A stretch of DNA of 35,648 bases from Kiritimatiellia bacterium (GTDB lineage: Bacteria > Verrucomicrobiota > Kiritimatiellia > SS1-B-03-39 > UBA6053), in NCBI GenBank assembly GCA_018401235.1, contig JAGYLC010000009.1:1-35648 (forward strand), written 5' to 3'. Position 1 is the first letter of the stretch; each line of letters opens with the position of its first letter. Shown piece after piece: positions 1 through 35,648 of this stretch. Made by a program: the position numbers and the translations under genes. The notes beneath the pieces were generated by a model that was not told the DNA's origin, ran no database searches, and saw only the letters and a list, made by a program, of their open reading frames with translations.

Positions 1-2411
1 TCAAGGCCGTATTAGACGCCCTCGATCTCCCTTCCCCGCCTCCCCGCTTCACCGTGGGCATCACTGACGATGTCACCCGCCTCAGCCTGACCACTGGCCC
101 GGACCTGCATCTCGAACCCGACTCCCGCACCCGCGCCCTGTTTTACGGACTCGGCTCCGACGGCACCGTCGGCGCCAACAAAAGCACTGTCAAGATCCTC
201 AGTCGCCTTCCGGGCATGCACGCCCAGGTATATTTCGTCTACGACTCCAACAAATCCGGTTCCCGCACCGTCTCCCATCTCCGCTTCGGCCCCGACCCCA
301 TTCGCGCGCCTTATCTCATCGAATCCGCCAACTTCATCGCCTGCCATTCTTTTGCCTTTGTCCGGCAAATCGACATTCTCGAACGGGCCGCTCCCGGAGC
401 TGTCCTGCTGCTCAACAGCCCCCATCCCCCGGACCGCATTCTCCAACAACTCCCCTCCGAACTGCTGGAAAAAATCCAAGACCTCGATCTCTCCCTTTAC
501 GTGATCGACGCCTCCCGGGCAGCCCGCGAAAGCGGACTGGGCGGGCGCATCAACACCATCATGCAAACCTGTTTTTTCGCGCTGAGTTCCGTGCTCCCCC
601 GCGACCGGGCCCTGGACGCCATCCGCGACTCCATCCGCGAAACCTACGGACACAAAGGCCAACAGGTGGTGAACCAAAACCTGGCCGCCGTCGATACCGC
701 CCTCGATTGCTTACATGCGGTGCCCCTCTCCGGAGAGCCGCTTTCCGGGATTCCCCGGCCCCCCGCCGTTCCCGACCACGCCCCCGAATTCGTGCGCGAT
801 GTCACCGCCAAACTGCTGCGGGATCAGGGGGATCTTCTACCCGTCAGCGCCATGCCCATCGACGGTACCTGGCCGGTGGACACCGCCCGCTGGAACCAGC
901 GCGATCTCTCCCCCCTCGCCCCGGTGTGGGAACCCGACCTCTGCATTCAATGCGGACATTGCGTGGTGATCTGCCCCCACGGAGTCATCCAAGTCAAACA
1001 AGCCGCCTCCGAAGACCTTAAAAATGCCCCGCCCGATTTCCCCGCTCCCGCCCTGCGCGGGCAATCCGAGGAGAATCGACACTACCTCCTGCAACTCAAT
1101 CTCCCCAACTGCACCGGCTGCGGACTCTGCGTCGAAATCTGCCCCGCCCGCAGCAAAACCCAATCCAATCTCAAAGCCCTGCATCAAGAGGAGAAAGCTC
1201 CCCGACTCGATCGCGAGGAAGTCCATCTCGACTTTTTCCGTCAGGTCCCCGCCCAACAGGAGCAAACCCAGTCCCGCACCCTCCGCGGCGTACAATTTCT
1301 ACCCCAGCGCTTTGAATTTCCCGGCGCCTGCGCCGGCTGTGGCGAAACCGCCGCCCTCAAACTCGTCAGCCAACTCTTCGGAGACCGCATGTTGGTGGCC
1401 AACGCCACCGGCTGTTCCTCCATCTTTGGCGGCAACCTCCCCACCACCCCCTGGACCGTAGACGCAAACGGACGCGGTCCGGCCTGGGCCAATTCCCTCT
1501 TCGAAGACAATGCCGAATTCGGCTACGGATTCCGCCTCTCCGCCGACCTCAAACGTCAACAAGCCCACGACCTGCTCCGCGAGTTGTCCGGCCACGGAGT
1601 GGCCCCCGACCTCGTCGAATCTTTGCTCACCGCACCTCAAGAGATCCCCTCCGAAATCGAGGCCCAGCGACAGCGCCTGCAGGAACTCGATCAGCAACTG
1701 ACCCGACTGGACACAGACGACCCGCGCGTGCCCCGCCTGCGCAGCGTGGTCGACAGCCTGATTGACCGCTCCGTGTGGATCGTCGGCGGCGACGGCTGGG
1801 CCTGCGACATCGGATTCGGCGGACTCGACCACGTCCTGGCCGGCGGACGCAACCTCAACATTTTAGTACTCGACACCGAAGTCTATTCCAACACTGGCGG
1901 ACAAGCCTCCAAATCCACCCCCCTGGGTGCCATCGCCAAATTCGCCACCGGAGGAAAGCTCACCGCCAAAACCGATCTCGCCCTGCACGGAATGCTCAAA
2001 GGCAACGTCTACGTCGGCACCATCGCCCTCGGCGCCAAACTCCCCCAGGCCCTGCGCACCCTTCAGGAAGCCGAAGCCTGGCCCGGCCCCTCGCTGGTTC
2101 TCTCCTACAGCCCCTGCATCGCCCACGGCTATCCCCTGCAGCACTCCCTCGAACAACAGCACAACGCAGTGCAAAGCGGACATTGGCCCCTCCTCCGCTA
2201 CAACCCCGCCCTCCGCCAACAAGGCAAATCCCCCCTCACCCTCGACAGCCCCGTCGAACCCGTCCTCGCCCTCAAAACCTACCTCTACAACGAACTTCGC
2301 TACAACCTCCTCCACCTCACCAACCCCGACACCGCCGCCGATCTCCTCCACCAAGCCGAAACCCACATCAAAGAGCGCATGCGAATGTTACAGGCACTGG
2401 GGGAGATTTGA
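1..2411 (+). CDS. nifJ: Pyruvate:ferredoxin (flavodoxin) oxidoreductase, C-terminal part (5' end outside window)
   Basis: Oxidatively decarboxylates pyruvate to acetyl-CoA and CO2 in the cytoplasm, passing electrons to ferredoxin or flavodoxin. The frame is open from the first bases, so the N-terminal pyruvate-binding domain lies upstream; about 800 residues are visible. In order: the segment FTVGITDDVTRLSL; the domain with FYGLGSDGTVGANKS; a two-cluster ferredoxin domain with CIQCGHCVVICPH and CTGCGLCVEICP; then the thiamine-diphosphate domain with ACAGCGETAALKL, ATGCSSIFGG and GGDGWACDIGFGGLDH, ending with VYSNTGGQASKSTPLGA. This is the domain order of single-chain bacterial PFOR. Codons end overwhelmingly in C or G. 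A sufU gene follows after a 120-nt gap; PFOR needs several Fe-S clusters, so the proximity makes sense but does not prove a link. Family assignment is secure. Confidence 0.95.
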   Translation, partial: KAVLDALDLPSPPPRFTVGITDDVTRLSLTTGPDLHLEPDSRTRALFYGLGSDGTVGANKSTVKILSRLPGMHAQVYFVYDSNKSGSRTVSHLRFGPDPIRAPYLIESANFIACHSFAFVRQIDILERAAPGAVLLLNSPHPPDRILQQLPSELLEKIQDLDLSLYVIDASRAARESGLGGRINTIMQTCFFALSSVLPRDRALDAIRDSIRETYGHKGQQVVNQNLAAVDTALDCLHAVPLSGEPLSGIPRPPAVPDHAPEFVRDVTAKLLRDQGDLLPVSAMPIDGTWPVDTARWNQRDLSPLAPVWEPDLCIQCGHCVVICPHGVIQVKQAASEDLKNAPPDFPAPALRGQSEENRHYLLQLNLPNCTGCGLCVEICPARSKTQSNLKALHQEEKAPRLDREEVHLDFFRQVPAQQEQTQSRTLRGVQFLPQRFEFPGACAGCGETAALKLVSQLFGDRMLVANATGCSSIFGGNLPTTPWTVDANGRGPAWANSLFEDNAEFGYGFRLSADLKRQQAHDLLRELSGHGVAPDLVESLLTAPQEIPSEIEAQRQRLQELDQQLTRLDTDDPRVPRLRSVVDSLIDRSVWIVGGDGWACDIGFGGLDHVLAGGRNLNILVLDTEVYSNTGGQASKSTPLGAIAKFATGGKLTAKTDLALHGMLKGNVYVGTIALGAKLPQALRTLQEAEAWPGPSLVLSYSPCIAHGYPLQHSLEQQHNAVQSGHWPLLRYNPALRQQGKSPLTLDSPVEPVLALKTYLYNELRYNLLHLTNPDTAADLLHQAETHIKERMRMLQALGEI

Positions 2412-2427
2412 CGGAATGTATGGGGGG

Positions 2428-2442
2428 GGCGCATCTTGCGCC
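2428..2442 (+). terminator. Short hairpin after the PFOR gene, weak terminator candidate
   Basis: GGCGCA and TGCGCC pair perfectly around a TCT loop 17 nt after the PFOR stop codon. There is no run of T afterwards, so an intrinsic terminator is only a possibility; it could equally be a processing or stability stem between nifJ and sufU. Confidence 0.25.
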
Positions 2443-2532
2443 GGAATCTTTGTCATGTTCAAGATCTCTGTCATAAACGAGGGTCCCCCTCCACACTCCC
2501 CTTTCTATTTGCCACTCTTCCCCAAGTGGAGT

Positions 2533-2955
2533 ATGAATCATTCTGTCATGTACCACGATCACCTCCTCCACCTCTCCAGAGACATGCGCTTCCGACACTC
2601 GGAACGTCTACCCGACCCCTCTTCCGAAGGTCGGAACCCGGCTTGTGGCGACGAGGTGGCCCTGTACGTGGATCCAAGCGACGAAACCACCGGAACCTTG
2701 CGCGTGTATGTCCAGGGCTGCGCGGTCAGTGCCGCTTCCGCCGCCGCCATGTGCGAAGAACTCAGCAATATCCCCCCGAAAATCGCCTGTGAACGCATCA
2801 ACCAGGCCTTAACCTTTTTTGCGGGCCAGGATCCCTGGTCCCACGACTGGGGCTCCCCCTCCCTGCCCGCCCTGGGCGAAGTGCGCGCCCGCCCCATGCG
2901 CATGACCTGCGTGCGACTGGCCTGGGAAGCCCTGCAATCGGCGCTGATCGCATGA
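2533..2955 (+). CDS. sufU: SufU-type Fe-S cluster assembly protein
   Basis: About 140 residues, of the SufU family, which receives sulfur from the SufS cysteine desulfurase in the cytoplasmic SUF system. The Zn/S ligand positions are visible: NPACGDEV (first Cys and Asp), VQGCAVSAASAA (second Cys) and MTCVRLAWEAL near the C-terminus (third Cys). The extra loop between the second and third Cys, as in SufU rather than IscU, is present. The start is uncertain: ATG 2533 or ATG 2548; GGAG at 2528-2531 is too close to the first and too far from the second. No sufS, sufB, sufC or sufD lies in the window. The stop overlaps the next start by ATGA, so it is translationally coupled to the exonuclease gene. 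Confidence 0.85.
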   Translation: MNHSVMYHDHLLHLSRDMRFRHSERLPDPSSEGRNPACGDEVALYVDPSDETTGTLRVYVQGCAVSAASAAAMCEELSNIPPKIACERINQALTFFAGQDPWSHDWGSPSLPALGEVRARPMRMTCVRLAWEALQSALIA

Positions 2956-3926
2956 GCGATCTTCTGGAAGTCAGGCCCAAAGGACTGTATTGTCCCGCCG
3001 CCGATCTCTACATCGACCCCACCCGCAAGGTGGAACGGGCCATCATCACCCATGGTCATGCCGACCACGCCCGGCGGGGGCATACCTCCGCCCTCACCTC
3101 CGCCTCCGGGGCACCCATTGTGCGCGAGCGCATAGGCAGCAAAACCAAACTGCAGACTCTCCCTTTTGGAGAAGAACTGCAAATCGGCGACGCCCGGATT
3201 TCCCTGCATCCCGCCGGACACCTCCTTGGCAGCGCCCAGGTTCGCATCGAAGTGAAAGACAAAGTCGCGGTGGTCACCGGCGATTACAAACGCGGAGCCG
3301 ACCCCACCTGCGAACCCTTCGAACCCGTCCCCTGCCACCTGCTGGTCACCGAAACCACCTTCGGGTTACCCATCTACCGCTGGCCGGATCCCAAAGACAT
3401 CGCCACCGACATTCATCGCTGGTGGGCCGACAACCAGGCCGACGGCATCAACAGCGTCCTGCTGGGATACAGCCTCGGGAAAGCCCAGCGCCTGCTGGCC
3501 ATGCTGAATCCAGAGCAGGGCCCCATTTATGTTCATGGTGCCATTGTTCCTTTTCTGTCGTTCTACCGCAACGCCGGTATCACCCTTCCCTACACTCATA
3601 CGTTTAAACCCGAACCCTTTCGGGCCGAAGCCGGGAAGGCCATGCTGGTAGTCTCACCCGCCGCGTTCAGGGGACCCTTCCGACAAAAGCTCGGACCCAT
3701 CCGCGTCGGTTTCGCCTCCGGCTGGACCCTTCTCCCCAAGCGTCGACGGAACCATTCCTATGACGCCGGATTCGCGGTATCCGATCACGTCGACTGGCCC
3801 GAACTCCTGCAAACCGTCAACGACATCGGCTGCGAGGAAATCTGGGCCATGCACGGATACACCGCCGAGGTCAGCCGCTATTTCGCTGAGAAAGGCTATC
3901 GGACCCGGGACCTCAACCACTCGTGA
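2952..3926 (+). CDS. Metallo-beta-lactamase-fold exonuclease (ligase-associated DNA repair type)
   Basis: 324 residues, close in pattern to the 'ligase-associated DNA damage response exonuclease' family (TIGR04122), related to SNM1/CPSF nucleases. The metal-binding motif THGHADHARRGH lies near residue 35, followed by a second histidine in HPAGHLLGSAQ, an aspartate in VVTGDYKRG, TETTFGLP, and late SDHVDWPELL and MHGYTAEV segments. In many bacteria this gene sits beside an ATP-dependent DNA ligase and an Lhr-like helicase; here neither partner is adjacent, the upstream partner being sufU with a 4-nt overlap. The function as a DNA-processing nuclease is inferred from the family. Confidence 0.85.
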   Translation: MSDLLEVRPKGLYCPAADLYIDPTRKVERAIITHGHADHARRGHTSALTSASGAPIVRERIGSKTKLQTLPFGEELQIGDARISLHPAGHLLGSAQVRIEVKDKVAVVTGDYKRGADPTCEPFEPVPCHLLVTETTFGLPIYRWPDPKDIATDIHRWWADNQADGINSVLLGYSLGKAQRLLAMLNPEQGPIYVHGAIVPFLSFYRNAGITLPYTHTFKPEPFRAEAGKAMLVVSPAAFRGPFRQKLGPIRVGFASGWTLLPKRRRNHSYDAGFAVSDHVDWPELLQTVNDIGCEEIWAMHGYTAEVSRYFAEKGYRTRDLNHS

Positions 3927-4010
3927 AAAAAACCGGGTGGACTCCGTTTGCGTTGTTCGGAGAATGGCGTACACATGGACTTCATCTTTCACAACTCATT
4001 TGGAGCATGT

Positions 4011-4613
4011 ATGCACGTATTGGATGCCATTGAACAGCGTAGAGCCGTTAAACAGTTTGATCCCGACCACCAAATGCCCGCGGAATTGGAGTCACAACTC
4101 CTCAGCGCCGGGTGTTTGGCTCCCAGCGCATTCAATATTCAACACACCCGCTTTGTGGTGGTCAAAAATCCGGATGTGCGCAAGCAAATCCGGGCTGTCT
4201 CCTGGGACCAGGCGCAGGTGACCGATGCCTCATTGCTGATTGTGCTGTGCGCAGACACCAAAGCCTGGGAAAAAGATCCCGCTCGTTATTGGCGAAATGC
4301 CCCGGAACAAGTGCAGAACTTCATGACGAATGCCATTGATCAGTATTATCGAGGCAAGGAACAGGCTCAACGCGATGAATGCATGCGCACATGTGGATTG
4401 GCCGCGCAAACCCTTATGCTGGCGGCAAAGGGACTGGGCTACGACTCCTGTCCCATGGATGGATTTGACTTTGAGGCTGTCGCAAAACTCATCCAGTTAC
4501 CAGAAGACCATCTCATCAGCATGTTTGTGGTGGTGGGAAAAGGTATCAAAGCTCCCGCCCCCCGGCCCGGGCCTCTCGATAAATCCGAGCAGATCATCCA
4601 CGATCATTTCTAG
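4011..4613 (+). CDS. Nitroreductase family protein (FMN-dependent)
   Basis: 200 residues from ATG 4011, chosen because GGAG at 4002-4005 sits 5 nt upstream and because the family starts with this pattern (DAIEQRRAVKQFD). The FMN-binding elements RRAVKQFD, APSAFNIQ and, late, GLGYDSCPMDGFD are present. Members reduce nitro compounds, quinones or flavins with NAD(P)H; the substrate cannot be read from sequence. The base composition is visibly less GC-rich at third positions than that of the PFOR-sufU-exonuclease block just upstream, which hints at a separate origin. The gene ends 4 nt into the convergent MauE-like gene. Confidence 0.85.
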   Translation: MHVLDAIEQRRAVKQFDPDHQMPAELESQLLSAGCLAPSAFNIQHTRFVVVKNPDVRKQIRAVSWDQAQVTDASLLIVLCADTKAWEKDPARYWRNAPEQVQNFMTNAIDQYYRGKEQAQRDECMRTCGLAAQTLMLAAKGLGYDSCPMDGFDFEAVAKLIQLPEDHLISMFVVVGKGIKAPAPRPGPLDKSEQIIHDHF

Positions 4614-5065
4614 AATCGTCGTTTATCCAGGATCAACCCTGTAAGACTGACCCCGAGCCAGATCAGGTTGATTAACACATCCAGCCAGCTCATGGGATCT
4701 TCCGATCCCGTGCAGCCGCAGGAAATATCCAGCCCACGCGACATAGCCACCCCCTTGGCAATCGTGAACACCAGCATCATCCCCACCAGCAACCACCAAG
4801 ACGCGGTTCGAAAAGGCGGGGTGATCCACAGGGCCACTGCACACCAGACTTCCAACCAGGGCAAAAAATACGCCAGCGGCGGAATCCAATTCTCTGGCAA
4901 CATCCGATACCCATCTATCGACCGCGCAAACCCCTCCACATCCACCACTTTTATCCAACCCGCATAAAGAAACAGCAGCGACACCGCAACCCGGGCCAGC
5001 CATCCGCAGACTACCCATCTCCCATCTCCTATCTTCCATCTCCTATCTTCCATCTTCGACTTCAT
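4610..5065 (-). CDS. MauE/DoxX-like membrane protein
   Basis: Roughly 151 residues with four predicted membrane segments. The core matches the MauE/DoxX-like family: LFLYAGWIKVVDVEGFA, YRMLPENWIPPLAYFLPWLE, and a C-terminal GLDISCGCTG cysteine pair, as in MauE-type proteins thought to support disulfide chemistry in the periplasm. ATG 5065 overlaps the stop of the upstream rhodanese gene as ATGA, so the two are probably co-translated. The first 16 or so residues are encoded by a 14-nt tandem repeat and do not look like family sequence; the native start may have been further in. The function is inferred from the cysteines and the rhodanese neighbour. Confidence 0.75.
   Translation of the reverse strand: MKSKMEDRRWKIGDGRWVVCGWLARVAVSLLFLYAGWIKVVDVEGFARSIDGYRMLPENWIPPLAYFLPWLEVWCAVALWITPPFRTASWWLLVGMMLVFTIAKGVAMSRGLDISCGCTGSEDPMSWLDVLINLIWLGVSLTGLILDKRRF
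5015..5057. repeat. 14-nt tandem repeat at the start of the MauE-like gene
   Basis: CCATCTCCTATCTT occurs at 5022-5035 and 5036-5049, followed by a partial third unit (5050-5057) and preceded by a partial one. The unit is not a multiple of three, so each copy shifts the frame. On the minus strand it encodes a MEDRRWKIGDGRW-like stretch at the N-terminus of the membrane protein. Confidence 0.8.
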
Positions 5066-5511
5066 TCCCACCCCTCCATCCCGTCCAGATAAAGCACCCC
5101 GCCTTCAAATCCGGCCTCGCGCAAACGCAGGATCAGATGTAATCCATCGTCACAAAGCGTACCGGAGCAGTACACCACCAAGGGAGTGTCGGAATCCAAC
5201 ATCGGGGCAATCTGCGGAAAGGTCGACTCGAACTCCCGGAGCGGCAACGACATCGCCATCGGAATATGCCCCTGGTCGTACTCCTGTTGGCTGCGGGCAT
5301 CCAGAAACAAATGGCTGCCCAATTCCAGAAAACGCCGGGCTTCCACACTGCCAATAATCTCCACCTCGGCTTCCCCGGCGGCCGCCTTCACCGGCGACAC
5401 CCGAAACTGCTCCAGAGTGAAAGGCTCCTTCGACAGCGAATACGACATCCACGCCGTCAGTGCGCTGACTCCCAGTAAAAGTACCATTCCGAATAAATTT
5501 GTTTTCAGCAT
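5062..5511 (-). CDS. Membrane-anchored rhodanese-domain protein
   Basis: 149 residues. An N-terminal hydrophobic segment (LFGMVLLLGVSALTAWMSY) acts as a signal anchor; the rhodanese domain follows, with LFLDARSQQEYDQGHIPMA and the active loop VVYCSGTLCDDG, where the first Cys is the expected sulfur-accepting residue. It ends YLDGMEGW, as usual for single-domain rhodaneses. It probably acts on the periplasmic side in sulfur transfer or thiol chemistry. It is the first gene of a two-gene leftward operon with the MauE-like protein. The 406-nt region upstream (5512-5917) has no gene and holds the large hairpin listed next. Confidence 0.85.
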   Translation of the reverse strand: MLKTNLFGMVLLLGVSALTAWMSYSLSKEPFTLEQFRVSPVKAAAGEAEVEIIGSVEARRFLELGSHLFLDARSQQEYDQGHIPMAMSLPLREFESTFPQIAPMLDSDTPLVVYCSGTLCDDGLHLILRLREAGFEGGVLYLDGMEGWE

Positions 5512-5632
5512 ATCATGAGATCGTTTTTCGTTTCAGTACCATAAAATCTGCCGCATAGCAAAACCGTATCAGATCCCCTGACAATCCCTGAACCCCACCT
5601 TGGGGATTTGCGGCGGGGGCGCCGCGTGCTGT

Positions 5633-5812
5633 GAGTGACGCATTCGGCCCATCACCTTCTGGCCCGTTCAGGTTATGTGGACGGCGGGCGTTCAGTTTGC
5701 CCTGAGTTTGGTGTTTTCGGGGAGGGAGTGTGATCTCTTGATCCCGACTCTCCCCGAAAGTGCCAAAGACAGGGTGAAATCAACGCCCACCGGACACCCG
5801 AATGCGTCACTC
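5633..5812. repeat. Large imperfect inverted repeat (180 nt), possible structured RNA or MITE-like element
   Basis: The outer arms GAGTGACGCATTCGG (5633-5647) and CCGAATGCGTCACTC (5798-5812) pair perfectly over 15 bp. Further in, GGCGGGCGTTCAG...GCCCTG pairs imperfectly with CAGGGTGAAATCAACGCCCACC, then TTTGG with CCAAA, then TTCGGGGA with TCCCCGAA around a terminal loop near 5725-5745. One side carries about 34 extra nt. No coding sequence overlaps. It sits between divergent genes, the rhodanese on the left and the broken bcp on the right. Confidence 0.6.
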
Positions 5813-5917
5813 CCCCTGCATGGTATCTCAAAATCTTAAAATTCCTCTCAAATCCCTCATTGCCAAAATTGTGTGGTGGACTACTCTACTCCTCTCACTC
5901 AACACAGGGAGAATCAT

Positions 5918-6373
5918 ATGAGTATCGCGAAGGAAAATCCGCCCCGATTTCAAACTGGCATGGCAAGCTGCATCGCCTTGCCGACTATGCGAAGGCAAAA
6001 CCGTGTTGGTCTATTTTTACCCCAAAGACGACACCCCCCGGCTGCACCAAGGGCGTGCGGCTTCGGGACCTGTCTGCCGATTTTGCCGCGCAGGATGTGG
6101 TGGTCCTGGGTATCTCCCCGACGGCGGCGACGATCACAGGCCTTCGCCGAAATTCGACCTTCCCCTTTCCTCTGCTCTCCGGATGAGGACAAATCCGTAA
6201 TGAACACCTATGAACGCCTACGGGAGAAAATGATGTATGGCAAGAAATCCGTGGGCGTGATCCGCTCCACCGTGGTCATCGGCCCCCGACGGAACCGTGC
6301 TTAAGCATTGGAAAAAGGTGCCCAAGGCGGAAACCCATCCCGGAAGGTTCTGGAATTCATTTCCAGTCTGTGA
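5918..6373 (+). pseudogene. bcp: Thioredoxin-dependent peroxiredoxin Bcp/PrxQ, frameshifted
   Basis: Reading across three frames recovers a full PrxQ-type peroxiredoxin: LADY, LVYFYPKDDTP followed by GCTK with the peroxidatic Cys, RDLSADFAAQDVVVLGIS, FDLPFPLLS, DEDKSVMNTY, EKMMYGKKSVGVIRST, VVIGP, and a C-terminal KHWKKVPKAETHPG then VLEFISSL. The breaks are small and several sit in homopolymers: one extra C in ACCCCCCGG near 6036, bases missing near 6054-6066, one extra C in CGGCCCCCG near 6286, one A missing near 6347. ATG 5918 has an upstream AGGGAG. The residues between breaks are well conserved, so a sequencing error in a functional gene is as likely as a true pseudogene. Confidence 0.85.
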
Positions 6374-7191
6374 GTGCCCAAACGGTTGAGGCTCTAAGCC
6401 GTCTCACGGCCCGCGGGCGACGGGCGCTGGGTGGAATTTACCAACGCTTCAATCATTCTTGCTATCGAACGTCCCGATCCGCTTGACTTCGTGTGGAGTT
6501 TCCCGGAAAAGCCGACCGGGAAGTCGCCGCCTACCGGGCGGCTGCCGCTCTCGCATATGGACGGGTCGCGTCCATCCAATCCACTGCTGCGCGATCTGGA
6601 TCGACGCTGGGGTGTTTCTTTCGCCAGCCGCCTTTGTCTATCAGGCCTCTCGGCCCGCGAACAACGGAAGCCCTCAAGGGATTTTGCCATCAGTGGACCC
6701 ACCCGAGAACCATCTGCTGGCCCTGCTTCAGGGTTGGGCGGCGGTGCACACGCGAGTCCGATTCCCCACCGTCTCCGCGACAGTGGAATGTCCCCGCTAT
6801 CGGGATGCGCTGGTGGAGGTGGTGCGTGACATGCGCGAGGCGGCAGACGACGATCAGGGCATCTCCTCCCCGATCCGGCCGCGAACAGCGCCTGTAAACG
6901 CCTGGCGATGTGGCTGCGTTGGATGGTGCGCAAAGATGAAATTGATCCGGGACTTTGGTCCGACGGCAGCTTTCGGACTCTGGGTGCCTCTGGACACCCA
7001 CATGTTCCACATCGCCAAGCACCTGCGCCTCACCCGACGTCGGGCACCCGGATGCCGAAGCCGCCCGTCGCATCACCGCCGCCTTCGCCCCGCATGAGAC
7101 CGACGACCCCGTTCGCTACGATTTTGCCATCACCCGTCTGGGGATGAACACGCCCCACGGCTCACACAGCTCCCTCAGCCCCTCCCGATAG
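6370..7191 (+). pseudogene. TIGR02757/DUF2400 family protein, frameshifted
   Basis: The family has no known biochemical role. GTG 6370 overlaps the bcp stop (GTGA), and in shifting frames one reads an N-terminal helix, YQRFNHSCY, DPLDFVW, ADREVAAY, ALAYGRVASIQ, then LLQGWAAVHTRV, MWLRWMVRKDEIDPGLW, VPLDTHMFHIAKHLRLT and finally DDPVRYDFAITRLGM. The LRWMVR-D-DPGLW and PLDTH elements are the family signature. At least five small indels interrupt the frame. The length with indels repaired (about 274 codons) is normal. The 3' end overlaps the convergent epimerase by about 75 nt, though both ends are uncertain because of the indels. Confidence 0.78.
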
Positions 7192-7998
7192 CTGGATGGC
7201 GAAGCGTGACCCCAGACTTTTCAGCTTGTCCGTGCAAATGCGTTTATTGCCCCGGTGGCCGCTGGCCCGCCGGGGATGATCGATCCAGACACCGCTTCGG
7301 ACGACCACCAAGTCTCCGCACCCAGGCGAAGATCTCTCTTTTCGCAGGGCCGGGCAGGCATCACTGACCAGCAGCACCGGAGGAGAGCAATTCCGGCCCG
7401 CCAGAAACGACACCACCTCCGCCACATCGTCCCCGTGAATCTGATTGGACCATACCTCGGGTTTTAAAGGGTCTTTCCCGCATGGCCTGCCTGCACCAGA
7501 CGCTCCCGCCCGGCCCGGCCCTGGCCCGCTCAACCGTAAAATCGAACAGGTATCGCCAGGCCACCTGCAACGCCCGCTCCGCTTCCAATTGAACCTCCCC
7601 ATTCCGATGCAAAGGCCAGGGTTCGGTCTGCTCATCCACCTCCCCCTCGGTTTCGCCATACACTCCTGTGCTCCCCAGCATCCACACCCGCGAAATTGCC
7701 GCCAACCGCAAGGCCTCCATTAGACGCCCAGGAATGCGCGTCCACATACAAGGCCCGATAGTCCGCCGGATCTTTCAGCCCCGTGCCCGAGAGGGTGGAA
7801 ATTAGCAGATCCATTTTCGGGAGTTCCCTAACGCGTTCAAACCCTCTTTCGTGGCACGTCGCCTTTAACCACCGTAACCTGAGGACCTCCTTGCAAACCC
7901 CACTACGATTGAGCCCCCTGACTTCGTGTCCAGCCGCTTGTAGGTGCTTTAAAAAATTCGGCTGCCGGTAAATCCGGTGCCGCAACAAAAATTCTCAT
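7116..7998 (-). pseudogene. NAD-dependent epimerase/dehydratase-like (YeeZ-type SDR), frameshifted
   Basis: The ATG at 7998 is preceded by GGAG at a good distance. Across frames on the minus strand: MRIFVA, FLKHLQAAGHEVRGLNRS, KMDLLISTLSGTG, ALRLAAISRVWMLGSTGVYGE, QTEPWPLHRNGEVQLEAER, NQIHGDDVAEVVSFLAG, LLVSDACPALR, and a late YREGLRELCEPWG. STGVYG and the HGDDVA element are typical of atypical extended SDR proteins of the YeeZ group. The Rossmann glycines near the start are blurred by indels. The substrate is unknown. The given 3' end is the first stop in the frame of the last recognisable segment. Confidence 0.75.
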
Positions 7999-8035
7999 TC
8001 GTCAAACTCCTTTTTCGTGTTATAGTCAAGGTATC

Positions 8036-8194
8036 ATGTTTAAAGAAGTACTCAAACAAATGTTACCTTTCTTCATTCTACTGGCGGTGCTGTGGCTGGC
8101 CGCCGAAATTCTGGAGAGAAGTTTTTCCGGTGGCCCCAGCCGCATCAGCCCCGCCACGGAGCCCCCCGCCTGGGAAGCATCCGGCCCTGAATGA
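8036..8194 (+). CDS. Small single-pass membrane protein (52 aa)
   Basis: ATG 8036 to TGA 8194 encodes a short protein with one clear hydrophobic helix (MLPFFILLAVLWLAAEIL) followed by a Pro/Ser-rich tail. The stop overlaps the DCC oxidoreductase start as ATGA, which argues for real translation and coupling. AAGG lies about 6 nt upstream of the ATG. No family is recognised. It could tether or assist the downstream thiol oxidoreductase, but this rests on position alone. Confidence 0.55.
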   Translation: MFKEVLKQMLPFFILLAVLWLAAEILERSFSGGPSRISPATEPPAWEASGPE

Positions 8195-8586
8195 ACCCCG
8201 AACCGCTCATTCTGTTCGATGGTCCCTGCAACTTCTGCCAGAAGTCCGTGCGCTTTATCCTTCGCCACGAAAAATCCCCCGACCTTCGTTTTGCATCACT
8301 AGAATCCGACATCGGAAAGACCCTGCGGGAGGCACACCACATTCCTTCCGAAAACGACAGTATGATTCTGATTCATGATGGCCAGGCCTTTACCGGCTCC
8401 GATGCGGCGATACGAGCCTGTGCGTTTCTTCGTCCCCCCTGGAGTTGGTTACATAGCTTTCGGCATCTTCCCGCATTCCTGCACGCTCCGGTCTACCGTT
8501 GGATCGCCCGCAATCGGTATCGATGGTTCGGCAAGGACGAATCCTGTCCCCTCCCCGATCCTGATCAATCGGAACGGTTTTTATAG
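8191..8586 (+). CDS. DCC-family thiol-disulfide oxidoreductase (DUF393)
   Basis: 131 residues. The family signature is at the N-terminus: LILFDGPCNFCQKSVRFIL, a CxxC pair in a thioredoxin-like fold, followed by LRFASLESDIGK and the typical late stretch AFLRPPWSWLHSFRHLPAFL. Members are predicted to exchange disulfides; no specific partner is known here. Coupled by ATGA to the small membrane protein upstream. It ends 6 nt inside the convergent tsaB. Confidence 0.85.
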   Translation: MNPEPLILFDGPCNFCQKSVRFILRHEKSPDLRFASLESDIGKTLREAHHIPSENDSMILIHDGQAFTGSDAAIRACAFLRPPWSWLHSFRHLPAFLHAPVYRWIARNRYRWFGKDESCPLPDPDQSERFL

Positions 8587-9174
8587 AGAGTTGACCGCCG
8601 GATGTAGATAGCAGGGGGCCAACTCCTCCGGGGCTGATTCTTCCGGGAAGTTAAGCAAATCGAGGGCCTTCGGATAATCCAACACCACAGAATCAAGATC
8701 AGGACGGAGCCTCTCCGCTTCCGGCGAAAACACCTTCAGCCCCCGCACGTCCGCCAGCCAGTCGGCAGGGGCTTGTAGTCGCCAGTCCGCCTGCATCGTG
8801 GGGAATCGGGTACCCCACCACTGACCTCTCCGCGCATCTCCGAGGATGGCAATCTCCTCCGCTCCCCCCTCGTCAAGCAATCGTCTAGCCTGCGCCCGGC
8901 CCGACGAAAGTGCGATCAGGCGAATGCCACCCGGCGCGGAAAACCCGATCGCCCAGGAAAGCGCCTGACGAACCCCGGTATAATTTCCGGGACCGCGGCC
9001 AATCCGGATCTCTGTCACTTCCTTCAGAAGATCACCGCAATCTTCCAACAACGATAAAGCCTCCGTGACCCGGAAGCGGGAGGCTTCGATCACCCGCTCC
9101 TCAAATTCCCTATTCCGGCCCCAAGCCACGCTGAGTCGGCGGCTGCTCCATTCCATTGCCAGTATCCTAGACAT
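8581..9174 (-). CDS. tsaB: tRNA threonylcarbamoyladenosine biosynthesis protein TsaB
   Basis: 197 residues. TsaB pairs with TsaD and TsaE to make the t6A37 modification on ANN-decoding tRNAs. The N-terminal actin-like fold motif appears as ILAMEWSSRRLSVAWG, where the usual Asp-Thr-Ser is replaced by Glu-Trp-Ser, and the conserved loop as GRGPGNYTGVRQALSWAIG. ATG 9174 fits the family N-terminus; ATG 9183 is an alternative. It overlaps the end of tsaE and is last in a four-gene leftward operon. tsaD and tsaC are not in the window. Confidence 0.86.
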   Translation of the reverse strand: MSRILAMEWSSRRLSVAWGRNREFEERVIEASRFRVTEALSLLEDCGDLLKEVTEIRIGRGPGNYTGVRQALSWAIGFSAPGGIRLIALSSGRAQARRLLDEGGAEEIAILGDARRGQWWGTRFPTMQADWRLQAPADWLADVRGLKVFSPEAERLRPDLDSVVLDYPKALDLLNFPEESAPEELAPCYLHPAVNSL

Positions 9175-9607
9175 GATGCGCATCTTCTCCCTGCCACAGT
9201 CGGATGTGACGTTGGTTTTGCTGATCGGGAGAGCCCGTCAATTCAATCTTCCATGCGTCCCGGGGCCAGAAATCCGGCACCCGTTCACTCCATTCCACCG
9301 CCACAATGGCCTTTCCCTCCAACCAGTCCTCCAGTCCCAAATCCCAAATCTGCTCCGGGTCTGTCAACCGATATAAATCTACATGCACCAGGGGCGGAAC
9401 CGTTTCGTATTCCTGCACCAACCCGTAGGTAGGACTGTTTACAGATCCTGTCCACCCAAGGCCTTCGGCCATACCCTGCACAAAGCAAGTCTTACCCGCC
9501 CCCAGATCGCCAAAAAGTCGGACAACCGAACCTGGTGTCAACGTATGTGCAAGCTCTTCTCCGATGCGGCGGGTTTCCTCGGGGGATACGCTTTGTCGGG
9601 TCTTCAT
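9167..9607 (-). CDS. tsaE: tRNA threonylcarbamoyladenosine biosynthesis ATPase TsaE
   Basis: 146 residues. A P-loop ATPase required for turnover of the TsaBDE complex. Walker A is LFGDLGAGKTCFVQG (about residues 31-45), followed by the diagnostic NSPTYGLVQEY, VHVDLYRL and the late VEWSERVPDFWP. The length is typical. Its ATG overlaps the stop of the CPBP protease gene (ATGA), and its 3' end overlaps tsaB, so the t6A pair is co-translated behind a membrane protease and a glycosyltransferase. Confidence 0.95.
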   Translation of the reverse strand: MKTRQSVSPEETRRIGEELAHTLTPGSVVRLFGDLGAGKTCFVQGMAEGLGWTGSVNSPTYGLVQEYETVPPLVHVDLYRLTDPEQIWDLGLEDWLEGKAIVAVEWSERVPDFWPRDAWKIELTGSPDQQNQRHIRLWQGEDAHHV

Positions 9608-10443
9608 ATTCCGATCCCCTCCACCCCTTCCACCAAAGTATACACCAAGGTCATTGAATTAAAAAAAGCATGTGCCCACACGCAAGTCATCAGCCGGCGT
9701 GTATAAATGTAACTCAATCCGAGCAGAATGGCCAAACTGAACAGTGCCAGCAGGCTGGCGGCATGTTGATGAATCAAAGCAAAAATCGCGGCTTGAAGAA
9801 ATAATCCGGGAAGGACTCCGGTTTTTTGAACCAGCCAGGGGAACAATACGCCCCGAAAAATAAATTCTTCAAGCAGAGGGCCAATAAAGCCAATCAGTAA
9901 AAAAAGCGAGAGCCAGTTCAACCAACCGCTCAATTCCGAGAGTTCTTGAATCATCGGCTGTAGGGTCAGTTCAATATTCAGGGAACTAAACAACGCCTTA
10001 GTGAACAGGCTGGATAACACCACTAACGGCAGTGCCATGCAATACGCCATCAATCCCCAAATCGCGTCCCGGATATGAAGGGGAGATTCCAACCCCAGTA
10101 CTTCAAGGATATTTAATCCCACTGCTTGAAGGTGCACAAACAGAATCAGAGAAAAGAGACCCTGAAACACCGCGATTGAAATCAGGATCACCACCCCCAC
10201 CGGTAAGACATCCATCCGAGGGTACATCCACAGGCCAACTCCGATTTGCAATACAAAGGTCAGAAGAAAGCCCCACAAGAAGGATTTCGAGAGATCGTGG
10301 GGGAGAGGCCGCCACTTCAGCCATCCCCATCCATTGCTCCATGCAATGCCGGCAGCCGGGGAAAACAGCAGGGAAACCCAGAAGCATACTCCACTTAAGA
10401 GCAGCACTCCCATCAGCACGTCCAACCGGATCCACTCAAGCAT
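9604..10443 (-). CDS. CPBP-family intramembrane metalloprotease (CAAX/Abi-type)
   Basis: About 279 residues, mostly hydrophobic with seven or eight membrane segments. The three motifs of the family are present: EEFIFRG (about residue 192), FALIHQH (about 221) and HAFFNS (about 258), supplying the Glu and His residues of the active site. In bacteria the role is variable, including membrane-protein cleavage and bacteriocin immunity. ATG 10443 is preferred over a TTG two codons upstream; it then starts 2 nt after the glycosyltransferase stop. The gene ends in an ATGA overlap with tsaE. Confidence 0.9.
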   Translation of the reverse strand: MLEWIRLDVLMGVLLLSGVCFWVSLLFSPAAGIAWSNGWGWLKWRPLPHDLSKSFLWGFLLTFVLQIGVGLWMYPRMDVLPVGVVILISIAVFQGLFSLILFVHLQAVGLNILEVLGLESPLHIRDAIWGLMAYCMALPLVVLSSLFTKALFSSLNIELTLQPMIQELSELSGWLNWLSLFLLIGFIGPLLEEFIFRGVLFPWLVQKTGVLPGLFLQAAIFALIHQHAASLLALFSLAILLGLSYIYTRRLMTCVWAHAFFNSMTLVYTLVEGVEGIGI

Positions 10444-10445
10444 GA

Positions 10446-11435
10446 TCAATCTTCCAGACGATCCGATGAGGCCGGCACGTCCTCACGAATCGAATACGTG
10501 CGTTTATTTTGAGATTCATGATACGTACGAATCATCATCTCGGACAGCAATCCCAGACCAATGAACTGAATACCGAATCCTACCAGCATAAAACCCATGA
10601 TCGGCCAGACCGGGCGCTTCACCAGATCGTAACCGACGAATTCCACCCCGAACAAAGTTGCGACCAAGTTCAAGCCGAAAATCATGGCCAACAGCAGCAC
10701 CCCCAAAAATCCCAACTGAAATCCTATTTTCCCCAGAATTTGCATGGGGCCGGTACTATAGCGAAGCAGGAATTTCACCGTGATCAAATCCAACACAACC
10801 CTCAAGGTCCGTCCGATCCCGTATTTACTGGTCCCGAATTGGCGGGGATGATGATTGACCGGCACTTCAACAACATTTCCGCCCACCCAATGCGCCAGAG
10901 CCGGAATAAAGCGATGCATTTCCCCGTACAGGCGCACATCCTTGATCACTTCCTTGCGATACGCCTTCAACGTACAGCCATAGTCATGAAGATGGACACC
11001 CGTGATCCGACTGATCAAGCCATTCGCCAACATCGAGGGCAATTTACGGTTAATAAAGCGATCTTTTCGATTTTTGCGCCACCCGCTCACCACATCGACA
11101 TCATCCGACATTGCCTCCAGCAAAAGCGGGATATCCTTCGGATCATTCTGCAAATCCGCATCCATGGTGATAATAGTTTGCCCCTGCGCATAATCCAACC
11201 CCGCAGCCATCGCGGCCGTCTGGCCAAAATTCCGTCGAAACCGAATCAAATGCAAAAACGGGTACTTCTTCCGATTTTCCACCAGCTTTTCCCACGTCCG
11301 GTCACTACTCCCATCATCCACCAGCACTGCTTCATAACTCAAGGACAACGACTCCAGCGCCTCCCAAAGCTTCTCACAAAGCAAATCCACGCTCTCCTCT
11401 TCGTTATACACCGGAATGACAATAGATATATCCAT
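10446..11435 (-). CDS. Family 2 glycosyltransferase (DPM1/GtrB-like, membrane-anchored)
   Basis: 329 residues. The GT-A domain begins ISIVIPVYNEEESV and contains VLVDDGSSDRTWE, RRNFGQTAAMAAGLDYAQG and the metal-binding MDADLQNDPKDIP, the pattern of polyprenyl-phosphate sugar transferases such as dolichol-phosphate mannose synthase, GtrB and ArnC. Two C-terminal membrane helices follow (about residues 235-260 and 275-305), ending in a basic tail. It probably transfers a sugar from a nucleotide donor to undecaprenyl phosphate at the inner membrane. It is the first gene of the leftward operon with CPBP, tsaE and tsaB. Confidence 0.92.
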   Translation of the reverse strand: MDISIVIPVYNEEESVDLLCEKLWEALESLSLSYEAVLVDDGSSDRTWEKLVENRKKYPFLHLIRFRRNFGQTAAMAAGLDYAQGQTIITMDADLQNDPKDIPLLLEAMSDDVDVVSGWRKNRKDRFINRKLPSMLANGLISRITGVHLHDYGCTLKAYRKEVIKDVRLYGEMHRFIPALAHWVGGNVVEVPVNHHPRQFGTSKYGIGRTLRVVLDLITVKFLLRYSTGPMQILGKIGFQLGFLGVLLLAMIFGLNLVATLFGVEFVGYDLVKRPVWPIMGFMLVGFGIQFIGLGLLSEMMIRTYHESQNKRTYSIREDVPASSDRLED

Positions 11436-11511
11436 ACCCGCCTGAATACCTACCCTCCCCCAGGAATCAAGACCATTTGGTGAAGCAGAAATTCCAGTAT
11501 TATTTACAATG

Positions 11512-11553
11512 CAACAGGTGATTTAATTTATAACCAATATAACAACAGGTGAT
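11512..11553. repeat. Direct repeat CAACAGGTGAT, two copies upstream of the transposase
   Basis: CAACAGGTGAT occurs at 11512-11522 and again at 11543-11553, start to start 31 nt, about three helical turns, in an A/T-rich stretch between the glycosyltransferase and transposase starts. It could be a binding site for a regulator or a relic of the mobile element; nothing else marks it. The rest of 11436-11594 shows no gene. Confidence 0.35.
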
Positions 11554-11594
11554 ATTTATGTTGACTTTCCGTCGCAATATTTCATCATCGCTTT

Positions 11595-12768
11595 ATGAAA
11601 ACAACCAATCAGATTCCAAGTGTATGGGCGGGTGTAGGGGCGAAACGGAAGCGGGGCTTGCGGGTGCTGCCGAAGCGGGAGGCGTTTTTTGTGCATGTCA
11701 CGAGCAGAGCCGTGGGGCAGGCGTTTTTGTTTGGCGATTCCGAGAAACGGGTGTTCTTGAGGAAAATGCGGGCGTGGGCGGTATTTTCGGGGATTGAGGT
11801 GGTGACGCATTGTCTGATGGATAATCATTTCCACCTATTGTTGTGGGTTCCGAAGGTGGAGGAGATGGAGCATGCGTCCATTGTGGAGAAATTGCAGGGG
11901 TGGGCTTAAGGCGATTGAAGGAGGGGAGGCCTATTATGATGCACTACAAATGATACCCGGGAGGCGATGGATGCGGCAATGGTGGAGCGGATGGGTGATT
12001 TACCGGAGTTTATGCGGGTGCTGAAGCAAACCTTTACCTGCTGGTATAATGCGAAGGAGGGTCGGAAGGGGACGCTGTGGGATGCGCGGTATCGGAGTGT
12101 GGTGGTGGAGGGTAATCCGCTGGCACTGCTGTCGGTTGCCGCATATATCGACCTGAATCCGGTGCGGGCAGGTCTGGTAGTAGATCCGGTGGAGTCGGTG
12201 TGGAGTGGCTATGGCTCGGCTTGCGGGGGTGATTCGGCTTCGCGGAAGGGGCTGACTTGCTGGGTGCGCTGTTCGCGGGGAATTCTGCCGGATTCGGCGG
12301 TGTCGGTGCGGAGAAAACAACTCCTCGAGTCCGACAAGGGATGCAAGGAGGTGGGAGAAGCTCTGAGGGAGGAGCAACAGGTGCGCACGGCCTGAAAAAA
12401 CTGGGACGAGGTGCAACAGGCCTACCGGATTTGGCTCTATTTTACGGGGAATGACGTGACGGAGGACTCCCAATCACGGGAAAATTCAGGGATCGGAAGG
12501 GATAGACCTTGCTGAGGTGGTGGCGTGAGTATGAGCGTCAGGGAAAGTGCTGATGGTGAAGATGCTGCATCAGCGAATGCGCTGGCTGACGCGCGTGGAT
12601 TGGGGGTGAAGCCCGGAGTTTTTGGAGGATCTGATGCGGGAATATCGCGGATGCTTCGGTCCGAAGCGAAAAAAGGCGGGGAAACCACTGCCGGTGGATA
12701 TCCCGGGGGTAGAATCGCTAAGGGGGGTGGATGGGATGTCTGGAACAAAAAATAATAAGAAAGATTAA
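11595..12768 (+). pseudogene. REP-associated tyrosine transposase (Y1_Tnp/RAYT), frameshifted
   Basis: An IS200-like HUH transposase of the class that mobilises short palindromes. The N-terminal part is intact: LPKREAFFVHVTSRAVG, then GIEVVTHCLMDNHFHLLLWV with the HxH metal site. The frame breaks near 11905-11965 and resumes with LPEFMRVLKQTFTCWYNAK, GTLWDARYRSVVVE and AYIDLNPVRAGLV, the YN..KGTLW..RY signature of the family. It breaks again near 12390 and 12530; the C-terminal tail EFLEDLMREYRGCFGPKRKK is still recognisable to a TAA at 12766. An in-frame TGA near 12607 further interrupts it. No terminal inverted repeats were seen directly at its edges. REP-like hairpins lie elsewhere in the window (28.6 kb). 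Confidence 0.85.
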
Positions 12769-12825
12769 CAACTTTCCACCAGTTCCGGTTTGCAGAGTTA
12801 GTGGGGTTGGTTTAAGTGGCCACAC

Positions 12826-13812
12826 ATGAGCAACCGTCTCACCTATACTTCCGCATCCGAAACACCCACCTGGACCCGACTGGCACTTCCCGCTACCCTT
12901 TCACTTGCGGCCATTGCCCTACTAGCAGTTCCTGATTTATCGACTATTCCACTCTGGGAACAGTTTGTGTTGCCATTGCAAACCCTGATTTTGCTGGTCC
13001 TAGTCACTCTTAGCGCATGGATAAATCAGCAGACCCTCCCCGCAAAAGCACCCGAGGGGACCAAAGCCCTTGCCACCGCCATAGGCGGCCCACTTGTGTT
13101 GGTGATCCTGTTTCCCTATTTGCAGACGCTGTCCATGGCGACTCTCACAGGATCGAGCCTCATGCTCGCGGCTTGGCTTTTCTTCCTAAACGCTTCAAAC
13201 CGCTCATTTGTCTGGATGCTGGCCTCGGGGTTGTGCGGCGGTCTAGCCGTCTCTATGGACCCTCTGGCACTTTCAGCACTCATTCCGCTCGCGATCTGGA
13301 ATGTAATTCGTATTTCCCGGAGCCCCTGCAAACCCTTGCGACCGGGACTGCTCTGGTTACTTGCCCTCACCATAGGTTTTGTGCCTCTGTTTCTGGGGAC
13401 CATCCCCTTGGCGTCTCCTTATTTCCACTCATTCGCCCCCCACCCTCTCCCCCACAGTCTCGAAGGGGGCTGGCAGCACCTTCCCATTGCAGCCACTCCC
13501 TTTCTGCTCATTGGGCTACTGATTGCCTGCCTACAAAAACAACCTGTGGTGTTAGGTCTGTTTCTCTGCACCTTTCTTTTCCGTCTATTGTTGACGGGAT
13601 TTCGTCCACTTCAAGAAAATATCATTGATCCGGGTCTGCTTCTACCCGCAGTTTGGTGCACCGCCTATGGAATTTTACGGGTAACGCGAGGGATTGAACA
13701 AGGAATTAGAAACGTGAACAGCACCAAAGCCAAACGCTTTTCGGCATGGGCAACCCTTGTCTGTGTTCTCGCATTTTCTGCATGGACGCTCAGTCAGCAC
13801 GTAAATGCCTGA
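12826..13812 (+). CDS. Polytopic membrane protein of unknown function
   Basis: 328 residues with about eight to nine hydrophobic segments and a short polar N-terminus. I recognise no family. The arrangement of short helices with a loop near residues 195-220 rich in His and Pro recalls multi-membrane glycosyltransferase-like proteins, but their catalytic acidic residues in the first loop are not evident, so no function is given. It lies 57 nt after the transposase remnant and 58 nt before the site-2 protease, same strand. Confidence 0.62.
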   Translation: MSNRLTYTSASETPTWTRLALPATLSLAAIALLAVPDLSTIPLWEQFVLPLQTLILLVLVTLSAWINQQTLPAKAPEGTKALATAIGGPLVLVILFPYLQTLSMATLTGSSLMLAAWLFFLNASNRSFVWMLASGLCGGLAVSMDPLALSALIPLAIWNVIRISRSPCKPLRPGLLWLLALTIGFVPLFLGTIPLASPYFHSFAPHPLPHSLEGGWQHLPIAATPFLLIGLLIACLQKQPVVLGLFLCTFLFRLLLTGFRPLQENIIDPGLLLPAVWCTAYGILRVTRGIEQGIRNVNSTKAKRFSAWATLVCVLAFSAWTLSQHVNA

Positions 13813-13870
13813 TGGTGGCTTTTACACGAATTCCTATGGAACTTAAGCGGTTAACCTGTATGTTGAAACC

Positions 13871-14698
13871 ATGATTGGATCTTTTTTACTTACTACCGTT
13901 CGGGGTGTGCCCATCCGGATACATTTTACGGCTTTTTTTCTGCTTCCCATGATCTATAACGTCGTGCCCTCGTTGTTCTATGCTCTTCTCTACTCCCTGA
14001 TCATTCTGCTCAGCGTCACCCTGCATGAACTCGGTCACACCGTAGTGGCGCAACGCTACGGCATTCGGGTGCAGGACATCGTCCTCACCCCCATTGGCGG
14101 CGTGGCCCGGTTGACCGGCATCCCGGATAATCCCCACCACGAAATCCGAATCGCCCTGGCCGGCCCCTACGTCAGCCTGATGCTCGCGCTGCTCGGGGCA
14201 ACTCTATGTTTTATGAGTAGCTTCACTGGAATAAGCCTCCTCTTTGCCCTGCTGTTCCTGTTTACCGCCGTCAACACGATGCTATTACTATTCAACATGT
14301 TGCCCAGCTTTCCCATGGATGGAGGCCGAGTACTACGGGGGTGGCTCAGCCAAAAACGGGGCGCTCTGGAAGCCACCCGTATCGCCTCCCAAATAGGAAA
14401 ATACATGTCCATCGGATTTATTGTGATCGGCCTCACTACCGGGCGCCTTTCGCTAGCACTCATCGGTGTATTTATTCTGATCTCGGGCGGCTCTGAATAC
14501 CGGATCATGCAACTGAAAGCCTGGCAGGAAGCTCAACTAGGTATGGACAGCCTCAGGCCCGAACCCGAATTCACCGCTAGCCCACCTCCCTACGCAAATT
14601 CCTCCATTTCCCAGGCCCCGGAAGGCTTTCCAGGCGATCTCCTTCTCACCTTCCGGGATCTCTATCTGGAAATCTGCAGAAATTTCCTCAAGCGCTGA
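13871..14698 (+). CDS. Site-2 protease family intramembrane metalloprotease (M50)
   Basis: 275 residues. The zinc site HELGH is at residues 52-56 inside a membrane helix, and the second motif NMLPSFPMDGGRVLR (Asp about 150) supplies the third ligand. PIGGVARL between them is typical of the SpoIVFB-like branch without CBS domains. Members cut transmembrane anti-sigma factors or precursors; the target is unknown. No clear ribosome binding site precedes ATG 13871. The C-terminus overlaps the convergent thioesterase by 11 nt. Confidence 0.9.
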   Translation: MIGSFLLTTVRGVPIRIHFTAFFLLPMIYNVVPSLFYALLYSLIILLSVTLHELGHTVVAQRYGIRVQDIVLTPIGGVARLTGIPDNPHHEIRIALAGPYVSLMLALLGATLCFMSSFTGISLLFALLFLFTAVNTMLLLFNMLPSFPMDGGRVLRGWLSQKRGALEATRIASQIGKYMSIGFIVIGLTTGRLSLALIGVFILISGGSEYRIMQLKAWQEAQLGMDSLRPEPEFTASPPPYANSSISQAPEGFPGDLLLTFRDLYLEICRNFLKR

Positions 14699-15098
14699 GC
14701 AACAACGCCCGCAAATCATCGGGCAATCGCGTCTTTTTAATTTGCCCTCCCCGTTGCCGACAACAGACCGTCTTCATTTCGCCCACCACCAGCGGATCCG
14801 AAATGTTTTGCTTCCAAATCGACCATTTCCAAAGAATAGAAGAATTTCCCACAAGCCCCGGATTCAGATCCACTCTCAGAGACTCAAAGGGAAGGATGGG
14901 ACGATTGAATGTTGCCTGAAATTGGATTCGGGGCCATCGATACGCTTCAGGATTCTGCAACTGGATCGGATACCCCGCCCGCTCCAAAAAAGAATGTTCC
15001 GCCTCCTCCACATAGCAGGCAATGCGGGAAAAGTGAATAATCCCCGCCGCATCACTGTCGGAAAAGTGGGCGACTCGATTGTAGGAATGGAAGGCCAT
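14688..15098 (-). CDS. Acyl-CoA thioesterase, 4HBT/MenI-like hotdog fold
   Basis: 136 residues. The active-site region HFSDSDAAGIIHFSRIACYVEEAEHSFLE matches the 4-hydroxybenzoyl-CoA thioesterase/DHNA-CoA hydrolase group, with the catalytic Asp in SDSDAAG. The rest, such as YRWPRIQFQATFNRPILPFE, fits the hotdog strands. It may hydrolyse 1,4-dihydroxy-2-naphthoyl-CoA for menaquinone synthesis or another acyl-CoA; no men gene is near. Single gene, leftward, 56 nt downstream of the glutathione peroxidase. Confidence 0.84.
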   Translation of the reverse strand: MAFHSYNRVAHFSDSDAAGIIHFSRIACYVEEAEHSFLERAGYPIQLQNPEAYRWPRIQFQATFNRPILPFESLRVDLNPGLVGNSSILWKWSIWKQNISDPLVVGEMKTVCCRQRGGQIKKTRLPDDLRALLLSA

Positions 15099-15154
15099 GC
15101 TCCCTACATGACTGTATTCATATAAAATTCAAACCCGAAACCGTGAGAGTTTTG

Positions 15155-15712
15155 TTAAGATGAGGCTTTATTGAGCAACACCTCAATCGCCCCGGTAACC
15201 TCTTCCGATGTCGGCTTGATTCGTGATCGGAAACGATGTTGCAACACCCCGTCCGCATCCACGAGGAATTTTTCAAAGTTCCAACGGATATCTCCCTTGA
15301 AATCGGGATTTTCAGCCGAGGTTAGATATTTAAACAGCGGATGCTTATCCGCCCCTTTCACCGACACTTTGGAAAACATCGGGAACTCCACCCCGAAACG
15401 GATGGAACAAAATTCCGCAATCTCTTGATTACTTCCCGGCTCTTGGCCAGCAAAATTATTGGCGGGGAATCCCAGGATCACAAATTCTTTGTCCGCATAG
15501 TTTTTTTGCAATTCCACCAAATCCGCGTATTGCTTGGTCATCCCGCATTTCGAGGCGGTATTTACAATCAACACCACCTTTCCCTTGTATTGGGAAAGAT
15601 CAACCTCATCCCCTTGAATGGAATTTACGGAAAATTCATGCATGGACGTCTCGGCTACCGCCAAGGATGAGGAAAACAGAAAAGAAAGAAATGAGATCAT
15701 AGGCAATTTCAT
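15155..15712 (-). CDS. Glutathione peroxidase family protein, exported
   Basis: 185 residues with a signal peptide (FLSFLFSSSLAVA, cut near residue 21). Peroxide reductase: peroxidatic Cys 56 in NTASKCGMT, Gln 90 in FAGQEPG, and Trp 144-Asn 145 in RWNFEKFLV complete the catalytic tetrad. The usual resolving Cys in the FPCNQF segment is Ala here (FPANNF), which suggests it does not use the common thioredoxin-type two-Cys cycle at that position. Probably periplasmic. The 174-nt gap to the divergent ABC-F gene carries a small dyad CCGAGT...ACTCGG but no evident gene. Confidence 0.92.
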   Translation of the reverse strand: MKLPMISFLSFLFSSSLAVAETSMHEFSVNSIQGDEVDLSQYKGKVVLIVNTASKCGMTKQYADLVELQKNYADKEFVILGFPANNFAGQEPGSNQEIAEFCSIRFGVEFPMFSKVSVKGADKHPLFKYLTSAENPDFKGDIRWNFEKFLVDADGVLQHRFRSRIKPTSEEVTGAIEVLLNKASS

Positions 15713-15886
15713 ATAAGTCTCCGATTGTACTAGCTGAGAATACGTGTCCGAGTGGCATCACCTTACTCGGTAGGGGTTAAAAGTGCAACCTCCCCCCATC
15801 ATTTCTCCTATATTTGATTTGCCTCCAACGCTTTCGCCTGCCAAGGACTGCCATCCAATTTTGATTACAAACCTAAGGCTTTACAG

Positions 15887-17500
15887 ATGATTTCCGCAGT
15901 ATCCGTCACCATGCGCTATGGTGAAAAAACACTTTTTGAAAACGTCAGCGTCAAATTCCGCGCCGGCAACCGCTATGGTCTCATCGGAGCAAACGGCTCC
16001 GGCAAGTCCACGTTTATGAAAATCCTCTCCGGTCAACTGGAGGCCTCCTCCGGGGAGGTCGCCTTGGACACCGGTTGCACCATGGGCTTTCTCCGACAGG
16101 ACCACAACACCTTCGACCATGAAACCGTGATGAATACGGTCTATCAAGGCAATGAAACGCTCTGGAAACTCCATCTGGAACGTGAACATCTCTATACCGC
16201 TGCGGAGCTTACCCCCGAGGAGGAAGAGCGGATCGGTCTCATCGAAGAGGAATTCGGTGAGGCCGGTGGCTACACCATGGAAACCGATGCCGCCAAAATG
16301 CTCGATGGACTCGGTCTACCCGAGGAACAGCGTGAGGACGCCATGGAAACCCTTTCCGCCGGACTCAAATTGCGCGTGTTGCTCGCCCGGGTCCTCTTCG
16401 GCAAACCGGATGTCCTCCTCCTCGACGAGCCCACTAACCATTTGGACATGACCAGCCGCGACTGGCTGGAGAACTTTCTCCAGCAGTACACCGGTACCGT
16501 GATCGTGATTTCGCACGACCGTTTCTTCCTCAACGCCGTTCCCACCCACATCGCCGACCTCGATTACCAAGAAATCCGCATGTTTAATGGGAACTACGAT
16601 GATTCTATGACCACCAACGCCATGTTGATGGAAAAACGTTCCCGCGAAAATGCCACCAAAGAAAAAACGCATCGATGAACTCCTGCAGTTTCATCAACTG
16701 CTTCGCCGCCAACGCCAGTAAGGCCCGTCAGGCCACCCCGCCAAAAAGGAACTGGAAAATCGGAAGCCGACAAGATGAAACCCTCCTCGCGGGTATCCCC
16801 TACATCCGCTTTCTGAAGCTGTCAGCCGGCTCGGCGACCGGGTAATCGATGAGACGGCATCTCCAAGTCCTATGACGAACCCTGTACGGTGCGGTCCTCC
16901 GCCACTGTCGGACCCGGCGAAAAATCGCCATCATCGGAATAACGGTGTGGGGAAAACCACTCTCTTGCGCATGCCTGCGGGGAACTCAAACCTGACGCAG
17001 GTGAAGTTCTCTCCCGGGAGAAACTGTCGATCTCTCCATCTTCCCCCAGGACTCCCATGACTGTGCTTCGACTTTTTAAGAAGACCGCCATGGAATGGCT
17101 GTCCAAATTCTGCACGGACGAGCAGCAAAAAGAGACCGAACCCGCTCTCGGCCATGGGACGCATGCTTTCCGCGGCGAAGCCGTATTCAAACCCTGTGAA
17201 GTCCTCAGCGGGGGAGAGAAAGCCAGGCTGATCGTCGCAGCCATGATCATGCAACAAGGCAACGTGCTGGCCTCGACGTAACCCACCAACCACCCTTGAT
17301 CTGGAAAGTACCGAGTCTCTCAATTACGGACTCAGCTTCCGTTCGAGAATACCGTGATTTTGTCAGTCACGACCGTGAGTTCATCGTCAGCCTCGCCACC
17401 TGCATCTGGGATATCTGGGACGGGCAGATCATCGATTATCCCGGCACCTCAAAGAATACGCCGAAGCGTGGAAAAGCAAACAAGGAAGAAATAAATCTCA
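15887..17500 (+). pseudogene. ABC-F ATPase of the YbiT type, second half frameshifted
   Basis: Cytoplasmic ABC-F proteins act on the ribosome. The first ATPase domain is intact to about 16675: MISAVSVTMRYGEKTLFENV, Walker A GANGSGKST, signature TLSAGLKLRVLLA, Walker B VLLLDEPTNHLD and switch ISHDRFFLN. After the linker (about 16680) the second domain is only readable in shifting frames: NNGVGKTTLLRM, MTVLRLFKKTAMEWLSKF, VLSGGEKARLIVAAMIMQQG, PTNHP, VSHDREFIVSLAT, DGQIIDYPGT then LKEYAEAWKSKQG. Breaks are single-base and dense. The last frame stays open into the repeat that follows, so the true end is approximate. Confidence 0.87.
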
Positions 17501-17601
17501 CCCACAAACCCAAGGTTGCCTCGCCTTCAATCCCCGCCGACCCGGCCTCACCGAAGGCGGTGATTGTGTGTCCGATCCAACTCTTCTCGAAAACCTCCAG
17601 G

Positions 17602-17726
17602 GCACCAGCCCTCAGTTTGAGGAAGAATTTTACAAAAGTTCATCGCAAATCCAAATGGATGTTCATCGAATAAACCAAACCCTGAGCTCGCCTCGGGATG
17701 CGGAGAGATTCAATACCGGAATTCGC
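17602..17726 (+). repeat. 125-nt dispersed repeat, copy 1
   Basis: Starts GCACCAG and ends ATTCGC; aligned without gaps to 25975-26099, with 6 substitutions by eye. It begins with a conserved small stem CCTCA-GTT-TGAGG. If read as coding (EEFYK...IQMDVHRINQTL), five of the six differences change the amino acid, so protein-level constraint is not apparent. It lies just past the ABC-F gene. Confidence 0.9.
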
Positions 17727-17729
17727 ACG

Positions 17730-18145
17730 TTGGGTCTCATCCCGCTCGGAAATGATGGGGTTGTAGTGCCCCTCCTCATCGAAGTGGACCGCAAGAGACG
17801 GTCATGTTAGCGGGCGACCCCGTTCAAGTTGATCTCCCCCTCCAGCACCGCGCTCACCCGGGTGGCGGGTATGCGTTACAGTCTACGCATGGATGCCAGG
17901 GAAGTAAAACCCCACCAGCTCCAGGCGTTTCCGCCCTCAGGATATCGCCGGGCTGCAACTGATGCGTTCCTTTGCCGGGGAGCGGGCGGAGCAGCGTTCC
18001 ATCCGCAAGTACCACCATCTGCTTTCCGGGTTGTCCGTCCCCCCCAATCCCCGCGCCTTCGGGGCCGATCAGGCCGCGTTTCCCTAACAGGCCGGACCCG
18101 GAAACAAACCCGCGTTTTCCGGGCTCGGTACGTGTAGTGGAAACA
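17730..18145 (+). other. Stretch with possible remnants of a degraded gene
   Basis: No intact gene of useful length. Short segments in different plus-strand frames look protein-like, for example DGVVVPLLIEVD near 17755-17790, ALTRVAGMRYSLRMDAREV near 17840-17900 and LQLMRSFAGERAEQRSIRK near 17955-18010. I could not join them to a known family. Given the indels just upstream in the ABC-F gene, this may be another gene damaged the same way, or nothing. Confidence 0.25.
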
Positions 18146-18182
18146 TCTTGTCACCAAAGGGTACTATGGATACAGATACGCC

Positions 18183-19454
18183 ATGTCCTTGACCATGATG
18201 ATCGCACTAATTGTGCTGGGCGGCTGGTTTTCCGGTCGGCTCTTTGACCGCCTGCATCTGCCCGCCGTGTTGGGAATGCTATTGTGCGGCCTGCTTCTTG
18301 GCGGAGCACTGGGAGAAGACGCCTGGCCCACCGCGTTGGTGGAGATGAAACCTTTCCTGAAAACCTTCGCCCTAGTGGTGATTCTGCTCCGGGCCGGACT
18401 GGGCATTCGACGTCGGGTGCTGCATCAGGTGGGCGGAACCGCTCTGGCCATGGCCCTCCTGCCCTGTCTGCTGGAGGGAACGGTGCTGACTCTTCTGCTT
18501 CATCACTTCTGGCAGTTCTCCTTGCCAGTGGCGGGTCTCACCGGGTTTATGCTGGCCGCGGTGTCCCCGGCGGTGGTGGTTCCGGCGATGCTGACACTGG
18601 CGGAAAAGGGATACGGGCGAAGCAACCAGGTCCCCACCTTAGTGCTGGCGGGCGCTTCGGTGGACGATGTATTCGCGATCATCTTGTTTTCCCTGTTTAC
18701 CCGAATGGCCCTCCGTGGAGATCACTCATGGACGGCGCTTTTGTGGGACCTACCAAAATCCATACTGCTGGGAATCATTCCGGGTATTCTGCTGGGGTTG
18801 CTGCTGGCCTGGGGTTTTCATCGGTACTACAGCCGGATTCGCGCAACCGAAAAAACTCTCGTCCTAGTCATGCTTTCCTTGGTGCTGGTGCATCTGGGCG
18901 ATGTCCTGCACAGTGCCGCGTTGCTGGGTGTGATGACGGTAGGGTTCCTGCTGCTTGAGCGGGCCGAACGCGTTGCCCACGAACTGGCAGCCAAACTCTC
19001 CAAAATTTGGGTCTTCGCGGAAATCATGCTGTTTGTCCTCATCGGCATGCAGGTTGATCCCCGTCTGGCCCTGTCCGCCGGGCCCGCCGCTGCCAGTATT
19101 GTATTCGCCGGTCTGCTCGCCCGCTCGATTGGAGTGTGGATCGCCACCTGGAGATCGTCTCTGACCTCGCATGAGCGTCTGTTCTGTGTGCTCGCCTATT
19201 TGCCCAAGGCCACAGTGCAGGCCGCCCTCGGCGGAGTTCCGCTCGCACTGGGGGTTCCGGGTGGCGAACACATTCTCGCTCTGGCCGTGCTCTCCATCCT
19301 CTTCACCGCCCCGCTCGGCCTCATCTCTATCCGCCTGGCGGGTCCCCGGCTGCTGGAGCAGGAAAATTCCTCACTTCCGCCGATGGGATCTCTTACCGAT
19401 CCATCCATAACGACGGAATATCAGCATCATGGTCAGTCCAGAACCAATCATTAA
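18183..19454 (+). CDS. Cation:proton antiporter (CPA family, Na+/H+ exchanger domain)
   Basis: 423 residues, about 12 membrane segments. The fold and motifs fit the Na_H_Exchanger domain: LHLPAVLGMLLCGLLLGG in the first helices, FALVVILLRAGLGI, VSPAVVVPAML, and GASVDDVFAIILFS, whose paired Asp residues correspond to the ion-binding helix. There is no TrkA-N or other cytoplasmic regulatory domain; a 40-residue polar tail follows the last helix. Ion specificity cannot be told. The last 84 nt overlap the convergent corA, so the tail is encoded opposite the corA C-terminus. Confidence 0.86.
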   Translation: MSLTMMIALIVLGGWFSGRLFDRLHLPAVLGMLLCGLLLGGALGEDAWPTALVEMKPFLKTFALVVILLRAGLGIRRRVLHQVGGTALAMALLPCLLEGTVLTLLLHHFWQFSLPVAGLTGFMLAAVSPAVVVPAMLTLAEKGYGRSNQVPTLVLAGASVDDVFAIILFSLFTRMALRGDHSWTALLWDLPKSILLGIIPGILLGLLLAWGFHRYYSRIRATEKTLVLVMLSLVLVHLGDVLHSAALLGVMTVGFLLLERAERVAHELAAKLSKIWVFAEIMLFVLIGMQVDPRLALSAGPAAASIVFAGLLARSIGVWIATWRSSLTSHERLFCVLAYLPKATVQAALGGVPLALGVPGGEHILALAVLSILFTAPLGLISIRLAGPRLLEQENSSLPPMGSLTDPSITTEYQHHGQSRTNH

Positions 19455-20495
19455 CGCCCAAGCAAACAAATAGCCGTATTTCCAGTATAACTCGGGCATA
19501 TTCCACCCACTGATATCCGGATCGAAATTCATGCCATACACCCCGGCAATAAAGGTGATCGGGATAAAAATCGTGGAAATGATGGTCAACACTTTCATCA
19601 CTTCATTTAATTGATTTCCACTGATCGACCGCTGCAAATCAAAGAGGGATGTACTGATTTCCCGTAAATGGTCCGCGCGGGCCAGGGCACGCATCGCGTG
19701 GTCCTGCACATCCCGGAAATAAGGAAGCGTATCCGCCGCCAACCATGATTGCTCCAGCTTCATCAGTTGATCCGGCACCAGAGACTGATTCCAGAAGATG
19801 CGGCGCAGGATCATCACTTCCCTCCGCAACGCATGAATTTCGTTCACACAGGAGGCACCCTCCCCGTCCAGTAACCGCTCTTCCAAAAGTTCGGATCGCT
19901 CATCGAAGGCCTCAAGTATCGGAAACGCGATATCCACCAGCATATCCATCGCCACATAAAACAGATAATCGACCCGACTTTGAATCATGCGGGGTGCCCC
20001 TTTTTTAAAGCGTTCCCATATGGGGGCCAATTTGGAAGCGGAGTCCACCTGCAGCGTTACCAGAAAGCCCTGTCCCAGATAGAGCGATACCTGTTCAAAC
20101 CCCAGTTGGTCCTCCACCAAATGCGGAACCTGCAGCACCGTGAATTGCATGTCCTCATACGAGGTGGTTCCCGGATGTTGACGCAAATTCATCCCGTCTT
20201 CCAGTGCCAGCCGGTGCAATCGGAACAACTGCCCCACTTCCGAAATCAGTTCGGCATCCCCCAGCCCATTCACATCCAGCCACAACCACTGATTTTCCCC
20301 AAGGGAATTTTTTAGCGAACGCAAGGTATCCAGCGAGATATTTTCATGCGGGGCCCAATTACCATCCCCGGATATTAACACATCCAGCCGGGGCGGGGGA
20401 GACCCTTCCGGTGCCACCAACAAACCGGGAGCGGATCCGGGGGTTTGGTCTGATCGTTTGGCGGGTTTGGCCCGATGATCTAATGGGTTTTTCAT
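19371..20495 (-). CDS. corA: Magnesium/cobalt transport protein CorA
   Basis: 374 residues. A large N-terminal cytoplasmic domain with NQWLWLDVNGLGD and LHRLALEDGMNLRQHPG (the conserved helical-sandwich motif), a long helix with YLFYVAMDMLVDIAFP, and two C-terminal membrane helices separated by the signature GVYGMNFD (the GMN loop), followed by a short basic tail. It forms a pentameric Mg2+ channel. The start overlaps the stop of the upstream TIM-barrel gene (ATGA). The N-terminus has a 40-residue charged extension beyond most relatives. Confidence 0.93.
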   Translation of the reverse strand: MKNPLDHRAKPAKRSDQTPGSAPGLLVAPEGSPPPRLDVLISGDGNWAPHENISLDTLRSLKNSLGENQWLWLDVNGLGDAELISEVGQLFRLHRLALEDGMNLRQHPGTTSYEDMQFTVLQVPHLVEDQLGFEQVSLYLGQGFLVTLQVDSASKLAPIWERFKKGAPRMIQSRVDYLFYVAMDMLVDIAFPILEAFDERSELLEERLLDGEGASCVNEIHALRREVMILRRIFWNQSLVPDQLMKLEQSWLAADTLPYFRDVQDHAMRALARADHLREISTSLFDLQRSISGNQLNEVMKVLTIISTIFIPITFIAGVYGMNFDPDISGWNMPELYWKYGYLFAWALMIGSGLTMMLIFRRYGWIGKRSHRRK

Positions 20496-21280
20496 GTATG
20501 AGTATAGGTGTGTACCAGATCATGCAACACCCTTGCATCCCGATGATAATTTTCGAGCACGTCATCCTTAGCGAATTCCAAGAGGGCCCAACGGGGCTTT
20601 GGATCCTCCGCCAGGATTTGAAAATACCGCATCCACCGCTCTTTACCCTCGGAAAGCAGATATCGATCCGCCCCGCCGCCTTCCCCCCAATGAAACACAT
20701 GCACATTGGACACCCGGGGAAGAATACGGAGTAAACTTTTTTCACAGACGTCCTCCGGTTGACCGTTGGGGGGCTGCCAAAGACTGTCCAGGTTTTCCAG
20801 AGGAAGCGCCTCCAGCAGGTCTACGGCGGACTCGATATCGTCGGTCAGGGTATTTCCATGATATTCAAACGCAATACGAATGGACCGTTTCGCCGCCAAT
20901 TTGCAGATTCGCTCGGTATCTTCAATCACCACTTGACGGTCCTGTAAACTCGCTCTGGCAGAGCCCTTGTTTCCAGCCCACACCCGTACCACGGGGGTGC
21001 CCAGAGCCTCGGCCGAATCCAGCACCGCCTCGATTTCCGGCGACTTCTCCGCGGGCCCGACCCGATAATAGGATCCGTAAGCCGCCGATTCCAGTCCCGC
21101 GTCCCGGGTCCAGCGCGCCACCTGTTCCGCGACTTTTACGTTTCCGTGCGGCACATGCACGTCTCCTCCCCACTCCAGCCCCTGTTGTCCGGCTTTCACC
21201 ACCTCTTCAATAAGTTCAGGGGCGGAATGTTTCCGAAAACTAATCGATACCAAGCCGGTTTTGAGTGTGGATTTTTCCAT
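20492..21280 (-). CDS. Sugar phosphate isomerase/epimerase (xylose isomerase-like TIM barrel)
   Basis: 262 residues from ATG 21280, just 1 nt past the SDR stop. The AP_endonuc_2/xylose-isomerase-like barrel is shown by TGLVSISFRKHSAPELIEE, GLEWGGDVHVPHGN, VVRVWAGNKGS, IRIAFEYHGNTLTDD with a metal-ligand Glu, and VHVFHWGEGG, with ALLEFAKDD near the end. The substrate is unknown, but with an SDR immediately upstream the pair may act on a sugar or inositol derivative. Co-transcribed with corA downstream, an unusual partner. Confidence 0.85.
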   Translation of the reverse strand: MEKSTLKTGLVSISFRKHSAPELIEEVVKAGQQGLEWGGDVHVPHGNVKVAEQVARWTRDAGLESAAYGSYYRVGPAEKSPEIEAVLDSAEALGTPVVRVWAGNKGSARASLQDRQVVIEDTERICKLAAKRSIRIAFEYHGNTLTDDIESAVDLLEALPLENLDSLWQPPNGQPEDVCEKSLLRILPRVSNVHVFHWGEGGGADRYLLSEGKERWMRYFQILAEDPKPRWALLEFAKDDVLENYHRDARVLHDLVHTYTHT

Positions 21281-21281
21281 C

Positions 21282-22061
21282 TTACTGAGCAATGTAGCCC
21301 CCATCCACATTAATGACCTGACCCGTCACAAACGATGACGCATCCGAACAGAGCCACAACACCGCCTCCGCCACATCGTCCGGTTCCGCCACCCGCCCCA
21401 TCGGATGCCGCTTTTTAATCTGTTCAAACGTCTCAGCAGAATCGTGCATGGTTCGCCAGAGCATGTCGGTGTTCACCGCCCCCGGAGCTACCGCATTCAC
21501 ACGGATCTTGTGTTGCGCCTCTTCCAATGAGGCGGTTTTGGTCAATCCAAACACCGCATGCTTGGCCGCCACATAGGGTGCCAGCAGCGGCATACCCACT
21601 TCGCCCAACACGGAGGCTATGTTCACAATGTTTCCTCCGCCACTCGCGCGCAGGGCGGGAATCGCATGTTTGAGAATGAGAAAGGTCCCCATCAGATTCA
21701 CGTTCATTACCTGTTGAAAATCCTCCTGTGTAATGTCGGTCACCGCGTGGGGGTCGGCTTCCAGCCCTGCATTGTTCACCACAAAGTCCAACCGACCATG
21801 ACGATCCACGGTTTGGCTGATGCAGGCCTTCACCGCCGCCTCGTCGGTCACGTCGCTCTGCACATATTCCACCTTCAAGCCCTGCTTCCGGAGGTCCTTG
21901 GCCTGATCCTCGCCCAATTCGGAGCGTCGTCCGGAATAACAGACCAAGGCACCGCTTCTCGCCAGGGCCGACACGATCGCCTTGCCAATGCCAGACGTAC
22001 CACCGGTCACCAGTGCCACTTTGCCGTTGAATAAATAAGGATTGGTTCCGGGTGGATGCAT
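21282..22061 (-). CDS. SDR-family NAD(P)-dependent oxidoreductase
   Basis: 259 residues. Classical short-chain dehydrogenase: cofactor motif VTGGTSGIGKAI, NNAGLEADP, catalytic Ser in NIASVLGEVG, catalytic Tyr-Lys in YVAAKHAVFGLTK, and the ending VTGQVINVDGGY as in FabG-like and sugar dehydrogenases. GGAG stands 6 nt before ATG 22061. First gene of a leftward set with the TIM-barrel isomerase and corA. The exact substrate is unknown. Confidence 0.93.
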   Translation of the reverse strand: MHPPGTNPYLFNGKVALVTGGTSGIGKAIVSALARSGALVCYSGRRSELGEDQAKDLRKQGLKVEYVQSDVTDEAAVKACISQTVDRHGRLDFVVNNAGLEADPHAVTDITQEDFQQVMNVNLMGTFLILKHAIPALRASGGGNIVNIASVLGEVGMPLLAPYVAAKHAVFGLTKTASLEEAQHKIRVNAVAPGAVNTDMLWRTMHDSAETFEQIKKRHPMGRVAEPDDVAEAVLWLCSDASSFVTGQVINVDGGYIAQ

Positions 22062-22122
22062 AACAAACTCCTAAATAGATGAAGAAAGACCCTACATAAA
22101 CCATCCTTCGCGTTCAATCAAG

Positions 22123-22140
22123 CCTAATCCTTAAATTAGG
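22123..22140. promoter_or_regulatory. Small inverted repeat upstream of the SDR gene
   Basis: CCTAAT at 22123-22128 and ATTAGG at 22135-22140 are separated by 6 nt, about 60 nt before the SDR start, in an A/T-rich upstream region. It could be an operator. No family of regulator can be assigned. Confidence 0.25.
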
Positions 22141-22185
22141 ATATCTGTTATCTTATATAATGGACTGCCGACGGACGATAGCCCT

Positions 22186-22231
22186 TCCTGTCGATCGCTA
22201 CAGGAGGATCATGCCCCCTCCATCGACAGGA
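22186..22231 (-). terminator. Hairpin after the B12-controlled operon
   Basis: TCCTGTCGAT (22186-22195) and ATCGACAGGA (22222-22231) pair perfectly over 10 bp, with a nested GGAGG/CCTCC stem inside. It begins 9 nt past the stop of the prepilin gene. There is no long T-run, but its position suits transcription ending or mRNA 3'-end protection. Confidence 0.5.
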
Positions 22232-22240
22232 TCGGTCTCA

Positions 22241-23002
22241 CTACTCCCGCTCTCTGGAGGGGTTCCAGTAGCCATTCTGCTCGGTGGGGCCGAACCAGCC
22301 GATGCGCTGTTCCTGATTTTTTCCGCCATAGTAATTGGGGCCAGTCTGGTTGTTGGGGGATTCCAGACTGACATGACCATCCAGCCAGGCGACCAACGCC
22401 TTTCCGTTCGCACGGAAATGGGTGCTGGGCTGAAGTGAATGCCCGTCCCGACTTTGATAGGGGTCGCTGAAGGGATATTCCATGATCCCGTTGGCAGTGG
22501 CGAAGGCGGTGGTGGCGAAAAATACGGTTTGTGAAGGTTGGGGAAGTCGGGTGTAGTCTACGGGACGATGCTGCCCCCCGCTCCAGATTCCACCGAGATT
22601 GGTGGAATTATAGCCATAGCCCCCGGAACCGATTTCGAAGCTGCGTACATTCGAAATACGATCAAGCAAGGGACAACGGTTCACCTGCCCCGTATGTCCT
22701 AAATAGGGCGACAAATATCCCCCTTCCGGTTCGAACGGAGCCGAGATGGAGGTGCGGGCTCCATGCCAGCGGACGCGGTTATTCACACTCGCTCCTGGAG
22801 GCAAAGCCCCGTTATGGTCCACCGCATAGGCAACCCCCGCCAGTGCCAACTGACGCAGATTACTGCGGGAGGCCGCCGTTCGCGCCCGCTCCAGAGCAGA
22901 CCCCACTCCGGTGGCGGTGAGAGTGGCCAACAATCCGATGATGCTGATCACCACCAACATCTCGATCAGCGTAAACCCGGGTTTATGGTTTTCGGTGCGC
23001 AT
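22241..23002 (-). CDS. Prepilin-type N-terminal methylation domain protein (pseudopilin-like)
   Basis: 253 residues. A short basic leader, then the type IV prepilin site PGFTLIEMLVVISIIGLLAT, with cleavage after Gly, Phe +1 and Glu +5. The C-terminal domain contains RTAASRSNLRQLALAGVAYA and the late KALVAWLDGHVSLE, the pattern of the large PVC pseudopilin group related to the DUF1559/H-X9-DG proteins. It is translated from an ATG 20 nt inside the end of the upstream PEP-CTERM gene, so it is the third gene under the cobalamin riboswitch. Its role there is unknown; structural or adhesion roles at the envelope are possible. Confidence 0.87.
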   Translation of the reverse strand: MRTENHKPGFTLIEMLVVISIIGLLATLTATGVGSALERARTAASRSNLRQLALAGVAYAVDHNGALPPGASVNNRVRWHGARTSISAPFEPEGGYLSPYLGHTGQVNRCPLLDRISNVRSFEIGSGGYGYNSTNLGGIWSGGQHRPVDYTRLPQPSQTVFFATTAFATANGIMEYPFSDPYQSRDGHSLQPSTHFRANGKALVAWLDGHVSLESPNNQTGPNYYGGKNQEQRIGWFGPTEQNGYWNPSRERE

Positions 23003-23756
23003 GGCGAATCACCAGTCCCAGTCCTACAAACAGGAGGAAGAGCACCGAAGGTTCCGGGATGGCGTTTATCACTCCGATGGCATCCAAATCAAAACCCCCG
23101 GTCTCGAAATCCGTTTTCCAGGGATCATTGATGATGTTTCCCTGCGAATCGTCGCGTGCATAGTCGGGATCAATGCTGCCAACCACATCGATGATTTTCA
23201 CGTGGGTGACGGCATTCACATTCAATCCGGAAGTGCCCGCTAGCTCCTCCAAGTCAAACAGCGTCCCGTACCCGGCCAAATCCTTTCCGGCCAGATTCGT
23301 GATATCCGCGGGATTTATGGAGCCGGACACCCATTCCACCTGGGTATCCGCTTGGGTGAGGGAAATCGAGTCAAAGCGATGAAACGCGATACCGTCGGAA
23401 CTCACTTCCACAAATGCCAATTCATACCAGCCCTCAAAAGAATTTGAAAAAACCGCGAAGTCCGCGCCGGGACCATTGGCGATAGGGTTGGCAAAGGTCA
23501 ATACAATCGATCCTCCATCCCCGAGACTGACCACCGGGTGCGATCCTCCATCCGCCCCGGCGGGACCGAGCACATCATTTGGATCCCCGAACGAGGCATC
23601 GCCTTTGGACGGATCCGAAATATCCATGGGGCCGCGTATCAGGTCCTGATAGCCGGTGACCCAGCCCACAATGGACGGATCTGTGGCCGATATGGGGCTG
23701 GCGGTCAATGACTGGCCAATCCAGATTAGCAAAAAAAGTAGTAGAAGACGATTCAT
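22983..23756 (-). CDS. PEP-CTERM surface protein, 'cell surface protein' type
   Basis: 257 residues. Signal peptide LLLLFLLIWIGQSLTA; a beta-rich middle with VSLGDGGSIVLTFANPIANG, GADFAVFSNSFEGWYELAFV and a late VTHVKIIDVVGS; and a C-terminal sorting signal AIPEPSVLFLLFVGLGLVI then RHAHRK (Pro-Glu-Pro, hydrophobic helix, basic end). An exosortase elsewhere should process it. The middle resembles, from memory, the 'cell surface protein' that accompanies DUF4465 genes in Bacteroidetes corrinoid loci. Its ATG overlaps the stop of the DUF4465 gene (ATGA), and it overlaps the prepilin gene at its end. Confidence 0.85.
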   Translation of the reverse strand: MNRLLLLFLLIWIGQSLTASPISATDPSIVGWVTGYQDLIRGPMDISDPSKGDASFGDPNDVLGPAGADGGSHPVVSLGDGGSIVLTFANPIANGPGADFAVFSNSFEGWYELAFVEVSSDGIAFHRFDSISLTQADTQVEWVSGSINPADITNLAGKDLAGYGTLFDLEELAGTSGLNVNAVTHVKIIDVVGSIDPDYARDDSQGNIINDPWKTDFETGGFDLDAIGVINAIPEPSVLFLLFVGLGLVIRHAHRKP

Positions 23757-24592
23757 CGCTGCACTCCTTGCTGCTTCACGACCCAGCGACGGCCGATGAA
23801 TAGGAGGAATGCACCCAATAGCATCGTGACCAGGGTCCCGGGTTCAGGAATCGCCCCCAGATTATCCAGCGCGAAGTAGGCGGGGGTATTCATGCCAAAG
23901 TCCCCATTATCCGATGAACTGAGTTCGAAGGACAGGCTATCCACCGTTCCCAGAGAACTGAGATTCACAAAGGTCCAGTCATCGACAATATAGTTCTGCG
24001 AATTATCCGTAAATCGGTAATCGGCGAGGTAAAAATCGACCATGCCGGTTGTGGATCCGCCGTTCGCGCCGGTGATGCTGAGCTTGAACCAGTCGGAATC
24101 ATCGCCGGATTCACCCCCGAATTGCTTGGAGAAATCGGAACCGTTCACCATGTCAAGCGCCGCATAGGTGGTGTTGGTTACGAACAGCCCTTTGCCAACA
24201 CTGAAATCGAAGGGGGTGGCGTAGGTGATCGTGTTGCTTTTATAGCTGATGGCGTAGGTATCAGAGCCTCCCGCGCCCGATCCGGGATAGGCGCTGTATT
24301 GGTTGCCAAACCCGGCGGTGGTGGTGTCGGTGGTGTTCGAGTAGGCGAATCCCTCCCAACTGGTAACACCCCCACCCCAATCCGTAAAGCTGTTTGGGAA
24401 GGTGACATCATTAACGGTGAAGTCGCCGGATCCATTAGACCCGTTCCAATAATAGGTCCCACTGCCGTTATATTCCGTGGAGCCATCTCCGATTTCACCC
24501 AGAGATCGGCTTTCGAAGGTCACAGGCGAGGCCCACAGTGACCCGATTATCGTCAGTGCAAGCGAGGTTGCACGTACTGTCAATTTCGTCAT
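23753..24592 (-). CDS. DUF4465 protein with PEP-CTERM anchor, behind a cobalamin riboswitch
   Basis: 279 residues from ATG 24592, chosen for the tandem AAGGA upstream and for the signal peptide (VRATSLALTIIGSLWA) that follows; longer frames run back through the riboswitch and are not real. The DUF4465 pattern is clear: TSWEGFAYSNTTDTTTAG, NQYSAYPGSGAGGSDTYA, GLFVTNTTYAALDMVNG, KQFGGESGDDSDWFKL, VDFYLADYRF, and GDFGMNTPAYFALDNLGA, then PEPGTLVTMLLGAFLLF and a basic end as sorting signal. In Bacteroidetes DUF4465 genes are found beside BtuB and BtuG, and I recall corrinoid binding for that group (BtuH); this is memory, not a search. Surface B12 binding is the best guess. Confidence 0.88.
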   Translation of the reverse strand: MTKLTVRATSLALTIIGSLWASPVTFESRSLGEIGDGSTEYNGSGTYYWNGSNGSGDFTVNDVTFPNSFTDWGGGVTSWEGFAYSNTTDTTTAGFGNQYSAYPGSGAGGSDTYAISYKSNTITYATPFDFSVGKGLFVTNTTYAALDMVNGSDFSKQFGGESGDDSDWFKLSITGANGGSTTGMVDFYLADYRFTDNSQNYIVDDWTFVNLSSLGTVDSLSFELSSSDNGDFGMNTPAYFALDNLGAIPEPGTLVTMLLGAFLLFIGRRWVVKQQGVQR

Positions 24593-24659
24593 GTTCCTTT
24601 TCCTTAGTCCCTTTTCGCGGGGACACAGAGTTAAAGTGGCATTCTCGAGGAACACCTGG

Positions 24660-24815
24660 GGATCTCCATCACGTCTTCTGGCTACCCGGCTTGTCCTTCT
24701 TTCCCCCTTCCACCCGATGCGGGCGTGGATATGGAAAAGTCGTATCCGGTTACAGTGGCGCGACCGCGGCTGAATTTCACAGCCTTCCGTTTGACGGAGG
24801 TCCTTGCAGCGAATG
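24660..24815 (-). promoter_or_regulatory. Cobalamin (B12) riboswitch
   Basis: On the minus strand the conserved core reads GTGAAATTC (24780-24772), then GCCGCGGTCG (24770-24761) and CGCCACTGTAACCGG (24760-24746), the best conserved block of the class. Upstream, CCTCCGT and ACGGAAGG pair as a stem. Downstream, TCCAC (24729-24725) pairs with GTGGA (24713-24709), followed by AAGG, and the B12-box-like AGCCAGAAGAC lies at 24683-24673. A possible expression stem, GTCCC (24624-24620) with GGGAC (24611-24607), ends just before the ribosome binding site, suggesting translational control. I did not find a convincing closing P1 stem. Confidence 0.88.
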
Positions 24816-24926
24816 TCGCCGTTTTGCCTATAAAGAAGAGTTGAACTTCCTACAAGAAAAAAATGTGCTAAATCGTACCCACGACATCTTATTTGCTTTG
24901 TGAAAACACCTTTTAACAAATTTTAA

Positions 24927-24955
24927 TTGACCCGAGGGGGTTACGGGACTATGAA
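24927..24955 (+). promoter_or_regulatory. Sigma70-type promoter for tRNA-Ser
   Basis: TTGACC (24927-24932) and TATGAA (24950-24955) are 17 nt apart, and the tRNA begins 15 nt after the -10 element. This fits a short-leader tRNA promoter; it faces away from the B12 riboswitch transcript. Confidence 0.55.
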
Positions 24956-24970
24956 ATCCCTCCCTTACGC

Positions 24971-25062
24971 GGAGAGGTGCCGGAGTGGTCGAACGGGCTC
25001 GCCTGGAAAGTGAGTGTGGTTGGAAACAGCTACCGGGGGTTCGAATCCCTCCCTCTCCGCCA
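24971..25062 (+). tRNA. tRNA-Ser (anticodon GGA)
   Basis: The acceptor arms GGAGAGG (24971-24977) and CCTCTCC (25052-25058) pair fully, with discriminator G and an encoded CCA (25060-25062). Anticodon loop CTGGAAA between CTCGC and GTGAG gives anticodon GGA, reading UCC/UCU. A long variable arm (GTGTGGTTGGAAACAGCTAC region) and the T loop GGTTCGAATCC are as expected of class II tRNA-Ser. Confidence 0.95.
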
Positions 25063-25068
25063 TTAAAT

Positions 25069-25497
25069 ATGATTTGGATTCAACAACCACTCCGCTTAAA
25101 GGCCCGTTCACGTGGCTTTCACCTCATCACCCGCGAGGTGGTGGAGTCCCTGCCTGATCTTCCCTCCATTCAAACCGGGATGTTGCAGGTGTTCATTCAA
25201 CACACCTCCGCCTCGCTGACCCTGAATGAAAATGCGAGCCCGGAAGTGCTCACCGATCTCGAAGCGCACTTTAAGGAGTCGGTCAAAGAGAATCAGCCCT
25301 ACTACCGCCACACCCTCGAAGGGACCGACGACATGCCGGCCCACATCAAGGCCAGTTTAATGGGGTCCTCCCTGATGCTGCCCATTGAGGGTGGCCGACT
25401 GGCGCTGGGAACCTGGCAGGGTATCATCCTCTGCGAACACCGCAACCACGGCGGTGCCCGAAACCTCCTGCTCACCGCCTGGGGCCAAGGCGCATGA
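25069..25497 (+). CDS. yjbQ: YjbQ family (UPF0047) protein
   Basis: 142 residues. The family is recognised by GMLQVFIQHTSASLTLNENA, DMPAHIKASLMGSSLMLPIEGG, LALGTWQGIILCEHRN and a final LLLTAWGQ. E. coli YjbQ has weak thiamine-phosphate synthase activity; the true role is unsettled. ATG 25069 lies only 6 nt past the CCA of tRNA-Ser with no ribosome binding site, so translation may begin on an almost leaderless mRNA made by tRNA 3' cleavage. Its end overlaps clpS (ATGA). Confidence 0.93.
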   Translation: MIWIQQPLRLKARSRGFHLITREVVESLPDLPSIQTGMLQVFIQHTSASLTLNENASPEVLTDLEAHFKESVKENQPYYRHTLEGTDDMPAHIKASLMGSSLMLPIEGGRLALGTWQGIILCEHRNHGGARNLLLTAWGQGA

Positions 25498-25790
25498 CAG
25501 CCGAAGCCGATGTGCAAACCCAAACCGAGACCCAAACCGAGACCCGGATGGACCTGGACATCCCCTGGAACATCGTGGTCTGGGACGACCCGGTAAACCT
25601 CATGAGCTACGTGGTCTACGTGCTCCAGAAAATCTTCGGCTATAACACATCTCTCGCCACCAAGCTGATGCTGGAGGTCCACAACCAGGGAAAATCCCTG
25701 GTGGCCACCGAGGAACGCGAGCAAGCGGAGTTGCACCTTCATCAACTCCACAGCTACGGTCTCCAGGCCACGCTCAGACGGGCGGAATGA
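25494..25790 (+). CDS. clpS: ATP-dependent Clp protease adaptor ClpS
   Basis: 98 residues. Delivers N-degron proteins to ClpAP. The core is typical: IPWNIVVWDDPVNLMSYVVY, LQKIFGYNTSLATKLMLEVH and HLHQLHSYGLQATLRRAE, with the DDPVN element and the Met and His positions that form the N-end-residue pocket. The N-terminal tail is variable and here includes a QTQTET direct repeat from a 12-nt tandem (about 25519-25542). Coupled to yjbQ by ATGA. No clpA in the window. 25791-25974 downstream holds no gene. Confidence 0.96.
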   Translation: MTAEADVQTQTETQTETRMDLDIPWNIVVWDDPVNLMSYVVYVLQKIFGYNTSLATKLMLEVHNQGKSLVATEEREQAELHLHQLHSYGLQATLRRAE

Positions 25791-25974
25791 AACGCCTTCA
25801 GCCGCACGGTTGGTTTCAGCCAACACGGTTTCAGCCGCCGTGCATGATTCCTATCTTGTACCCGCATCGGCACTGTCACTTCCTTTCGCACCTGGCGGCA
25901 CAGCCGCCAGAGTGCGGGGAGGGGAGTGAGGCGTAATTTCACTGGAGCGGACGTTATAGTAGGTGAATCTTTGC

Positions 25975-26099
25975 GCACCAGACCTCAGTTTGAGGACGAA
26001 TTTTACAAACGTTCATCGCTAATCCAAATGGATGTTCATCGAATAAACCAAACCCTGAGCTCGCCTCGGGGTGCGGAGAGATTCAATACCGGAATCCGC
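25975..26099 (+). repeat. 125-nt dispersed repeat, copy 2
   Basis: Gap-free match to 17602-17726 (119 of 125 positions by eye), same orientation. The similarity stops sharply at both ends. It lies in the 505-nt gap between the convergent clpS and recQ genes, where no gene is apparent. Confidence 0.9.
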
Positions 26100-26130
26100 C
26101 TGTCCGAGATACATTTCAGCCTTCATCGCA

Positions 26131-26169
26131 GCCGCCGTTAGCTTCCGCACGCGGGAAGCTAACGGCGGC
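26131..26169. terminator. Perfect 16-bp hairpin between convergent clpS and recQ
   Basis: GCCGCCGTTAGCTTCC (26131-26146) and GGAAGCTAACGGCGGC (26154-26169) pair exactly around a 7-nt loop. No T-run follows on either strand, so it is not a classic intrinsic terminator, but it is placed to end transcription from both sides. It may instead belong to the surrounding repeat element. Confidence 0.5.
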
Positions 26170-26202
26170 GCGGGGACTGTGGAGGGGGCCGGTGTCGTGA
26201 AG

Positions 26203-26239
26203 TGAATTTCTCCGCACTCCGAGCGAGCTCCGAGTTTGG
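26203..26239 (-). repeat. Diverged inverted partial copy of the 125-nt repeat
   Basis: The reverse complement of 26203-26239 (CCAAACTCGGAGCTCGC... ...GCGGAGAAATTCA) aligns to 26048-26085 of copy 2 with about four mismatches and one gap. The two arms therefore bracket the 16-bp hairpin, giving a nested inverted structure of about 190 nt. Confidence 0.5.
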
Positions 26240-26295
26240 AAGTTGATCATAAACACTCATTTAAATCTGCGAACCCTTTCTGTCAAAAATACAGG

Positions 26296-28233
26296 TTAAA
26301 CTGAGACCAGAAGCTTTTTTGCCGCCAAGGCGATGGTGACGAAGCGGTGATGGGAGAGAAACCCGAAGCGGGGATCGCGGGTAAGCTTTGCCTTGGTGGC
26401 CGCAGGAGAGGTCAAGCCGCAGCCGAAGCGGGCCAGTTGACGGGGCGTCTGCAGAGCCGCATGCTTTTCCTGGATCAGGGCGGCCAACTTCTCCTTTTCA
26501 GCAGAGCTCAGGCGGGCATCCGGCACCGGAGGCATCGGAGGGATTGTTTCGCCCAGGCAGCGGTCGCAGTGCCCGCAATTCGCTCCCAACTCCTCGCCGA
26601 AATACTGTAGCACCTGACGTACTGTGCACTCCGAAGACCCAGCCAGTTGCACCACCTGCTCCATCCGTTCAATGTCGCGTTTTTCCGATCGCAAAAACCG
26701 TTCATGTATCGTAGAGGCCACCTCGTCCGCGGACTCCGGGCGTTTGAGAAAGCGGTATCCTCGCCGCAGTCCGGCCACCTGCATCACCAACTCCCCTTTT
26801 TCCTCCAAATAATTCAAAGCCGCCACCAAGCGTTTGCGATCCTCACCCATCGATTTCGCCGCCTCCCCGAGATCAATGCTGAACCAAGTCCGGCCCTTTT
26901 TCGAGTGGGAAAATAATGTCCTCAGGAATTTCCGACGCTCCTCGTCGAATCCCGCCAGTATCTCGGTGGAACTTCGCTTCGGTTGGAATTTATATTCGTT
27001 GTAATGCGGACCCAGCGACAACAGAATGCCGTCCAATTCCAGATAGGTTAACAGGGTGGACATCACCAAGTTCCGAATATCAAAACGGGCAGATAGATCG
27101 TAAACCGACACATCGAATTCATCCGGCTGCTTCAGAATCTCCTCTACCACCCCCCGCACGGATTCGGGAGTGGGAGTGTCGCCATAGGAAAAGTTTTCCA
27201 GGGTGGCCACATCATCCGGGCAAAGCAAAAGATCGCAGTGGGAGAGCTCTCCGTCCCGACCGGCCCGCCCGGTTTCCTGCATATAATTTTCCAACGACTT
27301 GGGCGGATTGTAGTGAATCACATTACGAATGTCCGCTTTGTCAATCCCCATACCAAAGGCGATGGTGGCCACCACGATACCTTCGGGATCACCCATGAAA
27401 CGATCCTGAATCTCATGCCGCTCTTCGGATTCCAAGCCCGCATGGTAGGCCCGCGCGGGATGCCCGGCCCGGCTCAGTCGATCCGCCACCTGCTCCGCCG
27501 TTTTCTGCAGGGTCACATACACAATGGTGGCGCCTTTGGGTCGATCCTCCAGACGCTGAAGCAGCAAACGGTCCCGCTCATCGGCGGTGCAGGGAGTCAT
27601 ATGCATCACCAGATTCGGACGATGAAATCCGGTGTGTACATACGCAGCCGGGGAGATCTCAAAGCTTTCACAAATATCGTTCGCCACGGTGGGGGTGGCG
27701 GTGGCGGTGAGGGCCAAGACCCGCTCCACCCGTAGTTCCCGGGAAATCGCCGCCAGTTTCATGTAGTCCGGACGAAAATTGTGCCCCCACTCCGAGATGC
27801 AGTGCGCCTCGTCAATCACCATCAGACTGATCGTAGTCCGCCGAAGCCGCTGCAAAAAGCGTTCGCTGGCAAAACGCTCGGGCGCCACATACAACAGTTT
27901 CAGATTACCGTTCCACAGATCGTCCCACACCTGCCGCGACTCCTCCGCGGTCAAACTCGAATCCATGCGCGCCGCCTTGATCCCCTTCCCCACCAAAAAA
28001 TCGATCTGATCCTTCATCAGCGCAATCAGAGGCGACACCACCAGGGTCATTCCCTCCAGCATCAATGCCGGCAATTGATAACACAGACTCTTCCCCGCCC
28101 CGGTCGGAAACACCGCCAACGCCGAATTTCCCGCCTGCAACTGTTCCACCACCGCCTCCTGACCGGGGCGAAACCGGTCAAAGCCAAAAATGTTTTTTAA
28201 AAGACGGTGGGGGTCGGTTTCCGGATTTTTCAT
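26296..28233 (-). CDS. recQ: ATP-dependent DNA helicase RecQ
   Basis: 645 residues from ATG 28233, preferred over upstream in-frame starts because GAGG lies just before it and the family N-terminus follows (LLKNIFGFDRFRPGQEAVV). 3'-5' helicase of recombination and repair. Motifs: FPTGAGKSLCYQLPA (Walker A), SPLIALMKDQ, VIDEAHCISEWGHNFRPDY (DEAH plus RecQ aromatic loop), LALTATATP, and the QETGRAGRDG helicase VI box. The zinc domain shows a Cys cluster ending NCGHCDRCLG. The C-terminus (about residues 600-645) lacks a recognisable HRDC domain, so this is a shorter form with the sequence TSPAATKAKLTRDPRFG instead. Confidence 0.95.
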   Translation of the reverse strand: MKNPETDPHRLLKNIFGFDRFRPGQEAVVEQLQAGNSALAVFPTGAGKSLCYQLPALMLEGMTLVVSPLIALMKDQIDFLVGKGIKAARMDSSLTAEESRQVWDDLWNGNLKLLYVAPERFASERFLQRLRRTTISLMVIDEAHCISEWGHNFRPDYMKLAAISRELRVERVLALTATATPTVANDICESFEISPAAYVHTGFHRPNLVMHMTPCTADERDRLLLQRLEDRPKGATIVYVTLQKTAEQVADRLSRAGHPARAYHAGLESEERHEIQDRFMGDPEGIVVATIAFGMGIDKADIRNVIHYNPPKSLENYMQETGRAGRDGELSHCDLLLCPDDVATLENFSYGDTPTPESVRGVVEEILKQPDEFDVSVYDLSARFDIRNLVMSTLLTYLELDGILLSLGPHYNEYKFQPKRSSTEILAGFDEERRKFLRTLFSHSKKGRTWFSIDLGEAAKSMGEDRKRLVAALNYLEEKGELVMQVAGLRRGYRFLKRPESADEVASTIHERFLRSEKRDIERMEQVVQLAGSSECTVRQVLQYFGEELGANCGHCDRCLGETIPPMPPVPDARLSSAEKEKLAALIQEKHAALQTPRQLARFGCGLTSPAATKAKLTRDPRFGFLSHHRFVTIALAAKKLLVSV

Positions 28234-28555
28234 AAAGCCTCGTTTTGCACACAATTGTATAGTTGAAAACCATAACCCACCATACTCTCGCGATAAGTTC
28301 AACCGAGTTTTTGAAAAAAGTTCACCGAGCGAGGACTGGAGTCTAGTTGAGTGGTTGATCCGTCTTCCTCTTCGAACTTCCTCCTTCGCCCCCAGGCTCC
28401 GGCGGACATGATGCCGAGACTTGGTGGTGTATACCTCGACCTCCGGTCACCCAACTTCTGTCTTCTTACGACCTCTGACTTCTCCCTTCTGACCGCTTTT
28501 CGTTCTTCCCAAAAACACTTGTCCCCCCCAGCACCAACCATGATAGGCTTAAACT
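28234..28555. other. Non-coding stretch upstream of recQ with low-complexity text
   Basis: No gene is supported here. 28440-28500 carries loosely repetitive CTTCT/GACCTCTGACTTCTCC-like sequence, and similar AGTCAGAAGTCGGAGGTC sequence recurs on the opposite strand sense at 28730-28748. The recQ promoter should lie at the left edge, but I could not assign one. Confidence 0.45.
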
Positions 28556-28660
28556 ATGCACCGCCGCCTCCATTTGATGTTGGTTCTCATCCTCCTGATC
28601 CTCGGAATGATCCAGTTCAAAGAGTGGGATAGACATTCCTGTCTGTCGGCCTGGAATTGA
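28556..28660 (+). CDS. Possible 34-residue hydrophobic peptide
   Basis: ATG 28556 to TGA 28660 would encode a peptide with a strongly hydrophobic core (LMLVLILLILGMIQF) and a basic N-terminus. Its last third is encoded by the first REP-like palindrome, and there is no clear ribosome binding site. It may be chance. Confidence 0.2.
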   Translation: MHRRLHLMLVLILLILGMIQFKEWDRHSCLSAWN

Positions 28661-28690
28661 GTGTGCGATAGGCATTCTTGCCTGTCGCAC
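28625..28690. repeat. Two tandem REP-like palindromes
   Basis: Two related hairpin units: ATAGACA/TGTCTGT around a TTCC loop (28629-28646), and GTGCGATAGGCA (28663-28674)/TGCCTGTCGCAC (28679-28690) around TTCT. Both share GAGTG before and CTGG after, so they are diverged copies of one unit of about 36 nt. Such units are the usual partners of REP-associated transposases, a broken one of which lies at 11.6 kb. Confidence 0.55.
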
Positions 28691-29175
28691 TGGGACATCT
28701 CCAGGGACTGGAAGTTCAGGCATCAATAGTCAGAAGTCGGAGGTCGAGTCCTCCCTTTCCCAAATTAGCCATTCCCGATTTTCCCAACTCCCCAATCACC
28801 CAACTTCCATGCACCCCAAATCACGGAATCTACACCTACGGCCACTCGTCACACTCATGCAAACAACAACAAACAACCCATTCTCCCCTAACCCTTTGCC
28901 CTGATTGTAAGCCTCATTCCCCTTGCCGCCCTCCCCCACAAACGCCACTTACGACGTAACCGCACCCTTCTCCCCCCAAGGCTCCGCCCCGAATGCCCCG
29001 AGCCTTCCCGGCGGTCCCATACCCCAGTCGGAGTTCGCTTCGCTCACGCAGTACCTCCCAAGCCCCCGGCGCTTCCCCTCTCAGGGGACCGCCCCCTCCG
29101 CCTTCGCGCTTCGCTTACTACGGCCGACACGCCAAGGTCCCCGCTGACGCGAGGGCTTTTGTTTTGCCGCAGCTA

Positions 29176-29312
29176 TCGTAGGTGGCCGCCTACGACATCT
29201 CCGACATCTACGACTCTTGGAGGTCGAACGGCGGCTTTCAGGGGGGATTTTGCAAACTCGCAAACCTTCCGACGCTCGGAAAACGGAAAAGTCGTCGTTC
29301 CGACGCTCGGAA
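29176..29312. repeat. Cluster of palindromes in the gap before the phosphomannomutase gene
   Basis: A near-perfect palindrome TCGTAGGTGGCCGCCTACGA at 29176-29195, then two identical 15-nt hairpins TTCCGACGCTCGGAA at 29267-29281 and 29298-29312. The wider 28700-29420 stretch is GC-rich and repeat-like, with no gene I can support. Confidence 0.5.
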
Positions 29313-29420
29313 ACCTTCCTTCGCCGCCGATCGCCCCTCTCTTCTGCTATCGCCTTGATTTATGTGGCTAGGGGATATAGGTGATCACTTATTATATTAC
29401 CTGATGGAGATTTCAATTCA

Positions 29421-30761
29421 ATGAGTATTTTTAAAGCCTATGACATCCGCGGCATTGTCGGAAAAGAACTGACTGAGGATCTAGCCCTGAAAATCGGCCG
29501 GGGCTTCGCCACCCTGCTGAAACCGAAAACGGTGGTGATTGCTCGCGATATGCGCCCCCATTCCCCCGGGTTGGCCAACGCAGTGATGGAGGGGCTTTGC
29601 ATGCAGGGAGTCGATGTCATCGATATCGGCATGGCCAGCACCCCGATGTGCTACTTCGCCAACGGCAGCCTCAAAGCGGACGCATCGATTATGATCACCG
29701 CCAGCCACAATCCGGGTGAATACAACGGGTTCAAGCTTTGCCGGGCGGACGCGGTGCCCATCAGCGGGCAAACCGGCATCAAGGAACTGGAGCAACTCGT
29801 GCACAATGAGACCTTCGACCCCCTGCCGGCCGCACGCGGTCAGATTCACCAGAAGGATATTGTCTCGGATTATGTGGAGCACATCCAGGCCTTCGCGGAC
29901 ATCGGTACCCCGCTTCATATCTGCGTGGATTACGCGAATGCCATGGGCATCGCCGAAGCGGCTGTGTTTAAGGATCTGTTCCGCTATGATGAACTTTTCG
30001 CGAACTATGACGGGAGCTTTCCCAATCATGAAGCGAATCCCCTTCAGGAGGAAACGTTTGAAGCTCTGCAGGCGAAAGTGCGGGCGGGGACCTACGACTT
30101 TGGCATCGCGTTCGACGGCGATGCAGACCGGGTGGGATTTGTGGATGAAAAGGGCGATATCGTGTCCATGGACATGATCACCGCCCTGATTGCGGAATCG
30201 CTTTTGCAGAAACTTGCCCCGCAATCGGCGGGGGAGAAGGGCGTGGTTTTCTATGATCTGCGATCCAGCAAAGCGGTCAAGGAATTGATTGAAGCCAGTG
30301 GCGGGGATGCGCGCATGTGTCGGGTTGGACACGCGTTTATCAAGGCGCAAATGCGCGAGGCCAATGCGGTATTCGCGGGCGAATTATCAGGACATTATTA
30401 TTTCCGGGAAAATTATTTCACTGAAAGCGCCGGGCTGGCCGTGATTTACATTGCCAACTTGGTGAGCAACCGTGGAAAAACCCTGAGCGAACTGGTGGCT
30501 CCCATCCGGAAATACCGGGCCAGCGGCGAAATTAATTCCAAGGTGAAGGACCCTAAATGGGTCTTCCGCAAAATAAAGGACACCTTCCCGGAAGCCTCCA
30601 CTTTTGAATTGGATGGCCTCAGCGTGGAGTTGGACGACTGGTGGTTCAATGTGCGCATGTCCAATACCGAGCCGCTCTGCCGCTTGAATCTGGAGGCCCC
30701 CACCGCCGAAAAAATGGAAAAGAAACGGGATCTGGTGCTGGACCTGATCCGGAACTGCTAG
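29421..30761 (+). CDS. Phosphomannomutase/phosphoglucomutase
   Basis: 446 residues. Interconverts hexose 6- and 1-phosphates for nucleotide-sugar and polysaccharide synthesis. All four family elements are present: phosphoserine loop ITASHNPGEYNG (Ser 95), metal loop FDGDADRVG (about 231-239), sugar-binding GELSGHYYF (320-328) and phosphate-binding RMSNTEPLCRLNLEA near the end. The N-terminal FKAYDIRGIVG is typical of the AlgC/ManB group. GGAG lies 11 nt upstream of ATG 29421. Two small genes follow closely on the same strand. Confidence 0.95.
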   Translation: MSIFKAYDIRGIVGKELTEDLALKIGRGFATLLKPKTVVIARDMRPHSPGLANAVMEGLCMQGVDVIDIGMASTPMCYFANGSLKADASIMITASHNPGEYNGFKLCRADAVPISGQTGIKELEQLVHNETFDPLPAARGQIHQKDIVSDYVEHIQAFADIGTPLHICVDYANAMGIAEAAVFKDLFRYDELFANYDGSFPNHEANPLQEETFEALQAKVRAGTYDFGIAFDGDADRVGFVDEKGDIVSMDMITALIAESLLQKLAPQSAGEKGVVFYDLRSSKAVKELIEASGGDARMCRVGHAFIKAQMREANAVFAGELSGHYYFRENYFTESAGLAVIYIANLVSNRGKTLSELVAPIRKYRASGEINSKVKDPKWVFRKIKDTFPEASTFELDGLSVELDDWWFNVRMSNTEPLCRLNLEAPTAEKMEKKRDLVLDLIRNC

Positions 30762-30774
30762 TAGGATACCTCTT

Positions 30775-31242
30775 ATGAACTATCTAACTCTATTGATACT
30801 GAGCGGACTTTCTCTGGCTCTCCTCCCTGTGAATGCACAGTTTGACGGCGACAAATCTGAATATGAACAAGAGCTGGAGCGTCTGGAATCCGAGCATAAG
30901 AAATGGGACGCCCGGGCACGTGAAGCGGTGGTGCCCGAAGAGAAAGAACAACTTCAAGCCCTCGCGACTCAGTACAGCAGGCTGTATTCTCTCCGAAAAG
31001 AGGTGGAATCCGCCTTTGGCAGCAAAAAAATCCCCCTCCAACAACGTTTGGAGAAACTGAGGGCCGACACCCAGAAGATGCAGATGGAGGTCAACACTAA
31101 GTTTCCTCCCCCCAACCCTTTTCCTGACAACCCTTTCGACAAATCGGAAGCAGAAGCCGAAGCTGCGGTCGAAATAAAGCCCCCCCCATCCAGTTACAAA
31201 ACGAAAAGTGGTTTTGAAATCAAACTGCGTCTGGTGGACTAA
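30775..31242 (+). CDS. Exported coiled-coil protein of unknown function
   Basis: 155 residues. Signal peptide LTLLILSGLSLALLPVNA; the rest is highly charged and helical, with heptad-like Leu spacing (residues about 28-105, EYEQELERLESEHKKW and later LQQRLEKLRADTQKMQ) then a Pro-rich stretch PPPNPFPDNPF and an acidic segment. I recognise no family. It starts 13 nt after the phosphomannomutase stop and its stop shares one base with the next start (TAATG), so the three genes are probably an operon. Confidence 0.72.
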   Translation: MNYLTLLILSGLSLALLPVNAQFDGDKSEYEQELERLESEHKKWDARAREAVVPEEKEQLQALATQYSRLYSLRKEVESAFGSKKIPLQQRLEKLRADTQKMQMEVNTKFPPPNPFPDNPFDKSEAEAEAAVEIKPPPSSYKTKSGFEIKLRLVD

Positions 31243-31526
31243 TGCCGGTGTACGTGTACGAAATTTCGAGCACGGGTGAACGATTCGAATGTGTGCAATC
31301 GATGAAAGACGATCCACTGGGCGTTCATCCCGAAAGTGGAGAGCCCGTACGTCGAGTCATTCAAGTTCCCAATCTGGGACTGAAGCACACGGCTGGAAAA
31401 GAGAAAAAACTGCTGTCCAACGATCATGTAGCCAAGTCTGGTTTCACGAAGTACGAGAAAGACAAGGTCACGGGTCAATACAACCGGGTCGCGGGTAACA
31501 AGGGTCCCGCAACCCTAAATCCTTAA
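31242..31526 (+). CDS. FmdB-like protein lacking the zinc-ribbon cysteines
   Basis: 94 residues. The start MPVYVYEISSTGERFECVQS and the following DDPLGVHPESGEPVRRVIQVP follow the outline of FmdB-type zinc ribbons, and GFTKYEKD matches the usual late element. The two CxxC pairs of the family are replaced (SSTG and HPESGE), so no metal site is visible. This may be a family variant with another role, or a weak resemblance. Translationally coupled to the coiled-coil protein. Confidence 0.68.
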   Translation: MPVYVYEISSTGERFECVQSMKDDPLGVHPESGEPVRRVIQVPNLGLKHTAGKEKKLLSNDHVAKSGFTKYEKDKVTGQYNRVAGNKGPATLNP

Positions 31527-31540
31527 GTCGCGTCCGGAGA

Positions 31541-32458
31541 TTAGAAGTAGCGAACAACCACCAGCGAAAATTCGCGGTCGCTTCCGTTTATCCACAAGCT
31601 GTTCAGTTGGCAGACCCATCCATTTTGGAGCCGAACATCGACTCCTGCCAAGAGGCCCAGGCTGTTTGAATCTTCGACATTCATCTCTCCTAAATCGTAG
31701 CGGGTTCGCACATAGCCAGGACCTCCCCGCACGGCATAGCCCGTGGGACTGAAGAAGGGCTCGTTGGATTCCGCAAACAAATTTCGCCGGTAGACCACCA
31801 AGGGACTCACCTGAGTTTCTGACCAGATAAATTCATCCGATATTGAGGAACCTCCGCCACCGGGTGCGGAGACATGCACCTGTTGCGCTGGATCCCAAAT
31901 CATCCGGCGGGTTCGGGGAATATCCGAACGTCGAACCCGATAGGAGGCATTCAATTCAATCGTCAAGCTTTCCCGCATTCCCAACACCGGTGAGCTGCGA
32001 ATAGGAAACTCGACCAATGCGATTCCCGTTCCCATTCCCCAGGCGAAGGCGGTTTCCCCGCTTGCATCGTCCTCATACCAATCCGAAACCTCTTGCCCCT
32101 CCGTTCCCTCCGTTCCCGCCGTCCCGGCACGTCCTTTGCGGTCTGCCTGGGAAGCTCCGAGTTCTCCCCAAACATGAATCGGCGGCTGAATGCGATATCC
32201 GACTCGAATCATCGCGCCCCGGGTATTCATTTTGATGGAAGGCCCAGGAGGTGCCACAGTTCGGCTGCCGGTTTCCAGCATCAAACCCACATTCCAGCCG
32301 ATGGGCCGATCCATGCGTACCAGGGCGGCAGATGTCGCTTGCATTTCCGAAGCCTCCAGCCTGCCGGAACTCATCCAGCCCAGGGCAACAATCCCGAACA
32401 CCCATACGCACAGTTGGAGATCTCCTGCTTTCATCATCTTCATCCAATTTAATTTCAT
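31541..32458 (-). CDS. Probable outer-membrane beta-barrel protein
   Basis: 305 residues. An N-terminal signal sequence (LCVWVFGIVALGWMSSG) ends near SEMQA. The mature part alternates polar and hydrophobic residues and ends LVVVRYF, with a C-terminal Phe as in many barrel proteins. A low-complexity loop GRAGTAGTEGTEGQE lies near residue 115. No specific family is recognised. Divergent from the secretin gene, with 122 nt between the two starts. Confidence 0.6.
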   Translation of the reverse strand: MKLNWMKMMKAGDLQLCVWVFGIVALGWMSSGRLEASEMQATSAALVRMDRPIGWNVGLMLETGSRTVAPPGPSIKMNTRGAMIRVGYRIQPPIHVWGELGASQADRKGRAGTAGTEGTEGQEVSDWYEDDASGETAFAWGMGTGIALVEFPIRSSPVLGMRESLTIELNASYRVRRSDIPRTRRMIWDPAQQVHVSAPGGGGSSISDEFIWSETQVSPLVVYRRNLFAESNEPFFSPTGYAVRGGPGYVRTRYDLGEMNVEDSNSLGLLAGVDVRLQNGWVCQLNSLWINGSDREFSLVVVRYF

Positions 32459-32477
32459 AATTCCTCTTCACAAGTTC

Positions 32478-32503
32478 TTGACCTAATCTGCTAATGTGGT
32501 CAA
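32478..32503. promoter_or_regulatory. Inverted repeat in the divergent promoter region
   Basis: TTGACC (32478-32483) and GGTCAA (32498-32503) form a perfect 6-bp dyad with a 14-nt spacer between the barrel-protein and secretin genes. TTGACC also resembles a -35 element for the rightward gene. An operator is possible but unproved. Confidence 0.3.
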
Positions 32504-32580
32504 ATGTAACAGATTCGTTTATAAAAAAGCGAACCTGAATTACGTTTTATTCTAATTAGTCTCCTGCTGGAGTGTGCTTA

Positions 32581-34589
32581 ATGAAATCTCACTGGATCCT
32601 CTATTACTCTTTTTCTAAAAATCGACCCGGAACAAGCATCTTCCTGAAGGGTTTAGTTCCCCTGTTTCTGCTGACAAGTTGCGTGCATACATCCCCGCAA
32701 GGGTCGGACGCAAGCCCCTCGCCGGCTACGGGCATGGAGGCCTTGTCCGGAGGATCCGCGTCGTCTCCGCTGGTGGCTGAGGCCCAATCGCTATACGATC
32801 AAGGGGACTATGAGGGAGCGTTAGCGGTTATTTCAGGTGCGGCCGTCGAAAACCAGGGGGCGGCGGATGTGCAAATCCTGCGAAACCGGATCCTCTCGGC
32901 GATGCTGGACGAGCGGGCAGTTAAATCGGCCGCAGATCAGGAATTGAACCGCCGCAAAGCCGCCCAAGACGCCATCGATGCAGAGCAAATACCGGATACC
33001 TTCGGGCAACGTCGCATGGTGGAGGAGGCGGCCATGGATAAACTGGGCTCGGAAGGACCGGTGCTCGAACTGCTCTCCAAGCCTGTCAGTCTGCATGTGT
33101 CGGATGCCTCGCTGTCCACACTCATCCGCGCTCTGTCGGAGGACGACGATATCAATATGATTGCCGATCCGACAATCGGCAATCAGGAAACCCTGGACAT
33201 TCAGGCAACCGATGTCCCCCTCCGGGAAGTGTTGGATTATCTTTCCCGTCATTTCCAGGTGCAGTTTCACACCGGCCAGCACATGATTTGGGTGACAACC
33301 ACGGATCCGGATCGAGCGCCCCCCATGGAAACCCGTATCTTCAGGCTTCGCACCGGATTGCTCTTTCATGGTCTGTCTTGGGGGACCATGCCGGAGGCCG
33401 AGCGCTTGGCCCAAAGTGACATTTCCGCTCTCACCCGCAAAGCCACGGTACTCCCGCATGAGAAAACCCACATTCAAAAGGTGGTGGAAGACTTTGTTCC
33501 CTCCGGGCAGGGTGCCCAGTTGCATGTGGACCTGAACAGTCATACCCTCTTTGCCCGGAACACTCCGGAAAATCTGAATTTGATCGAAAACATTGTGCAA
33601 GCGTTGGATACGACACCTCCCCAAGTGTTGATTGAAGCCCGTTTTATCGAAATCAGTCAGTCGGATCTCCGTGAAATCGGCATCGATTGGATTTTGGGAT
33701 CTCCCCTCAGCGTCTCCACAAAGGGAGTGCTCGAGGATGGCGTGTGGAGCAGTCAACCCCGCACCGTAGATCGACGAGGGATCGTCCATTACCTATCGAA
33801 CCGTATCGAAGCGACAGCGCCGGCCCCTTTCCTCTGGGACCTCAGGGAGCGTTCGGTTTGTTGCGGGAAGGAAATCCTCCCACTGCAGACCAGGGACTGA
33901 ATCTGGCCTATCGGGGTCTGCTCACGGAGCCCATGTTTAATGCCGTGCTGCATGCCTTGGAAATCTCAGGCAAAGGACGCACCCTCTCGGTGCCGCGTGT
34001 CACCACCCTCAACAACAATCCGGCCAAACTTCGGGACGGGGACGACCTGCTGTATTACGAGGAATTCCAGGCGCAGGCCTTTGCTCTGGTCGATTCGGAT
34101 AACCGAAAATATACCGTCACCGCGCTTATTCCCAAAGGAACCCCCAAAACCGCTGAACTCGGATTCACCCTGGTTGCAGTGCCCAGTGTAGGGGCCGACA
34201 ATCGATCCATCAGCCTGCTGCTCAGCCCCACGATCAGTGAACTTCTCGAGTTTATTTCCTATCAGGAGGATGGTCTCCGTTCCGAGGAAGCCTCGAATCA
34301 AATCCGACAAGTCGTAGTAAAACTCCCGCGTATCGCCCGCCGGGAGGTGCAAACCAAAGTGGTGGTGGAGAGTGGTGAAACCGTAGTCATGGGTGGGCTC
34401 ATCCGCACGGTCAGCCAGGATACGGTACGTAAAGTCCCAATTTTGGGATCGCTACCGCTGGTCGGAACATTTTTCAGGCGAACCGACATCACGGAAGAAC
34501 GACGTAATTTAATTATTTTTGTCACCGCCACCGTCATTTCGGAACGGGGGGAATCGCTAATTCCCCTTGCGAACACCGAACAACGCTAA
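32581..34589 (+). CDS. Secretin (type II/IV pilus-type outer-membrane channel), lipoprotein, one frameshift
   Basis: Two overlapping frames join into about 670 residues if one base is added near 33826-33831, where GCCCCTTTCCTCTG shifts from frame 1 to frame 3; 2009 nt plus one is a multiple of three. ATG 32581 has GGAG 8 nt upstream. Lipobox FLLTSC with Cys about 34; a TPR-like stretch (SLYDQGDYEGALAVISG); an STN-like domain (LSTLIRALSEDDDINMIAD, DVPLREVLDYLSRHFQVQF); an N-domain (PQVLIEARFIEISQSDLREI); and the secretin core ending VVMGGLIRTV, VPILGSLPLVGTFFR and RRNLIIFVTATVI. It forms the outer-membrane ring of a pilus or secretion machine. A PilM-like gene follows. Confidence 0.86.
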
Positions 34590-34602
34590 GAAATTTCGTG
34601 CC

Positions 34603-35648
34603 ATGCAGTTGACCCCTTTTTCAAGAAATCTGCTCGGTCTGGTAGCCGACGGCAAACAGGTTCACCTGCTTCATCTGCGGGTGAGGCGACGGAGATGTAC
34701 TCTGGTCGATTCAATCCACATAGACCAAGAGGCTGATGAAAGTGGGCTGGCTGCGAAAGTACACCGTACACTCCAGGAAAAAGGATGGCTCTATTATCCC
34801 TGCATCTATGCTCTGCAGTCCTCGTTGGTTTCTGTCAAAATCCTTCCGATCCCCCATCCGCAGAGTGACCTCCAGCTTCAGGACCTGGTGGAATCCCACA
34901 TCGAAGATTTCGAATCAATGTCGGCATCCCATGCCGTGACGGAATATATGGTTTCTGAACATGACAGTCATAAACAACTACTGATCTGTACCGCGCGGGA
35001 GGACAGTCTGACCCGGGAGTTGCGTCTGCCCAGGGCCGCGGGCTTGAATATCGTTGAAATCCTTCCTCATAGCTTGGCTCATGCCACAGGCATTCAGTAT
35101 CGACTTCCTGATTCCGGGAGCCCGAGGGTGTTTCTATATACCGGGCCGGAACAAAGCGATTGGATCATCAGTCGGGGCTCCCTCCTCATGCAGGTGCGGG
35201 CTATCCACATCCGCAGTGAAGATCTTATCGAGGAACAGGAAAAACATCCCGGGAGTTCTTCCGTCCCTCCGCCACTGTTCCAACGGTGGCTGGTGGAGCT
35301 GGAGGGGGCACTCCGACTTTTCCACCTGCAATATCCGTCGCCCGATTTTCACATCCATGAGCTGGTGATCGACGGCTATTTTATACCGTCCCCTCACCGG
35401 ATCGAAGCAATGGAGACCTCACTAAACCTTACGATCCAACCGAAGGGGGCGCCTGTTACCCCGCCGGCGGCCGCATTGGGCCTGGCCCTTTCCGGAACCC
35501 GTCACCGTATATTTAATATCAGCTTGTTACCACCCGACATGAGGATTGCGGCGGAACAACGGCTGCAGTTTCGCTATTGGATCGCTGCGTGCGTATTGCT
35601 TCTGGTATCCTTCCTTCTATATGGTATCCATGTACAGCGATCACATGA
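34603..35648 (+). CDS. PilM/PilN-like (GspL-type) assembly protein, C-terminus outside window
   Basis: Open from ATG 34603 to the window edge, 348 codons seen. The first part (NLLGLVADGKQVHLLHLRV, KILPIPHP, LVESHIEDFESM, LLICTAREDSLTRELRLP, AAALGLALSG) follows the actin-like PilM/GspL cytoplasmic fold. Next comes NISLLPPDMR, which looks like the start of PilN, then a membrane segment WIAACVLLLVSFLLYGI. This suggests PilM and PilN parts fused in one chain, as in GspL. It starts 13 nt after the secretin. The assignment is from pattern only. Confidence 0.7.
   Translation, partial: MQLTPFSRNLLGLVADGKQVHLLHLRVRRRRCTLVDSIHIDQEADESGLAAKVHRTLQEKGWLYYPCIYALQSSLVSVKILPIPHPQSDLQLQDLVESHIEDFESMSASHAVTEYMVSEHDSHKQLLICTAREDSLTRELRLPRAAGLNIVEILPHSLAHATGIQYRLPDSGSPRVFLYTGPEQSDWIISRGSLLMQVRAIHIRSEDLIEEQEKHPGSSSVPPPLFQRWLVELEGALRLFHLQYPSPDFHIHELVIDGYFIPSPHRIEAMETSLNLTIQPKGAPVTPPAAALGLALSGTRHRIFNISLLPPDMRIAAEQRLQFRYWIAACVLLLVSFLLYGIHVQRSH

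What the first reader, a model, noticed from the sequence alone, without database searches (positions are those of the whole stretch)
22241..24815. B12-riboswitch operon of two PEP-CTERM surface proteins and a pseudopilin: a candidate surface corrinoid-capture system
A cobalamin riboswitch stands directly before a DUF4465 gene, followed by a second PEP-CTERM surface protein and a prepilin-like gene, each overlapping the last (4 nt, then 20 nt). B12 riboswitches normally control uptake or synthesis genes. In Bacteroidetes DUF4465 proteins lie beside BtuB/BtuG and, as I recall, bind corrinoids as lipoproteins. Here both surface proteins end instead in PEP-CTERM sorting signals and the operon carries a pseudopilin. 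I infer a PVC-lineage route for surface B12 binding and delivery that does not use lipoprotein anchors. No TonB receptor or exosortase is in the window.
Basis: partly seen in the sequence, partly recalled or inferred. Interest (0 to 1): 0.87.

Follow-up and report, generated by a model that had tools for sequence, protein, structure and literature searches.

The report
B12-controlled surface-capture operon with pilin
A vitamin-B12-sensing RNA switch controls two exported B12-capture-type proteins plus a dedicated pilus-like protein; this pilus-like protein turns out to be a recurrent, previously undescribed member of vitamin B12 uptake operons in Verrucomicrobiota-type bacteria, suggesting a B12 acquisition route unlike the textbook one.

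Summary
On the minus strand a full cobalamin riboswitch (RF00174, 61.8 bits, gathering score 31.5) precedes a DUF4465 gene, a second secreted gene and a prepilin-like gene, overlapping by 4 and 20 nt. DUF4465 is now an experimentally established B12-binding family, including PVC members (PMC13398666); the window protein keeps both conserved B12-contact tyrosines, so that half is already known. The second protein has no Pfam family. Its AlphaFold model's only PDB matches at E<=0.001 are BtuH2 and BtuG1/GH of B. theta, and it is fused or adjacent to DUF4465 in many genomes: a remote BtuH-like partner. The pilin is the surprise. Its C-terminal domain separates it from the other pilins in each genome. 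41 of 52 such pilins in 97 relatives lie 1.1-3.9 kb downstream of a cobalamin riboswitch (0.06 expected). Elsewhere in the phylum it sits beside btuFCD-like genes or starts just after a B12 riboswitch. I read the locus as a B12-repressed cobamide-capture operon with a dedicated pilin. That the pilin belongs to B12 acquisition is well supported; how it acts (presenting or secreting the binders, or binding B12 itself) is inferred. I found no paper describing this link.

The parts
24651..24828 (-). Cobalamin riboswitch aptamer (RF00174); start codon of gene 1 lies about 59 nt further 3'
   Evidence: cmscan 61.8 bits, E 4e-13; only one in the genome bin
23753..24592 (-). Gene 1: DUF4465 (BtuJ-like) secreted protein, 279 aa, signal-peptide-like start, C-terminal PEP-CTERM-type tail; Tyr143 (NTTY, DE loop) and Tyr239 (NTPAY, HI loop) match the family's B12-contact tyrosines
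   Evidence: PF14717 E 2.9e-55; PDB 9hmu D5EK51-B12 E 1e-34, 9fct BtuJ1 E 1e-24; residues against the motifs given in PMC13398666
23858..24361 (-). DUF4465 B12-binding domain of gene 1
23756..23851 (-). PEP-CTERM-type sorting tail of protein 1 (PEPG, hydrophobic stretch, RRWVVK)
   Evidence: PF07589 17.0 bits, below the cut-off 20.7; sequence
22983..23756 (-). Gene 2: secreted BtuH-domain-like protein, 257 aa, no Pfam domain apart from PEP-CTERM; overlaps gene 1 by 4 nt
   Evidence: fold match to 7biz and 8blw; fusions with DUF4465
22986..23060 (-). PEP-CTERM tail of protein 2
   Evidence: TIGR02595 19.1 bits, cut-off 16; terminal helix 238-255 in the model
22241..23002 (-). Gene 3: B12-operon pilin-like protein, 253 aa, overlaps gene 2 by 20 nt
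   Evidence: PF07963 E 2e-7, PF07596 (DUF1559) 23.6 bits over cut-off 23.3; TIGR02532 over cut-off
22916..22978 (-). Prepilin N-terminal motif G|FTLIE and hydrophobic helix
   Evidence: sequence
22244..22783 (-). C-terminal domain of the pilin, specific to B12-linked operons (RWHG, GGYGYN, HFR..DGH, GWFGP motifs)
22187..22230 (-). Inverted repeat CCTGTCGAT...ATCGACAGG just after the last stop codon; possible end of the operon (no U tract)
   Evidence: read from the sequence; not tested

Best explanation
The locus is a cobamide acquisition operon that is switched on when intracellular B12 is low. The riboswitch represses it when cobalamin is present (inferred from the class of riboswitch). Gene 1 makes an exported DUF4465 (BtuJ-type) cobamide-binding protein. 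Gene 2 makes a second exported protein with a remote BtuH-like domain, probably a partner binder that receives or hands on the cobamide. Both carry exosortase-type tails and are placed on the outside of the cell. Gene 3 makes a dedicated pilin-like protein from a family tied to B12 operons; most likely it is built into a type II secretion / type IV pilus-type pseudopilus and acts as the system-specific subunit that exports or presents the binding proteins at the outer membrane, from where TonB receptors and BtuFCD-type importers take over. Shown here: riboswitch, operon structure, family memberships, recurrence, specificity of the pilin C-terminal domain, linkage to TonB receptors, btuFCD-like genes and cobT. 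Inferred: B12 binding by these particular proteins, repression by B12, surface location, and everything about how the pilin acts.
For: Riboswitch. DUF4465 homology to B12-bound structures and B12 binding shown for eight family members incl. PVC ones (PMC13398666). Protein 2: the only three Foldseek PDB hits at E<=0.001 are 7biz (BtuH2, two chains) and 8blw_B (BtuG1/GH); independent sequence-profile hit to the BtuH part of 8blw, E 0.003-0.006; 7 DUF4465/protein-2 fusions in the class and others in Bacteroidota and Planctomycetota. Operon: 26 of 30 class loci with DUF4465/protein 2 have a cobalamin-type riboswitch in front, 28 of 30 have the pilin next door, flanking genes are not conserved. Pilin: among 9-20 pilins per genome only the operon's pilin matches over its full length; 41 of 52 pilins of this type have a riboswitch 1.1-3.9 kb upstream on the same strand vs 0.06 expected; in genomes lacking DUF4465/protein 2 it still follows riboswitch + another secreted gene in 7 of 9 cases; outside the class it sits beside BtuF-FecCD-ABC genes or starts 31-130 nt after an AdoCbl, AdoCbl-II or Cobalamin aptamer. 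TonB receptor between two riboswitches in front of the fused protein and pilin in L049, cobT overlapping the pilin by 4 nt in L048. The genome has exosortases, T2SSE ATPases, TonB plugs and B12-binding enzyme domains.
Against: No experiment on any of these proteins. Protein 2's BtuH match is remote (TM about 0.4, 13% identity). The pilin's C-terminal model is poor (pLDDT 63) and gives no mechanism. The same lineages use dozens of pilins, including one induced with an alginate operon (PMC13274419), so operon-specific pilins may be a general habit and not special to B12. No FecCD (BtuC) gene over the cut-off was found in this 85%-complete genome bin. BtuF assignments are below NCBIfam trusted scores. 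The expression platform was not resolved.
Confidence: 0.6

Rival explanations
1. The pilin itself binds cobamides: it is the subunit of a surface fibre that captures B12 with its C-terminal domain, and the secreted binders are accessory.
For: The pilin is the constant part while the partner proteins vary or are missing; in L235, L245 and L248 it is the first gene, 31-130 nt after the aptamer; its C-terminal domain is specific to B12 loci.
Against: Aromatic content of its C-terminal part is hardly higher than in other pilins (12.7% vs 11.9%); several motifs (GYGYN, HFRH..DGH) look like general features of DUF1559-type pilins; no confident model.
Confidence: 0.2
2. Generic hitchhiker: these bacteria attach a secretion pseudopilin to many operons for secreted proteins, and the B12 operon simply has one, with no B12-specific role.
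For: Dozens of pilin paralogues per genome; 67 PulG-like copies and an alginate-induced pseudopilin in a Verrucomicrobiota isolate (PMC13274419).
Against: The pilins in B12 loci are recognisable types that stay with B12 genes through changes of partner (DUF4465, protein 2, propellers, BtuF) across classes; the main clade of 55 rows, SH-aLRT 95, contains none of the 27 other pilins. A dedicated pseudopilin would still be a working part of the system.
Confidence: 0.15
3. The operon makes a B12-repressed adhesin or biofilm layer and the DUF4465 domain serves attachment or storage, not uptake.
For: PEP-CTERM proteins are typically linked to exopolysaccharide and biofilm (established knowledge); pilins can serve attachment.
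Against: Linkage of the pilin to btuFCD-like genes, TonB receptor and cobT; tight B12 binding is the shared DUF4465 function (PMC13398666).
Confidence: 0.05

Closest known systems
BtuJ1/BtuJ2 and D5EK51 (DUF4465, PF14717) B12-binding proteins
   Same: Same domain (E 3e-55), both conserved binding tyrosines, B12 riboswitch in front, exported.
   Different: B. theta proteins are lipoproteins beside btuB/btuG; here a PEP-CTERM-type tail and a pilin in the operon.
BtuH2 / BtuG1(GH) C-terminal BtuH domain (7biz, 8blw; PMC8941943)
   Same: Best and only significant fold match of protein 2; like BtuH it is found with propellers and DUF4465.
   Different: 13% identity, TM about 0.4, no shared Pfam family; about half the size of BtuH2, no Ig domains; B12 binding untested.
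T2SS/T4P pseudopilins (GspG/PulG, TIGR02532) and DUF1559-type PVC pilins
   Same: Prepilin cleavage motif, hydrophobic helix, general GYGYN and HFRH..DGH features.
   Different: C-terminal domain confined to B12-linked loci; co-regulated by a B12 riboswitch; not in a T2SS gene cluster.
Bacteroidota cobamide uptake loci (btuB-btuG-btuH-btuJ with btuFCD)
   Same: Riboswitch-controlled surface binders feeding a TonB receptor and ABC importer.
   Different: Lipoprotein and vesicle route there; pilin and exosortase-type tails here.

Membership tests
Cobalamin riboswitch (RF00174) | Match to the covariance model above the gathering score, upstream of the regulated gene | tested here: met
   61.8 vs 31.5 bits, whole model, about 59 nt before the start codon
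Cobalamin riboswitch (RF00174) | Ligand-dependent control of expression | not testable with these tools
   Needs transcript or in-line probing data
DUF4465 / BtuJ | PF14717 domain above cut-off | tested here: met
   187.8 vs 25 bits
DUF4465 / BtuJ | HI-loop NTPAY and DE-loop tyrosines that contact B12 | tested here: met
   Tyr239 in NTPAYF, Tyr143 in NTTY (motif from PMC13398666)
DUF4465 / BtuJ | B12 binding | not testable with these tools
   Shown for eight relatives, not for this protein
BtuH | Sequence homology to the BtuH C-terminal domain | tested here: inconclusive
   Profile hits 8blw residues 392-473 / 410-472 at E 0.003-0.006; 7biz not found by sequence
BtuH | Same fold | tested here: inconclusive
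   Foldseek top hits 7biz and 8blw, prob 1.00, E 3e-4 to 8e-4, but TM about 0.4
BtuH | Conserved B12-contact residues (Tyr510, Trp511, Trp577, His476 and others of BtuH2) | not tested
   BtuH2 sequence not aligned residue by residue
PEP-CTERM / exosortase substrate | PEP motif, hydrophobic stretch, basic end, above cut-off | tested here: inconclusive
   Protein 2 passes TIGR02595 only; protein 1 just below both cut-offs
PEP-CTERM / exosortase substrate | Exosortase in the same genome | tested here: met
   Two PF09721 genes in G000
Type IV pilin-like / pseudopilin | Prepilin peptidase motif and N-terminal helix | tested here: met
   PF07963 and TIGR02532 above cut-off; helix 12-62
GspG major pseudopilin | Score above the GspG equivalog cut-off | tested here: not met
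   35.1 vs 88.85 bits

The most novel reading that the evidence does not exclude
Verrucomicrobiota and related bacteria take up cobamides with the help of a dedicated, riboswitch-controlled pilus or pseudopilus whose subunit (the gene 3 family) captures B12 or carries the binders to the TonB/BtuFCD route: a pilus-assisted micronutrient uptake system not known before.
Probability: 0.35. Interest if true: 0.9.

Novelty: new variant of a known kind. Interest (0 to 1): 0.74.

Why it matters
B12 is a traded nutrient in most microbial communities, and outer-surface capture is known mainly from gut Bacteroides lipoproteins. Here a pilin family is a standing member of B12 operons across a phylum with few genetic tools, beside btuFCD-like genes and B12 riboswitches. 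It gives a function handle for one of the many unexplained pilins of these bacteria, makes the question 'what do substrate-specific pseudopilins do?' directly testable with a small, well-defined ligand, and predicts that the further secreted families found between riboswitch and pilin are new cobamide-binding proteins.

Tried and rejected
Single-protein genome scan for protein 2 found nothing; the alignment-based scan found hundreds of relatives. Plasmid search for protein 2: none. PDB by sequence with protein 2 alone: none. The fold of the mRNA between aptamer and start codon is no more stable than shuffles (z -0.15), so no terminator or RBS-masking helix is claimed. A B12-box pattern search in outside-class loci was no better than the opposite strand, rejected. 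A BtuB/BtuC/BtuF search in the protein-2 loci of other phyla with one query each was too insensitive (5 of 80 with BtuB-like), inconclusive. The idea that the pilin binds corrin through extra aromatics was not supported by composition. Considered and rejected: that the riboswitch belongs to the downstream SDR/TIM-barrel/CorA genes (180-nt gap, and those genes are not beside the operon in the relatives inspected); that the gene order is chance.
Full report
1. What is there. On the minus strand of the window a complete cobalamin riboswitch (24828-24651; RF00174, 61.8 bits, gathering score 31.5) precedes three overlapping genes. Gene 1 starts at ATG 24592, after an AAGGAAAAGG ribosome-binding stretch, and ends at 23753; gene 2 runs 23756-22983 (4-nt overlap); gene 3 runs 23002-22241 (20-nt overlap). 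The riboswitch is the only RF00174 hit in the genome bin (2.49 Mb, 85% complete).

2. Gene 1. PF14717 (DUF4465) at E 2.9e-55. The best PDB relatives are 9hmu (D5EK51 of Coraliomargarita akajimensis with B12, E 1.1e-34), a further DUF4465 structure (9qpm) and 9fct (BtuJ1). PMC13398666 (2026) shows that eight divergent DUF4465 proteins, including Coraliomargarita, Haloferula and Mucisphaera members, bind B12; it names conserved tyrosines in the HI loop (NTPAY) and the DE loop. The window protein has both, Tyr239 and Tyr143. That paper reports over 70% predicted lipoproteins and the rest with periplasmic targeting signals; it does not mention PEP-CTERM tails or pilins in the parts read.

3. Gene 2. 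No Pfam family except the PEP-CTERM tail. In 97 relatives, 22 genomes encode it. It is adjacent to or fused with DUF4465: fused reading frames occur in L049, L051, L053, L056, L059, L060 and L063. In other phyla the pair is common in Bacteroidota (adjacent in many loci, fused in L088, L106, L115) and present in Planctomycetota. An AlphaFold2 model built from 44 sequences has mean pLDDT 89. Foldseek against the PDB gives only three hits at E<=0.001: 7biz_A and B (BtuH2, a B12-binding lipoprotein) and 8blw_B (BtuG1, a propeller-BtuH fusion); a sequence profile independently finds the BtuH part of 8blw at E 0.003-0.006. TM-scores are about 0.4, so I call it BtuH-like and not a BtuH. Beta-propeller-type sequences (FG-GAP, weak SGL) also precede or join it in several loci, recalling the BtuG-BtuH fusion described in PMC8941943.

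4. Gene 3. Prepilin motif and helix. A whole-genome search in nine genomes finds 9-20 pilins each; in every one the pilin of the B12 operon is the best match and the only one matching over its full length, while nearly all others match only the N-terminal part. With a profile of the C-terminal domain alone, 52 matches at E<=1e-10 lie in 47 of 97 relatives. A separate genome-wide riboswitch search in the same genomes gives 102 riboswitches over the cut-off. 41 of the 52 pilins have one upstream on the same strand at 1.1-3.9 kb; about 0.06 would be expected if positions were independent. Related genomes are not independent events, so this number shows linkage, not 41 origins. Of the riboswitches without such a pilin, all seven tested that are followed by a 630-675-aa frame precede TonB receptors.

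5. A prediction that held. Nine pilin matches sat in genomes where I had found neither DUF4465 nor protein 2. Seven of these loci turned out to be riboswitch, other secreted gene (several with PEP-CTERM tails), pilin. Ten weaker pilin matches also turned out to lie in riboswitch operons, most with a PEP-CTERM gene and a very divergent protein-2 gene.

6. Beyond the class. In 289 genomes spread over the phylum the pilin domain (E<=1e-25) is found in 67. Of 20 loci inspected outside the class, L230 repeats the whole gene order; L231-L234, L236, L238, L240 and L241 carry protein 2; L235, L245 and L248 have an AdoCbl, AdoCbl-II or Cobalamin aptamer 31-130 nt before the pilin, all three scores near their cut-offs; L239, L243, L246 and L247 have a BtuF-like gene immediately downstream, continued by FecCD and ABC ATPase genes in the extended loci L270, L271 and L273, and preceded by them in L277. 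In 13 of the 20 no riboswitch and no btuF-like gene was found in the stretch fetched, though 9 of the 20 have protein 2. The families Peripla_BP_2/FecCD also serve iron and haem, so 'btuFCD-like' is the proper wording; BtuF is among the best NCBIfam matches for the three tested, below its trusted score. Named relatives of the pilin come from Opitutaceae, Chthoniobacteraceae, Akkermansiaceae, two Planctomycetota and one Armatimonadota record; the window itself is therefore taken to be Verrucomicrobiota-like (inference).

7. Tree. In a quick tree of 109 pilins, the window's pilin falls in a branch of 55 rows (SH-aLRT 95) made only of B12- or BtuF-linked loci's pilins and none of the 27 other pilins; two further supported branches hold the DUF4465-only type and the divergent type. 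A single origin of all three is not shown.

8. Supporting parts elsewhere in the genome. Two exosortases, four TonB plug domains, ten T2SSE-type ATPase matches, three B12-binding enzyme domains. FecCD not above cut-off, which in an incomplete bin is weak evidence of absence. None of the exosortase or plug hits lies in the window contig.

9. How it probably works. When cobalamin is scarce the riboswitch lets the operon be expressed (class knowledge, not shown). Proteins 1 and 2 go through Sec and are kept at or beyond the outer membrane through their exosortase-type tails. The pilin, cleaved by a prepilin peptidase, joins a pseudopilus. I consider it most likely that it is the system-specific subunit that exports or presents the binders; a pseudopilin induced together with an alginate operon in a Verrucomicrobiota isolate (PMC13274419) suggests that specialised pilins exist for other substrates. 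A B12-binding fibre is the bolder alternative. Cobamide is then passed to a TonB receptor and an ABC importer, as proposed for BtuJ/BtuH/BtuG in Bacteroides (PMC12751083, PMC8941943).

10. Novelty. DUF4465 as B12 binder: known. A BtuH-like exported partner of DUF4465 without a Pfam family: new member. The pilin as a regular member of B12 operons: I found no paper that links these, within an open-access library only. I rate the whole 'new variant of a known kind' because surface capture feeding TonB/BtuFCD is a known principle, with a component that has no counterpart in the known versions.

Noticed in passing
L048:5690-7482 (-): In a same-family genome the B12-operon pilin overlaps a cobT-type phosphoribosyltransferase gene (PF02277, E 4e-117) by 4 nt, suggesting that lower-ligand remodelling of captured cobamides is in the same operon.
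   Followed up: partly
L194:4698-5867, L195:4250-5386, L196:6023-7159, L199:5611-6552, L197:5556-6245, L192:5496-6449, L193:4658-5620: Other secreted proteins, several with PEP-CTERM tails and most without any Pfam domain, lie between a B12 riboswitch and the pilin: candidate new cobamide-binding families.
   Followed up: partly
L198:8251-8430 and 8435-10879 (+): A strong cobalamin riboswitch (90 bits) precedes one 815-aa frame that joins an aminotransferase to a CobB/CobQ-type amidotransferase; a B12-type pilin is encoded divergently nearby.
   Followed up: no
L070:10936-12140, L071:10646-11868, L074:66-620, L075:10365-11584: An ECF-type sigma factor (L070, L071, L075) and an unknown about 200-aa protein (all four) recur next to the B12 pilin operon in one family of the class.
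   Followed up: no
L102:2172-8882, L123:3009-9377, L105:4824-8882: Very long Bacteroidales proteins (1352-2236 aa) carry a protein-2 domain near the C-terminus.
   Followed up: no
L059:15123-15189: A fluoride riboswitch (RF01734) lies about 6 kb downstream of the B12 pilin operon on the same contig.
   Followed up: no
window 19371-22061 (-): Downstream SDR oxidoreductase, sugar-isomerase-type TIM barrel and CorA magnesium/cobalt transporter form a separate overlapping gene run, 180 nt after the operon.
   Followed up: partly
window 54-2411 (+): Part of a pyruvate:ferredoxin oxidoreductase (POR, EKR, 4Fe-4S domains), suggesting an anaerobic or fermentative host.
   Followed up: no
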